Assembly: GCF_001299475.1 (NCBI RefSeq)
Contig: NZ_CYUJ01000003.1
Location: 128,409-192,408, forward strand
Direction: 5' to 3'
DNA: 64,000 nt
Source of the DNA: Neofamilia massiliensis
GTDB taxonomy: Bacteria; Bacillota; Clostridia; Tissierellales; Peptoniphilaceae
Within the stretch, counting starts at the first letter, position 1. Every line of letters begins with the position of its first letter. Of this stretch, positions 1 through 64,000 are shown in pieces. The notes under the pieces are model-generated. The model saw only the letters and a program-made list of their open reading frames with translations, was not told where the DNA came from and searched no databases. Both the position numbers and the translations under genes were made by a program.

Positions 1-446
1 TCCCTAAACTCTTTTCTTACATCGTCATAGAAGTCTCCCTTATCAGCAATTTTAATTGCATCTTGTAGGTCTCTATTTCTTCCTAATTGATTTACATATG
101 AAAGTTCAATGTGGACACTTGGATCAAAAGAATTTAAAAAGTTGGCAAATTGGTTAAAGATTAAATCTCTGTCTTCTTCCAATGCCAACTGGTAATTTAT
201 ATCTTGAAATGAAATTGTCTTTGAATAATTTTTTTCATCTAACTGGCAAATGCCCTCTGGTAACATTCTTATATAGGGAATTGTATCCTCAACAGTAAAT
301 CTCTTTTTCTCTTTCTTTAAAAGTACACTTAGTAGACTATTTGTTGGTTCTTTCTTTGTTTTTAGCCTTCTTACTTCCTTTCTGTCTTTTTTTAATTGTT
401 TTTCCCTTAGATTTAAGTCGCTGATTTGCTTTTTTCTTTGCTTCAA
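1..446 (-). CDS. virB4: VirB4/TrbE-like conjugation ATPase, N-terminal part (runs off the left edge)
   Basis: This is the first 148 codons of the ATPase that powers the type IV secretion channel of Tn1549-type conjugative elements. The frame is open from 446 to the window edge and reads as a lysine/arginine-rich start followed by a VirB4-type N-terminal region (for example DTIPYIRMLPEGICQLD). The Walker motifs lie outside the window. I chose a TTG start at 446 because an AAAGGAGG ribosome site sits six bases upstream (453-460). With this start the gene overlaps the end of prgI by 110 nt, which suggests translational coupling. The family call comes from gene order (prgI then virB4) and sequence character. 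The start codon is an inference. Confidence 0.8.
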   Translation of the reverse strand, partial: MKQRKKQISDLNLREKQLKKDRKEVRRLKTKKEPTNSLLSVLLKKEKKRFTVEDTIPYIRMLPEGICQLDEKNYSKTISFQDINYQLALEEDRDLIFNQFANFLNSFDPSVHIELSYVNQLGRNRDLQDAIKIADKGDFYDDVRKEFR

Positions 447-747
447 GGTATGCCTCCTTTCTTATTCTCTTAGTTGGTTGATAAAACTTATGAAGATAGA
501 AAAATCTAAAATACTTTTCAAAAGTTAAGGTGTCTTTTTCATATAAGGTTATAAAAAAGATTGGCAGGGTTACTATTAGCATTACAATGATTGAAACATC
601 ATTAGGTAGATATTTCTTCATAAATAAATAGGTTGGTATGCCAATTAGTCCTGCCATAGAAAAACCTATAAGTTGTCTTTTAGTTAAGTTAAAGGCAACC
701 TTTGTTTTAATCTTGTCCAAATCTTTTGGTATTGGTACATACGCCAT
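337..747 (-). CDS. prgI: PrgI family membrane protein of the conjugation channel
   Basis: This 136-aa protein matches the PrgI family found next to virB4 in Gram-positive conjugative plasmids and elements. The N-terminus MAYVPIPKDLDKIKTKVAFN is typical, and two hydrophobic segments (about residues 26-42 and 50-67) are the membrane part. The C-terminus is very basic and lies in the 110-nt stretch that also encodes the start of virB4. PrgI proteins are thought to form part of the membrane channel. The gene follows the 96-aa orf by one base, so it belongs to the same transcript. Confidence 0.88.
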   Translation of the reverse strand: MAYVPIPKDLDKIKTKVAFNLTKRQLIGFSMAGLIGIPTYLFMKKYLPNDVSIIVMLIVTLPIFFITLYEKDTLTFEKYFRFFYLHKFYQPTKRIRKEAYLEAKKKANQRLKSKGKTIKKRQKGSKKAKNKERTNK

Positions 748-748
748 T

Positions 749-1039
749 TTAATCTCCCTCTACTTCTTCTTTGGAAAGTTCAAGTATATGGTCATAATTA
801 GATGTTGTTTCCTCTTCTAGGTAGCTAATTCTTTCTTCTAATTCTTCTTGTTTTTCTTCATTTCTGTCATTGTATTCTCCTTGATAAATAACAAATTCAT
901 TGTGACATCTTCCGAGTCTATTTATTCTCCTCTTTAAGTTTCTAATCTCTTCATTTCTTTTCTTCTCTTTTAAGATTTCATAAGTTCCTCCCAATAAAAT
1001 TCCAAGTCCTAATAAAGCATAATTTTTCTTTTTTAACAT
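749..1039 (-). CDS. Small membrane-anchored coiled-coil protein of the transfer operon, function unknown
   Basis: This 96-aa protein is not assigned to a family here. Residues 7-21 form one hydrophobic, glycine-rich segment after a lysine-rich start, so it is probably an N-in single-pass membrane protein. Residues 24-85 are charged and rich in Glu/Arg/Leu heptads, consistent with a coiled coil. It lies between the virB6-like and prgI genes with spacings of 9 nt and 1 nt, and a good ribosome site (AGGAGG) precedes the ATG. Its position implies a role in the transfer channel or its assembly; that is inference from context. Confidence 0.7.
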   Translation of the reverse strand: MLKKKNYALLGLGILLGGTYEILKEKKRNEEIRNLKRRINRLGRCHNEFVIYQGEYNDRNEEKQEELEERISYLEEETTSNYDHILELSKEEVEGD

Positions 1040-1048
1040 TTATTCCTC

Positions 1049-1870
1049 CTAGTGCGTATTCATAATACTTTTTGCAACTGTTCCACTCTTAAACATCATA
1101 AGTCCAAGTAGTAGAGCATATCCTAATATACTAAACAAGCTTGCGTGAATATCTGTAATCTGTACCGTTCTTATTAAAACGGTGTAGATACCTAAACATA
1201 TCATCAAAAACAAACCTTGTAGTCCCAAGGCAAAAAGTCCCTTGATATAATTTGTTCCAATCTGACCCCATTCTTTATTTCCCATAGTCGCAAATGGTAT
1301 GGATGATACTGATGAGTAGACATATATTTCAAACATACGCCCATATACTATTAAGGTAATAGTTAAAGATATACATTGAATTGCAATCCTCACTAGGCTT
1401 GTTTCAACTAATATCATTATCAGCTCACCTATTTCTTTTTCTTTTAATGTATCAACCATTGCAACTATCTGATCTCCTGAAACAGTGGCAGAAGTAGTGA
1501 TTACCCCTGCCGCTTTGTTTACAAGATTTTGTGCCACATCAAAGACTGCCATTGAAAATTCAAAGGCATGGCTTGCAAGGTAGACTGCTATAAACATCTT
1601 TATAATGTATTTGAAAAACTCAAAAGTATCTGTATCATGCATATTATTTTTTTGCATAACCATATTTATGAGTTCAATACATAAAACTGCTGTTATGATA
1701 AGACCTGCTATTGGGACAATCACATTATCTTTCATGTTTTTTATGAAGTTGTATACTTCTCCATTCCAACCCATTGGCGTCTTCCCAACATCAGTTGCAA
1801 TAACTCCTACCTTGTCATTTATATCTAAGAACATGGACTCAAGATTTGCTTTGATACCTCCGAGTAGCAT
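1049..1870 (-). CDS. VirB6/TrbL-like polytopic membrane protein of the conjugation channel (5' end disrupted)
   Basis: The readable part is 273 aa with about six hydrophobic segments, including residues about 53-70, 88-105, 155-178 and 210-232. It has the conserved start region of this family in Tn1549-like elements (DINDKVGVIATDVGKTPMGW). VirB6-type proteins form the inner-membrane part of the mating channel. The annotated ATG at 1870 has no properly spaced ribosome site. The natural start is at 1912, which has AGGAG seven bases upstream, but an in-frame TAG at 1874-1876 (codon 13) interrupts it. The protein is therefore either made by re-initiation or readthrough, or not made well. The rest of the frame is intact. 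Confidence 0.8.
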   Translation of the reverse strand: MLLGGIKANLESMFLDINDKVGVIATDVGKTPMGWNGEVYNFIKNMKDNVIVPIAGLIITAVLCIELINMVMQKNNMHDTDTFEFFKYIIKMFIAVYLASHAFEFSMAVFDVAQNLVNKAAGVITTSATVSGDQIVAMVDTLKEKEIGELIMILVETSLVRIAIQCISLTITLIVYGRMFEIYVYSSVSSIPFATMGNKEWGQIGTNYIKGLFALGLQGLFLMICLGIYTVLIRTVQITDIHASLFSILGYALLLGLMMFKSGTVAKSIMNTH

Positions 1871-1873
1871 ATC

Positions 1874-1912
1874 CTAAAAAAATTCAGTTAGCTTGTCAAA
1901 GATACCAAACAT
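1874..1912 (-). other. Natural start of the virB6-like gene with an in-frame amber codon at codon 13
   Basis: The minus strand reads ATG (1912) for MFGIFDKLTEFF and then TAG at 1876-1874. It continues in frame as D-M-L-L-G-G-I into the virB6-like protein. A ribosome site (TTAGGAG) stands at the right distance before this ATG. From memory of the family, lysine normally follows the double phenylalanine, so a single AAG-to-TAG change would explain the stop. No frameshift at the run of seven T residues restores a longer frame. Confidence 0.75.
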
Positions 1913-1922
1913 AGACTTTCTC

Positions 1923-2023
1923 CTAATTTAAAACATTTGCAAGTAGTGGAATTAATTTAATACCGATTAGTACAATTCCCCCACCAGCCATAAGCTGCTT
2001 AATACCTTGAGATTTAGCACCAG
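1923..2023 (-). CDS. Maff2 family small membrane protein, exon 2 (after the group II intron)
   Basis: This is the downstream exon of the 71-aa Maff2 family protein. It completes codon 39 with CT (giving Pro) and then reads GAKSQGIKQLMAGGGIVLIG onward to a TAG at 1923-1925. Joined to exon 1 at 4774-4888, the reading frame is continuous and restores the family consensus NDNPGAKSQG exactly, which fixes the splice boundary. The exon encodes the second membrane segment. The protein can be made only if the intron splices out. Confidence 0.88.
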
Positions 2024-2071
2024 ATAGTGATAGGTAATCCTTTGATGTTATCTCCGGATTTTCCCCCACTT

Positions 2072-2108
2072 CACACCGTGCATGCGACTTTCACCGCACA
2101 CGGCGTTC
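2072..2108 (-). ncRNA. Group II intron domain V (catalytic hairpin)
   Basis: The minus strand shows the domain V hairpin: GCCGTGTGCGG, a GAAA-type tetraloop region (GTGAAAGTCGC), and the partner arm GCATGCACGGTG. The catalytic triad position appears to read CGC rather than the more common AGC. A purine-rich domain VI candidate follows (2024-2071) with several unpaired adenosines that could serve as the branch point. Confidence 0.85.
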
Positions 2109-2174
2109 CATCACAAGAAAGATTTTCACGTTTTAACTAAGACTTACACACTTCGTAACAAATTATTTTTTTCT

Positions 2175-4043
2175 CTAAATTAGTGGCAGTTCTGCCATTT
2201 TTCTAAGCTTATTACATTTCTCAATCTGCTTGACTGTTAACCCAAGCTCTTTTATATATTTTTGGATTGTATCTACTTTTGTTGCATGGATGAGTATATG
2301 AACTGCTTCTGTAACAAGAATTAAGTTGCTGTAACTATCTGTACCGCCTTGTTCAAGCGGTATCTTGTGATGGCAATGTATGTCGTTTGGTATAAGTTTT
2401 ACACCTGTTACTCCACATCTGCCATATTGAGCTGCAAAGAGCGAGATTCTGTTGTCTGCAAACTCTATGCTTTTATCAAGCACAGGATGTCTCATCAACC
2501 AAACAAGTGTATCTACATCAATTTGCAGATTTTTATGAATAAAAGCTCTGCCCTTTACAGTGTATTTATTTACAACCTTTTTCTTGTGTTTTGCGTCCTT
2601 TGTCCTAATATATCCAACTGGAATTAGCGGATGTCCATTAAGGAAGCGAAGCTGTTTACTTTTTCCATATTTTTCTTTGATAAATCCTTTGTTTAGCGTT
2701 CCACTGGTTTTAATATCAAGTCTGTTGTTCATCTGCTTTTTAATGTGAAAGGCTATTTTAGCAAAGTCCAAACTTACATTTGTTGCTATTTGGTAGTAAT
2801 TATGCAAGCCTGAAACAGTGGCATTATACTTGGCTATTGCTTTGTACTGTTCCTTTTTGTTTGCAGGTCTTTTTATATCCGCAACACATTTAGAAATATC
2901 TTCTTTTGCATTTTTCAGTGCCTTATCACTTATATGCGACTGTACAACAAACTTTTTGCCTTTTGGTTTAACCTTCAGCTTGAAACCTAAGAACTCCGAA
3001 TACTTTTGTTTTAGATTTGTTATTTTAGATTTTTCTTCACTTACATTTAGTTTTAATCTGTCTTGCAACCATTTTGTAACTGCCTGATAGGTTCTTTTTG
3101 CATCGTAGTAATTACGGCAAAATATCTTAAAATCATCAGCATACCTTACAATGTATATTTCTTTTAGGTTGCTTGTTCTTAAAGCTCTGTAGGTATGGCT
3201 TTTTATCTCTGTTCCTTGACTGTTCGTTCTCTGTTTATATGGATAATGCGTGGGCATTGTCAGCCATTGAGAAGAAACCCACCAATCTAATTCGTTCAAG
3301 ACTACATTAGATAGTAGCGGTGATAATATACCGCCTTGTGGTGTTCCCTTTGTTGGTGTAATTACCTTTTTATCGGGCATAACTATGTCTGCTTTCAGCA
3401 TTTCCTTAATGATACAAAGTAGCTTTTTGTCTTGGATACCCAAATTCCAAAGTTGCCTTATGAGCTTTGCATGATATACATTGTCGAAAAATCCTTGTAT
3501 ATCAATATCAACTACATAGTGTAAGTGCTGTATCTGCATTAGTCTCGCACATTCTGCAATAGCGTGTTCCGTACTCCTGTTAGGTCGAAACCCATAGGAG
3601 CTGTCATGAAACTTGGCTTCACATATCGGCTCTAATATTTGCAAGATACATTGTTGTACAATTCTGTCTACAATAGTCGGTATTCCTAAAGGTCTTATTT
3701 TCCCATTAGGCTTTAGTATCTCCACTCTCTTTACAGGGCGTGGTTTATACCAATGAAACTGTTTTTGTATGAGAGAAATGTATTCTTCTTCATTTAGCCT
3801 TGATAGATGTTTTATTGTTCTGCCATCTACTCCGGCTGTATGACTTCCTTTGTTCCCTTTGATACTGCGATAGGCAAGTTTTATATTTTCTCTTGAAGTT
3901 ATCAACTCCATTAAATTTGAAAATACTTTATTCTTACTGCTATCTTCATATAAATCATCAAGGACTTTTTGCAAGTCATAGTATTCCGTATAACGGATTT
4001 TGCTTTGTTTCAGTGTTTGTTTCGAAGTGGACACAGTCACCAT
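2175..4043 (-). CDS. ltrA: Group II intron-encoded reverse transcriptase/maturase with HNH endonuclease
   Basis: This 622-aa protein splices the intron RNA and copies it into new DNA sites. The reverse-transcriptase domain covers about residues 40-330, with RPLGIPTIVDRIVQQ (116-131), SSYGFRPNRST (148-158), GTPQGGILSPLL (233-244) and the catalytic YADD at 301-304. A maturase (X) region follows at about 340-450. The C-terminus carries an HNH nuclease, with HCHHKIPLEQGGT starting near residue 556 and two upstream cysteines in a zinc-ribbon-like arrangement. The length is typical and no frame damage is visible. It sits inside the intron on the same strand and is read from the element's transfer transcript or an intron promoter. 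Confidence 0.95.
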   Translation of the reverse strand: MVTVSTSKQTLKQSKIRYTEYYDLQKVLDDLYEDSSKNKVFSNLMELITSRENIKLAYRSIKGNKGSHTAGVDGRTIKHLSRLNEEEYISLIQKQFHWYKPRPVKRVEILKPNGKIRPLGIPTIVDRIVQQCILQILEPICEAKFHDSSYGFRPNRSTEHAIAECARLMQIQHLHYVVDIDIQGFFDNVYHAKLIRQLWNLGIQDKKLLCIIKEMLKADIVMPDKKVITPTKGTPQGGILSPLLSNVVLNELDWWVSSQWLTMPTHYPYKQRTNSQGTEIKSHTYRALRTSNLKEIYIVRYADDFKIFCRNYYDAKRTYQAVTKWLQDRLKLNVSEEKSKITNLKQKYSEFLGFKLKVKPKGKKFVVQSHISDKALKNAKEDISKCVADIKRPANKKEQYKAIAKYNATVSGLHNYYQIATNVSLDFAKIAFHIKKQMNNRLDIKTSGTLNKGFIKEKYGKSKQLRFLNGHPLIPVGYIRTKDAKHKKKVVNKYTVKGRAFIHKNLQIDVDTLVWLMRHPVLDKSIEFADNRISLFAAQYGRCGVTGVKLIPNDIHCHHKIPLEQGGTDSYSNLILVTEAVHILIHATKVDTIQKYIKELGLTVKQIEKCNKLRKMAELPLI

Positions 4044-4773
4044 CTCCTTTCGGATTTGATTTTCTTTGTCATACTCGAAGCTGTGTTTGTCTTAATTTCA
4101 GTTCTTGTACTTTCCTGTGACTGGTGGCTATCCCTCCACGAACTTATTATTTTCGCTTCATAGGTACTGTGCCACCGCTTTCACCAAGATAAAGAACGGT
4201 TATATGCTGTTTTTTTCAGTCATTTTCCCATTCAACACTTCATTAGCATTAGACTGCTTCCATGCTCTTGGCTTACCACGTTCCGACAATCTTATCTTTG
4301 CATACGTTTAGGTTCTTCCTCTAAGCCTGTGTTTAGTTTTCACCATATCGCCTGTAACGATATATGGATTTTCATAACAACCATTCTTACTCATCCACAA
4401 ACACCCCATCTTTGATGGGAATTGCCGTTAGGCAAATTCAAACGTTTAGACCCTTACATTCGGAAGTACGTCAGTACTTTGGTATACACATTCTCACCAT
4501 GCGTATTCGACACCCGACATATAGGTAGCACCGTCCACCTCTGAACAGCTTTCGTGTCTGATGTTAATATCAGTCTTACGGCTACTCTCTGCCGACTTCA
4601 CCGAGCTTTTGACAATGAAATAGTCTAATATTCATTGCCAATCGGAGTATCAGTGTAGGCATTTCAGGGCGTTACCCCGTCATTCTACCTATCAGATTGC
4701 CAGTTCTCCTAAGTTTTGAACTTTCAGTCCTTCGATTTAGTGCATAAGCTTTTCACTTATGAACGTGTCGCAC
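4044..4773 (-). ncRNA. Group II intron 5' ribozyme region (domains I-III)
   Basis: These 730 nt between the intron 5' end and the RT gene hold no protein gene. They correspond to the folded RNA domains I to III and the start of domain IV, with many short inverted repeats and a higher GC content than the flanking element genes. The 5' end GTGCG at 4773-4769 is diagnostic. I did not resolve the exon-binding sites. Confidence 0.8.
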
Positions 4774-4888
4774 GGTTATCATTACCATAACCTTCCATTA
4801 AGTTAATAACTCCCCATGCTCCTAAACCTGCACCAATTGCAGTTACAAGTGTCTTTAAAACTCCAACTCCAGCTGTAAAAAATTCCAT
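4774..4888 (-). CDS. Maff2 family small membrane protein, exon 1 (before the group II intron)
   Basis: Exon 1 encodes the first 38 residues (MEFFTAGVGVLKTLVTAIGA then GLGAWGVINLMEGYGNDN) plus the first base of codon 39. This is the Maff2 signature found just upstream of the virB6-like gene in Tn1549-type elements. The first hydrophobic segment spans about residues 8-31. The ATG at 4888 abuts the ssb stop at 4890 and has an AGGAGG ribosome site inside the end of ssb. Maff2 proteins are small channel-associated membrane proteins with no defined biochemical role. The unspliced message stops soon after the junction, at TAA inside the intron. Confidence 0.9.
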
Positions 4889-4889
4889 A

Positions 4890-5204
4890 TTATTCCTCCT
4901 CGTTTTCTTTCTCTTTATTTTCTATTTTGTTTAGTGATTTAACTATAAAGTTCTTGTAGACCTTATCTCCTTTTTTGTTTTCTTTGAAATATCCAAAGAC
5001 ATGGATTAGATCTCCTTTTTCAAATTCTTTTGCAATTTCTACCTTTTCTCCATATACTGAGCAATTTGTATATTCTTTGTCCTTTCCATATTTTTTAACA
5101 AGAGCAAAATTTGCTACTTGAACACTTTCTCCATCTTTTTCAAATTCTGAGAATTCAGCTTCCTTAACTAAATTTGCATTAATATTTATCATTTCTCTAT
5201 CCAT
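4890..5204 (-). CDS. ssb: Small single-stranded DNA-binding-like (OB-fold) protein of the transfer operon
   Basis: This 104-aa protein resembles the short SSB-like proteins carried before Maff2 in Tn1549-type elements. It has an OB-fold pattern: ININANLVKEAEF, a central VANFALVKKYG/TNCSVYGEKVE strand pair, then KGDLIHVFGYFKENK, and an acidic Glu/Lys-rich tail. It probably coats the transferred strand. The start could be ATG 5204 or the ATG four codons later; neither has a strong ribosome site. It is the first gene after a leader ORF and terminator at 5237-5320, so its expression may be attenuated. Confidence 0.75.
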   Translation of the reverse strand: MDREMININANLVKEAEFSEFEKDGESVQVANFALVKKYGKDKEYTNCSVYGEKVEIAKEFEKGDLIHVFGYFKENKKGDKVYKNFIVKSLNKIENKEKENEEE

Positions 5205-5236
5205 TAATTTCTTCTACTTATTCTAAAAATTTCAAT

Positions 5237-5269
5237 TAAAAAAGCGAATGAACTTATATTTCAATCGCT
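5237..5269 (-). terminator. Intrinsic terminator or attenuator just upstream of ssb
   Basis: On the minus strand AGCGATTGAA (5269-5260) pairs with TTCATTCGCT (5252-5243) with one mismatch, followed by a T run. It lies 25 nt after the stop of an 8-codon ORF and 32 nt before ssb, so it would cut transcription into ssb-Maff2-virB6-virB4 unless it is bypassed. Confidence 0.65.
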
Positions 5270-5293
5270 AAATGTCTTATATATTAAATTGTT

Positions 5294-5320
5294 TTAAGTG
5301 GGACTTCTTATCCTTACCAT
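5294..5320 (-). promoter_or_regulatory. Putative 8-codon leader peptide ORF (MVRIRSPT) before the ssb attenuator
   Basis: A very good ribosome site (TTAGGAGGTTAAG) is followed by ATG and only eight codons, M-V-R-I-R-S-P-T, then TAA. A terminator hairpin follows 25 nt later. A strong Shine-Dalgarno in front of such a short frame and a terminator is the layout of a translation-controlled attenuator. A possible -10 (TATACT, ending near 5338) with a poor -35 overlaps the preceding terminator. Function is inferred from layout alone. Confidence 0.45.
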
Positions 5321-5343
5321 CTTAACCTCCTAATTTTGAGTAT

Positions 5344-5377
5344 AAAAAAAGACGATAGAGTTTTTAATTTCTATCGC
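5344..5377 (-). terminator. Intrinsic terminator after the 91-aa orf
   Basis: On the minus strand GCGATAGA (5377-5370) pairs with TCTATCGT (5359-5352) across a 10-nt loop and is followed by seven T residues. It ends the transcript that runs from repA through virD4 to the 91-aa orf. Confidence 0.75.
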
Positions 5378-5394
5378 TCATTAATACCTTATTT

Positions 5395-5670
5395 CTAGTC
5401 TTCTAAAATTGATACTTCAAGGTCTATCGCTTTAAATGTAACAGTTATTCCTACTTCGTCTTTTACTGTTTTTTCAAATAGATCAGCTATATCATATGGG
5501 GACATATCATATATATCTTCATACCATTCATTACTTTCATCGTACATTGTCTCACATATTGCTTGAATATAATTTTTCTTATCCATAGTGAGTTCTGTAT
5601 CACTTTCTAGAATAAACTGCTCACCATTTATATTTAATATAATTAAAGATGATTTTCTATTTTCACACAT
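5395..5670 (-). CDS. Small acidic protein downstream of virD4, function unknown
   Basis: This 91-aa, strongly acidic soluble protein has no motif I recognise. The first half looks like a beta-hairpin region (SLIILNINGEQFILESD); the second half is rich in Asp/Glu/Tyr. It lies 18 nt after virD4 on the same strand and is followed by a terminator, so it is the last gene of the repA-virD4 transcript. A regulatory or anti-restriction type role would fit its acidity and place but is not supported by any motif. Confidence 0.6.
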   Translation of the reverse strand: MCENRKSSLIILNINGEQFILESDTELTMDKKNYIQAICETMYDESNEWYEDIYDMSPYDIADLFEKTVKDEVGITVTFKAIDLEVSILED

Positions 5671-5688
5671 TTTGCTTTCTCCATATAC

Positions 5689-7485
5689 TCAAATGTTTAA
5701 CCTATTTATTTTATAACTTGATTTTAACTTTACCTTATCTCTATTTGTTAAATACTCCTCTACATCAAACAAGTTTCTCTTATCATAATCTTCCAATAAC
5801 TTGTAATTTTTATGCTTTGTAATATCGAATTTATCAGATAAGAAAGGTCTTACTCCTCTTAACTGATAAATACACTTACCACCATCCATTACAGTTATTT
5901 CATCTTGGCTCATAAGTTCCTTGCCAGTCTTTTGATAATTTAGTCCAAAAGATTTTTGATTTGATCTTGTTTCTGATGTGTTATATAGGTCTATGGTTTC
6001 TTTTCCTAAGGTTTCTGATAATTCTTTTACTGTTGTTTTTTCTTTTCCTCCTAAAAAGAGTGTAGAGTCACAGTTACCAACTATTGTATCTGCATGGTCT
6101 TTATATATTGCTTTTAATTGAGATTGTGCTTGTAGAATTATGCTTGCAGATATTTCTCTTGAACGAATTGTCGCTATTAGTTTTTCAAATTTTGGAATCA
6201 AGCCTATATTCGCAAACTCATCAAGTAGACACCTAACATGAACTGGAAGTCTACCACCATACACATCATCTGCCTTATCACATAGTAGATTAAATAATTG
6301 AGAATACATTATTGATACTACAAAGTTAAAAGTATCATCAGTATCTGATATTATTACGAATAAAGCAGTTTTCCTATCTCCAATTTTATCGAGTTCTAAT
6401 TCATCTTCACTCATTAGCTCTCTAAGCTCTCTTATATCAAAAGGTGCTAGTCTTGCTCCACAAGATATTAGAATTGACTTAGCAGTTTTTCCTGCTGCCA
6501 GCTTATATTTCTTATATTGCTTAACTGCAAAATGACTTGGGTCTTTCTTTTCAAGAGCTTCAAAGAGCCTATCAATTGGGTTCATATAGGTTTCGTCATC
6601 TTCTCTGACTTCACTTGCGTCAATCATATCTAAAAGTGTCTTAAAGTTCTTTTCTTCTTCTGGTGCTTCATAATAGATATAACCGATGAGGGCAGTGTAA
6701 TATAGTTTCTCAGCCTTTACCCAGAAATCTTCTCCTGCCTTTTCTCCATCTCCCTTGGTGTTAGCAATAATTGTTTGGACTAGCTTTAAAATATCTTTTT
6801 CACTTCTCAAATAAGCAAAGGGATTGTATTTCATAGATTTTTTAAAGTTTATTGTGTTTAATATCTTTATATCATATCCATTTTCATAGAGCATTTTTCC
6901 ACACTCTAACACAAGTGTTCCCTTAGGGTCTGTTACTACATAAGAAGAGTGCATTTGCATTAGGTTTGGCTTTACATAAAATCTTGTCTTACCTGATCCA
7001 GAACCACCTATTACTAATACATTTTTATTTCTAGCATATTTAGGATTTTTAGGTCTTGAGTTCATTGTAAGTCTTTCAGTATTAGTTATTAGAACATTAT
7101 TTTCAAACTTAGGGTCAATGTATGGAGCAATATCCTTGCTTTCTCCCCATCTTGCAGATCCATATTCCTTGCCTTGCCTATATTTCTTTTTATTTTTTCC
7201 TTTGCTATAAACAATTAGCTTAACAAGACCAGCAACTGAAATACCTACTAATAAGTCCCTTGGATTAAGACTTGGTACATAAGATAAAGTTCCTATATCA
7301 GAAATCCCCACCATTATTCTATCAATAATATCTCCTCCTACATAAGAATTTATGTGCTTAGAAAAGATATTTCCAATGTAGAAAAATGATAGATAAGGAA
7401 TGTTTGATAATATAAATTTCTTTGGGTTGTCTATTTTAATTAGGTTTTTAATATCAGAAAGAATAGCTTCCAATATCTTATTCAT
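5689..7485 (-). CDS. virD4: VirD4/TraG type IV coupling protein
   Basis: This ATPase docks the relaxase-DNA complex to the mating channel. Counting from the upstream GTG at 7500, it has two N-terminal membrane segments (about residues 30-48 and 80-98), Walker A GGSGSGKT at 165-172, and a Walker B region LLDEFANIG after RLPVHVRC. I prefer the ATG at 7485 (598 aa) because GAAGG stands eight bases before it and it overlaps the stop of the antirepressor gene by 8 nt (ATGAATAA), a coupling layout. The length is normal for Tn1549-type coupling proteins and the frame is intact. Confidence 0.93.
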   Translation of the reverse strand: MNKILEAILSDIKNLIKIDNPKKFILSNIPYLSFFYIGNIFSKHINSYVGGDIIDRIMVGISDIGTLSYVPSLNPRDLLVGISVAGLVKLIVYSKGKNKKKYRQGKEYGSARWGESKDIAPYIDPKFENNVLITNTERLTMNSRPKNPKYARNKNVLVIGGSGSGKTRFYVKPNLMQMHSSYVVTDPKGTLVLECGKMLYENGYDIKILNTINFKKSMKYNPFAYLRSEKDILKLVQTIIANTKGDGEKAGEDFWVKAEKLYYTALIGYIYYEAPEEEKNFKTLLDMIDASEVREDDETYMNPIDRLFEALEKKDPSHFAVKQYKKYKLAAGKTAKSILISCGARLAPFDIRELRELMSEDELELDKIGDRKTALFVIISDTDDTFNFVVSIMYSQLFNLLCDKADDVYGGRLPVHVRCLLDEFANIGLIPKFEKLIATIRSREISASIILQAQSQLKAIYKDHADTIVGNCDSTLFLGGKEKTTVKELSETLGKETIDLYNTSETRSNQKSFGLNYQKTGKELMSQDEITVMDGGKCIYQLRGVRPFLSDKFDITKHKNYKLLEDYDKRNLFDVEEYLTNRDKVKLKSSYKINRLNI

Positions 7486-8212
7486 CGTAAAAACCTTCAC
7501 TATCTAATAAAATTAGTAGGTAGTGCCTTCCTTTTGGTGTTATAAATGTTTGTATGCCTACAAGTGTACCTAGTGGATCAACCCATTCTTTTACTTCAAA
7601 ATATCCCTTATTCTTATCTGCATAAGGTAAGAGCTTCTTTTTCTTATCTCTATAAATTAATCCCTTATCCATTAAAAAACTTATAAACTGATTTTGTGGT
7701 ATTCCTAACTCTTTGGCAGTATTTCTAAAATTTGTAAGTAGGTTATAATCTACTAATTTGTCATAATAGTCTGCCTTTGGTCTTAATTCTTCAATTTCTT
7801 CTTCCCTTTCAGCAATAATTCTATTGGCTACTAAAATTGCATCTGCAAGTAACTCTTCATTGGTTTTCTTTTCTTGCCCTACTATATATCCTCCATTTTT
7901 TCTAATACTTGGTAAGACTTCTCTCGTTACCCAAGCCTTGAATATTTTTGCTTGTGGTAGTTTTGATGAAAGGATAAGTGAATACAATCCTGATTCATTA
8001 ATTATTGAAATATTCTGTATTCCTCCAGGGGTGTTCCATTTCGTTACACCCTTATCTTCCTCGTCTACATGGTCATAAATAGCTTTTCTTGGATTAACAT
8101 ATCCTAACATAGTTGCTACTTCATTTGCTATAAAGAAAAACTCACCGTCTTTTTCTATAACAGTGAGTTTCCCAAAATTCTTATTTTCAAATGTTTTTAA
8201 ATCACTTATCAT
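7478..8212 (-). CDS. BRO-N / KilAC-type phage antirepressor within the transfer operon
   Basis: This 244-aa protein has an N-terminal BRO domain (about residues 10-115, with the pattern FFIANEVATMLGYVNPRKAI then a LPQAKIFKAWVTREVLPSIR segment). A coiled linker (120-150) is followed by a C-terminal KilA-C-like domain (about 150-240). Phage antirepressors of this type bind DNA or repressors to trigger lytic genes. Here the gene sits between pcfB and virD4, with a 4-nt ATGA overlap before it and an 8-nt overlap after it, so it is translated with the transfer genes. A role in switching the element's transfer genes is plausible but inferred. Confidence 0.85.
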   Translation of the reverse strand: MISDLKTFENKNFGKLTVIEKDGEFFFIANEVATMLGYVNPRKAIYDHVDEEDKGVTKWNTPGGIQNISIINESGLYSLILSSKLPQAKIFKAWVTREVLPSIRKNGGYIVGQEKKTNEELLADAILVANRIIAEREEEIEELRPKADYYDKLVDYNLLTNFRNTAKELGIPQNQFISFLMDKGLIYRDKKKKLLPYADKNKGYFEVKEWVDPLGTLVGIQTFITPKGRHYLLILLDSEGFYDE

Positions 8213-8694
8213 AAGCTTTGCTCCTTATGTTTATTTTTAACTTTATCTTTGCTGATGGTGTCCTTAGCCATATCTTTAAACTTATTTATTGTCTTTGTTA
8301 TTGAATCTTTTCTATCGGCCTTTTTTTCAGAAGCTTTAACTGCTTTTTTAAAAGCATGTTCCATTACCTTTATATCCTTAGATTGAAAAAACACAGAGTG
8401 GTTACCAGTTTCCTTATCTTTCATTACAGAAAACTTCACTCCGTGTTTATTTAAAATTTTCTTTAGTTCTTTTAACTCAGGATCTTTTAGATTAATTTCT
8501 TCTAACTGTCCCTTTTTTACCATATCCTTTAGCTTTACTTCTTCTCCGTTATTTTTTATTACATTTTTCAAGCCTCCTTGTTCCTCTATTTGCTTGTGTA
8601 CTTTCTTTAATGCATCAAGAATTGCCTTGCTCGTTGCTTTTGCAAGTCTTACTTCAAGGTTAAGACTCGACCTAGATACTTCTTCATTAATCAT
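8209..8694 (-). CDS. pcfB: PcfB-family (DUF3801) relaxosome accessory protein
   Basis: This 161-aa, lysine-rich protein resembles PcfB of conjugative plasmid pCF10, which links the relaxosome to the coupling ATPase. Visible features are an N-terminal helix (RSSLNLEVRLAKATSKAILD), a central region ending HGVKFSVMKDKETGNHSVFF typical of DUF3801, and a long basic tail. It overlaps the dnaC-like gene by 8 nt upstream and the antirepressor by 4 nt downstream. The neighbouring virD4 supports the call. Confidence 0.82.
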   Translation of the reverse strand: MINEEVSRSSLNLEVRLAKATSKAILDALKKVHKQIEEQGGLKNVIKNNGEEVKLKDMVKKGQLEEINLKDPELKELKKILNKHGVKFSVMKDKETGNHSVFFQSKDIKVMEHAFKKAVKASEKKADRKDSITKTINKFKDMAKDTISKDKVKNKHKEQSL

Positions 8695-9514
8695 CTATTC
8701 CACCTCCATATAAAAGTAACTCTTTGTATTTTCTTAACTTCTCTTGATGAATTTTTCTTCTAAAATCTTCTCCCGTAACTTTAACTGGTATTGTCATTTC
8801 AAGTATTCTTGAATATATTCTCTGATACTCAAGGTCAATATTTGGATTTTGAATTATTTCCAATGATAAGTTTGTGGTAAAAATTGTCGGCCTACCCTTT
8901 AAGTATCTTGAGTTTATAATGTTATATACTTGTTCTCTTGCATAAGATGTATCCCTTTCAATTCCAAGGTCATCTAAGATCAACAAAGGAACATTAGAGA
9001 GGTTACTTATTATTTCATTTGAATCAACCTTAAATGCAGATTTTTGTATTTGATTTATAACCTGAGATAAATTCATAATCTTAACTTTAACTTGTTCTCT
9101 TTCAATTAATTCATTTGCAATAGAACAAGCAAGATAAGTTTTTCCACTACCAACATCTCCATAAAATAAAAGTCCAACATTGTCTTCCTTCATTTGCTCA
9201 AAACTTTTGGCATAATTATAAGCAACCTTATAGGCTTGACCTTTTTCATTTAGGAATTCCTCAAAAGTATATTGGTGTTGGAGCGGCGATGAAAAACAAT
9301 CTCTTTTTAGCGATGATATTCTCGTCAATATTTCTCTCTCTGCATTTTCCTTATCTCTTTTTATTTCACATTCACATTTAATTCTTGGAATAAACTTTGT
9401 AAATCCAAGGTCAAGTAATTCTCCATCGACCCTTTTACCGCATACCTTGCAATAAATATGTCCATTTCTTTCAATATCATTTTCTCTTAATACAAAATCT
9501 TTTAAGTTTTTCAT
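8687..9514 (-). CDS. DnaC/IstB-like AAA+ ATPase (helicase loader) of the element
   Basis: This 275-aa protein has an N-terminal zinc-ribbon-like region with cysteines at 22, 25, 47 and 49. The AAA+ core has Walker A GDVGSGKT at 119-126 and Walker B VPLLILDDLG, followed by a sensor region (RPTIFTTNLS). Proteins of this type load the replicative helicase. Paired with repA it forms the replication module that lets such elements replicate after excision. Its ATG overlaps the repA stop by 4 nt (ATGA). Confidence 0.9.
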   Translation of the reverse strand: MKNLKDFVLRENDIERNGHIYCKVCGKRVDGELLDLGFTKFIPRIKCECEIKRDKENAEREILTRISSLKRDCFSSPLQHQYTFEEFLNEKGQAYKVAYNYAKSFEQMKEDNVGLLFYGDVGSGKTYLACSIANELIEREQVKVKIMNLSQVINQIQKSAFKVDSNEIISNLSNVPLLILDDLGIERDTSYAREQVYNIINSRYLKGRPTIFTTNLSLEIIQNPNIDLEYQRIYSRILEMTIPVKVTGEDFRRKIHQEKLRKYKELLLYGGGIDD

Positions 9515-10284
9515 AAACTCTCTCCTATATCGTAATTCATTTTTCTTGTTGAACTTTCATTAATGTTTTTTGCCTGATCATTAAGATACCAATTGATTAT
9601 TGTTGCTTTGTGATCTTGATAATCTCTGTTATTTGCTTTCATATAAGACGAAAGCCTATCAATGTATTCACTAATTCTGCTTCCTAACTCATTTGTTAAG
9701 TCCTTGTATTCTTCATCAGTCAAAAATATATTTTTATATATTCCATAAGGCTTTTGCCCTTTATTAAAATCATTCTTTCTTAACTCATTATTACTAATAT
9801 TGTTATAGTTACCTTCCGATTTTCGGAAATCTTGAAGTCTGTTATTCGGAGTTCTTGAATTCCGATTATCGGAAGTCTGGACTTCTGCTTTTCGGAAATC
9901 TGGATTTCTATTATTTGAATCAGAGAAAACACTCATAAAATCTTTAACATATATCCTATTTGGTTTTCCAAGTCCTTGTCTTTTCTTTTCTATCAATCCA
10001 ATTCCTGATTTTGTATCAAGCTCATTTATAATCTTTAAGGCTTTATCATTAGCACAGTTAAATTGCTCTTTTATACTTTCAATTGTGTAGTAGATAAAGA
10101 CTTTTCCATCTTCATCTATCCAGCCATTTTTATATGAAAGACCCATTCGATTAAGCATATATGAATACAAAACTTTAGCTTCAATAGATATGCTTTCAAA
10201 AACCTCATCTTCCATTAATACCATAGGTAACCTAATGAAGTTATACATCTCAGATTGCCTATTATAAAAATAATCAAAATTCAT
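9511..10284 (-). CDS. repA: RepA_N-type replication initiator of the conjugative element
   Basis: This 257-aa protein has the RepA_N domain in residues 1-105 (FIRLPMVLMEDEVFESIS, VLYSYMLNRMGLS, winged-helix region). A low-complexity linker (about 115-165) follows, in which DFRKAE and DFRKSE recur 23 residues apart, and then a C-terminal domain (about 175-257). The linker DNA holds four 23-bp repeats. RepA_N initiators are known to bind origins inside their own coding sequence. It is the first gene of the element's operon and has a strong ribosome site (GAGAGGAGG). A terminator-like hairpin and short ORF precede it. Confidence 0.88.
   Translation of the reverse strand: MNFDYFYNRQSEMYNFIRLPMVLMEDEVFESISIEAKVLYSYMLNRMGLSYKNGWIDEDGKVFIYYTIESIKEQFNCANDKALKIINELDTKSGIGLIEKKRQGLGKPNRIYVKDFMSVFSDSNNRNPDFRKAEVQTSDNRNSRTPNNRLQDFRKSEGNYNNISNNELRKNDFNKGQKPYGIYKNIFLTDEEYKDLTNELGSRISEYIDRLSSYMKANNRDYQDHKATIINWYLNDQAKNINESSTRKMNYDIGESL
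9823..9914 (-). repeat. Four direct 23-bp repeats inside repA (probable iterons/origin)
   Basis: On the plus strand, units beginning TCGGA start at 9823, 9846, 9869 and 9892, exactly 23 bp apart. Units 1 and 4 match at 19 of 23 positions. Inside and beside them are palindromes, TTCCGA-TTT-TCGGAA (9814-9828) and TTCCGAT-T-ATCGGAA (9860-9874). Because 23 is not a multiple of three, successive copies are read in different frames, so the repeat is kept at DNA level. This fits initiator-binding iterons. Function is inferred. Confidence 0.7.
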
Positions 10285-10302
10285 TCCTACCTCCTCTCTT
10301 TA

Positions 10303-10337
10303 AAATAAAAAAGAGCAGCCTTATTTAAGCTACTCTT
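10303..10337 (-). terminator. Terminator or attenuator hairpin just upstream of repA
   Basis: On the minus strand AAGAGTAGC (10337-10329) pairs with GGCTGCTCTT (10320-10311) around a short AT loop, followed by TTTTTTATTTT and then the repA ribosome site. The stop codon of a 20-codon ORF (10330-10392) falls in the 5' arm, a layout used in translational attenuators. It may equally serve as the terminator for the rumA operon after integration. Confidence 0.6.
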
Positions 10338-10392
10338 GTAGAAAGTATAAAATGGGTTTTATCTTATTATATTTTTCCTTGTGTCTCCTCAT
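10330..10392 (-). promoter_or_regulatory. Possible 20-codon leader ORF before repA
   Basis: A short frame starting MRRHKEKYNKIKP ends at TAG inside the 5' arm of the repA-proximal hairpin. Its ATG overlaps the stop of a preceding 59-codon open frame (10389-10568) as ATGA. No good ribosome site stands before the ATG unless translation is coupled. The stop-in-stem geometry is what an attenuator would need. Weakly supported. Confidence 0.3.
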
Positions 10393-10513
10393 ACCAGTTG
10401 TAAAACTACTCTTACGTCCATGTAGTTTTTTTGGGTCTTTTTGACGTATCCTTCTTCATCTTTATCGAAGACAAAATGCTTATAAAACTGCTTAAAATGC
10501 AGGATTTCTATAT

Positions 10514-10570
10514 TTACATCTTTTGTATCAACGCTATAGTCTCGACGTGGCTGGTCCACGGGAACATATC
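10514..10570. other. Probable integration junction of the conjugative element in the 3' end of rumA
   Basis: The last 17 or so codons of the rumA gene use CCG, ACC, AGC, GTC, GAG, GCG and TTG, unlike the very AT-rich codons upstream. They cover the strongly conserved SHVE motif. Beyond the stop the element's repA begins at 10284 and no native operon terminator is seen. From published work on Tn1549-type and other elements I recall rumA as a known integration target. The exact core and the opposite end are not visible in this window. Confidence 0.6.
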
Positions 10571-11641
10571 AAAACCCTTCATCTTTTCAACCTTATATTT
10601 CTCACTTAGTTTTTCTAAGTCCTCTTTAAGAGCATAAGGGTTGCAGGATATATAGATTATTTTTTCTGCTTGAAGGTCTAAAAGGCCTTTGATGGCATTT
10701 TCGTCTAGGCCGCTTCTGGCTGGGTCTACTATTATGCCATCGACTTTTACCTTATTTGCTTTTAAATCTTGTAGATAAAGGCCTGCATCCATGGCTGTGA
10801 AGTAGGTGTTTTTTATTTTATTGTGTTTGCTATTATAAATTGCGTCTTTGACTGCTTGGGGATTTGATTCTACTCCTAGTACTTTTTTTACAAACTGGCT
10901 GGCATAGAGGGAGATTGTTCCTATGCCACAGTAGGCGTCAACAAGAGTGTCGTCTTCGTTAAAGTCGCCCCACTTAAGGGCTGTCTTGTATAATTTTTCT
11001 GTCATCCTTGAGTTGACTTGATAAAATGATTGAGGAGATATTCTAAAAGATAATCCTAATAATTCATCAAAAATATATCCATCTCCATAGGCGACAAGGT
11101 CTTTCTTGCCAATTATCATTGATGTGTCTCTGTCATTTATGTTAAAGACAATAGATGTGATTTCTGGGTGAATTTTTTTTATTGCCTTAACAAAGTTATT
11201 TGATGATGTGATTATTGAATCTGTTACAATTATTACTAGTAAAATTTCCTTGGAACTTTTGCCAACTCTAACTAGGGACCCTCTTAGAAGTCCTTCTTTA
11301 GTATCTATGTCATAAATTGACCACTTAAAGGACTTGGCCAGGTCTTTGACTGTAGCATTTATTTCTTGGGCCTTGGTGTCTTCGATTAAACATGAGTCTA
11401 TTTCTAAGACGTTTTTCGTGTACTCTTCATACTTGCCCATAATAACTTCCCTACCATCAAAGGCAAAGGCGTCGTGAACTTTGTTTCTGTAATAATATGG
11501 ATTCCACTCACCTTCTATGGCTTCAATATTTTCATTTGGAAAAAGTTCTCTTATGTGTTTTTCTTTTCCTTCTAGGGACAAGGGATAGTTGTCGTGGTTG
11601 TAATGACAACCTCCACACCTGTCCATTATTTTACAAAGCAT
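10514..11641 (-). CDS. rumA: RlmD/RumA-type 23S rRNA (uracil-5-)-methyltransferase, without TRAM domain
   Basis: This 375-aa SAM-dependent enzyme makes 5-methyluridine in rRNA (or tRNA). An iron-sulfur cluster site is formed by C3, C9, C12 and C84. The methyltransferase domain has DAYCGIGTISLYAS, DPARSGLD and the nucleophile loop ISCNPYAL (C333). The general-base Glu lies in SHVE (365-367). There is no TRAM domain, unlike the paralogue at 48979-50331. It is the last gene of pepT-ogt-fetA-fetB-rumA, three bases after fetB. Its 3' end appears replaced by sequence from the integrated element with the protein motif kept intact. Confidence 0.88.
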   Translation of the reverse strand: MLCKIMDRCGGCHYNHDNYPLSLEGKEKHIRELFPNENIEAIEGEWNPYYYRNKVHDAFAFDGREVIMGKYEEYTKNVLEIDSCLIEDTKAQEINATVKDLAKSFKWSIYDIDTKEGLLRGSLVRVGKSSKEILLVIIVTDSIITSSNNFVKAIKKIHPEITSIVFNINDRDTSMIIGKKDLVAYGDGYIFDELLGLSFRISPQSFYQVNSRMTEKLYKTALKWGDFNEDDTLVDAYCGIGTISLYASQFVKKVLGVESNPQAVKDAIYNSKHNKIKNTYFTAMDAGLYLQDLKANKVKVDGIIVDPARSGLDENAIKGLLDLQAEKIIYISCNPYALKEDLEKLSEKYKVEKMKGFDMFPWTSHVETIALIQKM

Positions 11642-11644
11642 ATT

Positions 11645-12442
11645 CTACTTCTCCTCTTCTATTTCTAATATAAACTGGTCTTTGTCGTTAAAAAATGTCT
11701 TTGATCCAAGATGGACAAAGATTATTACACTTAAAGATACAGCTCCTAAAATTCCCAGCATTATTGCTATTTGGTAGCGGGTTGCTACTAGTGGCGATTG
11801 GCCTGATAGGATTTGGCCTGTCATCATACCTGGCAAAAATACTATGCCCATGCCTAGCATGGAGTTTATTGTTGGGATTATTGCTGAGTCAAAGGCCTTG
11901 TCGACTATTTCTTTTACTGCATCTTTGGGCTTTGCGCCTAACATCAAGGCACTTTCAATTTGATTTCTGTTGGCGTGTATGCCTTCCAACAAATTATTTA
12001 CTCCTAATGTTATTCCTGTCATAGAGTTTCCTATTAGCATACCTGCTATTGGAATAAAAGTTTTTGGGTCATACCAGGGCCTTACATTTAAAACCACTAG
12101 GATAAAATACATTAGGCAAGATAAAGTCGATGTAACAATGGAAAAAGCGATAACTTTTTTTAAGTCTTCTGAAAGCTTTCTCTTGGTCCTTTTAATTATA
12201 TTTCTAACTGCAAAGGCCTCCATTACCAAGGTCAGAAGAATTATATAAAGAGGGTTATTGGCCTTAAAAATATAAACTAAAAGATAGGCTGCCAAAATCA
12301 ATTGAACAGTCATTCGAAAACTGGCTAAGAGTATTTCTTTTTCCCTAGAAATTTTCTTTTTTCTAACTATTATTAAAAGTATTATGACAAAAATATAGGC
12401 AGCTGCCAGCCTGTACAGGCTAATGTCTAAGTTATTATTCAT
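11645..12442 (-). CDS. fetB: FetB-type ABC transporter permease (UPF0014)
   Basis: This 265-aa polytopic protein has about seven hydrophobic segments and the family hallmarks MLIGNSMTGITLGVNNLLEG (about residues 137-155), a LMLGAKPKDAVKEI region, and FLPGMMTGQILSGQSP. FetAB in E. coli exports iron and protects from peroxide stress. Its gene overlaps fetA by 8 nt and is followed by rumA after 3 nt. The family assignment is firm; the exported substrate here is inferred. Confidence 0.88.
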   Translation of the reverse strand: MNNNLDISLYRLAAAYIFVIILLIIVRKKKISREKEILLASFRMTVQLILAAYLLVYIFKANNPLYIILLTLVMEAFAVRNIIKRTKRKLSEDLKKVIAFSIVTSTLSCLMYFILVVLNVRPWYDPKTFIPIAGMLIGNSMTGITLGVNNLLEGIHANRNQIESALMLGAKPKDAVKEIVDKAFDSAIIPTINSMLGMGIVFLPGMMTGQILSGQSPLVATRYQIAIMLGILGAVSLSVIIFVHLGSKTFFNDKDQFILEIEEEK

Positions 12443-13088
12443 AAATAGCTCTTCCTTCTTTTATCTCTATTAGAGCATCAGCATAGTCTTGGACTAATTT
12501 TTTTGAATGAGTTACAACTAGGAGAGACTTGTTCTTTGTCCTTACATAAGAAAGAATATAATCCATAACAAAGGCCTCTGTATCTTGGTCCAAGGCTGAT
12601 GATGGCTCGTCTAAAATTAAAACTTCTCCGTCCATTAATAGAAGTCTACCTAAGGAAATTCTCTGCTTTTCTCCGCCAGAAAGATTTTCAACTTGGTCAT
12701 TTAGAGATTTTTTTATTTTAATATCAGAGAGTATTTGTTCTAAAGTCTCATCTGATGCCAAGGGCTTTTCAGAAAACTTTAGGCCAATTAATAAATTATC
12801 TTTAACCGTTCCCTTATAAATAGCTGGACTTTGGTTTGCCATTAAAACCTTGCGCCTTAAGTTTATTGAATTAATTTCGTCAAGGTCCTGGCCCCTGTAA
12901 TAAATTTTTCCAGAGTCTGGAGAAATCATCTTGTTTAAAAGTTTTACAAGAGTTGATTTGCCACTTCCACTTGGGCCAACTATACAGGTAATTTTATTTT
13001 CTTTTATTTCTAAGTCATCTATAGACAAAATATTTTTAAATTTTACTTTCTCTATTTTAAATAAATTTGAGTCTTTCATCTTAATCAC
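12435..13088 (-). CDS. fetA: FetA-type ABC transporter ATP-binding protein
   Basis: This 217-aa ATPase has Walker A GPSGSGKS (38-45), the signature LSGGEKQR, Walker B VLILDEPSSALD and a switch His in VVTHSKK. It pairs with the FetB permease. The upstream GTG (13088) overlaps the ogt stop by 4 nt; the ATG at 13079 is an alternative start. Both give the same domain. Confidence 0.9.
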   Translation of the reverse strand: MIKMKDSNLFKIEKVKFKNILSIDDLEIKENKITCIVGPSGSGKSTLVKLLNKMISPDSGKIYYRGQDLDEINSINLRRKVLMANQSPAIYKGTVKDNLLIGLKFSEKPLASDETLEQILSDIKIKKSLNDQVENLSGGEKQRISLGRLLLMDGEVLILDEPSSALDQDTEAFVMDYILSYVRTKNKSLLVVTHSKKLVQDYADALIEIKEGRAIYE

Positions 13089-13576
13089 TTTCTATATGGG
13101 ATCTTTTCTAAATCTAAAAGGAATTTTTTTCTTTCAAGGCCGCCAGCGTAACCAGTTAACTTTCCATCTGCTCCTAAGACCCTGTGGCAAGGGACGATTA
13201 TTGAAATAGGATTGTGACCAACTGCTCCGCCAAGGGCTTGTGAATATTTTTTATTTGCAAATATTTCTTGGCTAAGGTCTCCGTAAGTTTTGCTTGTGCC
13301 ATAGGGAATTTCTAAAAGTCTTTCCCAAACTTTTTTCCTAAAAGATGTTCCCTCAAGTTTAATTTTCGGCAAAAAGTCTGGGACCTGGCCATTAAAATAA
13401 AGGTCCAACCATTTTTTTGTCTGAATAAAGACTTTTAAATCAGATTTTTCCTGAAAATTTTTTAAGTCCTTAGGAATGTATTTGCTGTCTTCAAAGTCTA
13501 AACCTAAAAGATGATCTCCATCACTAATCATTAGCATTTGGCCAAGTGGCGAATTGTAAAAAGAAAAATATTTCAT
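13085..13576 (-). CDS. ogt: Methylated-DNA-protein-cysteine methyltransferase
   Basis: This 163-aa DNA repair protein removes alkyl groups from O6-alkylguanine onto its own cysteine. The active-site motif is IIVPCHRVLG with C130. FRKKVWERLLEIPYGTSKTY (80-98) is the DNA-binding helix region and the C-terminal TGYAGGLERKKFLLDLE is typical. It starts one base after the pepT stop and overlaps fetA by 4 nt. Confidence 0.95.
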   Translation of the reverse strand: MKYFSFYNSPLGQMLMISDGDHLLGLDFEDSKYIPKDLKNFQEKSDLKVFIQTKKWLDLYFNGQVPDFLPKIKLEGTSFRKKVWERLLEIPYGTSKTYGDLSQEIFANKKYSQALGGAVGHNPISIIVPCHRVLGADGKLTGYAGGLERKKFLLDLEKIPYRK

Positions 13577-13577
13577 T

Positions 13578-14834
13578 TTATTTGGCTGCCTCTTCTATCA
13601 ACTTTAAAGTTACTAAGCAGGATTTTTCTGCTGAATCCATTGGCAAAAACTCACTAGTTGCATGAAAGTTGTGGGCGCCAGTAAAGTAATTTGGCGTAAG
13701 AATGCCTAGGCTAGAAATGAAAGATCCGTCAGTTCCCCCTCTCATTGGAAGTGTAATTGGTTCAATATCTAATTCTTCAAAGGCCTTATAAATATTGTCA
13801 ATGCATTCTCTGTTGTCATCATTTACTGCATCATAAATATTGGCATAGACATCTTCTAATTCTATAGAAATTTCTGCCTTAGGATACTTTAATTTTAATA
13901 AGTCAACTGCCTGTCTGAGATAGGCTTTTTTATTTTCATAACCTATTTTTGAATGGTCACGGATATTTAAAGAAATTTCTGCCTCTATTACATTTGAGTT
14001 GAGGCCGTTTACCCAAATATAGCCTTCTCTGCCTTCAGTATTTTCTGGAGTTTGATTTCTGTCTAGCATATTTATAAAATCGTTGGATATCATAAGTGGA
14101 TTTACTAATTTTCCCTTGGCAGACATTGGATGAGCAGAGACTCCTTTAATATGAACTCGGCCACTTCCTGCATTAAAGGTTTCGTAAACAACTTCTCCCA
14201 GTTGGCAGCAGTCGATGGTGTAGGCGTAGTCAACTTTAAACTTGTCGTAGTCAATTTTTCTAGCTCCCCTTAGGCCAATTTCTTCATCTGGCACAAAGGC
14301 TATGTGAATTTCACCGTGGTCTACCTGTGGATTTTCCTTTAGGTACTGAAGCACTGTCATTACATTTGCTATTGCCGCCTTGTTGTCTGCTCCAAGAACT
14401 GAAGTGCCGTCAGAAATAATTATGTCTTGGCCAACATATGCCTTTAATTCTGGATGATCTGCTTCTTTTAAAATTATTCCCAAGTCTTCGTTTTGAACTA
14501 TGTCGCCACCTGGATAGCTTCTAATTACTTTTGCCTTTATGTCAGGGCTTTGAGATACGTCAACTGTATCTAAGTGACAAACCCAGCCGACCACTGGAGT
14601 ATCTCTATCTGTCTTTAATCTTTTTTTCAATACTCCATGTACAACACAAAAATTATTTATATAAACGTCTTCTAGGCCTAGGTCTTCTAGTTCAGCTGCT
14701 AAAACTTTTGCTAAAGTCCATTGGCCCTGGCTCGAAGGAACTTCTTTAGCACTAGCATTACTTTGACTGGATATTTTTATATATGATAAAAATTTTTCTT
14801 CAAAAACTTTTTTAAAATTAAAATTACTGTCCAT
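13578..14834 (-). CDS. pepT: Peptidase T (tripeptide aminopeptidase)
   Basis: This 418-aa M20-family metallopeptidase removes N-terminal residues from tripeptides in the cytoplasm. Zinc ligand motifs are visible: WVCHLDTVDVS (H87, D89), SVLGADNKAAIA, FVPDEEIGLRGARK, and a C-terminal GAHNFHATSEF. A lid domain lies between about 215 and 330. It is the first gene of a five-gene operon ending in rumA, with a ribosome site (AAAGGAG) upstream of 14834. Confidence 0.95.
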   Translation of the reverse strand: MDSNFNFKKVFEEKFLSYIKISSQSNASAKEVPSSQGQWTLAKVLAAELEDLGLEDVYINNFCVVHGVLKKRLKTDRDTPVVGWVCHLDTVDVSQSPDIKAKVIRSYPGGDIVQNEDLGIILKEADHPELKAYVGQDIIISDGTSVLGADNKAAIANVMTVLQYLKENPQVDHGEIHIAFVPDEEIGLRGARKIDYDKFKVDYAYTIDCCQLGEVVYETFNAGSGRVHIKGVSAHPMSAKGKLVNPLMISNDFINMLDRNQTPENTEGREGYIWVNGLNSNVIEAEISLNIRDHSKIGYENKKAYLRQAVDLLKLKYPKAEISIELEDVYANIYDAVNDDNRECIDNIYKAFEELDIEPITLPMRGGTDGSFISSLGILTPNYFTGAHNFHATSEFLPMDSAEKSCLVTLKLIEEAAK

Positions 14835-14904
14835 ATCTTTCTCCTTTTAAGTTTCTTAATTTAATTATAGGCTTTATTAAAAAAATATTCCACGCAAAAA
14901 CAAA

Positions 14905-14935
14905 AACCTAAGACAAATAATTTTCGTCCTAGGTT
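14905..14935 (-). terminator. Intrinsic terminator of the DUF2812-padR unit
   Basis: On the minus strand AACCTAGGAC (14935-14926) pairs with GTCTTAGGTT (14914-14905) with one mismatch and is followed by TTTTGTTTTT. It lies five bases after the padR stop. Confidence 0.8.
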
Positions 14936-14940
14936 TATTC

Positions 14941-15252
14941 TTATTTTTTGAAATTGTCTTCGTAATTTGAAATTAAAAGTTTAAGCCTTTCAACTTCTTC
15001 TTTTAACAAGGTTTTCCCTTCTTCTGTAAGAATGTAGTGCTTGCCTTTTTTGTCTGCGTCTACCCTTTTTATTAAATCATTTTCTAAAAACTGGGCTAGA
15101 AGGGCGTAAAGAGTTCCAGGAGCCAGATTAATTCTGCCATTTGTAATTTGACTTACCCAGCTGGTTATTTCTGATCCATTTCTAACTTGGCCGAGAGCCA
15201 AAAGAGTGTAGTACATTGGCTCAGTTAGTGTTTGGAATTGATCCCTTGCCAT
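14941..15252 (-). CDS. PadR family transcriptional repressor
   Basis: This 103-aa winged-helix protein has the PadR pattern: LTEPMYYTLLALGQVRNGSE, a recognition region (RINLAPGTLYALLAQFLEND), the wing YILTEEGKTLL and a C-terminal dimerisation helix. Its ATG lies 28 nt inside the end of the DUF2812 gene, so the two are co-translated. The promoter before DUF2812 carries two copies of an 18-bp palindrome (16508-16551), which are the likely binding sites for autoregulation. Confidence 0.88.
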   Translation of the reverse strand: MARDQFQTLTEPMYYTLLALGQVRNGSEITSWVSQITNGRINLAPGTLYALLAQFLENDLIKRVDADKKGKHYILTEEGKTLLKEEVERLKLLISNYEDNFKK

Positions 15253-16484
15253 CTTTCTACCTCCAATAATTTTTCTATCTGCTCTTGGACCTCACTGTCA
15301 TAGATATCTCCACTGACTTCTAAAACTGTAGGTCCATAAAGGACTAAGAAAGATTTTTCTCCAGCCAAGCTATAAGTTTTTTCGTAAGGAAAGTCTCCTG
15401 TCAAGTCTTTGACTAAGGCGCTTTCATAAGGATGGTCCTTAGCGTTTTTTATTATTCTTTCAGAAAGTACCCTAGCAAGTTTTTCATTTTTAACTTTTGT
15501 TTTTTCTATTCTTAGGTCTCTGTCTTTACTTTCATAAAGGTCGTGAGATGATGTCAAAAAACTTTTTTCCATAGGAAGTTTTTTAAAGTCTCCAGCATCT
15601 TTAAAGACAAAATTATTATTTGTCCATTGACCCATTAAGATAGAACCAGCTATACTTAGTAAAATAATAATTAAAATTGGAATAACAAACATTAATACCT
15701 TTTTTGTTCTAGTTTTTTTATTTAGTCTTTTAACCTTCTTTATAGAAAAAAATGTAACAAAAAATACTACTAATGGAAGTAATAAAATCCAAATTTTTTC
15801 AACATTTCCTCCAAAATATAAAATTTGAGCAATTAAGCCTAAAATTATAAGTATCAAACTTAGGCAAATTAAAAAAGTGTAAGTTTTGGAAAAACTCAAT
15901 TTTGAAAATTTCATGTCTTTTACAGCTGCAACATCTTTATTTCTCTTCTTAAAAACTATATAATCTCCAATTGAAAGAAAAATAAAAACCAAAAGTAATA
16001 TGCTTGCTGGGTAGTTAAATAAGGTTGCATTAGAGTAAAATATTGAAGAAGAATGGAAAGATCCACTTATTAAGAAAAATAAGCCTAGAAAAATAAATAA
16101 GCTTAATGCCATGGCGATTATTTCTCCCTTTATGCCTTTAGTTAATATTTCTTTTTCTTCCTTAGCATCATTATAAAGAGAATCTGCAGCTCCCTCTTCT
16201 AGTTTGTAAACATTGTTGTTAAAAGACTTATCCACTAGTTTCCAACCAAAGCCTTCAGCCATATTTTTATAATCATCTAGTTCATCTTTTGAAAATGCAG
16301 AATAAAATCCTTCGTTAGGGGCCATAATGACCCTGTATTTCACTTCAGCTGCTGGAGCTTTTTTAAATTTGTGGACAAATGGAAGTGGTAGGCTTTCAAT
16401 TTGCCAACCTTCTCTGGCCAGATCTTCATACCATTTTTCAAAAAGGCCAAAGTTTGTATAAGTTAAAAATCTAAATTTAATCAT
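15225..16484 (-). CDS. DUF2812 domain membrane protein, partner of PadR
   Basis: This 419-aa protein has an N-terminal soluble DUF2812 domain (FLTYTNFGLFEKWYEDLARE, then WQIESLPLPFVHKF). Five or so hydrophobic segments (about residues 125-290) and a C-terminal extracytoplasmic or soluble region follow. DUF2812 genes are commonly paired with PadR repressors; the biochemical role is unknown. Here the DUF2812 gene comes first and padR second under a promoter with duplicated operators. ATG 16484 has a GAAAGGTAAG ribosome site. Confidence 0.85.
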   Translation of the reverse strand: MIKFRFLTYTNFGLFEKWYEDLAREGWQIESLPLPFVHKFKKAPAAEVKYRVIMAPNEGFYSAFSKDELDDYKNMAEGFGWKLVDKSFNNNVYKLEEGAADSLYNDAKEEKEILTKGIKGEIIAMALSLFIFLGLFFLISGSFHSSSIFYSNATLFNYPASILLLVFIFLSIGDYIVFKKRNKDVAAVKDMKFSKLSFSKTYTFLICLSLILIILGLIAQILYFGGNVEKIWILLLPLVVFFVTFFSIKKVKRLNKKTRTKKVLMFVIPILIIILLSIAGSILMGQWTNNNFVFKDAGDFKKLPMEKSFLTSSHDLYESKDRDLRIEKTKVKNEKLARVLSERIIKNAKDHPYESALVKDLTGDFPYEKTYSLAGEKSFLVLYGPTVLEVSGDIYDSEVQEQIEKLLEVERWQGINSKH

Positions 16485-16507
16485 AGCTTACCTTTCTTTC
16501 AAATCAA

Positions 16508-16557
16508 ATATCGAGTCTCGATACTTATATGTTATATCGATACTCGATACTTGTCAA
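16508..16557 (-). promoter_or_regulatory. Promoter of DUF2812-padR with two PadR-type operators
   Basis: Two 18-bp near-palindromes, 16508-16525 and 16534-16551, agree at 16 of 18 positions (ATATCGANNCTCGATACT) and are spaced 26 bp centre to centre. The -35 TTGACA is at 16557-16552 and a -10 (TAACAT or TATAAC) follows, so the operators fill the spacer and the start region. This is the layout of an autorepressed padR operon; the binding protein is inferred. Confidence 0.75.
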
Positions 16558-16598
16558 GAAAAATTTTAAATCTAGATTTTTGTTTTTTAAATTGCATT

Positions 16599-17402
16599 TT
16601 AAATTGTCTTATTTTTTAAAGCCCTGTAGAGAAAATAAAACATTAGAAAAATATAAAGCAAGTAAAGGCAGTAAAGTAAACTTAGAGGAATGCTAAAACT
16701 TCCTTGGGGATTTTTTAGGGCATAAGAAACAAAGCCTACAGCCCCAAGAAACATTAAAATAAAAAATAAAAAATATTTTTTCTTCATTTTTCTTCCCTCT
16801 TCCTTGTCTTCTTTCAAACTTCCCTCTCCTTTTAATTTATAAAAACTTGCAGAAAGCAAAAGTGACCCAGAGTTTATTTTATAAAATCTTCTTCTATCCT
16901 TGGTCCAGCCGTCCATTATTATTAAATAAAGCTCTTCATTTTCATAAAACCTATAGCCTAAGGCCACAACATAGTGCCAGTCAAAAAGTCCATTGGCCAA
17001 TAACAAGATGCCCATGTGATTTTGGTCTAAGGCAGCTTTAATTTCATTTATATTTCTAGTTGAAAAATATTCAACATCTTTGCCTAGGTCTTTAAAGGTC
17101 CTTTGAATTTTTTTAGCAATAAAGAATACTGGCCCATTGCCAATTTCACTGTAAAATTTTTTAAACAAGCTGTCTTGGTCTATGTCTCTTATATAATAGT
17201 GACCAAGATTTGTGGCAGCAGTTGCCCCGCAGTGGTTTTTTGCTAGGTCTTTGTTGTCAGCTGTTGTAATAAATTCTAAATTAGCTAAGCCGTCTATATA
17301 AAAGTCAGTAAAGTTTCCCTTAGGCAGCTGGTCTGTATCTAAAAAACCATAGTCGCCACGGCCTAGGATAAATTTTTTAAATTTTTTAAAAATCTTTTTC
17401 AC
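16599..17402 (-). CDS. Putative C39/papain-like cysteine protease with C-terminal membrane anchor
   Basis: This 267-aa protein has an N-terminal papain-like layout. The candidate nucleophile Cys is in NHCGATAATNLGHYY (about residue 58), the His in DWHYVVALGY (about 142) and an Asp in IIMDGWTKD. Two hydrophobic segments (about 207-227 and 235-258) close the protein. There is no N-terminal signal, so the catalytic part is probably cytoplasmic with a C-terminal anchor. C39-type domains process peptides, often double-glycine leaders, but no ABC transporter or precursor peptide is adjacent. The family call is tentative. Confidence 0.6.
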   Translation of the reverse strand: MKKIFKKFKKFILGRGDYGFLDTDQLPKGNFTDFYIDGLANLEFITTADNKDLAKNHCGATAATNLGHYYIRDIDQDSLFKKFYSEIGNGPVFFIAKKIQRTFKDLGKDVEYFSTRNINEIKAALDQNHMGILLLANGLFDWHYVVALGYRFYENEELYLIIMDGWTKDRRRFYKINSGSLLLSASFYKLKGEGSLKEDKEEGRKMKKKYFLFFILMFLGAVGFVSYALKNPQGSFSIPLSLLYCLYLLYIFLMFYFLYRALKNKTI

Positions 17403-17444
17403 TAATCAAAATCTCCTTGGCAGAATTTTCTAATAATATTTTTC

Positions 17445-17858
17445 TTATTTCATTAAGGCTACACTCTCATAATCGCTTGCTAATTTCAAACCATTTTTCT
17501 TATAGAAATTAATATTCTCTTGGACTTGGTCTGTTAGTAAAATAAATTGTCTGACGTCCTTGTATTCATCTAAAATTTTTTTTAAAACTTTTGAGCCTAG
17601 GCCCTGACCTTGATATTTCTTTAAGATAAGCAGGTCTTGGAGATAAATTATTGTTTGTCCATCTCCAACAACCCTAGCCAAGCCTACTAAAACATTTTCA
17701 TCCCAAAGAGTCCAAACTTTTAAAGATCCTTCTATGGCCTTTAATAATTTTTCTGGCTCATTAGTATAGGCAGTCCAGCCTGCGTCTTTATATAGATTTA
17801 AAATTTGGTCTTTGTTTGGCATAATAGTTTCTTTGATTTCAATTTTGTCTACTTGCAT
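17445..17858 (-). CDS. GNAT family N-acetyltransferase
   Basis: This 137-aa protein has the GNAT fold pattern. The acetyl-CoA loop is in IYLQDLLILKKYQGQGLGSK (about 81-100, Q/RxxGxG), followed by the C-terminal strand ILLTDQVQENINFYKKNGLK typical of YitI/PanZ-like members. The substrate cannot be told. It lies about 40 nt upstream of the papain-like gene on the same strand. Confidence 0.88.
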   Translation of the reverse strand: MQVDKIEIKETIMPNKDQILNLYKDAGWTAYTNEPEKLLKAIEGSLKVWTLWDENVLVGLARVVGDGQTIIYLQDLLILKKYQGQGLGSKVLKKILDEYKDVRQFILLTDQVQENINFYKKNGLKLASDYESVALMK

Positions 17859-17886
17859 TTTCTTTCTCGTTTCTTTATATTTTCTT

Positions 17887-19692
17887 CTAATAAAAAAAGT
17901 TAGTTTTATAATAGTATTCTACATTTTTGAAGCGATTTTTATTAAGCAGAGTTTCTTCTTTTGGATTTGCTGTTAAGCTACCGTTTTCGCTTGTATAGGA
18001 ACTTGCATCAATTGGCATTTCTTCTAAGATGTCATTTAGATACTTAACATAGGAACTTTTAAAGCCTAGCTTGTTTAAACAGTAGGCAAAGAGATAGTAG
18101 TTAGACATATAGGGTCCCTGGCCTTTAATTTTATCTGCAAGATGTTTTTGCGCTTCTGAACTTGCCCAGAAAATATAGGGAGTGGTGTAATGATTAAGCC
18201 AACCATCGACGTTATCTAATCCTATGTCTATGCCCATCATCTTATAAAGTTCTCCTTCTCCTCCAAGTCTGGCCAAGTGGTCGCCAAAAAATATTACTAC
18301 AACTGGCTCTTTTCTCTTCTCGAGTTCTTGAGTCAGTTTTAAAAGATTTTCTCCAGTATTTTTAATGCCGTAGAGATAATTATTGGCAGAGTTATAGTCG
18401 CCGTCACTTCCATTAAAAGTCTCCCTGTCTAAATAATCTTCTATACCCTGGTCTTCTTGACTATAAGGCGTGTGATTTTGCATAGTAACAACAAAGTTAA
18501 AGTAAGGATGGTCCTTGGCTCTTTGGTCATAATTTTCTAAGATCAAAGGAAACAAAAGATTATCTGGGAAATACTTACCTGGCTGGTTGACATAATATTG
18601 GTCAAAGAAATTTTCTGAGTATAAAAAATTATCCAAGCCTAAAAATTTATTGGTGTTAAGCCTGTTATAAAAGGTGCCTGTAAAGGGATGCATTGTGTGA
18701 CTAATATAACCTTGGTCCTTTAACATCCACACAAGAGAATTGCGATTTTTAATGTAGGGAATATTTGAATAAGCTCCTGTAAGAATATTTCTCTCAGTTT
18801 CAATTGTCCCACCACCAAAGGTATAATTTTGAATTTTTCCATAAAGGCTTTTTTCTCTCAATTCTTTAAAAGGCTTATAAACTTCTGGATCGACTTTGGC
18901 TCCGAGGCTTTCTAAATCTCCATAAGATTCGCCTAAAATTAATATAATGTCTACCTTGTCTTTGTCTTCTGGCATTGACTCCTTATAAGAAGCTAGAATT
19001 TTTTTAGCCTCCTCTGGCTGGTAGTTTTCTGGCGGATGATTAAATAAATCCCTATATGCATAGGTAAAAGTGTAGACTAGGCCCCTGTCCTTGGCTCTTT
19101 CAACTTCAATATAGGGATGGTATCTGCCCATTGAGTTGGTCCAATAAGTGTCTCTGTCGATCATTATGGTATTTAAAATTAAGCCTCCTAGGACTAGAGA
19201 AAATACTAAGCCTCCAAGTCTAAGGGCCTTGGGCATTTTTGTTTTTAAAAATTTTATAAGTAAAAAACTTCCTAAAATAATAAAAATTGGATAGACAAAA
19301 TATATCTTGTGGACCTTTAGTGGATTTCCTTCTGCAAGCATAGAAAGTCCTTCTTTAATTAGGCCCAGGTCTGTAAGTCTAAGGTTGTCATTTCTATAAA
19401 AAAGTTTATTTTGATTGCCAATGCCCATTAAAAACAAGAGGGTGGAATTTATACAAAAACTAAGGCCTAAACTTCCAGTTAAAAAATATCCTATAAGTAA
19501 AAAAATAAAAATTGGAATATAATTCATTATAAAAATTATTTTGTGGGTCAAAAGTGCTTTGATCAAAGTTAAGTCAACAACTTGGTCCACAAATAAAATG
19601 CTAACTAGGGTTAAAACAAAGGCCAAAAGAAAAATAAGTAAGATGTCTATAAAAAACTTTTTCTTTGAACTTATAAAATTTTCTCTTGCCAT
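17887..19692 (-). CDS. LtaS-type membrane sulfatase-fold transferase (lipoteichoic acid synthase family)
   Basis: This 601-aa protein has five N-terminal membrane segments (about residues 10-35, 50-95, 130-150 and 160-180) and an extracellular alkaline-phosphatase-superfamily domain. Metal and nucleophile motifs are ILILGESYGDLESLG and GGGTIETERNILTGAYS (Thr nucleophile region), with FFGDHLARLGG downstream. LtaS-type enzymes transfer phosphoglycerol from phosphatidylglycerol to glycolipid or sugar acceptors on the cell surface. Whether this one makes lipoteichoic acid or decorates another polymer is not decidable here. Confidence 0.85.
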   Translation of the reverse strand: MARENFISSKKKFFIDILLIFLLAFVLTLVSILFVDQVVDLTLIKALLTHKIIFIMNYIPIFIFLLIGYFLTGSLGLSFCINSTLLFLMGIGNQNKLFYRNDNLRLTDLGLIKEGLSMLAEGNPLKVHKIYFVYPIFIILGSFLLIKFLKTKMPKALRLGGLVFSLVLGGLILNTIMIDRDTYWTNSMGRYHPYIEVERAKDRGLVYTFTYAYRDLFNHPPENYQPEEAKKILASYKESMPEDKDKVDIILILGESYGDLESLGAKVDPEVYKPFKELREKSLYGKIQNYTFGGGTIETERNILTGAYSNIPYIKNRNSLVWMLKDQGYISHTMHPFTGTFYNRLNTNKFLGLDNFLYSENFFDQYYVNQPGKYFPDNLLFPLILENYDQRAKDHPYFNFVVTMQNHTPYSQEDQGIEDYLDRETFNGSDGDYNSANNYLYGIKNTGENLLKLTQELEKRKEPVVVIFFGDHLARLGGEGELYKMMGIDIGLDNVDGWLNHYTTPYIFWASSEAQKHLADKIKGQGPYMSNYYLFAYCLNKLGFKSSYVKYLNDILEEMPIDASSYTSENGSLTANPKEETLLNKNRFKNVEYYYKTNFFY

Positions 19693-19734
19693 AGCTTGTC
19701 TCCTCCTTAATATAAAATAATTATATCAAAGCAG

Positions 19735-19764
19735 TAAAAAAAATCCACTAAAAGGCTTAGTGGA
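19735..19764 (-). terminator. Intrinsic terminator of the alcohol dehydrogenase gene
   Basis: On the minus strand TCCACTAAGCCTTTTAGTGGA (19764-19744) forms a 7-bp stem followed by at least seven T residues, shortly after the stop at 19785. Confidence 0.8.
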
Positions 19765-19784
19765 CTTTTCTTTTCTTAATTTTT

Positions 19785-20954
19785 TTAAAAGGCTTTCTTA
19801 TAAATTTCTAAAATGTCATTTTCTTCTAAGTGAACAAAGCCTGTTATTTCTGCCTTGGATCTATTGTTGACACAATTTTTTGCCATTAACGGTAGGTCTT
19901 CTTCTGTAAAGCCTTCTTCTCTTAATCTTTCAGAAATGCCCATTGAAGTAAAAAACTTTCTCAAGGCATCTATGCCCTTTAAGGCAGTTTCCCTTTTTGA
20001 ACTTTCTTTAATTCCAAAGACATTTGTCGCAAAGTCTGCAATTTTTTCTTCTGTCTGATCATTTAGACAGTATTCTAACCAATATGGAGTTAAGATTGCA
20101 AGGCCAACTCCGTGAGTAATGTCTCTTAGGGCTGACAGTTCGTGTTCCATTGGGTGAACAGACCAGGCTGTGTCCTTGCCAGTATCAAGAAGGCCATTAA
20201 TGGCCCAAGATCCTGCCCACATTAAATTTGCTCTAGCTTCGTAGTTATTTGAATCTTTTATGGCTATTGGTCCGTACTTGATACAAGTTTTTAAAATTCC
20301 TTCTGCCGTCCTATCTTGGAAAAATGCTCCGTCATTAAGGCTAAAATAATTTTCCATGGTGTGGCTCATAATGTCTGCTGTTCCAGCTGCTGTGTGATAG
20401 GCATCAACTGTATAAGTAAGTTCTGGATTTAAGATAGCAAATCTTGGTCTAACCAGTTCTGATCCCCAGCCTAATTTTTGTCCAGTCTCTTCATTTGAAA
20501 TTACAGATGCTGTATCCATTTCTGACCCAGTTGCTGATAAGGTTAAAACTGCTCCTAATTGAATGGCCTTGTTGGGTTCTTCTTTTCCTATAACTATGTC
20601 CCAAGGATCAGCCTCGCTGTAGGCTCCAAGAGCAATAAGTTTTGCTGAATCAATTACTGATCCGCCTCCTACTGCTAGAATAAAATCAATTTGATTTTCT
20701 TTAGCAAGCACAACTCCTTCTCTAACCTTGTCGATTCTAGGATTTGGAACAATTCCATCTAGGTCAAAAGTTTTTATTCCAATGTTTTTTAAATTATTTA
20801 CGATTTTGTCATAGAGGCCAGTTTTTTTAATTGACCCTTGGCCATAAACTAAAAGTACATTTTTTCCATAGGGCAAAATTTCTTTTCCTAAATTTTCTAA
20901 GGTATCTTTGCCAAATAATATTTTAGTTGATATTTCAAAAGTAAAATCTTTCAT
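19785..20954 (-). CDS. Iron-containing alcohol dehydrogenase (butanol dehydrogenase type)
   Basis: This 389-aa group III alcohol dehydrogenase probably uses NAD(P)H to reduce aldehydes during fermentation. The N-terminal FEISTKILFGKDTLENLG, cofactor loop AVGGGSVIDSAKLIA (about 95-109) and metal ligands in ADIMSHTMENYF and HELSALRDITHGVGLAILTP match BdhA/YugJ proteins. It is a single-gene unit, divergent from the threonine aldolase gene across a 114-nt gap. Confidence 0.92.
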   Translation of the reverse strand: MKDFTFEISTKILFGKDTLENLGKEILPYGKNVLLVYGQGSIKKTGLYDKIVNNLKNIGIKTFDLDGIVPNPRIDKVREGVVLAKENQIDFILAVGGGSVIDSAKLIALGAYSEADPWDIVIGKEEPNKAIQLGAVLTLSATGSEMDTASVISNEETGQKLGWGSELVRPRFAILNPELTYTVDAYHTAAGTADIMSHTMENYFSLNDGAFFQDRTAEGILKTCIKYGPIAIKDSNNYEARANLMWAGSWAINGLLDTGKDTAWSVHPMEHELSALRDITHGVGLAILTPYWLEYCLNDQTEEKIADFATNVFGIKESSKRETALKGIDALRKFFTSMGISERLREEGFTEEDLPLMAKNCVNNRSKAEITGFVHLEENDILEIYKKAF

Positions 20955-21068
20955 ACCTACTCCCTTCTAAGTTTTATTTTATATTTACTCTATTTACATA
21001 ATCATATCATAAAAAAATCTACTTGTAGTATAATATTAGTAAAGAAAATTTTCCAAGGAGAGGGACTT

Positions 21069-22085
21069 ATGATAAATTTTTTAAATGACTATAATGACAA
21101 AGGCCACGAAAAAGTCTATGAATTTTTAGAAAGACTGCCTCAAGACAAAATGTCAGGCTATGGCCAAGATGACTATACCTTAGCTGTTAAAGAGAAAATA
21201 AAAAAAGAAATTGAAAGAGATGATATTTTAGTAGAATTTCTTCCTGGAGGAACTATTGTAAACATTGTCGCCTGCACCAACAACCTAAGACCTTATGAGG
21301 CTATTATCTGTGCAAAAACTGGCCACATTTCCATCCATGAAACTGCAGCAATTGAAGCCACTGGCCACAAGCTTGTAACTATAACTGCTGAAAATGGAAA
21401 ACTTACTCCAGACCTTTTAAGAAAAGAGCTTGAACTATTTGGAGCTGAAACAAATGTTATTCCAAAAATCGTCTACATTTCAAATACAAGTGAAGCAGGA
21501 ACAGTTTATTCTATTAAAGAAATAAAGGCCTTGCATAAGCTTTGTAAGGACTATGACTGCTATCTTTATGTAGACGGGGCTAGACTTGCTGTTGCTATGG
21601 CTGTTGAAAACTTCACTTTAAATGAACTTGCTAATTCTTGTGATGCCTTTACCATTGGTGGAACAAAAAACGGAGCGCTTTTTGGAGAAATTCTAGTTGT
21701 CGTAGAAGACAAGTTAAAGGAAAGACTTAGAAACCATATGAAACAAAAAGGAGCAATTATGGCCAAAGGCTTTATTCTCGCTGCCCAATTTGATGCCCTT
21801 TTTGATGACGGACTTTATTATCAGCTGGGAAAAAATTCTTATGAAAGTGCTAGGGCCTTAAGTGATGGACTTTTAAAATTAGGAGTTTCCTTTACTTATC
21901 CACCAGAGTCCAACCAGCTTTTTATTAAGTTAAGTGATAAACAAATTGAAGAAGTTAGAAAATTTGCAAACATTGACCTAGAAAGTCTTGGCGGCTATGA
22001 AGCTAGCCTTAGACTTTGCACATCTTATAGGACCACTAAGGAAGAAGTCGCTGAGTTTTTAGAAAAATTAGAAAAAATTTTATAA
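21069..22085 (+). CDS. ltaE: Low-specificity threonine aldolase family PLP enzyme
   Basis: This 338-aa fold-type I PLP enzyme probably splits threonine into glycine and acetaldehyde. Motifs are GGTIVNIVACTNNLRPYEAI, the cofactor-stacking region GHISIHETAAIEATGHK, DGARLAVAM and the PLP-lysine motif FTIGGTKNGALFGE. The ribosome site AAGGAGAGGG precedes the ATG and a TATAAT -10 lies near 21030. A terminator follows at 22095-22129. The acetaldehyde product could feed the neighbouring alcohol dehydrogenase; that link is speculative. Confidence 0.92.
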   Translation: MINFLNDYNDKGHEKVYEFLERLPQDKMSGYGQDDYTLAVKEKIKKEIERDDILVEFLPGGTIVNIVACTNNLRPYEAIICAKTGHISIHETAAIEATGHKLVTITAENGKLTPDLLRKELELFGAETNVIPKIVYISNTSEAGTVYSIKEIKALHKLCKDYDCYLYVDGARLAVAMAVENFTLNELANSCDAFTIGGTKNGALFGEILVVVEDKLKERLRNHMKQKGAIMAKGFILAAQFDALFDDGLYYQLGKNSYESARALSDGLLKLGVSFTYPPESNQLFIKLSDKQIEEVRKFANIDLESLGGYEASLRLCTSYRTTKEEVAEFLEKLEKIL

Positions 22086-22094
22086 AAGCAAAAA

Positions 22095-22129
22095 AATATC
22101 TGTTAAAGGTCAACCCTCTAGCAGATATT
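22095..22129 (+). terminator. Bidirectional terminator after the threonine aldolase gene
   Basis: AATATCTGTTA (22095-22105) pairs with TAGCAGATATT (22119-22129) with one G-T pair, and is followed by TTTATTTTTATTT. Confidence 0.8.
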
Positions 22130-22153
22130 TTTATTTTTATTTAATTTTATGTC

Positions 22154-22726
22154 TTAAGAGTTTTTATGGCTTCTTAGTCTAAGGGACCAAGTAATTAAGA
22201 AAATATAAAGGAAAACTCTTAGCCAGTCTCCAAAAATATAATAAATATTTGCAAAGATACTTAAATCATTAAAGTTAAATGGGACTAGAAGAACAAAGAA
22301 TAAGATCCAACCTAGGATATAAAAAACTTTTTTCTTATTATTTAAGATTATTGGCTTATTCTTTTCTTTTACTATTGTAATTATAGTAAGCAGAATAAAA
22401 ATAATAAATTCTATCCAAGCAACTACTAGCCTAGAATAATTCCACTGAGGAAGAAAATCCTTGGTCAAAAATATTAATCTCCAAGTTATTCCAGTGCCAT
22501 AGCGGATATAAATATCTGCAAAGAAAAATATGGTCCAAAGACAATAAAGAAGAACATTTTCTCTTTTAAAAATTAATATCAGGCCGCAAGAAAAAATTGG
22601 CAGGGCTAAAAATAAGCCAGTAAAAAAACTCCTTAATAAGGCAAATATTATTATAAGTATAAGGGAAAGACCACAAAGGGCCTTTCCTATTTCTATATTT
22701 CTTTGTCTTGGTAAATTATTTTCCAT
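22154..22726 (-). CDS. Polytopic membrane protein, function unknown
   Basis: This 190-aa protein has about five hydrophobic segments (residues about 14-50, 55-75, 100-118, 130-147 and 160-183) and short charged loops. No family motif is recognised. It lies 20 nt after a secreted stalk-domain protein on the same strand, so the two may be co-expressed. Confidence 0.65.
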   Translation of the reverse strand: MENNLPRQRNIEIGKALCGLSLILIIIFALLRSFFTGLFLALPIFSCGLILIFKRENVLLYCLWTIFFFADIYIRYGTGITWRLIFLTKDFLPQWNYSRLVVAWIEFIIFILLTIITIVKEKNKPIILNNKKKVFYILGWILFFVLLVPFNFNDLSIFANIYYIFGDWLRVFLYIFLITWSLRLRSHKNS

Positions 22727-22746
22727 TTTGTCCTTTCTTAGAAATC

Positions 22747-23604
22747 TTATTCAAATAAAAATTTGTTTATTTTATTTATATCTTCCTCTTGAATATAAGA
22801 TATTCCGTCTACAACAGAAAAATCTTTCATTGTCTCAACTTTTTTATTAATTTCTAACTTAGCTTCCTTGTTATAAATTTTAATTGTCTTATCTTTAAGG
22901 CTAATTGTTGTTGTGTCATCTGATTTTTCCCAAGTTACTTGGGCGCCAAGGTCTTCATAATAAGCTCTCAATAAATATCCCTTGTCATCGTCAGACTTAT
23001 AATCCATTAGGTCGACAACTTTTTTTGGAATATCTAAAACTATTATCTTTTCAGGTCGGGCAATTGGTGGAAGTGATCTTGTGGCTACAGTATAAAGAAC
23101 AGCTAAATCTTTTTCTAAAAAGTCTTTAACTTCCTCACCTTTTAAGTTTTTAGCCACGTTCTCATCTGTAAGATTAAGTTCTAATCTATTACTAATGCCC
23201 TTACCTTCTTTGTTAAAATAGTCAACCTCTAAAGAATATTTGCTATCTTTAACATTGACTCCAATAAAGTTAGGAGTCATTTGGCCTGGATAAGACATCA
23301 ACATTGGTGTGTCTTCTCTATAGAAGTATTGGATTTCTTCTCCCTTTTTAAACTTATAATTTTCAACAAGTTCTCCAGTTTTTAAATCCATTACTGGAAC
23401 ATCCTTGGTAAATAAATATACCTTGTCTAAGGCAGTTTCTGAATCAGAATCACTGGCAACTAAAATTTTGTTAGAGTCATCTTTTTCATTTACTTCTTCA
23501 ACTTTTGCAAAGTCCATAGCAAATTTTACAGGCTCTTCTTTTGCAAGAGCTAGACTTGAAAACATTAATACTAAGGCCATGCTAAAAAATAAAATCTTTT
23601 TCAT
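22747..23604 (-). CDS. Secreted protein with copper amine oxidase N-terminal-like (stalk) domain
   Basis: This 285-aa protein begins with a clear signal peptide (MKKILFFSMALVLMFSSLALA, cleavage after about residue 21). The C-terminal 85 residues look like the stalk domain found in many clostridial surface proteins (AYYEDLGAQVTWEKSDDTTT then a TIKIYNKEAKLEINKK hairpin). The middle (about 40-190) is not assigned. The ribosome site AAGGAGG precedes the ATG. The function is not known. Confidence 0.72.
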   Translation of the reverse strand: MKKILFFSMALVLMFSSLALAKEEPVKFAMDFAKVEEVNEKDDSNKILVASDSDSETALDKVYLFTKDVPVMDLKTGELVENYKFKKGEEIQYFYREDTPMLMSYPGQMTPNFIGVNVKDSKYSLEVDYFNKEGKGISNRLELNLTDENVAKNLKGEEVKDFLEKDLAVLYTVATRSLPPIARPEKIIVLDIPKKVVDLMDYKSDDDKGYLLRAYYEDLGAQVTWEKSDDTTTISLKDKTIKIYNKEAKLEINKKVETMKDFSVVDGISYIQEEDINKINKFLFE

Positions 23605-23786
23605 AAAAATCCTCCTTGTGCTTAATAGCTATTTCTTATAAAGCATTTTATCACAGGCATAAAGTTAAAAATATACAAAAGGGTTACGAAAAATAAACAA
23701 AGCAGTTACAAACTTTTTCTTATTTCCTTTGATTATAAATAAATATATAGGCCTTCTCTTTATAAAAGTCCTAGATATTAAAAGTT

Positions 23787-23811
23787 AAGATCCAAGAAAA
23801 ATCTTGAGTCT
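23787..23811 (-). terminator. Weak terminator after catalase
   Basis: On the minus strand AAGACTCAAGA and TCTTGGATCTT can pair with two mismatches around a T-rich loop, 12 nt after the catalase stop, followed by AACTTTTAAT. The T tract is poor. Confidence 0.4.
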
Positions 23812-23822
23812 TAATTTTATTC

Positions 23823-25538
23823 TTATAGAACATATGGATCTTCCATTGGGTCAACAAAAGATTTTGGATCATAATCTGTTTTTATTTCTTCCCATTCTCT
23901 CATTGATAAGTCTTCAGTTACTTTATCAAGTTCTGGATGGGCATTATTGGCTTTATAATTATTCTCTCTTGAATCCCTTTGTGGTAAATCTAAATCAACA
24001 TCGTCAATATCAATTTCTAAAACCTTAGCAAGCCTTTTACCATAATCTTCGTCTGCCTTGTAGCAATGTCCAATCCACCTGTGTTTAATTTGTAGTGTTG
24101 TGTCTTTCATATGTCTTGCTGTATTTTCGCATAAGACTTGTTTTTGATCTTCTGTCATTGCCCTATAAAGTAAACCTGGTTGTGTATAATAGTCTTGATC
24201 ATCTTCTCTATAATCATACCTATAAACATCTCCGCCACTTTGTTTTGGCTCATATCCTCTAGGGTCTTCTTCCCAGTTTCCATAGGAGTTAGGCTCATAG
24301 TGGTTTTCTCCTCCTAAGTTACCGTCAACTCTCATTAGTCCATCTCTATGGAATGTATGGTAATCTCCCTTTTTCATTCCCATTGGAGAATTAACTGGAA
24401 TTTGATTAAAGTTTACGCCTAGTCTATATCTTTGAGCATCTCCGTACATTAAAATTCTAGATTGTAACATTTTATCTGGTGAAAAGGCTATTCCTGGAAC
24501 ATTATTACCTGGGCTAAAAGCAGCTTGTTCTACATCTTGGAAGTAGTTGTCTGGATTTTTATTTAATTCAAATTCTCCAACTTCAATAAATGGATGGTCC
24601 TTTTTTAACCACATTTTAGTTAGGTCAAATGGATTAACTTCCATCTTGTTAGCCTCTTCTTCGCTCATAACTTGAATATACATCTTCCACTTAGGATAGT
24701 CCTTCTTCTCAATAGCTTCAAATAAATCTCTTTGATGGGAATCTGGATCCATGCCCTTTACTTTTTCAGCTTCTTGGTCTGTAAGGTTTTGTATGCCCTG
24801 GACTGATCTAAAGTGGAATTTCACCCAAGTTCTTTCATTGTCTTTATTAATTAATGAATAAGTGTGAGAGCCGAAACCATGCATGTATCTATATGATGAT
24901 GGGATTCCCCTATCACTCATTGTAATTGTCACTTGTAAAAGTGATTCTGGAAGTGATGACCAAAAGTCCCAGTTACTATTTGCACTTCTCATGTTATTTC
25001 TAGGATCTCTTTTTACAACGTGATTTAAATCAATAAATTTCATTGGGTCTCTAAAGAAAAATACTGGAGTATTATTTCCAACTAGGTCCCAATTACCTTC
25101 TTCTGTATAAAATTTTAAGGCAAAGCCTCTAATGTCTCTATCTGCATCAGCAAAGCCTCTTTCTCCTGCAACAAGGGAAAATCTTGCGAACATTTCTGTT
25201 TGCTTGCCAACTTTTGAAAATATTTTTGCCTTAGTGTATTTAGTAATATCATTTGTCACTGTAAATGTTCCAAAAGCGCCTGATCCTTTGGCGTGCATAC
25301 GTCTTTCAGGAATAACTTCTCTGTTAAAGTGAGCATGTTTTTCAAACAACCAAGTATCTTCATAAACAAGAGGTCCTCTTTGTCCTGCTGTCATTGAGTC
25401 TTGATTGTTTTCAACAGGAGCACCAGATGCTCTTGTTATCTTAGGATTTTTTCCTTTAGTATCATTTTTGCTAGCTAAGTGGTCCCCTAATTTATTTTTG
25501 TCCATAGGGTCTTTTTTCATTTTTTTCTTGTCTGTCAT
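23823..25538 (-). CDS. katA: Haem catalase
   Basis: This 571-aa monofunctional catalase breaks hydrogen peroxide into water and oxygen. The catalytic histidine lies in [15 protein letters not shown], the distal Asn in [13 protein letters not shown], and the proximal haem Tyr in [15 protein letters not shown] lysine-rich N-terminal extension of about 35 residues precedes the core. A strong ribosome site (AAGGAGG) and a promoter-like pair (25584-25613) stand upstream. It is the main visible oxidative-stress gene here, together with fetAB. Confidence 0.95.
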
Positions 25539-25583
25539 TTGGTCCTCCTTAAATTTTCTATTGATTGTTATTCTATCAAAATA

Positions 25584-25613
25584 TTTATACCCTTATCATT
25601 GTCTGCAAATCAA
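25584..25613 (-). promoter_or_regulatory. Likely catalase promoter
   Basis: On the minus strand a -35 TTGATT (25613-25608) and a -10 TATAAA (25589-25584) are separated by 18 bp and lie about 45 nt upstream of the catalase ATG. The match is moderate. Confidence 0.45.
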
Positions 25614-25654
25614 GCTGACACCTAGCAGAAAACTTATTAGTTATTATAAATATT

Positions 25655-27058
25655 TTACCAAGTACACAAACCAGTAAACTCTTGAATCTTCCATAAAAGT
25701 CTTAAAAATTTCCCGTCTTCGTAGTAGTCTTCTAAAGGCACAGTGTAATTTCCATCTTGGTTGGTCCAAATTTTTTCATAGTAGGATTCGACTTCCTTGT
25801 AAAGGTCAGAATCTTTTGAAAGGCTTAATTCTAAGTCTGTTTCTAAGTTGTAGTTTTGTAGGTTTCTTCTAGTAAAGTTTGCTGACCCTAATATGATCCT
25901 AGGATCCTTGTCCTTATAAGAAAATATTGCCATTTTTGTATGAAACTGTTCGCCGTGAGTTTGATACCATCTAACTTGGATTTCAGGATTTTCATCAACT
26001 AACTGACTTAGGGCTGGCCTATTTGGTGCTCCGTTTTTTTCTAGGCCAAAGGCGTCCTTGTTTAAGTCTGCTATAATTCTAATTTCAACTCCTCTTTTAG
26101 AAGCATCTGCTAGTGACTTTAAAAGTTTTCTATCTGCAATATAGAAGATGCCAATATTAATCTGGTCACCTTCTTCTGCCTTTAAAATATTTTCTTCCAA
26201 TGCGTCAAAAATTTTCTTTTCGCTTATGGCCCTAATTTTTATATTCTTATCTAAAACTTCTTCAGCCTTAAATGCTTGGATGTTTTCATATTTGTCTGCT
26301 ACTAAGCCCAGTTCTGATTTAATTAAATCTTCCATAGCCTTTCCATAAAACTTCACTGCTACATTTGAGTGCTTAGAGCTAGGGTCGTGAGGGTTTGAAG
26401 ATGAAACTAAGGCAGCTTCTTCTGTAATCAAAACCTTTCTGTGATTAGCTTTAAAGTTTAGCAGTCTTAAAAACGACCTGATTGAAAGTTTGGGACCTTG
26501 GGGATCAAAAATATTTTTTATAAAGCCTTTGTCGCTTTGGCCAAAATGTTTAATATAAAACCTATAAAGTCCTGAGTATAGTGGATTTGAATCTCTAATT
26601 GTATTTAAGTTTACAAGATTTACTTTAATGCCTTCAGTTTCTAGTCTCTTTAAGTGTTTTTGTTTGTACGATCCATAAAAGTTATTTAGTTCATCCGTTA
26701 TAAAAACTATGTCAAGACTTGGATCTTCCTTGTGTTTTTTTATTAAGGCCTCGGTCATCTCTTCAACTTGATTAGCAAAATCCATCTTGCTCCTGTCGTA
26801 TTCGTCATTGTATAAAAATAAGTCTAGGATAATAAATTCTTTTGCATTTGCTATTAGTTTTATCTGTTCTTTAAAAATACTTTGGTCTTTAACTAGCTGA
26901 CCATCTTTCATATAGGTCAGGTCATGTAGAAAATCTACATTTTTTGCTGGATAAAATTCTCCATCTAAGTTTGAATTTTTATAGTTTTTAGTAAATAAAC
27001 TATAAATAAAGGGAACTAGCAAAAGCAGGATAATAATATATCTAATTTTTATTTTCAT
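25655..27058 (-). CDS. Phospholipase D-like (cardiolipin synthase type) membrane-anchored protein
   Basis: This 467-aa protein has an N-terminal membrane anchor (IRYIIILLLLVPFIYSLF) and two PLD half-sites: NHRKVLITEEAALVSSSNP (HxK, first) and HTKMAIFSYKDKD...GSANFTRRNL (HxK, second). The second position matches the HKD motif well; the first is less regular. Proteins like this are annotated as cardiolipin synthases or PLD-type nucleases. I prefer the ATG at 27058 because GGAGG stands just before it, rather than the upstream TTG at 27070. Confidence 0.8.
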   Translation of the reverse strand: MKIKIRYIIILLLLVPFIYSLFTKNYKNSNLDGEFYPAKNVDFLHDLTYMKDGQLVKDQSIFKEQIKLIANAKEFIILDLFLYNDEYDRSKMDFANQVEEMTEALIKKHKEDPSLDIVFITDELNNFYGSYKQKHLKRLETEGIKVNLVNLNTIRDSNPLYSGLYRFYIKHFGQSDKGFIKNIFDPQGPKLSIRSFLRLLNFKANHRKVLITEEAALVSSSNPHDPSSKHSNVAVKFYGKAMEDLIKSELGLVADKYENIQAFKAEEVLDKNIKIRAISEKKIFDALEENILKAEEGDQINIGIFYIADRKLLKSLADASKRGVEIRIIADLNKDAFGLEKNGAPNRPALSQLVDENPEIQVRWYQTHGEQFHTKMAIFSYKDKDPRIILGSANFTRRNLQNYNLETDLELSLSKDSDLYKEVESYYEKIWTNQDGNYTVPLEDYYEDGKFLRLLWKIQEFTGLCTW

Positions 27059-27182
27059 TGTTGCCTCCAAATTTATAATAATCTTTTTAATCGACTTTAA
27101 ATCATAAAAGATTTATTCTAATTTTATTATAGCATAAAATTTTTAAAATACTTAAGCACAATAAGATGCTCATGTAAAAAAG

Positions 27183-27642
27183 GATTAAATATTGGCTAGG
27201 CTGGCGGACGTTTTGATATAAGTCTAAAAGAGTGGCCATAAATTTAGATGACGCAAGGATTCCAGACAACTAAGGAAATCAGCCAATTGATGAGCCTATA
27301 AGATCTGTTGACAGCCCTTCTTATTTTTCGTCGCTACCTATTAAGGCCATTGTCGAAAATATAAAAAACAGTGGCATCACTGCCTCAATTTCAAATACGG
27401 CTGGCACTTTTGTCTGTAACCACATTATGTATCAAAACCTATATTTTATTGACAGTGAATTTCCAAATACCATAGGCGGCTTTATTCACATTCCATTTTT
27501 GCCAGACCAGGTTGTAACTAAGGCCAAAGAGCCATCAATGTCCCTAGCTCATATTACAAAGGCCTTGGAACTTGCTATAGAAACTCTTGTTGAATTTAAA
27601 GGCAAGGACGATATAAAAACTGTTGGCGGACAAATTCATTAA
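27183..27642 (+). pseudogene. pcp: Decayed pyroglutamyl-peptidase I gene (pcp remnant)
   Basis: In one frame the DNA reads GLNIG-stop-AGGRFDIS, then VAINLDDARIPDN-stop-GNQPIDEP, then TAGTFVCNHIMYQNLYFID and GGFIHIPFLPDQVV. These follow the order of Pcp (pyrrolidone carboxyl peptidase). The two stops look like CAG-to-TAG and GAA-to-TAA changes. About the first 70 residues and the start codon are missing. Cys and His of the catalytic site region remain in the C-terminal part. The last 71 codons stay open after an internal ATG, but no ribosome site precedes it. I read it as non-functional. Confidence 0.88.
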
Positions 27643-27690
27643 TTCTTGCTACTAGGCTTTTAAGTAAAATTTAAAATCAAAGACATATAA

Positions 27691-27726
27691 AAAACTGCTA
27701 GAAGATTTTTCTCTCCTAACAGTTTT
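27691..27726. terminator. Bidirectional terminator between the pcp remnant and cobO
   Basis: AAAACTGCTAG (27691-27701) pairs with CTAACAGTTTT (27716-27726) with one mismatch, with T-rich flanks on both strands. It serves cobO on the minus strand and the remnant on the plus strand. Confidence 0.75.
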
Positions 27727-27730
27727 ATTT

Positions 27731-28246
27731 TTAATTTTCTATGCCCTTTCTAGCAAGGACTCCATTTTTATAATAGTGTTTGACTTCTTTCATTTCTGTA
27801 ACCAGGTCTGCAAAGTCTATTAATTTTTCTGATGCATTTATTCCAGTTAAGACTACTTCCATTCCTGGCTTTCTGTTTTCTAAAAGTTCCAGAAGCTCAT
27901 CTTCATCAACTAAGTTCATCATTATGGCTATGCAAATTTCGTCTAAGATTACCAGGTCGTACTTGTCATCTTGTAAAATTTCTTTGACCTTAGAAAAACC
28001 TATATCAGCAAGGTCTTTGTCTTTTTGTTCTGCTTGACCTTTTATAAAATAGTCTCTGCCATATTGGTCGATGGTAATGTTAGAAAAGTGGTCGACTACT
28101 TTAAGCTCTGAATAGTCAAAGCCCTTTAAAAATTGACCAATATAAACATTCAAACCTGAACACGCTGCCCTAAGAGCTAGTCCTAAGGCTGCAGTAGTTT
28201 TGCCTTTGCCAGAGCCTGTATAAATTTGGACATATCCTTTTTCCAT
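27731..28246 (-). CDS. cobO: Cob(I)yrinic acid a,c-diamide adenosyltransferase (CobO/BtuR type)
   Basis: This 171-aa P-loop protein attaches the adenosyl group to corrinoids to make coenzyme B12. The signature N-terminus is VQIYTGSGKGKTTAALGLAL (P-loop at residues 12-19) and the central motif is YDLVILDEICIAIMMNL. It follows ftsH by 10 nt and is probably co-transcribed with it. No other cobalamin genes and no cobalamin riboswitch are nearby, so it may serve corrinoid salvage. Confidence 0.9.
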   Translation of the reverse strand: MEKGYVQIYTGSGKGKTTAALGLALRAACSGLNVYIGQFLKGFDYSELKVVDHFSNITIDQYGRDYFIKGQAEQKDKDLADIGFSKVKEILQDDKYDLVILDEICIAIMMNLVDEDELLELLENRKPGMEVVLTGINASEKLIDFADLVTEMKEVKHYYKNGVLARKGIEN

Positions 28247-28256
28247 TTTATGCTCC

Positions 28257-30179
28257 TTAGTCTTCGCTTCCTTCTTGACTTTCTTCTACTACTTGATTTT
28301 CTTCTACTGCTTTATTTTCTTCTCCTATATTATTTTCTTCGCTTTCTTCTTCTACTTCAGTTTTACCTTCTAGTATGGCCATAAATTCTTCGCCAGTAAT
28401 AGATTCTTTTACTAGTAGGTGTCTTGAAATTTCGTGAAGCTTGTCCATATTTTCTTTTAAAATATTAACTGCTTTTTCGTGTGCTCTTTCTACAAGAATT
28501 CTAACTTGTTCATCTACTAGTCTTGCAGTTTCGTTTGAGGCATTTGAAACTGTTTCGTTACCTAAATAAGGGTTTACCCTTGATTCAATATTTACAAAAC
28601 CAATTTCGTCATTCATACCATATTGAGTAATCATGGCCCTGGCAATTCTAGTTGCCTGTTCAATGTCATTACTTGCTCCTGAAGTCCTTGTATTAAAGAC
28701 TAGTTCTTCGGCTGCCCTTCCTCCTGTAAAGGTGACAATCTTATTAAAGGCATCGTCTTTAGTGTAAATATATTTTTCTTCTTCGTCAACTTGCATAGTA
28801 TAGCCTAGGGCTCCAGAAGTTCTTGGTACAATAGTAATTTTTGTAACTGGAGCTGAGTGAGTTTGTTTGGCTGCAACTAAGGCATGGCCAACTTCGTGGT
28901 AGGCGATAATTTCCTTTTCCTTGGCTGATATAACAGCATTTTTCTTTTGATAGCCTGCTATTACAACCTCAACACTTTCAGCCAGGTCTTCAGTTTCAAC
29001 TCTTTTTCTTCCGTGTTTAACTGCTCTTAAGGCTGCTTCGTTTACAATATTTGCAAGGTCTGCTCCACTTGTTCCTGCAGTTGACCTGGCAATAAAGTTT
29101 ACATCTAAGTCTGGTGCATGGCGAACATTTTTAAGGTGAACCTTTAATATATCTTCCCTGCCTTTTAAATCTGGTAGATCAACAGGAATTCTTCTATCAA
29201 ATCTACCTGGTCTTAGTAAGGCAGGGTCTAGGGATTCTGGTCTGTTTGTTGCTCCTAAAATTACAACTCCCTTGTTAGAATCAAAACCGTCCATTTCAGA
29301 TAGTAGTTGGTTTAGAGTTTGTTCTCTTTCGTCATTGCCTGAAAATCCTGCCCCGTCTCTTTTCTTACCAATGGTATCAATTTCATCAATAAAAACTATA
29401 CAAGGAGCTTTTTTGTTTGCTTCTTGAAAAAGATCTCTAACTTTAGCAGCTCCAAGGCCCACAAACATTTCAACGAAGTCTGATCCAGTTATGGAAAAGA
29501 ATGGTACTTTTGCCTCGCCTGCAACTGCTCTAGCAAGTAAAGTCTTACCAGTTCCTGGAGGGCCTACTAAAAGAGCTCCCTTAGGAAGTTTAGCTCCAAT
29601 GCTTGCATACTTTTCTGGTGAATGCAAAAAGTCTACAATTTCTGTCAAGGCTTCTTTGGCCTCATCTTGGCCTGCTACATCTTCAAAGGTTATGCCTTCA
29701 GTTGATTCAGCATAAATCTTGGCATTAGATTTCCCAAGATTCATTGCTCCTCCACCTGGTCCCATTTTTTTTAGAAATACCTTAGAGATAAACATCCAAA
29801 GTAAAACTATAAAGAGCATTTGAACACCAAAGCTTAAAAAGGCAGATAGAACTGGGTTCATTTTTTCTGAAACTCTTTTTATTTCAGCTCCGTTTTCATA
29901 AAGACGATTTACTAAATCTCTGTCTTCACCGTATTCAAATTTTTTAACAGTGTATATTTTATCGTCATCTTTTAATTTGTATTCTATTGATGTATCTAAT
30001 ACATTTACCTTTTCGATTTTCTTTTCTTCACTTTGGCTAATAAATTGGTCGTAGGTTTGTTCAACTATCTTTTCTTGAGCGAGCCTTGGTAGAAGAAAGA
30101 AATTTATTATTATCATAATTGCAACAACTATAACATAATAAGCTGTATTAGGTATTTTTTTCTTATTATTATTTTTCAT
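28257..30179 (-). CDS. ftsH: ATP-dependent zinc metalloprotease FtsH
   Basis: This 640-aa membrane protease degrades misfolded membrane proteins and regulators. Two membrane segments (about residues 13-30 and 112-134) flank an extracellular domain. The AAA+ domain has Walker A GPPGTGKT (206-213), Walker B IVFIDEID and an SRH region ([18 protein letters not shown]). The protease domain has the zinc motif HEVGH. The acidic C-terminal tail is rich in Glu, Val and Asn. The length is normal. cobO follows closely. Confidence 0.97.
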
Positions 30180-30292
30180 AATATCCTCTTTCTAATTATC
30201 ATTTTACATATGTAATCATACCCCTTTAACCTTAATAATAATCTAACAAAAGTAAAACAAAGGGCCTTTATTAAAGTTGATAAATTAAAAAA

Positions 30293-30320
30293 GTAGAGTA
30301 CCAAAAAATTGATACTCTAC
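30293..30320 (-). terminator. Intrinsic terminator of the dnaX-ybaB-recR-hutU operon
   Basis: On the minus strand GTAGAGTA (30320-30313) pairs with TACTCTAC (30300-30293), followed by TTTTTTAATTT. It lies just after the hutU stop. Confidence 0.85.
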
Positions 30321-30331
30321 CAGTTTATTTC

Positions 30332-32356
30332 TTATTTATTGTAATTAGCAATAGTCTTTTTAATTAATTCATCATCTGCTAGATATGGGATTGTAATATG
30401 GTCCTTACCTTCAGTGATTTCGTTGTATTCGATACAAGTAGCTATAGCATTTTCATTTCTAGCCCAAGATCTTCTAGCAACTCCACCCATAACGTCCCAA
30501 GGCATAGCTGTCTTGATGATGTCGTCAACTCTTTCAGATCCGTCTAATACTAAACCAAATCCTCCGTTAATTGACTTACCAATACCAACTCCTCCACCGT
30601 TGTGTAAAGCAATTAGAGACATACCTCTAGCTGCGTTACCAGCAAAGATTTGAGTAGCTTGGTCAGCCATTACATTAGAACCGTCCTTGATGTTAGATGT
30701 TTCTCTAAATGGAGAGTCAGTTCCACCTGTGTCGTGGTGGTCTCTACCTAACATAACTGGTCCAATTTCTCCCTCTCTAACAAGTCTGTTAAATTCAAGA
30801 GCAATGTCTCTTCTTCCAAGGGCATCTGAATAAAGAATTCTAGCTTGAGTTCCAACAACTAATTTGTTCTTTTCAGCATCTCTAATCCAAATCCAGTTGT
30901 CTCTGTCTTGGTATCTTCTGTCAGGGTCGATGATTTCCATAGCAGCCTTGTCAGTTCTTCTTAAGTCTTCTGGTTTGCCACTTAAGCATACCCATCTAAA
31001 TGGTCCATATCCAAAGTCAAATAGTCTTGGTCCAAGAATGTCTTCTACATAAGAAGGCCAAATAAAGCCGTGTCTGTCGTCTACTCCGTTTACAGAAATT
31101 TCTTTTACTCCAGCATCAAAAACTGCCTTCATAAATGAGTTACCATAGTCGAAGAAGTAAGTTCCTCTTTCAGTTAATGTCTTAATTAAAGAGAAGTGTT
31201 CTTTAAGTGTTTCGTCAACTAACTTGTGGAATTTTTCTTTGTCTTCTGCAAGTAGTCTTGTTCTTTCTTCAAAAGTAATGTCTACTGGGCAGTATCCTCC
31301 AGTGTATGGTTCGTGACATGAAGTTTGGTCAGAAAGTAGTGGGATATTAATGTTTTCTTTAACAGCATATCTTAATAGGTCAAGAACATTTCCGTGATAA
31401 GCAATAGCTCTTGCTTCTTTCTTTTCAACATATTCAAAGGCCATCTTGAAAGCTTCTTCTGGGCTTTCTACTCTTTCGTCAACCCAACCTTGTTCATATC
31501 TAGTACCAATTCTTGAATCATCTACTTCAGCAATAATTGAAACTCCTCCAGCAATGTTACACGCCTTACCTTGAGCTCCACTCATTCCGCCTAGACCTGA
31601 AGTTACAAATAATACTCCAGCTAAGTTTCCATCATCAGGAATACCTAATTTTAATCTACCAGCGTTTAGTAAAGTGTTGTAGGTTCCGTGGACAATACCT
31701 TGAGGTCCTATATACATCCAGCCACCTGCAGTCATTTGACCATAGTTAGCAACTCCCATTGCTGCAGCTCTGTTAAAGTTTTCAAGGTCGTCATACATAC
31801 CAATCATTAGTCCATTAGTAATTACTACTCTTGGAGATGATTTTTTTGAATTGAATAGTCCTACTGGGTGACCTGAATATAATACTAGTGTTTGGTCATC
31901 AGTAAGTTCTTGAAGGTATTTTTTAATAAGTCTGTATTGCATCCAGTTTTGACAAACAGAGCCAGTTTCTCCATAAGTTACAAGTTCGTATGGATAAAGG
32001 GCTATTTCAAATGAAAGGTTGTTGTCAATCATTACTTGGAAGGCCTTACCTTCAATACATTTTCCTTCGTATTCATCAATAGGCTTGCCATAAATTCTTT
32101 CATCTGGTCTGAATCTATATCCATAAATTCTTCCCCTAGTCATTAGCTCGTCATAAAATTCTGGAGCTAATTCTTCATGAAATTTTTCTGGAATATATCT
32201 AAGAGCATTTTTTAAAGCTATTTCAATTTCTTGGTCTGAAAGATCAGCTTCTCTTTTTGGTGCTCTTCTTATTCCTTGTTCAAACTCTGGATATTCTGGT
32301 AAAACATCGTCAAGTTTAATTTTCATTGCATTTGCAATTTGATCATTTGTAAACAT
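30332..32356 (-). CDS. hutU: Urocanate hydratase
   Basis: This 674-aa NAD-dependent enzyme converts urocanate to imidazolonepropionate in histidine degradation. The sequence carries family motifs such as YSGHPVGLFNSKKSSPRVVI, MTAGGWMYIGPQGIVHGTYN, VTSGLGGMSGAQGKA (dinucleotide-binding), QTSCHEPYTGGYCPV and GRDHHDTGGTDSPFRET. The length fits the long form of the family. It lies 19 nt after recR and before a terminator, so it is transcribed with dnaX-ybaB-recR. No hutH or hutI gene is near. Confidence 0.96.
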   Translation of the reverse strand: MFTNDQIANAMKIKLDDVLPEYPEFEQGIRRAPKREADLSDQEIEIALKNALRYIPEKFHEELAPEFYDELMTRGRIYGYRFRPDERIYGKPIDEYEGKCIEGKAFQVMIDNNLSFEIALYPYELVTYGETGSVCQNWMQYRLIKKYLQELTDDQTLVLYSGHPVGLFNSKKSSPRVVITNGLMIGMYDDLENFNRAAAMGVANYGQMTAGGWMYIGPQGIVHGTYNTLLNAGRLKLGIPDDGNLAGVLFVTSGLGGMSGAQGKACNIAGGVSIIAEVDDSRIGTRYEQGWVDERVESPEEAFKMAFEYVEKKEARAIAYHGNVLDLLRYAVKENINIPLLSDQTSCHEPYTGGYCPVDITFEERTRLLAEDKEKFHKLVDETLKEHFSLIKTLTERGTYFFDYGNSFMKAVFDAGVKEISVNGVDDRHGFIWPSYVEDILGPRLFDFGYGPFRWVCLSGKPEDLRRTDKAAMEIIDPDRRYQDRDNWIWIRDAEKNKLVVGTQARILYSDALGRRDIALEFNRLVREGEIGPVMLGRDHHDTGGTDSPFRETSNIKDGSNVMADQATQIFAGNAARGMSLIALHNGGGVGIGKSINGGFGLVLDGSERVDDIIKTAMPWDVMGGVARRSWARNENAIATCIEYNEITEGKDHITIPYLADDELIKKTIANYNK

Positions 32357-32375
32357 TTGTCATCATCCTTTGCGA

Positions 32376-32957
32376 TTAAATTTCTGTACGGTTAGCAATC
32401 GCAATATTGATTGTATCCTTATCGAAGAAGTCCATGTCGCTTCCGTAAGGAAGACCGTATGCTATCTTTGTTACTTTAATGCCCAGAGGCTTTAAAAGCT
32501 CTGATAAATATATTATCGAAGCTTGACCGCTAGCATTGGGGGTGAATGTTAAGATTATTTCTTCTACTTCGTTATCTCTTATTCTTTCAATAAGCTTTTT
32601 AATTTTTTCATCTCCATCTACAGATGAAATTATATCGCCATGAAGAACATGGTAAAGGCCCTTGTATTTTTTGCCTCTCTCTATAGCCATAACATCTTTA
32701 GGTTGTTCAACAACGCAAATTAGCTTTTTGTTTCTACTATCGTTAGAACAAATTTCACAAGGATCCTTGTCTGTAATATTGTTACAAATACTACAAAAAC
32801 CTGAATTTTCTTTGGCCCTTGTTATAGAGTCAGTTAGGTCTTTGACCCTAGCTTCATCTAATTCAATAATATAATAAGCAAGCCTTTGGGCTGTCTTTTC
32901 ACCTATGCCAGGCAATCTAGATAATTGATTAATTAAATTACCTATTGGATTTTCCAT
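32376..32957 (-). CDS. recR: Recombination protein RecR
   Basis: This 193-aa DNA-repair protein works with RecF/RecO in loading RecA. The HhH region (LSRLPGIGEKTAQRLAYYI), the zinc finger CSICNNITDKDPCEIC and the Toprim motif ICVVEQPKDVMAIE are all present, with PYGSDMDFFDKDTI at the C-terminus. It starts two bases after the ybaB stop. Confidence 0.97.
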   Translation of the reverse strand: MENPIGNLINQLSRLPGIGEKTAQRLAYYIIELDEARVKDLTDSITRAKENSGFCSICNNITDKDPCEICSNDSRNKKLICVVEQPKDVMAIERGKKYKGLYHVLHGDIISSVDGDEKIKKLIERIRDNEVEEIILTFTPNASGQASIIYLSELLKPLGIKVTKIAYGLPYGSDMDFFDKDTINIAIANRTEI

Positions 32958-32959
32958 TT

Positions 32960-33289
32960 TTATAGACCTGGAATATTAAGTCCGCCAGTGAACTTAGACA
33001 TTTCTTTAGATTGAAGGTCGTCTACTTCTTTCATAGCTGCATTCACACAAGCAATAATAAGATCGCGAAGCATGTCAATGTCATCTGGATCGACAATATC
33101 TTCATCTATAACTAGGTCAACTAATTGTTTTTGACCGTTCATTACAGCCTTTACAGCTCCACCACCTGCAGTGGTTTCAATGGTTTTTTGATTTAATTCA
33201 TCTTGAGTCTTTTCCATTTCTCGCTGCATTTTTTCAAATTGCTTCATCATGTTGTTCATGTTAGGCATCTTGCCAAATCCTTTTGCCAT
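32960..33289 (-). CDS. YbaB/EbfC family nucleoid-associated protein
   Basis: This 109-aa DNA-binding protein has the usual YbaB layout: a methionine/asparagine-rich start (KGFGKMPNMNNMMKQFEKM), the ETTAGGGAVKAVMNGQ strand region and the helical C-terminus ending MSKFTGGLNIPGL. It sits between dnaX and recR, its conserved position in bacteria. Confidence 0.96.
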   Translation of the reverse strand: MAKGFGKMPNMNNMMKQFEKMQREMEKTQDELNQKTIETTAGGGAVKAVMNGQKQLVDLVIDEDIVDPDDIDMLRDLIIACVNAAMKEVDDLQSKEMSKFTGGLNIPGL

Positions 33290-33297
33290 ATATCCTC

Positions 33298-34920
33298 CTA
33301 AAATATCTTAATATTTTCCTCGCCAACTAGCTTTGTTAAAGTATCAATGTCTTTATTTATAGAAGCTTCTTTTTCATCTTCTATAAATTTTGCATTAATC
33401 TTCACACTAGTATTATAGAACAAACTAAGAACCTTTTCAACAAGTTCTCGGTTATTATCTTTTAGTAATTTGTCCATATGGAAATCATATTCCTTATGAA
33501 AACCAAAGGTAACTGTGTTATCTACACAATCGCTAATAGTTGCCTCAACAATAAATGCGTGGACCATTGGCTTTTCTTTTTTTATTTCTATTAAAATATC
33601 CTTCCAGTCCGAAATGATTCTCTCTTTAGTAAGTTTTGTGTCAGCAGGGCTTGAAGATGGTTTTTTAGAACTTTCTTCTAAGTCTAAAGATTTTTCTTCT
33701 GTCTGACTTGGACTAGTTTTTTTTGTTTCAATTTTTTTATTTTCTTTTTCTAAATTATCTTTTACATCAGCAGTTTTAACTTGAGTTTTTTCTTTTCTAG
33801 GAGTTTCTGGTCTCTCTTCTCTTGTAAAAACTTCAGACTTAAAATTTACCAGCTGAAAGACTTCTAAAAGAGTTATTTCCAAAAAAGCCCTTTGTTGTTG
33901 GGAGTATTTTATTTCATTAAGCTGGTTAATTAACTTTTCCATGGCCTGCAAAATTTTTTCTAAGGAAAGTTTTTTACTTTGATTAAGATAGGCTTCTACA
34001 TTAGATCTAATTAGTCTGTCTGCTGACTCAGGCGAAACCTTAGCTAGCATTAGATTTCTAAAGTGGTCTAAAATATCCTTAGCAAGTTGTTCTGTGTCCT
34101 TGCCTTGTAAAAGGGCTTGGTCAATCTCCTCAATAAGACTTGCTGCATCGTTTTCAATAATTGAGTCTACAATTTTTATAATGTTAGACTTGTCTACAAT
34201 GCCTAGTAGATTTATTGCGTAGTCATAAGTTATCTGGTCCCTGCCAGAAGAAACTAATTGCTCCAGTATTGACTGAGCGTCTCTCATTGATCCGTCTGCT
34301 GCATTTATTACTAGATTATAGGAATCATCGTCTATGGTTACTCCCTCTTTTTTTGCAATAGATTTTAAGGCCAAAAACATTTCATTTGTGTCTATGCGCT
34401 TAAATTGAAATTTTTGGCATCTTGATAAAATTGTAAGTGGAATTCTATCTGGCTCAGTGGTTGCAAGTATAAAAACCAAATGGTCTGGAGGCTCTTCTAA
34501 AATTTTTAAAAGTGCATTAAAGGCTCCCTTACTTAGCATGTGGACCTCGTCTATTATATAGACCTTGTACTTTAGTGATGTTGGCTGATAAAAGGCCCTG
34601 TCTTTTAAATCTCTAATATTATCAACGCCGTTGTTAGAAGCTGCGTCAATTTCTATAATGTCTATTGAAGATTCATCTAAACTTTCTAAGCAGTTTTCAC
34701 ACTTATTGCAAGGTTTGTTATCTGGGTCTAAACAGTTTATGGCTCTGGCAAATATTTTTGCACAAGAAGTCTTTCCTGTTCCCCTTGTTCCTGAAAACAA
34801 ATAAGCATGAGAAATTGTATTAGTTTGTATTTGATTTTGTAAAATTTTTGTTATATGGTCTTGACCTATTAAGTCTTCGAAAGTCTTAGGTCGATATTTT
34901 CTATAAATTGCCTTATACAT
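33298..34920 (-). CDS. dnaX: DNA polymerase III subunit gamma/tau
   Basis: This clamp-loader ATPase is 540 aa from the ATG at 34920, chosen because GGAGGT stands before MYKAIYRKYRPK and the preceding frame is not conserved. The AAA+ domain has Walker A SGTRGTGKTS, a four-Cys zinc site (CLDPDNKPCNKCENC) and a DEVHMLS box. Domain III follows, then a Lys/Glu-rich linker (about 380-430) and a tau-specific C-terminal domain. The linker contains a slippery A8 run with a stop in the -1 frame, so a shorter gamma form of about 402 aa may also be made. It leads the ybaB-recR-hutU operon. Confidence 0.95.
   Translation of the reverse strand: MYKAIYRKYRPKTFEDLIGQDHITKILQNQIQTNTISHAYLFSGTRGTGKTSCAKIFARAINCLDPDNKPCNKCENCLESLDESSIDIIEIDAASNNGVDNIRDLKDRAFYQPTSLKYKVYIIDEVHMLSKGAFNALLKILEEPPDHLVFILATTEPDRIPLTILSRCQKFQFKRIDTNEMFLALKSIAKKEGVTIDDDSYNLVINAADGSMRDAQSILEQLVSSGRDQITYDYAINLLGIVDKSNIIKIVDSIIENDAASLIEEIDQALLQGKDTEQLAKDILDHFRNLMLAKVSPESADRLIRSNVEAYLNQSKKLSLEKILQAMEKLINQLNEIKYSQQQRAFLEITLLEVFQLVNFKSEVFTREERPETPRKEKTQVKTADVKDNLEKENKKIETKKTSPSQTEEKSLDLEESSKKPSSSPADTKLTKERIISDWKDILIEIKKEKPMVHAFIVEATISDCVDNTVTFGFHKEYDFHMDKLLKDNNRELVEKVLSLFYNTSVKINAKFIEDEKEASINKDIDTLTKLVGEENIKIF
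33713..33724 (-). promoter_or_regulatory. Candidate programmed -1 frameshift site in dnaX
   Basis: On the minus strand the frame reads ACA AAA AAA ACT AGT, giving a heptamer A-AAA-AAA in the X-XXY-YYZ register at codons 399-401. After a -1 slip the next codons are AAC and TAG (33715-33713). The product would be about 402 aa, similar in proportion to gamma in E. coli. The same A8 run could also allow transcriptional slippage by one added A with the same result. No stimulatory structure was checked. Confidence 0.55.
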
Positions 34921-34960
34921 AAATACCTCCATTCTTATTATAACATTAAAAATAAAAATA

Positions 34961-34983
34961 GGACTGTACATTTAGTACAATCC
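34961..34983 (-). terminator. Intrinsic terminator of the pst-pho operon
   Basis: On the minus strand GGATTGTAC (34983-34975) pairs with GTACAGTCC (34969-34961) around TAAAT with one G-T pair, then TATTTTTATTTTT. It lies after phoR and before dnaX. Confidence 0.8.
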
Positions 34984-34998
34984 CATTTCAAAAATTTT

Positions 34999-36681
34999 TT
35001 ATTTTTTTAATCTAATAGTAAAGGTTGACCCCTTACCAAGCTCACTTTTTAAAATAATATCTCCATCTAAAATTCTCACAATGTGTTTTACTATAGATAG
35101 GCCTAGGCCTGATGAGTCCTTTTTGTTGTGGCTTTTGTCTACAGTATAAAATCTTTCAAAAATCCTAGCCTGGTCTTCTTTGGAAATTCCTAGACCTGTA
35201 TCTGAAAAGATTAAAAAAATATTTTTTAAGTCGTCTTTAATTTCAAGGCTAAGGTTTCCATTTTCCTTATTATATTTTATTCCATTGTCATAGAGATTTG
35301 TTATAAGCTCAGTAATTAAGCCCTTGTTAGTATTTATAAAAAGGCTATCTGGTCCTATAAAGTTTGTGTTTACTTTATTGGCTTGGGCCTTTGTTTCTAA
35401 GTTTTCTGTAATCTTTTTAGCTAGAGGAATTAGATCGATATTATCTTTTTCCAAAGCAGTTTTTTCTTCGTCTAACTTTGAAATTTTTATTATATCTTCT
35501 ATCATACTTAGTAGGTGTTTGCCTTCTTCGTAAATTATTCCAGCAAACTTTTTTGTATCTTCTTCTTTAACTAATCCTGCCATTAACATTTCTGCATAGC
35601 CGTTAATAGAAGTAAGAGGAGTTTTTAGCTCATGGGATACATTGGCAGAGAACTCGCTTCTTTGAATTTCAAGTAATTTTTCTTTAGTCTCATCTACTAA
35701 TAAAATTACATAGCCAATTTCTCTGTCGTTTTGCTCTACCTTTGAAAATAAGAGGTTTAAAATTTTTCCATCTTGGTGGATTTCGTAGGAAAAGCTTCCA
35801 TCGTCTTCGCCTAAGGCAGCTAGTATTTTTTCTTTTAAAGACCTATCTCTAAAAATATCAAAAAAGTACAGGCCCTTAAAGTCTAAGTCGTTTTTAGAAA
35901 CTTGGGAAAAGTTTATTGCAGCCTGGTTTATAGAAAGAATTTTTAAGTCCTGGTCTAAAAGAATCATTCCCTCTTCCATTTTTGAAATTATTGAATCTAT
36001 TGTAGAAGACTGCTCTTCTAACTTTTCAATTTTTCTGTCAATGTCCTTAGCTTGGTCTTCTATTATTCTAAGTAGAGGATAGATTTCCTTGTACTTAGGA
36101 TCTAAATTTATTTCATTTTTACCCGCCATCATAGCTTCATCTTCAATTACAGAAACTAAGTTGTCTATATTTTTCTCTGTTGCATAATAGGAAAAAAAAT
36201 AACCTATAGCTAAAATAATTAATAGATATGGTAGGCTTTCAGAAAAGTTTTTGAATAAATTATTGGTTTTAGTTAAAGTAAGCAGATAAGTTTCTTCACT
36301 TAAATTTGTCGCCAATAAATAATAGCTTTCTTTGTTTATCTTACTATATAAATTTGTAGGCTCTTTTTTTTCCAAAAAATCTTCATATTTTTCTAAGTGC
36401 AAGTCCTTGTCAATACTTTTTAAAATGTTCTCTAAGTCTTCTTGGCTATTTATTATAAAAAATTTAGAATTTTTGTTTTTGCTCAAATCTTTTAATATAG
36501 CATCTCTTTCATCTAGGTCTACGTCCTCTATTAAAGACATGGTATAGGTTCTTAGGTCTTTGTTGACTTGGATTTCTCTTTGGTAATTAATTTTATAAAA
36601 GTTGAAAAAAAAGACTGTAAAGCTTAAAAATATTCCTAGTAGCAAAAGCACTACTAGGGTTTTCATCATTTGTTTCTTCAC
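34999..36681 (-). CDS. phoR: PhoR-type sensor histidine kinase
   Basis: This 560-aa membrane kinase has two membrane segments (about residues 8-28 and 150-168) bounding an extracellular domain, then a PAS domain (about 235-335). The dimerisation/phosphoacceptor box is EFSANVSHELKTPLTSINGY, with ATP-binding boxes NLYDNGIKYN, FSDTGLGISKEDQARIFERF and SSGLGLSIVKHIV. It follows phoP by two bases and closes the phosphate operon, so it very likely senses phosphate through the Pst system and PhoU. Confidence 0.93.
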   Translation of the reverse strand: MKKQMMKTLVVLLLLGIFLSFTVFFFNFYKINYQREIQVNKDLRTYTMSLIEDVDLDERDAILKDLSKNKNSKFFIINSQEDLENILKSIDKDLHLEKYEDFLEKKEPTNLYSKINKESYYLLATNLSEETYLLTLTKTNNLFKNFSESLPYLLIILAIGYFFSYYATEKNIDNLVSVIEDEAMMAGKNEINLDPKYKEIYPLLRIIEDQAKDIDRKIEKLEEQSSTIDSIISKMEEGMILLDQDLKILSINQAAINFSQVSKNDLDFKGLYFFDIFRDRSLKEKILAALGEDDGSFSYEIHQDGKILNLLFSKVEQNDREIGYVILLVDETKEKLLEIQRSEFSANVSHELKTPLTSINGYAEMLMAGLVKEEDTKKFAGIIYEEGKHLLSMIEDIIKISKLDEEKTALEKDNIDLIPLAKKITENLETKAQANKVNTNFIGPDSLFINTNKGLITELITNLYDNGIKYNKENGNLSLEIKDDLKNIFLIFSDTGLGISKEDQARIFERFYTVDKSHNKKDSSGLGLSIVKHIVRILDGDIILKSELGKGSTFTIRLKK

Positions 36682-36683
36682 CT

Positions 36684-37352
36684 TTAGTCACCGATTTTAT
36701 AGCCAATATTTCTCACTGTGTGAATATACTTGGCCCAAGATCCTAGTTTATTTCTAAGAGTTGCTATGTGAACATCAACTGTTCTAGTTTCCCCTTGGAA
36801 GTCATAACCCCAAACTTTAGAAATAATTGTTTCTCTGTCTAAGACCAGGCCCTTGTTTTTTAGCATATACAAAAGTAGTTCAAACTCCTTGTAGGTAAGT
36901 TCTATAGGCTTACCTTCTAAGTCTATTTCTCTTTTGTTTTCATCTAGGGACAAGCCATTGTACTTATAAATACTTGTGTTAGATTCACTTTTAGACCTTC
37001 TCAGTAAGGCCTTGACTCTAGAAACTAATTCTAAAACAGAAAATGGCTTAGTAATATAGTCATCTGCTCCTTGGTCTAGGCCCTTAACCCTATCAAGTTC
37101 AGCTGACTTTGCAGTTAAAAGTATTACAGGCAGGTCTGTAGTTTTCTTATCATCTCTTAGATCTTTGAGAATAGAAATTCCATCTTGGCCAGGGAGCATA
37201 ATATCTAAAATTAATAATTCAACCTGGTCTTCTAAAAGATTTTCCTTTAAATTTTTCCCTGATTCAAAGGCTTTAACATTAAAGTCATAGGACTCTAGGG
37301 TATATTTTACAAGCTCTCTTATATTCTCGTCATCTTCTACTATATAGATCAT
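36684..37352 (-). CDS. phoP: PhoP/PhoB-type response regulator
   Basis: This OmpR-family regulator is 222 aa from the ATG at 37352, chosen because TAGGAG stands before MIYIVEDDENIRELV, which is where the receiver domain starts. The receiver has the acidic pocket (EDDE), the phosphoacceptor Asp in LLILDIMLPGQDG and the Lys in ITKPFSVLELV. The winged helix is at about 128-222 (ELTYKEFELLLYMLKNKG, TRTVDVHIATLRNKLG). It lies 11 nt after phoU. A repeated TTTACA box upstream of pstS is the probable target. Confidence 0.94.
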   Translation of the reverse strand: MIYIVEDDENIRELVKYTLESYDFNVKAFESGKNLKENLLEDQVELLILDIMLPGQDGISILKDLRDDKKTTDLPVILLTAKSAELDRVKGLDQGADDYITKPFSVLELVSRVKALLRRSKSESNTSIYKYNGLSLDENKREIDLEGKPIELTYKEFELLLYMLKNKGLVLDRETIISKVWGYDFQGETRTVDVHIATLRNKLGSWAKYIHTVRNIGYKIGD

Positions 37353-37363
37353 ACTAACTCCTA

Positions 37364-38014
37364 CTAATTTAAGTCTCTGTGCTTGCCAGTTTCTACATAG
37401 ACAACCCACTCAGCAATATTAGCTGCATGGTCACCAATTCTTTCTAAATACTTGCCAACTTGAATTAAATCGACAAATTGGTCAGCATAGGTCGAATCCT
37501 CTTTAATGGCATTGACACAGTTGTTTCTCACCTTTAAAAAACATTCGTCTATTAAATCATCTCTTTGTTGAATTTTTAAAGCTAGGTCTAAGTCGCCAAC
37601 TACATAAGAATCAATGGCAATTTTTAGCATATCTCTTACTTCCCTAAACATTGTAGAAAGAACTACAAGTTGTATTTTATAAGGCTTGTCTTCCATTTTT
37701 AAAATTAAGGCTGAAATGTCTTGGGTTTGGTCACCGATTCTCTCTAAGTCAGTAATTATTTTTAAGGCAGCTGTAAGTTTTCTAAGGTCAGTTGCTACAG
37801 GTTGTTGCCTAATAATAATTCTACTTACAAGGTCTTCAATGTCCTTTTCCATATCATCTACAAGAGGATCTCTTTTATAAATTTCACTGGCCAAGTCCTT
37901 GTCTTTGTTTACCAAGGCACTTTCTAAGTCTTTAAGTGAGTTTTCTACAAAAGAACACATGTCTACAATTTTTTCGTGAAGCTCTGTCATTTGCTTATCA
38001 AATTTTTTTCTCAT
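37364..38014 (-). CDS. phoU: Phosphate signalling protein PhoU
   Basis: This 216-aa all-helical protein has the two three-helix PhoU repeats (residues about 10-105 and 115-210, the second with RDDLIDECFLKVRNNC and YLERIGDHAANIAEWV). PhoU links the Pst transporter to the PhoR kinase and damps the response at high phosphate. It lies between pstB and phoP in one operon. Confidence 0.95.
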   Translation of the reverse strand: MRKKFDKQMTELHEKIVDMCSFVENSLKDLESALVNKDKDLASEIYKRDPLVDDMEKDIEDLVSRIIIRQQPVATDLRKLTAALKIITDLERIGDQTQDISALILKMEDKPYKIQLVVLSTMFREVRDMLKIAIDSYVVGDLDLALKIQQRDDLIDECFLKVRNNCVNAIKEDSTYADQFVDLIQVGKYLERIGDHAANIAEWVVYVETGKHRDLN

Positions 38015-38028
38015 AAGCCACCTTCCTT

Positions 38029-38781
38029 TTAACCAAATCTTCCTGTAACATATCTTTCTGTTTCTTCGTTTTTAGGTGTATTAAATATCTGATCAGTTTC
38101 TCCAAACTCTAATACCTTACCTTGTAAGAAAAAGGCTGTCTTGTCTGAAACTCTCGCTGCTTGTTGCATATTGTGAGTTACCATAACAATAGTGTACTTT
38201 TCCTTTAGTTCACTAACTAGGTCTTCTATTTTCATTGTAGAAATTGGGTCAAGAGCCGAAGTTGGTTCGTCCATTAGTAGGACTTCTGGCTCAACTGCCA
38301 AGGCTCTAGCTATACAAATTCTTTGTTGTTGGCCACCTGATAGGGATTTTGCATTTCTATTTAACTTGTCTTTAACTTCATCCCAAATAGCTGCATTTTT
38401 TAAAGATCTTTCTACAATTTCTTCTAAATCTTTTTTTGATTTTATACCATGGGTTCTAGGTCCGTAGGCAATGTTATCAAAGATAGACATTGGAAATGGA
38501 TTTGGATTTTGAAAAACCATGCCAACATTTTTTCTTAAAAGGTTTACGTCATATGATGGCTTATAAATATCTACTCCATCAATTTTAACTGTTCCATTTA
38601 TTTTACAATTTTCAACTAGGTCGTTCATTCTATTTAGGGTCTTAATAAAAGTTGATTTCCCACAACCTGATGGCCCTATAAAAGCTGTAACTTCATTGGC
38701 TTTTATATCCATATCAACTGAATATAAGGCCTGAAAGTCGCCATAGAACAAGTCTAGGTCTCTTACTTCAATTTTACTCAT
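38029..38781 (-). CDS. pstB: Phosphate ABC transporter ATP-binding protein PstB
   Basis: This 250-aa ATPase has Walker [12 protein letters not shown], the PstB-typical [20 protein letters not shown], signature [15 protein letters not shown], Walker [13 protein letters not shown] and the switch His in VMVTHNM. Its start overlaps the pstA stop by 4 nt. Confidence 0.97.
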
Positions 38782-39623
38782 TTTTTTACTCCTGTCAATT
38801 TATTAGATAAATACACTGATAGTTGGTTTAAGATTATTACTAGAACAAGAAGTATTACTCCTGTTGCATAGGCCTGGTTAACATGGAAGCCTTCGTTTGA
38901 TAAGACATACATGTGTAAGGCCAGAGTTCTTCCAGATGAAAAAATACTATTTGGCATTTTTGTTGTTGAACCTAGGGTGTATAGTAAAGCTGCAGTTTCT
39001 CCAACAATTCTTCCTATGGCTAGAATTATACCAGCAACAATACCTGGCATAGCAGTTGGAAGAACAACTTTAAATATAGTTCTAAGCTTCCCTGCTCCAA
39101 GGGCAAATGATCCGTTTCTAAGATCTTGGTCTACAGATAGTAGAGCCTCTTCTGTTGACCTAATTATTAGTGGCAAAATCATTATAGCCACAGTTAGGAC
39201 ACCAGACAAAATCGAATAGGAAAAGTTCAGCCTGTTTACAAAAAACAACATACCAAATAAACCATAAATAATAGATGGAATTGCCGACAGAGTTTCAGCA
39301 GAAAGCCTAATTAAATCTACTAACTTGCTTCCCTTATTTGCATATTCAACTAAGTAAAATCCAGTAAAGACTCCAAGAGGACCAGAAATTAATATAGCTA
39401 AGAATACAAGAATAAGTGTAGTTATAATTGAAGACATCATAGATACATTTTCTGTTGTATAATTCCAAGCAAATAAATCTAAGTTTATATGTCTAATTCC
39501 ATTTGAAATAATATGAAATATCAAATACAAAAGTACAAAAAACGTTAAAAAGCAGGCAAGTTTAGTGAAAAAAGAAAAAACTATTGATCCAAAATCTTTT
39601 TTTGATTTAGATTTTTTATTCAT
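38778..39623 (-). CDS. pstA: Phosphate ABC transporter permease PstA
   Basis: This 281-aa permease has six hydrophobic segments and the inner-membrane coupling loop around [21 protein letters not shown], plus [15 protein letters not shown] near the middle, both typical of PstA. Its start overlaps pstC by 8 nt. Confidence 0.96.
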
Positions 39624-40485
39624 TGGCCATACCTCTTTTCTTTACAGCAAACAAGGCAGCGTTAATTATTAAAATAAATACAAATAAAACCAAACCTGAG
39701 GCAATTAGGGCTTCCCTATGTTGGCCTTGGGCATAGGCCATGTCTGTTACAACATTTGTAGTCAAGGTTCTTATACCCTTTAATGGATTAAAGGTAATTC
39801 TAGGTTGGCCGCCTGCAACGAGAATAACTGCCATTGTCTCTCCAATTGCCCTGCCTATACCTAATACAACTGATGCAAAAATCCCTGACTTTGCTGCAGG
39901 AATAACTACCTTATAAATTGATCTCTCTTCAGTGGCACCTAAGGCCAAGGATCCATTATAATAACTTTCTGGCACTGCCCTAATTGCGGATTCAGAAAGA
40001 GAAATTATTGTAGGTAAAATCATAATTGCAAGTAAAATTCCTGCTGCTAGTATGCTTGTTCCCTTACCAGAAAGGTTGTCTCTAATTAGGGGAACAATTA
40101 CAACTAAGGCAAAGAATCCATATACAATAGAAGGAATTCCAGCCATTAAATTTAGGGCAGGTTTTAAAAATTTATAAAGTTTTTTATTGCAAGATTTAGC
40201 CAAATATGCTGCAGTCAACACTCCAATAGGAATACCAATTACACAGGCTATTAGTGTTATATAAACTGTTCCCCAAATCATTGGCAAAATTCCAAATTGT
40301 GGATTTGAAGAAGTTGGTTTCCATTTTGTTCCTAATAAAAAATTTCCTAGGCCATAATCTTTTATAAAAGGAAGTCCGCCTTGAAAAATAAAAAAACAAA
40401 TTAATATTATTGACAAAACAGAAATTAAGGCAGAGATTAAAAAAACATATTTCATTAATGACTCTAAAAAATATTTTTTCTTCAT
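39616..40485 (-). CDS. pstC: Phosphate ABC transporter permease PstC
   Basis: This permease is 289 aa from the ATG at 40485, preferred because TTGGAG lies at proper distance; an upstream extension to 40515 is unlikely. It has six membrane segments, the family loop GTVYITLIACVIGIPIGVLT, the coupling loop LGATEERSIYKVVIPAAKSG and GIPSIVYGFFALVVI. It follows pstS after a 65-nt gap that holds a stem-loop. Confidence 0.96.
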   Translation of the reverse strand: MKKKYFLESLMKYVFLISALISVLSIILICFFIFQGGLPFIKDYGLGNFLLGTKWKPTSSNPQFGILPMIWGTVYITLIACVIGIPIGVLTAAYLAKSCNKKLYKFLKPALNLMAGIPSIVYGFFALVVIVPLIRDNLSGKGTSILAAGILLAIMILPTIISLSESAIRAVPESYYNGSLALGATEERSIYKVVIPAAKSGIFASVVLGIGRAIGETMAVILVAGGQPRITFNPLKGIRTLTTNVVTDMAYAQGQHREALIASGLVLFVFILIINAALFAVKKRGMANE

Positions 40486-40506
40486 AAGTTCTCCAATCTT
40501 AAAGAT

Positions 40507-40536
40507 AAAGCCCAAGGATTTTAATCCTCAGGCTTT
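40507..40536 (-). promoter_or_regulatory. Stem-loop between pstS and pstC
   Basis: On the minus strand AAAGCC-TG-AGGAT pairs with ATCCT-TG-GGCTTT around a TAAA loop, with an internal loop in the middle. It is not followed by a T run, so it is more likely a message-stabilising or partial-attenuation hairpin that favours high pstS expression than a full terminator. Confidence 0.6.
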
Positions 40537-40550
40537 TAAAGAATACTATC

Positions 40551-41516
40551 TTACTTTTCAAGGTCTGACCAAGTTAGTATTTCGCCAACGTAAATATTCT
40601 TAATTTGTTCAAGACTTAAATCGTCAAGTGGGTTTTCATTATTTACGATTACAGCAATTCCGTCCATGGCAATGGCTTGTGAAGTTAAGGCTTCAGCTTC
40701 TTCGCCTTTTAGTTCTCTAGATGCCATACCTATATTTGCTGATCCTTCCATAGCAGAAGTCATTCCTGCAGATGAACCAGTTGATTGAATTTCTATAGAT
40801 ACGCCTGGGTTTAATCCTTCATAAGCTTCTACTAGAGCTTCCATTAAAGGTGTAACAGAAGTTGAACCTGCTACAGTAATAGTTCCTTCAAGGTTTGCTG
40901 GTGTATAAGCTTCTCCATTTTCTAGTCCAACATAGCCTTGGTCGTTAATAATTTGTTGGCCTTCTGGGCTGGCAATAAATACTAATAAGTCTTTGCCAAT
41001 GTCTCCAATAACATCTTCTTTCCAAGCAAGGTTAAATGGTCTTGCAAGTTCATAGGTCTTATCTTTAACACCTTCAGCAGTAGCTGCTACTCCGTTTACT
41101 TTAAGGGCCTTAACTGTATCGTTTAAAGAACCAAGAGAAATATAACCAAGACCATTTGGGTCTCCTGCTACAGCTGTCATAACTCCATTTGTAGAGTTTT
41201 GGATCATAGCTTCTTCAGAAGTTTGGTCAACTTTTTCTCCGTCAACTTTTCCTTCTACACCTGTAATTTCAATAAAGGCTCCTCTTGTTCCAGATCCGTC
41301 TTCTCTTGAAACTAGTGTAATTTCAGCTGAAGTATCAAAATCTCCAGTAGCTTCTGGTGTTTCTTCTGCTTCTTTTTCTTCTACTTTAGCACTTTCTTCT
41401 GTTTGTGCTGGTGTTTCTTTTTCTCCAGTACTTTCATTAGCTTTGTCACCACAGGCTACTAGGCCTACTAGTAAAAGCATTACCATAAATACTGATGCAA
41501 TTTTTCTTAAGTTCAT
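40551..41516 (-). CDS. pstS: Phosphate-binding lipoprotein PstS with its two halves in swapped order
   Basis: This 321-aa lipoprotein (lipobox LVAC, C22; acidic linker 28-60) is the phosphate receptor of PstCAB. The half that is normally C-terminal (VSREDGSGTRGAF, STNGVMTAVAGDPNGLGYIS, SPEGQQIINDQGYV) comes first at about 64-200. The half that normally starts the mature protein (GTITVAGSTSVTPLMEALVE, STGSSAGMTSAMEG, MASRELKG, DGIAVIVNNENP, ending ILTWSDLEK) comes last at about 211-321. This is a circular permutation of the usual fold. Phosphate-binding motifs are all present, so it is probably functional. A Pho box lies upstream and a good ribosome site (AGGAGG) precedes the ATG. Confidence 0.9.
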   Translation of the reverse strand: MNLRKIASVFMVMLLLVGLVACGDKANESTGEKETPAQTEESAKVEEKEAEETPEATGDFDTSAEITLVSREDGSGTRGAFIEITGVEGKVDGEKVDQTSEEAMIQNSTNGVMTAVAGDPNGLGYISLGSLNDTVKALKVNGVAATAEGVKDKTYELARPFNLAWKEDVIGDIGKDLLVFIASPEGQQIINDQGYVGLENGEAYTPANLEGTITVAGSTSVTPLMEALVEAYEGLNPGVSIEIQSTGSSAGMTSAMEGSANIGMASRELKGEEAEALTSQAIAMDGIAVIVNNENPLDDLSLEQIKNIYVGEILTWSDLEK

Positions 41517-41596
41517 TAATGTTCCTCCTAGAAATTAATTATTTGTTTTAACAATATCTAGGATAGTCTAATTTTATTAGGTCTTTATATTTCTAT

Positions 41597-41613
41597 TGTA
41601 AAGTTCATGTAAA
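41597..41613 (-). promoter_or_regulatory. Pho box upstream of pstS (two TTTACA repeats, 11 bp apart)
   Basis: On the minus strand TTTACA-TGAAC-TTTACA gives two exact hexamers with an 11-bp period (41613-41608 and 41602-41597), about 85 nt before the pstS ATG. This spacing is what PhoP-type regulators of Gram-positive bacteria recognise as direct repeats on one face of the helix. phoP lies at the other end of the same operon. Confidence 0.65.
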
Positions 41614-41616
41614 GTT

Positions 41617-42192
41617 TTACAAATTCCCCTTGAGTTGGGCTTCTTCTGCATACTCGCTTAAAGCTGCTAGAGTCTCATTTACAAGCTCTTCTAAATCCAT
41701 ATTTAACATTTGCGCCCCATTTTCAATAATACTTCTATCAACACCTGCCGCAAATTTTTTGTCCTTGTATTTCTTTTTAAAAGACTTGTAGCTAAGATCT
41801 AAAACAGACTTAGATGGTCTCATTAAACAAGTAGCATTTATAAGGCCAGTTAGTTCATCAGTTGCATATAGGATTTTTTCCATTTGGCTCTCAGGCCTTA
41901 CATCAGTTCTCATTCCATAACCGTGGGCCATAATTGCCCTGATATAATCTTCTGGATAAGAATTTTCTCTCAAGATTTCTTCTGTCTTTTGGCAGTGAAG
42001 GTCTGGATACATTTCATAGTCCAGATCATGTAAAAATCCAATTATGGACCACTTCTCTTCATCTTCCCCATATTTCTTTGCAAAGTATCTCAAAGTTACT
42101 TCAACTTGTTTGGCGTGCCTATAAAGACTTTCAGACTTGTTGTATTTTAAAAATAAGTCTTCAGCGTCTTGTCTACTTGGTATATAAGTCAT
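41617..42192 (-). CDS. HD domain protein (putative metal-dependent phosphohydrolase)
   Basis: This 191-aa protein has an HD domain with H in YRHAKQVEVTLRYFA and the HD pair in IIGFLHDLDYEMYPD, then IRAIMAHGYG and YATDELTGLI. This arrangement is common in stand-alone HDIG-like hydrolases. The substrate is unknown. It is divergent from pepA (42285) and precedes pstS; the Pho box starts just after its stop. Confidence 0.88.
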   Translation of the reverse strand: MTYIPSRQDAEDLFLKYNKSESLYRHAKQVEVTLRYFAKKYGEDEEKWSIIGFLHDLDYEMYPDLHCQKTEEILRENSYPEDYIRAIMAHGYGMRTDVRPESQMEKILYATDELTGLINATCLMRPSKSVLDLSYKSFKKKYKDKKFAAGVDRSIIENGAQMLNMDLEELVNETLAALSEYAEEAQLKGNL

Positions 42193-42284
42193 AAGTTTCC
42201 CTCCTAATTTATTCTTACTACTATCATAACATTTTAGGAGAAAATATGATATTATAAGAATGATATTACTAATTGGAGGTATTT

Positions 42285-43670
42285 ATGAAATTTAAATTTA
42301 ACGACGATCAAGCTTTTCAAGTAAAATTTGCTTTTACAAATTCTGAAAAAGAATACGCAGAATTTTTTAAAGGCGAAAAGGGAGAAATCCTTCCAGTTCT
42401 TTGCCAAAACCTAATTTTAGTAGGTCTAGGTAGCAAAGAAGACCTTGACTATCTTTCACTAAGACTTGCAGCTAACAAATTAGGAAAATATATTGCTGAC
42501 AAAGACTGTAAGGCCATAACTCTTAACTTAAAAGAAAGTCCAGAAATCGACAAAGATGAATGTATCTTAGCTTTAGTTGAAGGACTTTTCCTAAGTTCCT
42601 ATAATTTCGACTTCTACAAGACAGAAAAATGCGACTTTAACTTAGAAACAGTTAATATAAACTCAAATACAAATAACTTAGACCAAGTTGAAGAACTAGT
42701 AAATGTCCTAGAAGCCCAAACTATAGCTAGAGACCTAGTAAATAAAAGATCAAATGACATCTATCCAGAAAGTCTTGCTAACTACACCAAAGAAGAATTA
42801 GAAAAACTTGGAGTAAATGTAAAGGTATATAATAAGGAAGAAATTGAAAAGATGAACCTAAAAGCCTTTATGGAAGTTGCAAAAGGTTCGGACAAGGAAC
42901 CTAAGTTTATAGTAATGGAATACCTAAATGGAGGAGACGAAAAACCTCTAGTCCTAGTTGGTAAAGGCCTAACCTATGACGCTGGAGGATACTCATTAAA
43001 ACCAAGTAACGGAATGAAGACTATGAACTCAGACATGGGCGGATCAGCAACAGTAATTGGAGCCATGGCTGCCATAGCTAAAAACCAAGTAAAGACAAAT
43101 GTAGTTGCCATAGTTGCTGCCTGCGAAAACCTAGTATCAGGCAGAGCCTATAAACCAGGAGATGTTATCTCTTCTCTAGCCGGAAAGACAATTGAAGTTG
43201 ACAACACTGACGCAGAAGGAAGACTAACTCTTGCTGATGCAGTTTGCTACGGATCAACAAAATACCAACCAAGACTTCTAATTGACCTTGCGACATTAAC
43301 AGGTGCCTGCCTTGTTGCCCTAGGCGAAAGATTTTCAGGTGTAATTACAAACTCAGAAGAATCCTTTGCTGACCTACAAGAAGCAGCTGATAAGGCTCAC
43401 GAAAAAATTTGGATGCTACCAAATGACGACGCCTTTAAAGAATTAAACAAATCAAAAGTTGCCGACATTAAAAACTCAGGCGGCAGACTTGGTGGAACAA
43501 TAACAGCTGGCCAATTTGTTGGCGAATTTGTCAAAGAAGGAACCAACTGGATCCACATGGACATAGCAGGAACAGCCTATCTATCATCTAGCTACGACTG
43601 CTTTGACGAAGGAGCAACAGGAGTTCATGTAAAAACTCTTTACAAGCTAGCAAAAAAATATTCTAAATAA
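42285..43670 (+). CDS. pepA: Leucyl aminopeptidase (M17 family)
   Basis: This 461-aa cytosolic aminopeptidase starts at the ATG at 42285, just after GGAGGT (an upstream TTG frame at 42273 is the ribosome site itself). The C-terminal catalytic domain has LVGKGLTYDAGGYSLKPSNG (metal Lys and Asp), MNSDMGGSATVIGAM and the family signature NTDAEGRLTLADAV. The N-terminal domain (1-150) is less conserved. A strong terminator follows. Confidence 0.95.
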   Translation: MKFKFNDDQAFQVKFAFTNSEKEYAEFFKGEKGEILPVLCQNLILVGLGSKEDLDYLSLRLAANKLGKYIADKDCKAITLNLKESPEIDKDECILALVEGLFLSSYNFDFYKTEKCDFNLETVNINSNTNNLDQVEELVNVLEAQTIARDLVNKRSNDIYPESLANYTKEELEKLGVNVKVYNKEEIEKMNLKAFMEVAKGSDKEPKFIVMEYLNGGDEKPLVLVGKGLTYDAGGYSLKPSNGMKTMNSDMGGSATVIGAMAAIAKNQVKTNVVAIVAACENLVSGRAYKPGDVISSLAGKTIEVDNTDAEGRLTLADAVCYGSTKYQPRLLIDLATLTGACLVALGERFSGVITNSEESFADLQEAADKAHEKIWMLPNDDAFKELNKSKVADIKNSGGRLGGTITAGQFVGEFVKEGTNWIHMDIAGTAYLSSSYDCFDEGATGVHVKTLYKLAKKYSK

Positions 43671-43690
43671 AAATTAGAATTGAAATTAGA

Positions 43691-43730
43691 AAACCCTTAG
43701 AAAGATTTTTCTTCCTAAGGGTTTTTGTTT
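43691..43730 (+). terminator. Intrinsic terminator after pepA
   Basis: AAACCCTTAG (43691-43700) pairs with CTAAGGGTTT (43714-43723) around a short loop, followed by TTGTTTTT. Confidence 0.88.
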
Positions 43731-43787
43731 TTATTGAAATTCTTAAACGATAAATAAATTGTCTAAGAAAAAATAATAATCTTAAAA

Positions 43788-44459
43788 CTAATCTTCATCA
43801 TCCATTAATTTTACTGATTTTAAATTAAAGTCTTCTTTTAACTTCTTAAAAAATCCACTTATATTATAATTTTTATGAAAGGAAAAGCTAGCTTCAACCA
43901 TAAACTTATCATCTAAATCTTCATCAAGAATATCAATTTTTCTTAGCTCTACTCCTTCTTTTGATATAAAGTTTAAAAAAGTCTCTTGGTCAAAATCAGA
44001 ACTAGCAAATACCATAGAATAAGATTTTGTAGTTCTCTTATTGATAAAGTCGCTAACTCCTTTAAGTGAAATTAAAGTTATTAGACAAACTACAGTTGCA
44101 ATTATTGCTCCTTCATAATAACCAATTCCAACTGCAAGTCCAATTGCTGCAGATAACCACAAGGTTGCAGCAGTAGTAAGACCTGAAACTCCTTCCTTTC
44201 TTTGTAGTATAGTTCCAGCTCCTAAAAAACCTATACCACTAACAACTTGGCCTGCAAGTCTTGCTGTGTCTCTAGCCTTGTCAGTAGAAATTTCTCCTAT
44301 GCCATCTATTCCTATAAGCATAATTAAACAAGCACCGACACTTACTATAATATGAGTTCTAAAACCGGCCGCCCTGTTTTTTATTTCTCTTTCTACGCCA
44401 ATAATGGCCACTAAAAGAGCTGCTAAAAATAATCTAAGTCCAACAATAAATATATCCAT
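43788..44459 (-). CDS. MgtC/SapB family membrane protein
   Basis: This 223-aa protein has the MgtC N-terminal membrane domain (RLFLAALLVAIIGVEREIKN, FRTHIIVSVGACLIMLIG, QVVSGIGFLGAGTILQRK, GLTTAATLWLSAAIGLAVG) with four or five segments. A C-terminal soluble ACT-like domain (about 145-223) follows. MgtC proteins are linked to growth at low magnesium and to regulation of the ATP synthase in pathogens; the role here is unknown. The ribosome site AAAGGAGG precedes the ATG. Confidence 0.93.
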   Translation of the reverse strand: MDIFIVGLRLFLAALLVAIIGVEREIKNRAAGFRTHIIVSVGACLIMLIGIDGIGEISTDKARDTARLAGQVVSGIGFLGAGTILQRKEGVSGLTTAATLWLSAAIGLAVGIGYYEGAIIATVVCLITLISLKGVSDFINKRTTKSYSMVFASSDFDQETFLNFISKEGVELRKIDILDEDLDDKFMVEASFSFHKNYNISGFFKKLKEDFNLKSVKLMDDED

Positions 44460-44568
44460 ACTTTCCCTCCTTTTATGTTGATACCCAATAACTCCTTTTA
44501 ATAAGTTACTTTCTTTAATCTTTAGTCTAAAAAACTTTTTCTTATGATATACTTAAGCTGGTGATTAA

Positions 44569-45879
44569 ATGAATAAGAAAAATAAAAATCTAAAAATAAT
44601 TATCGTCCTTTTATTATATGTTATTGGCAGCTACTTTTATAATGACTATTATATGCCAAGAGATCTTAGTAAAATATATCTAAAAGACTTAGAACCTAAA
44701 GAATTTAATCTAACAAGTAAAGACTATGTAGAAGATTTCCTCTATGCCTATGGGGTTCTAAGGGACAATTATCCTTACTTTGAAATTAACAAACAAGTTC
44801 ATGGTGTAGACTGGTTAGCCAACAAGGACCAATATGCAGACTACATTTCTAGGTCATTGAATGATAATGACTTTTTCGATAGGATGAATAGAATCCTAGG
44901 AGAAATCAATAATGGCCACACTAATATGTTAACTAGAGATTTTGTTATAGATGTCTATACAATATATTATACGTCTCCAAAAAATAGTTGGAGACATAAT
45001 CTATCAAAAGTCCTTGAAAAAGAAAATGTCCGCAGAAGATATAATCTCAATAATGAAAGCCTTAAAGCCTATGTCAATAGATATTATTCTAAAGAAGAAC
45101 CAGAATCTAATCTTCAAACAAATAATAATTTAAAAATAAGAAGTATTATTGATAATGAACTTGCCTATATTGGAATAAAAAGTTTTGCGAATACCAATAT
45201 TAACTTTGACAGAGATCTAATAAAAGAGGCCTTAATTGACTTTCAAGATTATAGCAATTTAATTATTGATATTAGAGGCAATGGCGGTGGCAACACTGAT
45301 TATTGGATGTATCTTTTATTACAAAATATTGTAGCTGAACCCTACCATGTAATGAATTATGACTTTATGAAAAATGGGTCAGTAAATAAACTAGTGATTA
45401 ATAAGGGCCATTATAATTCCAATGTTTCAAAATTTTTAGAATCTTCTTCCTTTGATCAGGAAACTAAAAATATATTAAAAGACTTTGATTTTTATTGTTC
45501 AGGTACTCTTCCTGTCTATCCTGCTGATGATTCAATTAATTATCAAGGGAAAATTTATCTTTTAGTTGATGAAAGAGTATATTCTTCTGCTGAAGCCTTT
45601 GCCAGCTTTTGTAAGGAGTCAGGCCTTGCAACCTTAGTTGGAACTAGAACTGGTGGAGATGGGATAGGTTTTGACCCTTTAATATTTGACCTACCAAATA
45701 CAGGCTATGCTATAAGATATTCTGCTAATATGGGCGTAACAGAATCAGGATCCATAAACGAAAGAGACCAAACTACTCCTGACATTGAAGTTGAGTATGC
45801 AGGTCGCGAAGTAAACTTACCCTTCCGCGAACAAAAAACTATTCGCGCCGTAATGGAAGACGCAGGATTAGAATTTTAA
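44569..45879 (+). CDS. Membrane-anchored S41 family (tail-specific-type) peptidase
   Basis: This 436-aa protein has an N-terminal anchor (LKIIIVLLLYVIGSYFY), then an extracytoplasmic helical region and a C-terminal S41 core. The core has LIIDIRGNGGGNTDYW, the nucleophile region VYSSAEAFASFCK and GTRTGGDGIGFDP. The N-terminal helper domain (EINNGHTNML) matches S41 proteins of clostridia. No PDZ domain is evident. The substrate is unknown. Confidence 0.85.
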   Translation: MNKKNKNLKIIIVLLLYVIGSYFYNDYYMPRDLSKIYLKDLEPKEFNLTSKDYVEDFLYAYGVLRDNYPYFEINKQVHGVDWLANKDQYADYISRSLNDNDFFDRMNRILGEINNGHTNMLTRDFVIDVYTIYYTSPKNSWRHNLSKVLEKENVRRRYNLNNESLKAYVNRYYSKEEPESNLQTNNNLKIRSIIDNELAYIGIKSFANTNINFDRDLIKEALIDFQDYSNLIIDIRGNGGGNTDYWMYLLLQNIVAEPYHVMNYDFMKNGSVNKLVINKGHYNSNVSKFLESSSFDQETKNILKDFDFYCSGTLPVYPADDSINYQGKIYLLVDERVYSSAEAFASFCKESGLATLVGTRTGGDGIGFDPLIFDLPNTGYAIRYSANMGVTESGSINERDQTTPDIEVEYAGREVNLPFREQKTIRAVMEDAGLEF

Positions 45880-45893
45880 AAATTAAAAAGCAA

Positions 45894-45933
45894 AACCCTC
45901 TTTACTGAAAAGTCAGCAAGAGGGTTGTTTTTA
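45894..45933. terminator. Bidirectional terminator between the S41 peptidase and the oxidoreductase
   Basis: AACCCTCTT (45894-45902) pairs with AAGAGGGTT (45918-45926) and T-rich stretches follow on both strands. It overlaps the last codons of the minus-strand oxidoreductase. Confidence 0.85.
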
Positions 45934-47172
45934 TTTTTCTATATAGTCTTTAATGTTGACTCTTATATTTTCTTTTCTAGATACTTCTGAAGCAAAACAC
46001 ATTAGATGGCTCATTATTGATTCTTGGGCCCCAGTTTTTACTGCTTCTTTATCACCTTTTATGGCGGCTATAAAGGCCTTTATTAGTTCTTCATCTCCTC
46101 CACCGTGGGAGCCGTTTACTTTTACTTTTTTATAAATGGTCTTTTTATCAGATCCAAAGAGATTAACTTCAATTTCTCCATCAAGATCATCCCCAATTAT
46201 TTCGCCCTTGGTCCCTTGGATTTTTATATTCCTGTGAATTTCATTTGAAAAAGCTGACAAATTAAAAACTGCGCTAATATCATTTTCAAAGTCAATTGAA
46301 ATAGCTTGGTGGTCACAGACGTCGTTGTCGCACTTCCAAACACACCTGCCGAAAGGTCCCTCTCTCAAGGCTTTTTCTAGTCCAAGTTCAGTTTTGTCTT
46401 CTGTAACAACTAATCTCCAACCAGAAAGAGGAAGATTTCCATAAAACTTTGGAGCTGAATAGATGCAAGTCTCTTTAAACTTACAGTCTAAGCACCTGTC
46501 CGCTGCCCCCTTAGGCTGTCTGGCTTCTTTAAAATAAGAAAGGCTGCCGTAGGAATTTATTGATTTTGGCCGAGAGCCTGTTAGGTATAATAAAATATCC
46601 ATGTCGTGGCAGGATTTTTGTAAAATCAAAGGCGATGATCTTTTTTCATTTCCCCAATTGCCTCTGACAAAGGAATGGGCAAAATGATAGTAGCCAATGT
46701 TTTCGTTGTGGACTATGGACATTATGTCTCCAATTTCTCCTGAGTCTAAAATTTCTTTAAGATTTCTATAAAACGGTGCATACCTTAGGACATAGCACAT
46801 CATAAGTACGTTCTTAGACCCAGCTGCTTTTTTAGAAATATTTATAGCCTCTTCTTTGGTCTGACAAATTGGTTTTTCTAATAAGATGTCCAGGTCATAG
46901 TCTAAGGCTTTCATTACAGTTTCGTAGTGGTCCTTGTCAGGTGTTGCTATAATTAAGGCATTGCAAAATTGTTCTTTGTCTAGCTTTTTAAAAAAGTCTT
47001 CCTTATTTTCAAATAAATATTCATTGTCTAAATTATATTCTTCCCTGGCTACTGCAAGTTTTATTGGGTCGGTGTCACAAACTCCGCTAATCTGGCAGCC
47101 AAATTTTTTCATTAAAGTTCCATAGGTCTGTCTGCCCCTGTGGCCAGCACCTATTATTCCTACTTTTATCAT
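45931..47172 (-). CDS. Gfo/Idh/MocA family NAD(P)-dependent oxidoreductase with cysteine clusters
   Basis: This 413-aa protein has an N-terminal Rossmann fold (VGIIGAGHRGRQTYGTLMKK) and the family motif LLEKPICQT near residue 96. The C-terminal dehydrogenase domain carries two cysteine groups, CLDCKFKETC (about 221-230) and CVWKCDNDVCDH (about 276-287), which could bind a metal. Members act on sugars or sugar derivatives; the substrate is unknown. The end of the gene overlaps a terminator. Confidence 0.85.
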   Translation of the reverse strand: MIKVGIIGAGHRGRQTYGTLMKKFGCQISGVCDTDPIKLAVAREEYNLDNEYLFENKEDFFKKLDKEQFCNALIIATPDKDHYETVMKALDYDLDILLEKPICQTKEEAINISKKAAGSKNVLMMCYVLRYAPFYRNLKEILDSGEIGDIMSIVHNENIGYYHFAHSFVRGNWGNEKRSSPLILQKSCHDMDILLYLTGSRPKSINSYGSLSYFKEARQPKGAADRCLDCKFKETCIYSAPKFYGNLPLSGWRLVVTEDKTELGLEKALREGPFGRCVWKCDNDVCDHQAISIDFENDISAVFNLSAFSNEIHRNIKIQGTKGEIIGDDLDGEIEVNLFGSDKKTIYKKVKVNGSHGGGDEELIKAFIAAIKGDKEAVKTGAQESIMSHLMCFASEVSRKENIRVNIKDYIEK

Positions 47173-47226
47173 TTTATCATCTTCTCTTTTCTATTTTCTA
47201 TCTTGTGCTTACTTTATAAGTGATTT

Positions 47227-48315
47227 TTACTTTGAAATTAAATTCTCATCATAAAAGTCTAGAAACTTTTTAAAGAGTTTAAGGTCTAAAGCATTGGCCC
47301 ATTTTTGTCTATCTAAATTTTTTTCAATAAAGTCTGCCTTGTCTTTTTTAAATTTTTCTTTATTTTCTTCGGCTTGATAATCATATGGAAGTGTCTCAGC
47401 CCATTTTTCTATTGTTTGATCCAGCTCATCTTTGTAAGTGTTATTAGGGTCTACAAAGAAATTATTATGGCCCCTGTCTTCAAAGTGCATAAAGGTAAAC
47501 CTTGGATTGTCCTTATATTTTTCATAGAACAAGTTGTAGCCATAGGAGATGGGGATCATTTGGTCGTCTTCGCTGTGGGCAAGTAAAACTTTCGCATTAC
47601 TTGATTCAAAACCGTCTATAGACGTGTTACTAGCATATCTTCCAAATTTTATCCTTTCATGAAGCTTTACAAAGGGCATCATGGTATAAATAAAATCACC
47701 TGCTTCTTTTTTTCCTACAGCTTCAAAATAATCTGAAGACTTATTGGCCCCACAACAGGCAATAACTGCCTTCACCTCAGGGTGGTAGCTTAGTACACTA
47801 GAAACACTATAAGCTCCCCAACTGTGGCCGAACAGGCCTATAGGTAAAGCTGGGAAGTTTCCACTATCTTCAACAAAAGATATGGCATAGTCTAAATCAA
47901 TTAGTCCTTGAGGAAAGCCGCCTACTCCTTCACCTTGGCTCTCATCGTTGCCAGTTGCATCATAGGCAAAGACATAGTAGCCATTTTGGGCAAAATAATT
48001 TATGATGTCCAAATACGAATTATAACCGCCGCCAAAGCCGTGGGCTAAAATTATGATTCCCTTTTGGTCATCTCCTGCCTTATACATAGCGCCTGATAGG
48101 ATTTGACCTTTGTCTGATGGAAACTCATAGCTTGTAGCTTCTAGTCCTTCAAAGTCAGAAACTTTTAGCATTAGTGGCTTATAAGTTTCATAGCGCTGAT
48201 TAATATTCTGGTCATATATAGATGCTGAAAATAATCCAAAGCCTCCTACTAATAAAACAAGTATAAGTATGGCAACAGTTAGTATTATTTTTTTCTTTGG
48301 TTTTTTCATTTTCAC
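47227..48315 (-). CDS. Membrane-anchored alpha/beta hydrolase
   Basis: This 362-aa protein has an N-terminal anchor (IILTVAILILVLLVGGFGLF) and an extracellular alpha/beta hydrolase fold. The oxyanion region is ILAHGFGGG, the nucleophile elbow GLFGHSWGAYSV (Ser in GHSWG), and the Asp/His lie near LLAHSEDDQMIP and EDRGHNNFF. I kept the GTG at 48315 because GGGAGAAG stands eight bases before it. The substrate is unknown; an esterase or peptidase is possible. Confidence 0.82.
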   Translation of the reverse strand: MKMKKPKKKIILTVAILILVLLVGGFGLFSASIYDQNINQRYETYKPLMLKVSDFEGLEATSYEFPSDKGQILSGAMYKAGDDQKGIIILAHGFGGGYNSYLDIINYFAQNGYYVFAYDATGNDESQGEGVGGFPQGLIDLDYAISFVEDSGNFPALPIGLFGHSWGAYSVSSVLSYHPEVKAVIACCGANKSSDYFEAVGKKEAGDFIYTMMPFVKLHERIKFGRYASNTSIDGFESSNAKVLLAHSEDDQMIPISYGYNLFYEKYKDNPRFTFMHFEDRGHNNFFVDPNNTYKDELDQTIEKWAETLPYDYQAEENKEKFKKDKADFIEKNLDRQKWANALDLKLFKKFLDFYDENLISK

Positions 48316-48360
48316 TTTAACTTCTCCCTTAATTTAATAAAGTTACATTTCTTTTAATTT

Positions 48361-48930
48361 TTAAATTCCAAAACTTTTTGGAGAAATTTCTATTCCTAAC
48401 ATTTTTGCAAACTGTATTCCAAACTTTACAAAATTATAAGAAACTGAAGTAATAATTTTATCTTCTAAAATATATCCATCTTCTATAGGATTTTCTATAC
48501 ATTCATTCCAGTCTTTCATCTTAACTAATTCAGCTTCTAAAAATCCTTCTTCTAAAAGATCTTCTTTGTTTACTCCAGCCATAAATGATTTTCCATTTAG
48601 TATGCTTGCTTTAACTAACAAAATTGGAGCAATTGATATAGCACCAATTATTTTTCCATTAAATTTTTTTATAAATTCTATTATTTCTTGATCTTCTACA
48701 GCAGATTCTATATCTGCTGCACCTGGCAGTAATAAACTATCAAACTCAGCAATATCTATATCATAAATAGCTTTATCAGGAAATATTTTTAGGCCTTCTT
48801 CACTTACTACAACTTCAGTATCCTTTGCAAATACAACAATTTCTCTATTGTTAAGAGCTAAAATTTCAAGTGTGACGCTTATTTCAAAGTTGCAAAAAGA
48901 ATCATAAATTAGTACAGCAGTTTTACTCAT
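48361..48930 (-). CDS. DJ-1/PfpI family protein lacking the nucleophile cysteine
   Basis: This 189-aa protein has the DJ-1 fold pattern: TAVLIYDSFCNFEISVTLEI, the LLLPGAADIESA turn and the nucleophile elbow GAISIAPILLVKASIL. At the elbow the usual Cys (AICAAP type) is Ser (S99), so the classical glyoxalase/deglycase or protease chemistry is doubtful. The two other Cys (13 and the one in WNECIENP) are not in the elbow. It may be a sensing or structural member. Confidence 0.8.
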   Translation of the reverse strand: MSKTAVLIYDSFCNFEISVTLEILALNNREIVVFAKDTEVVVSEEGLKIFPDKAIYDIDIAEFDSLLLPGAADIESAVEDQEIIEFIKKFNGKIIGAISIAPILLVKASILNGKSFMAGVNKEDLLEEGFLEAELVKMKDWNECIENPIEDGYILEDKIITSVSYNFVKFGIQFAKMLGIEISPKSFGI

Positions 48931-48978
48931 TATTCCTCCAATTATCTTATAAAATATTTTCTTGCATTATCATTATTT

Positions 48979-50331
48979 CTAAATCATTTTCCTTTTTAAA
49001 ATTGAAATCATTTCACAATGGCTGGTTCTTGGGAATTGATTTTGCATTTTTGTTTCAACTATTTCATAACCTTCTTCTTTAAAGATTTTTAAATCTCTTA
49101 GCATGGTCTTTGGGTTGCAGGAAATGTAGAGAAATTCTTTTGGTCTAAAGGCGATTATTTTTCCTAGGGCCTTTGGGTGGATGCCTTCTCTTGGTGGGTC
49201 TACAACTATTATGTCTGCATCTACTTGAAGCTCATCAACTTTTTCTAAGACGTCGCCTGCAATAAATTCTACGTTTTCTATGCCATTTTCTGCAGCTGAT
49301 TTTTTTGCAGACTCAACGGCTTCTTCTACTAGTTCTATGCCATAGACTTTTTTTGCTTTTTTTCCTAGGATTTGAGTTATTGTTCCTGTTCCTGAGTAAA
49401 GGTCAAAAATTATTTTATCTTCAATGTCTTCTAACATGCCTATGGCTTCTTTATAAAGAACTTCGGCGCTTTTTGTATTTGTTTGAAAAAATGAAAATGG
49501 GCCGATTTTAAATTTTAAGCCTGCAAGTTCTTCTATTATATAGTCTCTGCCAAAAAGTTTTTCGACCTTTTCTGGAATTATTGCATCAGAAAGAGCATCG
49601 TTATAGGTTAAGTAAATTGATTTTACCTCCCCTTCTAGGTCTAAGTTTAAAAGAAAGTCTACAAAAGCTTCTTTTGAAATTTTCGTATCTGATGTGACAA
49701 CTAGGTTTAATAATATTTCTCCTAGGTCTGACCTTCTTATTACTAAGTGTCTAAGATTTCCCTCTCTTGTTTTTTTGTGGAGGTAGTCAAGGCCTAAAGC
49801 TGCAAAGTAGTCTCTTATAGATTTTTGTAAGATGTTAAAGTCTTCATGGACTATTAGGCAGGATTCTGTGTTTACTATGTCATAAAATCTATTTTTCTTG
49901 TGCATGCCTAAAGTCAATGGTCCGTCTTTGTACTCGTCGCCAAAGCTATATTCCATTTTGTTTCTATAAGATGTATAAGTTGGACTGTCTATGACTTTTG
50001 AAATTTCAATGCCTTCTTTATTAAAAAGGTTTTGAATTTGCTTTTGCTTGTATTTTATTTCGTTTTCTTGGGTCAAGGACTGGTAGACGCAGCCGCCACA
50101 CTTGTCCTTGTGAACACAACCTGTCTGGTCTTCTAAGGGCGAATTTTCAACCACCCTGTAAAGTTTTCCGTCTCTGTGGTCTGGTCGTTTTCGTCCCAGG
50201 GTATACTCTACTACTTGTCCTTCTATTGCTCCCTTTATATGAATTTCTTCGTCTCCTTCTTCCCAATGGCCTATGCCAATGTTTGGGTAAGTTGTCGAAA
50301 GAATTTTTGTCGTCTTTAATTTTTTGGCCAT
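48979..50331 (-). CDS. rlmD: RlmD/RlmCD-type 23S rRNA (uracil-5-)-methyltransferase with TRAM domain
   Basis: This 450-aa methyltransferase has an N-terminal TRAM RNA-binding domain (about 1-62, GHWEEGDEEIHIKGAIEGQV). The iron-sulfur site is CVHKDKCGGCVYQ (C72, C78, C81) plus ESCLI. The catalytic domain has FDLYSGTGTITQIL, VVDPPREGIHPKAL, the nucleophile loop ISCNPKTML and RTSHCEMI at the C-terminus. It is a paralogue of the TRAM-less enzyme at 10514-11641; the two probably modify different uridines. Confidence 0.93.
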   Translation of the reverse strand: MAKKLKTTKILSTTYPNIGIGHWEEGDEEIHIKGAIEGQVVEYTLGRKRPDHRDGKLYRVVENSPLEDQTGCVHKDKCGGCVYQSLTQENEIKYKQKQIQNLFNKEGIEISKVIDSPTYTSYRNKMEYSFGDEYKDGPLTLGMHKKNRFYDIVNTESCLIVHEDFNILQKSIRDYFAALGLDYLHKKTREGNLRHLVIRRSDLGEILLNLVVTSDTKISKEAFVDFLLNLDLEGEVKSIYLTYNDALSDAIIPEKVEKLFGRDYIIEELAGLKFKIGPFSFFQTNTKSAEVLYKEAIGMLEDIEDKIIFDLYSGTGTITQILGKKAKKVYGIELVEEAVESAKKSAAENGIENVEFIAGDVLEKVDELQVDADIIVVDPPREGIHPKALGKIIAFRPKEFLYISCNPKTMLRDLKIFKEEGYEIVETKMQNQFPRTSHCEMISILKRKMI

Positions 50332-50452
50332 TATTAACCTCTCTTTTTCTTTTTGTCTTATTTATTTTATCATATAAGCTTATAAGTTTTTAGTTTTTGT
50401 TTGGCTAATTGATATTTTTTCTTATTACAACTTTCACTTAATTTTTTCTTGT

Positions 50453-50465
50453 TTTATGGTATAAT
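50453..50465 (+). promoter_or_regulatory. Extended -10 promoter of the polysaccharide deacetylase gene
   Basis: ATGGTATAAT gives a consensus TATAAT (50460-50465) preceded by TGG, an extended -10, about 32 nt before the GTG start. The -35 region is weak. Confidence 0.55.
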
Positions 50466-50497
50466 TGTATACATTATAGAAAAGAGGTATATTTTTT

Positions 50498-51355
50498 GTG
50501 AAAAAATTTATTTTATTTTTGGCCTTGGCTTTGACATTAGTTTTTCCAAATATGTCCTATGCCAATGACCAAGTAGAAAGTTCTAAGGAAAGTGAAGATG
50601 TTAAAACAAGTGAGATTGAAACAGTAGAAGAAGTTCAGCCTCCTAAATACACTACTGACTCAAAGGCTAGACCTGTTCCTATTTTAATGTTTCACGATGT
50701 TGGCTATGTTGGAGTCAAAGAATATTCTGATGCTAACTTTATTTTCAAAGACAACTTAGAGAGAAAGCTAAATATTTTAATTGACAATGGCTATACTACT
50801 ATTACAACTAAGGACCTATATGATAATTGGGCCTATGGCAAAGAACTTCCTGAAAAGCCAGTTCTACTTACCTTTGATGATGGTTATGCATCTCATTTTA
50901 CTTTTGTAAAAAATCTTTTGACTCGTCTAAAAGTTAAGGCAACTTTTTATATAATTCAAGACAGGCTAGAAATGGGAATTTATAGTAGAGACCTTTATGG
51001 CCTAAAAGAACTATATGAAAGCGGCCAAGAAATTGGCGTTCACACTTATTCTCATCCTGACCTTACTAAACTTTCCTATGAAGAAATGTATAAAGAAATT
51101 TCTTCTTGTAAGGACTTTTTAGAAAGTGAATTAGATATTAAGGTTGATACTTTTTCCTATCCTTTTGGAATTTATAATGACGAAGTTATAAAGGCTGTAA
51201 AAGAACTAGGTTTTAAAACTGCAGTCACTACTAAAGAAGGCCTAGGCAGACCTGACCAATTTAATGCTGACAATGTTTTAAAAATTTCAAGATATAATAT
51301 TTATAATTCAACATCTGATCAAATGTTTCAAAAGATGTTAGATGGTTTGAAATAA
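50498..51355 (+). CDS. Secreted polysaccharide deacetylase
   Basis: This 285-aa protein starts at GTG with a signal peptide (MKKFILFLALALTLVFPNMSYA) and an acidic linker, then a NodB-type deacetylase domain. The domain has VPILMFHDVGYVG, LLTFDDGYASHFTFV (catalytic Asp pair) and HTYSHPDLTKLSYEEM (metal His pair). It probably removes acetyl groups from cell-wall or surface sugars. An AAGAGG ribosome site lies 10 nt upstream. A terminator follows. Confidence 0.92.
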   Translation: MKKFILFLALALTLVFPNMSYANDQVESSKESEDVKTSEIETVEEVQPPKYTTDSKARPVPILMFHDVGYVGVKEYSDANFIFKDNLERKLNILIDNGYTTITTKDLYDNWAYGKELPEKPVLLTFDDGYASHFTFVKNLLTRLKVKATFYIIQDRLEMGIYSRDLYGLKELYESGQEIGVHTYSHPDLTKLSYEEMYKEISSCKDFLESELDIKVDTFSYPFGIYNDEVIKAVKELGFKTAVTTKEGLGRPDQFNADNVLKISRYNIYNSTSDQMFQKMLDGLK

Positions 51356-51369
51356 TTTTATAACTTAAA

Positions 51370-51400
51370 AAATCCCTGGAGATTTAAATCTTCCAGGGAT
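51370..51400. terminator. Bidirectional terminator between the deacetylase and ileS
   Basis: AATCCCTGG (51370-51378) pairs with CCAGGGATT (51392-51400), with further pairing toward the loop, T8 on the plus-strand side and T-rich sequence on the minus strand. Confidence 0.9.
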
Positions 51401-51405
51401 TTTTT

Positions 51406-54400
51406 TTATATTCTTTGAACTTTTATGCCTGTGTCTAGGCCGTTAATATTATATTTTTCTTCAATCGCTTCATCAAAGATAACTTCGTCTGCAAGGACTT
51501 CTGTTTTTAAATAGTCTAGGTCTTTTGAAAGAGCAGATTTAATTTCGTCATCTGCTTGGATATAGACTTTTATTTTATCAAGTACATCAAAATCAGCTTG
51601 TTTTCTAAGTTGTTGGATTTTTGAAATAACTTCTCTTACAAAGCCTTCGTCTTTAAGTTCTTGGCTGATGTGGGTGTCTAAAATTATATAGACATTGTTT
51701 TCGTGAGAAACATCAAAGCCTTCTTTTCCTTCTATGTTTATTAGAACATAGTCTTCAATGATTTCTACGTCTTCTCCATCTAAGTTTACAAGGACTTTTC
51801 CATCTGCCCTAAGTTTGTCGATAAAGTCTTTGGCCTTTACTTCTTGTAAATATTTGGCAAAAAGTTTTATCTTTGAACCTAATATTGATCCTGCAACTTT
51901 GAAGTTTGGTTTTAGACTGTAGTTCATATACTCAGTTATGTCTTCACCAAAGTTAACTTCTTTAACGTTAAGTTCTTCTTTGATTAGGTCTGTTAGGTTT
52001 CCAATTGTATCTTTGAAACTGCCATCAATTACAACACTTGGTAGTGGTTGTCTTACTTTTATTTGGGCATTTTCACGAGACACACGACCTAGGGATACAA
52101 TTTTTCTTACTAAGTCCATTTTTTCTTCTAGCTTTGTATCAATCAAGTCTTCATTAACTTTAGGATATTTTTCTAGATGAACTGTTTTGCCGTTTGTTAG
52201 ATTTCTATAAAGTTCTTCTGCAATAAATGGTGTTATTGGTGCTACCATTTTTACTAGGCCTAGGAGAACTTCGTAAGTTGTATTATAAACTGCCTTCTTG
52301 TCTGTATCTAAGTCTTCCTTCCAGAATCTTCTTCTGTTTCTTCTTATATACCAGTTAGAAAAATCTTCAACTAAGAAGTCTTGGATAATTTTCACGACTT
52401 TATTTACATCATAATGGTCAAAGGCATCAGTTACTTCTTTTACTAGGTTGTTGTACTTAGAAAGTAACCATCTATCAATTTCTGGCCTTTCTTCATAAGG
52501 AATATTAAAGGACTGAAGGTCTATTTCATCTGTGTTTGCATATAGGCTTAAGAAGTTATAAATATTTCTAATTGTTCCGAAGAACTTTGATTGAACTTCT
52601 TTAATGTCTTCTTCGTTAAATTTAGTTGGTGTCCATGGTGGTGACACATAAACTAAATAATATCTTAAGGCGTCTGCTCCATATTTTTCAAATAGTTCTA
52701 TTGGATTAACTGTGTTGCCTCTAGACTTAGACATTTTTTTGCCTTCCTTGTCTAGGATAAGGTCGTTAACTAAGACGTTTTTGTATGGAGACTTACCTTT
52801 GACATAAGTTGCTATTGCAAGTAGGGAGTAGAACCAGCCCCTTGTTTGGTCAATACCTTCGTTAATAAAGTCAGCTGGGAATAACTCGTCAAAGTTTTCT
52901 TTGTTTTCAAATGGATAATGATGTTGGGCAAATGGCATGGCTCCAGAGTCAAACCAAACGTCTATAACATCTTCTTCCCTAGTCATTGTACCGCCACACT
53001 TGTCGCATTTTAAATGTACGTCATCGACATAAGGTCTGTGAAGTTCTATTGATTCAGCTATATCTTCAATGGCTCTTTCAACTAGATCTTTTCTTGATCC
53101 AACTGAACTTATATGGCCGCAGTCATTACATCTCCAAACTGGCAGTGGGGTTCCCCAATAACGAGATCTAGAAATTGCCCAGTCGTTTAAGTTTTCTAAC
53201 CAGTTGCCAAATCTCTTTTCTCCAACAAAGGATGGATACCAGTTTACTTCATTGTTGTTTGCAATTAGTTTTTCTTTAAAGTCTGTTACTTTAATGTACC
53301 AAGATGGTTTTGCATAGTAAATAAGTGGTGTATCACATCTCCAGCAATGAGGATAGTTGTGTTCTATTTTTTGTTTTCTATATAAGATATTGTTGTCATA
53401 TAGGTAGTGAAGGATTTCGTGGTCAGCATCCATTACAAACATTCCCTTCCAAGGAGTGTCTGTAAATTGGCCCTTGTCGTCAACTGGATTTAAAACTGGA
53501 GCGTCATATCTTCTTCCAGTATTGTAGTCGTCTTCACCAAAAGCAGGAGCTGTATGAACTACACCTGTACCTGAATCAGTTGTAACATAGTCAGCAAGGG
53601 TTACGAAAAAGGCCTTCTTGTCTGCTTGTAAGAAAGGAAGTAATTGTTCATATTCAACATATTCAAGGTCCTTGCCTAAAAATTCATCTACAATCTCGTA
53701 GTCGTCTTTAATAACTTCATCTACTAGGGCCTTGGCTAAAATATAAGTTTCCCCTTGGTTTTTAACTCTAACATAGGTTACATCAGGGTGAACTGTTAAT
53801 AGTACATTTGATGGTAGGGTCCAAGGAGTTGTAGTCCAAACTAGGAAGTACTCGTCTGCATCTTTTCTCTTAAACTTTACGTAGACTGTTTCAACCTTGT
53901 CTAACTTATAGCCTTGGGCAACTTCGTGAGATGCAAGTCCAGTACCACATCTAGAACAGTAAGGTAAAATTTTGTGGCCTTCATATAAAAGTCCATCTTC
54001 AAACATTGAATTTAAAATCCACCAAACTGATTCGATGTAATTATTGTCTAAGGTAATGTATGGATTGTCTAAGTCAATTAGATAGGCCATACGCTCAGTC
54101 ATATCACGCCATTCTTTTTCATATTCAAATACAGAATCCTTGCACATTTTGTTAAATGCTTTAATTCCATATTTTTCTATATCTTGTTTATTTTTTAGGC
54201 CAAGTTTCTTTTCAACTTCAATTTCTACAGGAAGGCCGTGGGTGTCCCAGCCAGCCTTTCTTTTAACTTGAAAGCCTTGCATGGTTTTATACCTACAAGT
54301 TAAGTCTTTTAAGGTTCTGGCCATAACGTGGTGGATACCAGGTCTGCCGTTTGCTGTTGGTGGTCCTTCGTAAAAAATAAATGGCGGTGCATCGTTTCTT

Positions 54401-54504
54401 TCTGTTATAGAAAGATGAAGAAGGTCAATGTCCTTCCAATATTCCATTAAGTCTCTTTCACGATCATCAACAGACTTTTCAGATAATTCTTTTAATAAGT
54501 CCAA
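51406..54504 (-). CDS. ileS: Isoleucyl-tRNA synthetase, long eukaryote-like (type 2-like) form
   Basis: This class I synthetase is 1,032 aa from a TTG start at 54504, chosen because AAAGGAGG stands before it and conservation begins there. The HIGH-type motif is TANGRPGIHHVMARTLKD, the KMSKS loop is GKKMSKSRGNTVNP, and the CP1 editing domain lies between. Cysteine pairs (CSRCGT, CNDCGH, CDKCGG) suggest zinc sites. Length and the PGIHH form resemble type 2 IleRS, which as a group is less sensitive to mupirocin. A promoter and hairpin precede it, but no T-box is seen. Confidence 0.93.
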   Translation of the reverse strand: MDLLKELSEKSVDDRERDLMEYWKDIDLLHLSITERNDAPPFIFYEGPPTANGRPGIHHVMARTLKDLTCRYKTMQGFQVKRKAGWDTHGLPVEIEVEKKLGLKNKQDIEKYGIKAFNKMCKDSVFEYEKEWRDMTERMAYLIDLDNPYITLDNNYIESVWWILNSMFEDGLLYEGHKILPYCSRCGTGLASHEVAQGYKLDKVETVYVKFKRKDADEYFLVWTTTPWTLPSNVLLTVHPDVTYVRVKNQGETYILAKALVDEVIKDDYEIVDEFLGKDLEYVEYEQLLPFLQADKKAFFVTLADYVTTDSGTGVVHTAPAFGEDDYNTGRRYDAPVLNPVDDKGQFTDTPWKGMFVMDADHEILHYLYDNNILYRKQKIEHNYPHCWRCDTPLIYYAKPSWYIKVTDFKEKLIANNNEVNWYPSFVGEKRFGNWLENLNDWAISRSRYWGTPLPVWRCNDCGHISSVGSRKDLVERAIEDIAESIELHRPYVDDVHLKCDKCGGTMTREEDVIDVWFDSGAMPFAQHHYPFENKENFDELFPADFINEGIDQTRGWFYSLLAIATYVKGKSPYKNVLVNDLILDKEGKKMSKSRGNTVNPIELFEKYGADALRYYLVYVSPPWTPTKFNEEDIKEVQSKFFGTIRNIYNFLSLYANTDEIDLQSFNIPYEERPEIDRWLLSKYNNLVKEVTDAFDHYDVNKVVKIIQDFLVEDFSNWYIRRNRRRFWKEDLDTDKKAVYNTTYEVLLGLVKMVAPITPFIAEELYRNLTNGKTVHLEKYPKVNEDLIDTKLEEKMDLVRKIVSLGRVSRENAQIKVRQPLPSVVIDGSFKDTIGNLTDLIKEELNVKEVNFGEDITEYMNYSLKPNFKVAGSILGSKIKLFAKYLQEVKAKDFIDKLRADGKVLVNLDGEDVEIIEDYVLINIEGKEGFDVSHENNVYIILDTHISQELKDEGFVREVISKIQQLRKQADFDVLDKIKVYIQADDEIKSALSKDLDYLKTEVLADEVIFDEAIEEKYNINGLDTGIKVQRI

Positions 54505-54554
54505 AAAATTTCCTCCTTTTGTCTTATAAGTAAATAATTTTGTTATTAATAAAT

Positions 54555-54580
54555 AAACTCCCTGTTTCAAAAGGGAGTTT
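54555..54580 (-). promoter_or_regulatory. Leader hairpin before ileS
   Basis: On the minus strand AAACTCCCT and AGGGAGTTT form a perfect 9-bp stem around an 8-nt loop, between the ileS promoter and the gene. It is followed by ATTTATTAAT rather than a clean T run, so it could be a weak attenuator or the terminator of the Rrf2 unit. Confidence 0.5.
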
Positions 54581-54601
54581 TAGGATTTGAAATCTAGTAA
54601 T

Positions 54602-54630
54602 ATTATAGACTATTACAATAAATTTTTCAA
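54602..54630 (-). promoter_or_regulatory. Promoter of ileS
   Basis: On the minus strand a -35 TTGAAA (54630-54625) and a -10 TATAAT (54607-54602) are separated by exactly 17 bp. It lies about 100 nt before the ileS start. Confidence 0.7.
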
Positions 54631-54648
54631 AAAAATATTTAGCTATAG

Positions 54649-55068
54649 TTAAATATTTTTCTCTTCTTTAACTAAATCAGAAAAAATTACGCTTTTAAAC
54701 TCGTCTAAAAGGGTGTTTTGAATACCAGTAAGACTATTGTGGACTGCACAGTGGCCCATTTTTGAGCCAGCGTCACAAAGGCCTTCATTAACGCAGGCAT
54801 TAATAACTAAATCTCCAGATATAGCAGTATATACATCATATAAACTTATATCTTTTGGATCTTTACATAAAACATAGCCGCCTTTTGGTCCTCTTATTGA
54901 TTCAATTAAATCTGCTGCCATAAGTTTTCTCAAAATTCTATAGGTGAATCTCTCTGGAATTAATAATTCTTGAGAAAGTTGTAAAGCTGTTAAAATTTCT
55001 CCCTTTGGGTTTTTACAAAAAGCATAAATAATTCTAAAACCATAGTCGTTTTCTAAATTGAGCTTCAT
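54649..55068 (-). CDS. Rrf2 family transcriptional regulator with cysteine triad
   Basis: This 139-aa winged-helix regulator has the Rrf2 pattern (LTALQLSQELLIPERFTYRI, then GPKGGYVLCKDPKDISLYDV). It carries three cysteines at 92, 98 and 107 (CVNEGLC...GHC), the spacing that in IscR/NsrR-type members binds an iron-sulfur cluster. It may therefore sense iron-sulfur status, NO or redox. It abuts the BaiN-like flavoprotein gene upstream with no gap and is probably co-translated. Confidence 0.9.
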   Translation of the reverse strand: MKLNLENDYGFRIIYAFCKNPKGEILTALQLSQELLIPERFTYRILRKLMAADLIESIRGPKGGYVLCKDPKDISLYDVYTAISGDLVINACVNEGLCDAGSKMGHCAVHNSLTGIQNTLLDEFKSVIFSDLVKEEKNI

Positions 55069-56304
55069 CTATTTACCTCTTTCTAAAATATTTTTTGCCG
55101 CTATATAAGAACTTGACCAAGCCCACTGAAGATTATAGCCTCCACAATCTCCATCTACATCTAAAACTTCGCCGATAAAATATAATCCTTTAACTTTTTT
55201 TGACTCTAAAGACATTGGATCAATTTCTCTAGTATCAACTCCGCCAGTTGTAGCTTGGGCAAAGGCAAAACCCTTGTATCCAGAAATATTCATTCTAAAG
55301 TCTGTTAATATTTCTGTCATTGCATTAACAAAATTGGTAGTGCATCTTATTTGCTCTTCATAATCCCTATTATACAATAATTTGTATTGGTTTACTACAC
55401 TAATTATCAATTTTTTATTTACAATTCCAAGTAAAAAGTTTTCAAAGCTAATTCCCTCTAAGTTTTCTGCCCTGTCTTTAATCATTTGCTTGACCTCATC
55501 CTTAGGCAGGCCTATTAGGTTTATAGAAATCTCAACTTTCTTATTTTGATTTAAGGCTGCAATAGACTTTCGGGATAAGTCCATTATTGCTGGTCCTGAC
55601 AAGCCGTAATCTGTAAATAAAACGTCGGCAAATTTTTCATCAATTTTTTTCTTATCTATATATAGACTCGCCCATGTATTTATTCTAACTCCCTTTAAGG
55701 CCTTGATCCTTTTATAGTCTGACTCTAACTGAACAATAGTTGGTCCTGGTTCTATTATTCTGTGGCCAAAGTCTTTGGCAATTCTATAGCCAATTCCATC
55801 TGATCCAGATGATGGCAGGGCCATGCCGCCAGTTGCAACTACAACTTTATCAGCCTTATAATTTTTCTTTCCTTCCAGGACAAAACTTTCGCCAACTTTT
55901 CTAACTCTATCGATTTTTTCTTCTAAGATGACATTTACTTCATATCTTTCCATTGCAAGTCTTAAAAAATCTAAAACTGAAGATCCTTGAAGAGACAGGG
56001 GAAAAACTCTGCCATCAGCTTCTGAAATAGGATAAATTCCCAGAGTTTTTAAAAGTTCAATGGCATCTTGGTTATTAAATTTGCTTACAACTTCCATAGG
56101 AAAGTCTGAATTTTCACTGTGAAAATTATTTGCTTCAAGGCTGACGTTTGTGTAGTTACACCTGCCATTACCTGTTGCTAAAAGTTTTTTTCCTACTCTT
56201 TCATTTCTCTCGTATAGGTTGACTTCAAAGTCTGGTTTTTGTTTTTTTATAAGAACGCTTAAAAGCATACCAGCTGGTCCGCCACCTATTATTCCAATTT
56301 TCAT
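55069..56304 (-). CDS. HI0933/BaiN-like FAD-dependent oxidoreductase
   Basis: This 411-aa flavoprotein has the FAD-binding GIIGGGPAGMLLSVLIKKQK and family motifs RVGKKLLATGNGRCNYTN, VVVATGGMALPSSGSDGIGY, FTDYGLSGPAIMDLSR and GLYFIGEVLDVDGDCGGYNL. The HI0933 family is widespread and usually named NAD(P)/FAD-dependent oxidoreductase; the substrate is not established. It follows the large FtsX-type permease gene by 10 nt and precedes the Rrf2 regulator. Confidence 0.93.
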   Translation of the reverse strand: MKIGIIGGGPAGMLLSVLIKKQKPDFEVNLYERNERVGKKLLATGNGRCNYTNVSLEANNFHSENSDFPMEVVSKFNNQDAIELLKTLGIYPISEADGRVFPLSLQGSSVLDFLRLAMERYEVNVILEEKIDRVRKVGESFVLEGKKNYKADKVVVATGGMALPSSGSDGIGYRIAKDFGHRIIEPGPTIVQLESDYKRIKALKGVRINTWASLYIDKKKIDEKFADVLFTDYGLSGPAIMDLSRKSIAALNQNKKVEISINLIGLPKDEVKQMIKDRAENLEGISFENFLLGIVNKKLIISVVNQYKLLYNRDYEEQIRCTTNFVNAMTEILTDFRMNISGYKGFAFAQATTGGVDTREIDPMSLESKKVKGLYFIGEVLDVDGDCGGYNLQWAWSSSYIAAKNILERGK

Positions 56305-56314
56305 ATTAAATCTC

Positions 56315-59300
56315 CTAATCTACGCTCTTTAAGGCCTCTATCATATCAATGTTCTTTAGTTTTATATGCATTAACACCATTACTATTAGTGTAAAGAAAA
56401 TAGTAAAAACTGATGAAATTAAAAATGCTAAAAGATAAACTGGGTCTCCAAATAAAATATTGTCTGGCGCAAAGGCTGCAAGTATAAATTCAACTATGGC
56501 CCTTCCTAGGCCCATGCCTAAAAATATTCCTATTAGAGATAGAAAAAAGGTTTCCTTATAAACATATTGGGTTAGTTCTCCATTATAAAAACCTAGAACC
56601 TTCATTGTAGACAACTCTCTAATTCTCTCTGACACGTTAATATTTGTCAGGTTATATAAAACCACTAGGGCCAGTAGCATTGAAACCACAACAATAATAA
56701 CTATAATTAAGTCTAGAGAATTTAAGGTGTTGTCTAAAATTTCTGATGCATCCTTAGTTGAAATTGAGGAAATTATATTTTCATTTTCAAGTAAGGTCTT
56801 TGAAAGATCATCTATGGACTCAGAGTCATTTTCATAAAGGTCAAGTAGTAAAGCATTGACTGTAAAATTTTTTTTAGAAACTTTTTCCATATAGGCTGGA
56901 CTGGCGTAAATATAGTGGGCCAAATAATTTTTTACAATAGCTGAAACTTTAACTTCAACATCTTCTCCATCAATTTCTAAAATAATAGAATCTCCTGGCT
57001 TTACTCCTGCAAGTTTAGAAATTTTTTCTGTTAAAAATACACCAGAATCATCTAAGTCTAAAACTTCCTCAGACTTATAGTCAACAAAATTTACTAAAGA
57101 GTCTAAATCTTTTTCTAAGTCTACTATTAAATTTACATCTTGGGTGTAGCCAGATTTTACAGGAAGTTTCAGTGAATTTATTGAAACTCCTACTCTATCT
57201 CTTACATTTTTATATGAATCTACAAAGCTTTCATTATCTTTTAAATCACTTACGCCTAGGTCTTCTTTTAAAATTAGGGTCATATCATAGTGGACAAGCT
57301 CACCAAATTGGATACTTACAATATTTTGCATAGAATTTTTCATACCAAAACCTAAGATCATTAAAGCCATACATACTGCAACTCCAGTTATAGTCATTAG
57401 CATCCTGCCCTTGTATCTAAATATATTTCTAGCAGTTATCTTGTTCATAAAAGAAAGTCTCTTCCAAAGTGGAGTAACTTTTTCTATAAACAATTTCTTT
57501 CCCATTTTTGGTGCCTTTGGTCTAAGAAGAGAGGCTGTATTTTCTTTTAGAGTCTTATTGACAGAAAGATATGCTGAAAGACTTGTTGTAATTATTGCCA
57601 AGATTATAGCTATTACAAGTAGGGTTGGTGAAGTTATCTTAAGTGCTTTTGAATAAAACATATTGCCCATGTAGATTTCGTAAATCATCTGTGCAATTAC
57701 TTTTTGCCCTACATAATTTCCTAAAATACTTCCAGCCAGGCCTGATACTGTTCCAAAAACTATAAACTTTAAGGCTATAATTTTATTTTCATAGCCTAGA
57801 CCCTTAAAGGTTCCTATTAAAATTCTTCTTTCGTCTACCATTCTAGTCATAGTTGTCGAAGCAACTAAAACTGCAACAGATAGGCAGAGAATTGAAAAAA
57901 CTAGGGCTAAAATTTTTAAAGATCCTGGGAAAGAATTTACCATATAATACATTTGGTCAGCCTTTCTAGAATCGATCATAAAGGTTGGAGCCTTTAGTTT
58001 AACAATATTATCCTTTGCATCAATAATTTGCTTTTCGCCTTTGTCGATTTTCTTTCTAGCATCTTTTTCTTCTTTGTTGTATTCTTTTAGTCCACTTTCA
58101 TAATCTTCCTTGGCTTTTTCATAGTCAATCCAGCCTTGGTCTAGGTCTTTTTGTCCTTGGATTAAATCTTTTTCTCCTTGTTCAAGTTCTTTTTTAGCAT
58201 CTGCTAATTTTTTTCTGCCGTCAGCAAGTTCCTTGGCTAAGGTTTCTTTGCCATTTTCATAATCAATTAGACCTTTTTTGTAGGCCTTTTCTCCATCTAT
58301 TAGTTTTTGTTCGTTTTTCTTAAACTCTTTTTCGCCAGCTTCAAATTCTTCTATAGCTGCATTTAATTTTTTTCTACCTGCATCTAAATCTTCCTTGGCC
58401 TTGTCAAGTTCAGCTTGGCCTTGGGCTAGTTTTTTTTCTGCCTCTTCAATGGCCTCGTCGCCGTATTTTATAACTTCGTCCTTGGCTGGTCCCTCACTTT
58501 CAACTTCTTTAAAGTTTTCAAGGTTTTTATTTAAGGCTGCAAGTTTGTTAGTCTTTTCATTAAGAGCGTTTTCTTCATTAGAAATTAAACTTTTTAGGTC
58601 TGCAATTTTTTTCTCTACTAGGTCTTTTTCTAAATCAGTTTCAACAATCTCTTCATTATAGGCAAGTTGGGCCTTGTAGTTTTCTAAATTTTCCTTGTGC
58701 CTATCTATTTGATTATTTAAATCAGTAATGGCTCTTGTGATTTCTTCTTTTGACTTATAGTGGCTTAGGTCGCCGTATTTAATTTCCTTGGAAATTTTAA
58801 TTTTTTCTTTTTGTTTTTCAAGTTCTCTTTTGCCATCTTCAAGTTTTTTTAGGTTTTCTAAGTAAAGGTCTTCGCCTTTTTTAAAGTCGGCCTTGGCCTT
58901 GTCTAATTCTTTCCTTCCGTCTTCAAGCTTTGTTCTAGCTTTTTCCAGTTCTACTCTTCCATCTGCTAATTCTATTTTTGATTGGTCTAACTTTATCTTT
59001 CCATCTGCTAGTTTTTTTTCGCCTTCAAGCTTTCCTTTTTCTAAATCTCTTAGGCCCTGGTGATAGTTTTCCCAGCCATCATCAAGTTTTTCTCTTCCCT
59101 TTAAAAGGTCGACTCTTCCCTGTTCAAGTTCTACCTTGCCATCTAAAAGCTTAACTTTTCCATCGTCTAATTCTTCCTTGGCTTGAGCAAGTTGGTCCTT
59201 GGCATCCTTTAGCTTTTCTTCTGCTTCCTTTATTTGATTTTGAAGTTCTTCTTTAAACTCATCTAGCCTAAGTCTTGGTCTATCTTTAAAGTCTGCCTCT

Positions 59301-60013
59301 AGTGAAGTTATAAGTGTGTCTACTCCGTCTTCATATGCCTTGTCGTAGGACTTATACTGGTCTAGACCCACACCCTTGATTTTAGCCTTGGTATAATAAT
59401 CCATGTCAAAGTTTTCATCTAAGATATATCCATAAGACCAAATTGTTCCAGAGCCAATTGAGGTTAACTCAGTAGAAAGTTCAGAAATGTGTTCAACGCT
59501 GTTTACAAGGCCTGTTACTTTAAATTCATTTGATCTTAAGGTTTTAATATCTTCATCATTATCAACGTCTACAAAACTAATTGTATCCCCAAGGTCAATG
59601 AGGTCTTTAAATTGCTGGTAAGAAAGAGCAATTTCGTCACTTGCTTGAGGAAGTCTTCCTTCAACTAAAATAGGCCTAGTTATTCTCTTTGAAAGATTTT
59701 CCAGTCTTACAATTTCATTATTGTCTCCATTTAAGACGTCAACAAATTTGAGCATTTCAAAATCATCTACCAAGGGATTATTTTCGATAATATACTTATC
59801 TTTTTCTCCTAAGCCTAAAGTAGATGTAATGATGACATCGTGCATATTTGCTTCGTTATAATAATATTCAGGTGTTAGTTCTAAAAGTTTAGTAGCCATA
59901 AAGACTCCTGAAAAAGCAAGAATGCTTATAAAAAGCAGGGCCATTATAGAGAAGAACCTGCCTTTGTTTTTTCTTATCTCTCTAAAAATATCTTTTAAAA
60001 CAGTTTTGTTCAT
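56315..60013 (-). CDS. Very large FtsX-like ABC permease with extracytoplasmic coiled coil
   Basis: This 1,232-aa protein has an N-terminal membrane segment (about 17-40) and an extracytoplasmic region with a long coiled coil (about 265-690) of repeating Asp-Gly and Glu-Leu-Glu/Lys-Gly units. A first FtsX block (about 715-860) and a second FtsX block (about 910-1232) follow with eight C-terminal membrane segments in all. The paired ATPase gene lies 9 nt upstream. The layout resembles MacB/FtsX-type mechanotransmission systems that do work at the cell surface rather than pump a solute. Its substrate is unknown. Confidence 0.9.
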   Translation of the reverse strand: MNKTVLKDIFREIRKNKGRFFSIMALLFISILAFSGVFMATKLLELTPEYYYNEANMHDVIITSTLGLGEKDKYIIENNPLVDDFEMLKFVDVLNGDNNEIVRLENLSKRITRPILVEGRLPQASDEIALSYQQFKDLIDLGDTISFVDVDNDEDIKTLRSNEFKVTGLVNSVEHISELSTELTSIGSGTIWSYGYILDENFDMDYYTKAKIKGVGLDQYKSYDKAYEDGVDTLITSLEADFKDRPRLRLDEFKEELQNQIKEAEEKLKDAKDQLAQAKEELDDGKVKLLDGKVELEQGRVDLLKGREKLDDGWENYHQGLRDLEKGKLEGEKKLADGKIKLDQSKIELADGRVELEKARTKLEDGRKELDKAKADFKKGEDLYLENLKKLEDGKRELEKQKEKIKISKEIKYGDLSHYKSKEEITRAITDLNNQIDRHKENLENYKAQLAYNEEIVETDLEKDLVEKKIADLKSLISNEENALNEKTNKLAALNKNLENFKEVESEGPAKDEVIKYGDEAIEEAEKKLAQGQAELDKAKEDLDAGRKKLNAAIEEFEAGEKEFKKNEQKLIDGEKAYKKGLIDYENGKETLAKELADGRKKLADAKKELEQGEKDLIQGQKDLDQGWIDYEKAKEDYESGLKEYNKEEKDARKKIDKGEKQIIDAKDNIVKLKAPTFMIDSRKADQMYYMVNSFPGSLKILALVFSILCLSVAVLVASTTMTRMVDERRILIGTFKGLGYENKIIALKFIVFGTVSGLAGSILGNYVGQKVIAQMIYEIYMGNMFYSKALKITSPTLLVIAIILAIITTSLSAYLSVNKTLKENTASLLRPKAPKMGKKLFIEKVTPLWKRLSFMNKITARNIFRYKGRMLMTITGVAVCMALMILGFGMKNSMQNIVSIQFGELVHYDMTLILKEDLGVSDLKDNESFVDSYKNVRDRVGVSINSLKLPVKSGYTQDVNLIVDLEKDLDSLVNFVDYKSEEVLDLDDSGVFLTEKISKLAGVKPGDSIILEIDGEDVEVKVSAIVKNYLAHYIYASPAYMEKVSKKNFTVNALLLDLYENDSESIDDLSKTLLENENIISSISTKDASEILDNTLNSLDLIIVIIVVVSMLLALVVLYNLTNINVSERIRELSTMKVLGFYNGELTQYVYKETFFLSLIGIFLGMGLGRAIVEFILAAFAPDNILFGDPVYLLAFLISSVFTIFFTLIVMVLMHIKLKNIDMIEALKSVD

Positions 60014-60022
60014 TAATTAAAA

Positions 60023-60724
60023 CTACCATTCTATTAAATCAATTGATTGTGGGTTTTCGTTTGTCGAAATATCTCTTACCCTTGCGTCTGCTATTTCAAT
60101 TAATTTGTCTGCCATTGGTGCTATAGCCTTGTTATGAGTAATAACTATAACTGTTGAGTCAAATTTTTCAATTGTAGAGTGAAGAAGTTTTAAAATTTGC
60201 TTGCCAGTGTGGTAATCTAAGGCTCCAGTAGGTTCGTCACAAAGTAAAAGCTTAGGGTTTTTTGCAATAGCTCTAGCTATTGCTGCCCTTTGCTGCTCTC
60301 CACCTGAAAGTTGAGATGGAAAGTTATTGAGCCTATTTGATAGGCCAACTTGTTCAAGGACTTCTCTTGCATCTAAAGGAGACTTAGAAAGTTCGGTTGC
60401 AAGTTCAACATTTTCTAAGGTTGTAAGATTTGGAACTAGATTATAAAATTGGAAGACAAAACCTACGTCATATCTTCTGTATTTAATAAGGTCCTTTTCT
60501 GAAAAATTTGCAATGTTTTGCCCGTCAACAAAGACTTCTCCTTTAGTCGGCCTATCCATGCCACCTAAAATATTTAAAATTGTAGATTTTCCAGCACCTG
60601 ATGCGCCAACTATTACATTAAAATCTCTTTCATCTATGTCAAAACTAATATCATTGTTGGCAATAATTTTGTTTTCACCCATAGTATAAATTTTTGAAAC
60701 ATTTTTTAACTCTACATAAGACAA
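60023..60724 (-). CDS. ABC transporter ATP-binding protein paired with the FtsX-like permease
   Basis: This MacB/LolD-type ATPase has Walker A VGASGAGKST, the VGFVFQFYNLVPNLT Q-loop region, signature LSGGEQQRAAIARAI, Walker B LLLCDEPTGALD and the switch His in VIVITHN. I prefer a TTG start at 60724 (233 aa), with GAGGTG six bases before it and SYVELKNVSKIY following, over the GTG at 60733. The family normally pairs with FtsX-like permeases, and the gene order fits. Confidence 0.92.
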   Translation of the reverse strand: MSYVELKNVSKIYTMGENKIIANNDISFDIDERDFNVIVGASGAGKSTILNILGGMDRPTKGEVFVDGQNIANFSEKDLIKYRRYDVGFVFQFYNLVPNLTTLENVELATELSKSPLDAREVLEQVGLSNRLNNFPSQLSGGEQQRAAIARAIAKNPKLLLCDEPTGALDYHTGKQILKLLHSTIEKFDSTVIVITHNKAIAPMADKLIEIADARVRDISTNENPQSIDLIEW

Positions 60725-60781
60725 ACAAATCACCTCATCTCAAATTTACCCGATTTTAAATAATACAATCTAAACAAAAAA

Positions 60782-60809
60782 AGTCCCTAACAGTTAAATG
60801 TTAAGGACT
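60782..60809 (-). terminator. Intrinsic terminator of the NlpC/P60 gene
   Basis: On the minus strand AGTCCTTAAC (60809-60800) pairs with GTTAGGGACT (60791-60782) with one mismatch, followed by TTTTTTTG. Confidence 0.85.
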
Positions 60810-60825
60810 AAAATTTTTTCAGTTA

Positions 60826-61899
60826 TTAGTCTAATACTCTTCTTGCATGAGAAAAACAGTTTTTGAAATAATATGAATCTATTGGCGTTTCAATAATACT
60901 CTTGGCAGAGTTTGATGCATGAACCATTTTTCCACCACCAACATAAAGGGCAACGTGATTAATAACACTACCACCCTTGCTAGTGAAGAATAAGAAATCT
61001 CCTGGTTCTAAATCCTCTTCAAAAACAAGTTCTCCTACTTCGGCCATATCCTTTGAGGATCTAGGTAATTTCTTGTCAGTAAATTCACCCATTAAAGAAT
61101 AAATCATACCTGAACAGTCATAACCTTCCTTACCAGTGTCTCCATAAACGTATGGGCTGCCAATTAGGGTATAGGCCTTGTCAATAATTTTTTCAACTAA
61201 ACCAGCACTTTCAGCACTTAGGCTTAGTGGTCTTTCATAAGTTGTTCTTTTAATTTTTTCTACTAAAGTTTCTTCTTTAGTATAAATTGAAATCTTTTCT
61301 TTTGCTACTTGGTACTTGTTTTGGTTGTTGTCGAAAACTATGTAATAGTCTTCTTGGAACCATGCAACTTTAACAGAATCTCCCTGGTTAATAGAAAAGT
61401 TACTTCTACCATTATCTAAAAATAAATCCTCATTGGCCTTTCCATCAACTATGTTTCTAATTCTGTCTGGATCCAAACAATCATCTTTTTTTACGAATCC
61501 CCTAAGACCATCTTCAGTTAGAACAAGGTCTTTGTCTCCTTGAGATTCAAGGAATTTTAAATATTCATTACTAGCAAGTACTCTAATTACTTGATCATTT
61601 TCATCATATAAAGTTGTGTTTTTAATAACAGTGTAACCATTTACTCCATTGTCAACTTTCAATAGACTTTCTTTTGGTACATAGAAAGTATTGCCATCAG
61701 CTTCAACCTTGTAAGTTGTTTTGCTGGCACCTTCGCCTGTTATTTCAGCCCTGTCATTAGGGCTATAAGAAACTTCTGTTCCGTTATTAAGTTTTGCGTT
61801 GAAGTTATTTACAAAAATTCCCGTATCTTTAAAGCCTACTAGGCCAATTACTAATGTAAAGGCCAGGCCTACTGGAACTTTAAAATTGCGTTTTTGCAA
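60826..61899 (-). CDS. Secreted NlpC/P60 cell-wall endopeptidase
   Basis: This protein is 357 aa from a TTG start at 61899 (GGAG eight bases upstream; the GTG at 61908 is too close to it). It has an uncleaved or signal-type N-terminal hydrophobic segment (VPVGLAFTLVIGLVGF), SH3-like middle regions and a C-terminal NlpC/P60 domain. That domain has the Cys in YDCSGMIYSLMGEF, the His in INHVALYVGGGKMVHA and a third polar residue near HASNS. It probably cuts peptidoglycan stem peptides. Single-gene unit with its own terminator. Confidence 0.9.
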   Translation of the reverse strand: MQKRNFKVPVGLAFTLVIGLVGFKDTGIFVNNFNAKLNNGTEVSYSPNDRAEITGEGASKTTYKVEADGNTFYVPKESLLKVDNGVNGYTVIKNTTLYDENDQVIRVLASNEYLKFLESQGDKDLVLTEDGLRGFVKKDDCLDPDRIRNIVDGKANEDLFLDNGRSNFSINQGDSVKVAWFQEDYYIVFDNNQNKYQVAKEKISIYTKEETLVEKIKRTTYERPLSLSAESAGLVEKIIDKAYTLIGSPYVYGDTGKEGYDCSGMIYSLMGEFTDKKLPRSSKDMAEVGELVFEEDLEPGDFLFFTSKGGSVINHVALYVGGGKMVHASNSAKSIIETPIDSYYFKNCFSHARRVLD

Positions 61900-61973
61900 C
61901 TTAAGCACTCCTTTTCTCTTTACTTCTAATAACTAATAAAATTATAGACTAAACTAGGCCTTAATGCAAGAAA

Positions 61974-62016
61974 AAAAGTTACAAAATGTTTACAATTGTA
62001 AATATTTTGTAACTTT
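61974..62016 (-). terminator. Terminator after RNase P RNA
   Basis: On the minus strand AAAAGTTACAAAAT (62016-62003) pairs perfectly with ATTTTGTAACTTTT (61987-61974), with the loop region also self-complementary, and a T run follows. Confidence 0.88.
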
Positions 62017-62035
62017 TCATAATTATTTCACAAAA

Positions 62036-62350
62036 AAGAGTAAACCTATAAGCCGTGTTCTGTGTTATCTAATCATTAATCTAGCCTTATTGTTGCCAAT
62101 AAGTTCATGCGATCTACCATCTGACAATTGCTTGCCCCATTTGATCTTGCTCCAGGTGGGGTTTACATAGCCATATAATCATTTATATGCTGGTGAGCTC
62201 TTACTTCACCTTTCCACCCTTACCTTATATAAATAAGGCGGTATATCTCTGTTGCACTAGCCTTAGGGTCACCCCTACTGGACGTTATCCAGCACCTATT
62301 GTAGGAGCACGGACTTTCCTCACTTTAAGCGCGATTAGTCAGTTTACTCT
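62036..62350 (-). ncRNA. rnpB: RNase P RNA
   Basis: The minus strand carries the conserved RNase P core: GAGGAAAGTCCGTGCTCC near the 5' end, AGGGTGACCC-type helices, AGAGCTCACCAGC, and ACAGAACACGGCTTATAGG near the 3' end. The first and last segments, GAGTAAAC and GTTTACTC, pair perfectly as helix P1. The length of about 315 nt is short but within the bacterial range. It is the catalytic RNA that matures tRNA 5' ends. purD ends 40 nt before it. Confidence 0.95.
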
Positions 62351-62389
62351 TTCCATATTATATTTTAAATCTCTTTTTTTATCAAGTCT

Positions 62390-64000
62390 TTATGATATTT
62401 TTGTTGGAACGCCTAAAAGTTTTCCATCTGATCCTTGAAGAATTTCTAACAAGGCTCTTTTTAAATTTATAAAATCATTCTTATTAACTTCTTTGCTGCT
62501 AGCAAGAACTAAAGACTTTTCTAAATACATATTTTCAAATTCAGCTTCTTTTTCTAAGTCAACTACTAGGGCCTTTTCAAAAGTTTTTTGTAAATCAAAG
62601 GCTTTTAAGTTATAAAAAGATTTTTTATTTCCAGCTAAGGTCTTACAAAGGTCTTTTCCTTCTTCTTGATTTAAATTTTCGTAGTCGTATCTTGAGTAGA
62701 CTTTTATTTTGCTTTTATCAATATTATTTTTTTCTAAAAGTTTTTCAATTTCCTCAAAATCTCCAAGGTCTTCTTCTATATAAAATCTTTGAACTTGAGG
62801 TCCAATATCTGTTCTATAATACTTGCCTTCAAAATCAATTGTCTCTGCTGCTTTATAAGCTTTATTTATTGCTTCCTCAAAAGAATCTTCTATGGCAACT
62901 ACTGAAAGAACTCTACCACCTGCTGTCACTAATTTATCATCTTCAAGTTTAGTTCCTGCATGATAAATTTTTACGCCTTCAAGTTGGTGAATGTTTGATA
63001 TTTCATAGCCTTTTTTGTAGCTTTCTGGGTATCCAGCTGATGCTAAAATCAAAGTTAAAACTTTTTTGTCATTAAAGACAAGATCGGCCTCAGCTAATTT
63101 GTCTTCGCTGGTTTTTATCATTAGGTCTAAAAGATCTGAATCCAGTCTATTTAAAATTGATTGGGTTTCAGGATCTCCAAAGCGAGTGTTAAATTCTAAA
63201 ACCTTAATGCCATCTGCTGTAATCATTAGGCCAATAAAAATAACTCCTCTAAAATCCATTTTATCTGCTTGGATCCCTTTTAGAAATGGATTTAGAATCT
63301 CTTCTTCAAGATCAGCTAAATATGGACTTGCTTGAATATTTGGGCTATAAGTTCCCATACCACCTGTATTTAGACCCTGGTCCTTGTCAAAAATATTTTT
63401 ATGATCCTTGGATGTTGGAAGCATTTTTATTGTGTGGTTGTCTACAAAGGCAATTAAACTCATTTCAAAGCCTTCGAGAAACTCTTCAATAATTACTTTC
63501 TTAATTCCATAGTCTCCAGTTTTTAAAATTCTCCTTAAGTACTTTTCTCCATCTGAAAGATTATCTACAATGAAAACTCCCTTACCTGCACAAAGACCAT
63601 CAGCTTTAATTACAGCCTTAGATGATTCGTCTAAAAGTTTTTTTGTAAAATCAATCGCCTGGTTAAGGTTTGATGTTTCTATATATTGACCAGTTGCAAT
63701 ATTATGTCTAACCATAAAGTCTTTGGCAAAGGCCTTAGAGCCTTCTAGCCTTGCACTTTCTTTTCTTGGTCCAAATATTTTTAGCCCCTTATCTTCAAAG
63801 ACATCAACTAGACCTAGGTTTAGTGGGTCTTCTGGACCGACAATAGTAAAGTCTATTTTATTTTTTTCTGCAAAAGCTACTAGGCCATCAAGGTCTGTAA
63901 CTTTTATATCTACATTTTCTCCTACTTTTCCAGTGCCGCCATTGCCTGGAGCAAAATATATTTTATCACACATGGGTGACTGGCTTATTTTTTCTCCAAT
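62390..64000 (-). CDS. purD: Phosphoribosylamine-glycine ligase with a PurL-N-like C-terminal extension (5' end beyond the window)
   Basis: The frame is open to the right edge (IGEKISQSP before the first Met), so the gene starts outside the window. PurD carries out the second step of purine synthesis. ATP-grasp motifs are present: APGNGGTGKVGENVDI, VGPEDPLNLGLVDVF, KADGLCAGKGVF, GGMGTYSPN and LEFNTRFGDPETQ. PurD normally ends soon after YYRTDIG; here about 134 more residues follow (62393-62794) beginning VQRFYIEEDLG and containing SRYDYENLNQEE. That tail resembles the start of large PurL (formylglycinamidine synthase), not PurD. rnpB follows 40 nt downstream. Confidence 0.9.
   Translation of the reverse strand: MGEKISQSPMCDKIYFAPGNGGTGKVGENVDIKVTDLDGLVAFAEKNKIDFTIVGPEDPLNLGLVDVFEDKGLKIFGPRKESARLEGSKAFAKDFMVRHNIATGQYIETSNLNQAIDFTKKLLDESSKAVIKADGLCAGKGVFIVDNLSDGEKYLRRILKTGDYGIKKVIIEEFLEGFEMSLIAFVDNHTIKMLPTSKDHKNIFDKDQGLNTGGMGTYSPNIQASPYLADLEEEILNPFLKGIQADKMDFRGVIFIGLMITADGIKVLEFNTRFGDPETQSILNRLDSDLLDLMIKTSEDKLAEADLVFNDKKVLTLILASAGYPESYKKGYEISNIHQLEGVKIYHAGTKLEDDKLVTAGGRVLSVVAIEDSFEEAINKAYKAAETIDFEGKYYRTDIGPQVQRFYIEEDLGDFEEIEKLLEKNNIDKSKIKVYSRYDYENLNQEEGKDLCKTLAGNKKSFYNLKAFDLQKTFEKALVVDLEKEAEFENMYLEKSLVLASSKEVNKNDFINLKRALLEILQGSDGKLLGVPTKIS

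Follow-up and report, generated by a model that had tools for sequence, protein, structure and literature searches.

The large FGAM synthase (PurL; TIGR01857) begins with an N-terminal domain whose function is not clearly understood and which contacts the synthetase and glutaminase domains of the enzyme (PMC3815217). Its stand-alone structural counterpart is PurS, the small subunit of the three-part FGAM synthase (PMC3815217, PMC3261824), which has been termed a protein-protein interaction module (PMC3261824). PurS is an independent, dimeric protein of under 100 aa. Standard GAR synthetase (PurD; TIGR00877) ends a few residues past its GARS_C domain, but one report (PMC3890548) describes a fusion of PurD with PurL in Clostridium botulinum BKT015925 and C. 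novyi NT. When the literature was searched for a PurD-PurL fusion in Peptoniphilaceae, this Clostridium report was the only one found, and no description was found of a PurD carrying the PurL N-terminal domain only. An earlier note on the DNA studied here knew of no standard protein with this make-up, which holds for the truncated form but not for the full fusion. Here we analyze a purD gene in which such a truncated form, hereafter called the stump, is encoded, and show that it is a variant of the known fusion rather than a new kind of system.

An additional domain at the C-terminus of PurD

The window (the whole 64,000-nucleotide stretch of DNA analyzed) ends within purD, which lies on the minus strand, as do all features of this locus described below. 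Its start codon is just outside the window end; 527 aa of the product fall within the window, and the complete protein, read from the genome, has 550 aa. The catalytic part (62801-64000), which opens MKILIVGSGAREHAIGEKIS..., is complete and like standard PurD, with a whole-length match to TIGR00877 above the curated cut-off (447 versus 288 bits) and all three Pfam domains, GARS_N, GARS_A and GARS_C. The TIGR00877 match ends at residue 394, past which there is no annotated match, and standard PurD would end nearby, whereas the window PurD continues in frame and without a linker for 136 codons past YYRTDIG (62393-62800). The earlier note had recognized this open frame correctly and given it as 62393-62794, which is six nucleotides short.

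A TAA stop (62390-62392) closes purD and its tail, and 39 nt further on lies rnpB for class A RNase P RNA (62033-62350; Rfam RF00010, 253.7 bits); the remainder of PurL is missing and rnpB is close by, as the earlier note had stated. A probable rnpB promoter (TTGATA, 17 nt, TATAAT; 62357-62385), read from the sequence by its resemblance to the consensus, opens four bases 3' of the purD stop, and a similar site was found in the same place in a congener. Thus, the 3' end of purD is probably hemmed in by the promoter of an essential RNA. On the 3' side of rnpB is an open reading frame for an SH3/NlpC-P60 type cell-wall hydrolase (60826-61908; named from its sequence), which together with rnpB served as a syntenic marker of the locus. 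Elsewhere in the window, the region 1-10300 resembles, judging by its translations, part of an integrative conjugative element, with genes for a coupling protein (5689-7500), a single-strand binding protein (4890-5204) and DnaC-like and replication-type proteins, and with a group II intron reverse transcriptase (2175-4043).

Direct searches with the tail alone against Pfam, NCBIfam and solved structures yielded no useful match and no curated family; Pfam PurS in particular gave nothing at E ≤ 1, and a profile search of the PDB with an alignment gave no real match. A phosphoglucomutase match (E 0.0017, under the family cut-off) was dropped once an alignment with fused relatives accounted for the tail. 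In this alignment with intact PurD-PurL fusions, the tail begins at PurL residue 1 and stops at the boundary between the N-domain and the linker, where LLGVPTKIS in the window tail corresponds to LLGIPTTLK in the intact fusions. In the following, the window genome is labelled G000, its congeners G001 and G002, and the genome from the sister genus G093. The PurD of G001 bears a similar tail of 142 aa, 43% identical to that of the window. A profile built from ten intact fused N-domains, with both tails left out, matched the tails of G000 and G001 at E = 3.2e-11 and 2.1e-11, respectively, and the best score among 5,000 shuffled tails was 0.0012.

The predicted structure agrees with this assignment. 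An AlphaFold2 model based on the alignment of the tails with the intact domains had a pLDDT of 86 and a pTM of 0.82, and in a Foldseek search of the PDB human PFAS and Salmonella PurL were among the top-probability matches (0.63-0.80; TM about 0.5), no PurL match having an E-value below 0.001. A model from the two tails alone agreed in the succession of its strands and helices, with lower confidence and matches that were more generally ferredoxin/PII-like. The RxY and YxR(Y/F)DxE motifs are retained in the tails. Absent from both are the PGQ-DQR and NPV(D/E) motifs, whose Q, R and N are conserved at 97-100% in aligned PurLs, and several small deletions occur within the tail domain. Together, these data show that the tail is a homolog of the PurL N-terminal (PurS-like) domain over its whole length. 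It differs from that domain in large PurLs by its position at the C-terminus of PurD and by the loss of the two motifs, and the linker, synthetase and glutaminase domains of TIGR01857 are absent from the gene. The resemblance to the PurL N-terminus that had been proposed from the sequence was thereby borne out, by the profile as well as by the structure prediction that had been suggested as a check; an unrelated fold of the tail, named in advance as evidence against it, was not what the prediction gave.

Intact PurD-PurL fusions in relatives and at the same locus

A whole-protein search of 40 related genomes uncovered several in which the PurD reading frame stays open for ~1,640 aa. Among 130 genomes of Peptoniphilaceae, with family membership judged from named members, roughly fifty encode PurD within an uninterrupted frame of about 1,630-1,675 aa, and the fused frames inspected (about 24) all consist of PurD and a full PurL with neither a stop nor a linker between them. 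Named carriers include Peptoniphilus obesi, P. duerdenii, Aedoeadaptatus and an Anaerococcus. These fusions, like that of Clostridium (PMC3890548), share with the window gene the same in-frame, linkerless join, but the window gene is without all of PurL after the N-domain, and a separate gene is predicted to supply PurL activity. The stump was found only in G000 and G001 among the 130 genomes; thus, as to the conservation in related species that the earlier note had raised, many genomes of the family carry the full fusion, which the note had missed, and the stump is shared with one congener.

Some other arrangements were seen in relatives. In Erysipelotrichales (L120-L127), purN, purH, purD, purL and purB are adjacent, with purD and purL as separate genes a few nucleotides apart, a plausible precursor arrangement for the fusion. 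Frames of 975 aa that looked like another PurD fusion proved to be PurD, a stop and then a separate gene. Five genomes of one genus (G119-G123, genus g21) each hold two PurD-like genes, the second about 35% identical to the query.

In an rpoB tree, the nearest genera to G000 and G001 are those of G093 and G102. The gene order in G093 is trmK, nif3, purD-purL (1,656 aa), rnpB and NlpC/P60, and the window has this same order with the stump in place of the full fusion; in most other relatives examined, nif3 adjoins rnpB with nothing intervening. A further witness is G002, whose rpoB is 86% identical to that of G000 and 76% to that of G093. Its genome is 64% complete and the contig opens inside PurL, leaving the upstream PurD junction off the contig, and this contig (L081:1-2983) encodes the C-terminal 876 aa of a PurL, followed 40 nt on by rnpB and the same downstream genes as in the window. 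The native PurL is thus still present at this locus within the genus. The NlpC-P60 neighbor is common to the window, G093 and G002. Compared with the intact fusions, G000 and G001 are without about 1,080 PurL residues, the break falling at the N-domain/linker boundary, and no PurL remains are found in either genome between the purD tail and the probable rnpB promoter. Nothing was seen in favor of an artefact of assembly that would have brought purD and the rnpB region together, and the identical junction ending PTKIS is present in two separately assembled genomes (G000 and G001), which makes this explanation practically negligible.

The PurD tree likewise nests G000 and G001 within the fused-PurD clade (100/100), and a clade made up of fused PurDs only, leaving these two out, is rejected (p = 0.026). 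Their place among the fused PurDs is loose, and a grouping with the clade to which the separate PurL belongs is compatible with the data (p = 0.26). From PurD alone, one foreign fusion could therefore be the source of both genes, but synteny argues against this. With intact fusions in relatives and one at the same locus in G093, the view that a purD-purL fusion was later cut back, one of the two offered by the earlier note, has gained firm ground.

The separate PurL and the history of the locus

Both G000 and G001 have one complete separate PurL. That of G000 (C3:221006-224644; 1,226 aa; TIGR01857, 1457 bits) contains the linker, synthetase and glutaminase domains, and that of G001 (TIGR01857, 1421 bits) has the same neighbors. 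The earlier note had named a complete large PurL elsewhere, together with an unrelated fold of the tail, as evidence against its view; such a PurL, which the note had missed, indeed lies about 30 kb away, but the fold of the tail is related. The separate PurL does not lack the N-terminal domain: both separate PurLs have a complete one of their own. The window genome also has the other early genes of the pathway, as a purC-E-F-M-N-H cluster (C3:371.6-377.2 kb); an apparent pur frame of 1,483 aa resolves into these separate genes.

In the PurL tree, the separate PurLs of G000 and G001 have that of G012 as their neighbor and lie close to Peptoniphilus-type PurLs, away from those of G093 and G002. 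The AU test rejected a tree in which they join G093 or its clade, the native position (p about 1e-5); joining them to the native PurL of G002, which has a long branch (1.05 changes per column) indicative of fast evolution, was rejected too (p = 0.002). Most likely, the separate PurL was acquired horizontally, a reading in which the origin as well as the donor and direction are what we infer. In the most economical account, the PurL half of the native fusion gave way to a separate PurL whose ancestry is different. An alternative with the advantage that one event yields both genes is a duplication of the native fusion within the genus, one copy being reduced to PurD with the N-domain and the other to the separate PurL. 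The PurD tree taken alone is compatible with kinship to the separate-PurL clade, but the failure of the separate PurL to group with the native PurL of G002 or with that of G093, at the p values just given, makes such a duplication very unlikely.

Fusions may have been lost elsewhere too. In three genera (G006, G012 and G024; L084, L087 and L091), the separate PurL is nested in the fused-PurL clade and PurD belongs to a different, non-fused lineage, suggesting that the PurD-PurL fusion was probably reversed on more than one occasion. A single clade of all fused PurLs is rejected (p = 1.3e-4).

We thus consider it highly probable that a PurD-PurL fusion survives in the window gene as a stump, its PurL part having been deleted after a separate PurL took over. 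The order of events that we infer is as follows. An ancestor in the family would have had PurD joined directly to the large PurL in one chain, and in the lineage of the window genome this fused gene would have come to sit with nif3 on one side and rnpB on the other. A complete PurL from a different lineage may then have entered, or arisen elsewhere in the genome, and taken over FGAM synthesis, after which the redundant PurL part would have been deleted from the N-domain/linker boundary to the rnpB promoter, leaving an intact PurD with the PurS-like N-domain of PurL as a C-terminal appendage.

Selection on the tail and its possible role

Between G000 and G001, the tails are 43% identical and the PurD parts 82%. 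The dN/dS is 0.38 for the tail (bootstrap 95% 0.16-0.64) and 0.10 for PurD (0.06-0.13), and in the separate PurL about 0.24 for the N-domain and about 0.10 for the remainder, all approximate values from two genomes with synonymous sites near saturation. In the tail, 24% of second and 52% of third codon positions differ, and second-position changes were fewer than in every neutral run matched to the third-position divergence. Moreover, in neutral simulations matched to the observed divergence, both tail frames stayed open in none of 400 runs. Together, the few second-position changes and the simulations indicate that the tail is under purifying selection, which is relaxed relative to PurD.

These data bear directly on whether the tail might simply be decaying, as a dead appendage without a useful role whose clean removal has yet to happen. 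The low identity of the tails relative to PurD, the lost signature motifs and the small deletions would all fit decay, but stops would be free in a dead tail, whereas the two frames run uninterrupted for 136-142 codons, which together with the rarity of second-position changes and the outcome of the neutral runs leaves this explanation doubtful. Since stops would cost nothing in a useless tail and the tail nevertheless persists, its loss appears to harm PurD, most simply, as these data suggest, by destabilizing a PurD that evolved with the domain attached. We hold a putative role of the tail as a folded C-terminal cap or stabilizer of the PurD that evolved with it to be the likeliest, with about even chances.

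The same open frames and purifying selection in two species could also be taken as signs of a working docking module, which would hold PurD near FGAM synthase by binding the separate PurL or some other purine enzyme; the other view in the earlier note, of a tail that could bring PurD and the FGAM synthase step together, was of this kind. Such a role would accord with the contacts that PurS and the PurL N-domain make with the synthetase and glutaminase domains (PMC3815217) and with the description of PurS as an interaction module (PMC3261824). Against it, the separate PurL has its own complete N-domain, which would fill the site, and comes from a different lineage than the PurL with which the tail evolved; the tail's loss of two motifs found in nearly all PurL N-domains argues mildly against docking as well. 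These three points make docking less likely. In the established pathway, the PurD and PurL steps are not consecutive, PurN/PurT acting between them, and this too speaks against holding the two enzymes together. Overall, we regard docking as unlikely, and the tail, which would be incapable of making FGAM, most likely plays no part in FGAM synthesis. A broader view, in which the stranded N-domain was reused and selected as a C-terminal module of PurD, either stabilizing it or recruiting the separate PurL, we hold to be rather doubtful; if it is true, a foreign protein took the place of one half of a fused enzyme and the joint was kept.

On the reading that we prefer, of a fusion cut back to a stump, the locus offers a clear case in which half of a fused metabolic enzyme was displaced by a separately encoded homolog, with the states before and after visible at one locus, both across neighboring genera and inside one genus. 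The intact fusion, the stump and the separate PurL form a testable set for asking why enzymes fuse and whether a domain left behind is put to new use or is just dead weight, and the same set bears on the role of the poorly understood PurL N-terminal domain. For annotation, the PurD of the window genus must not be labelled a PurD-PurL fusion, while many genomes of the family are predicted to hold both PurD and PurL activities in one gene.
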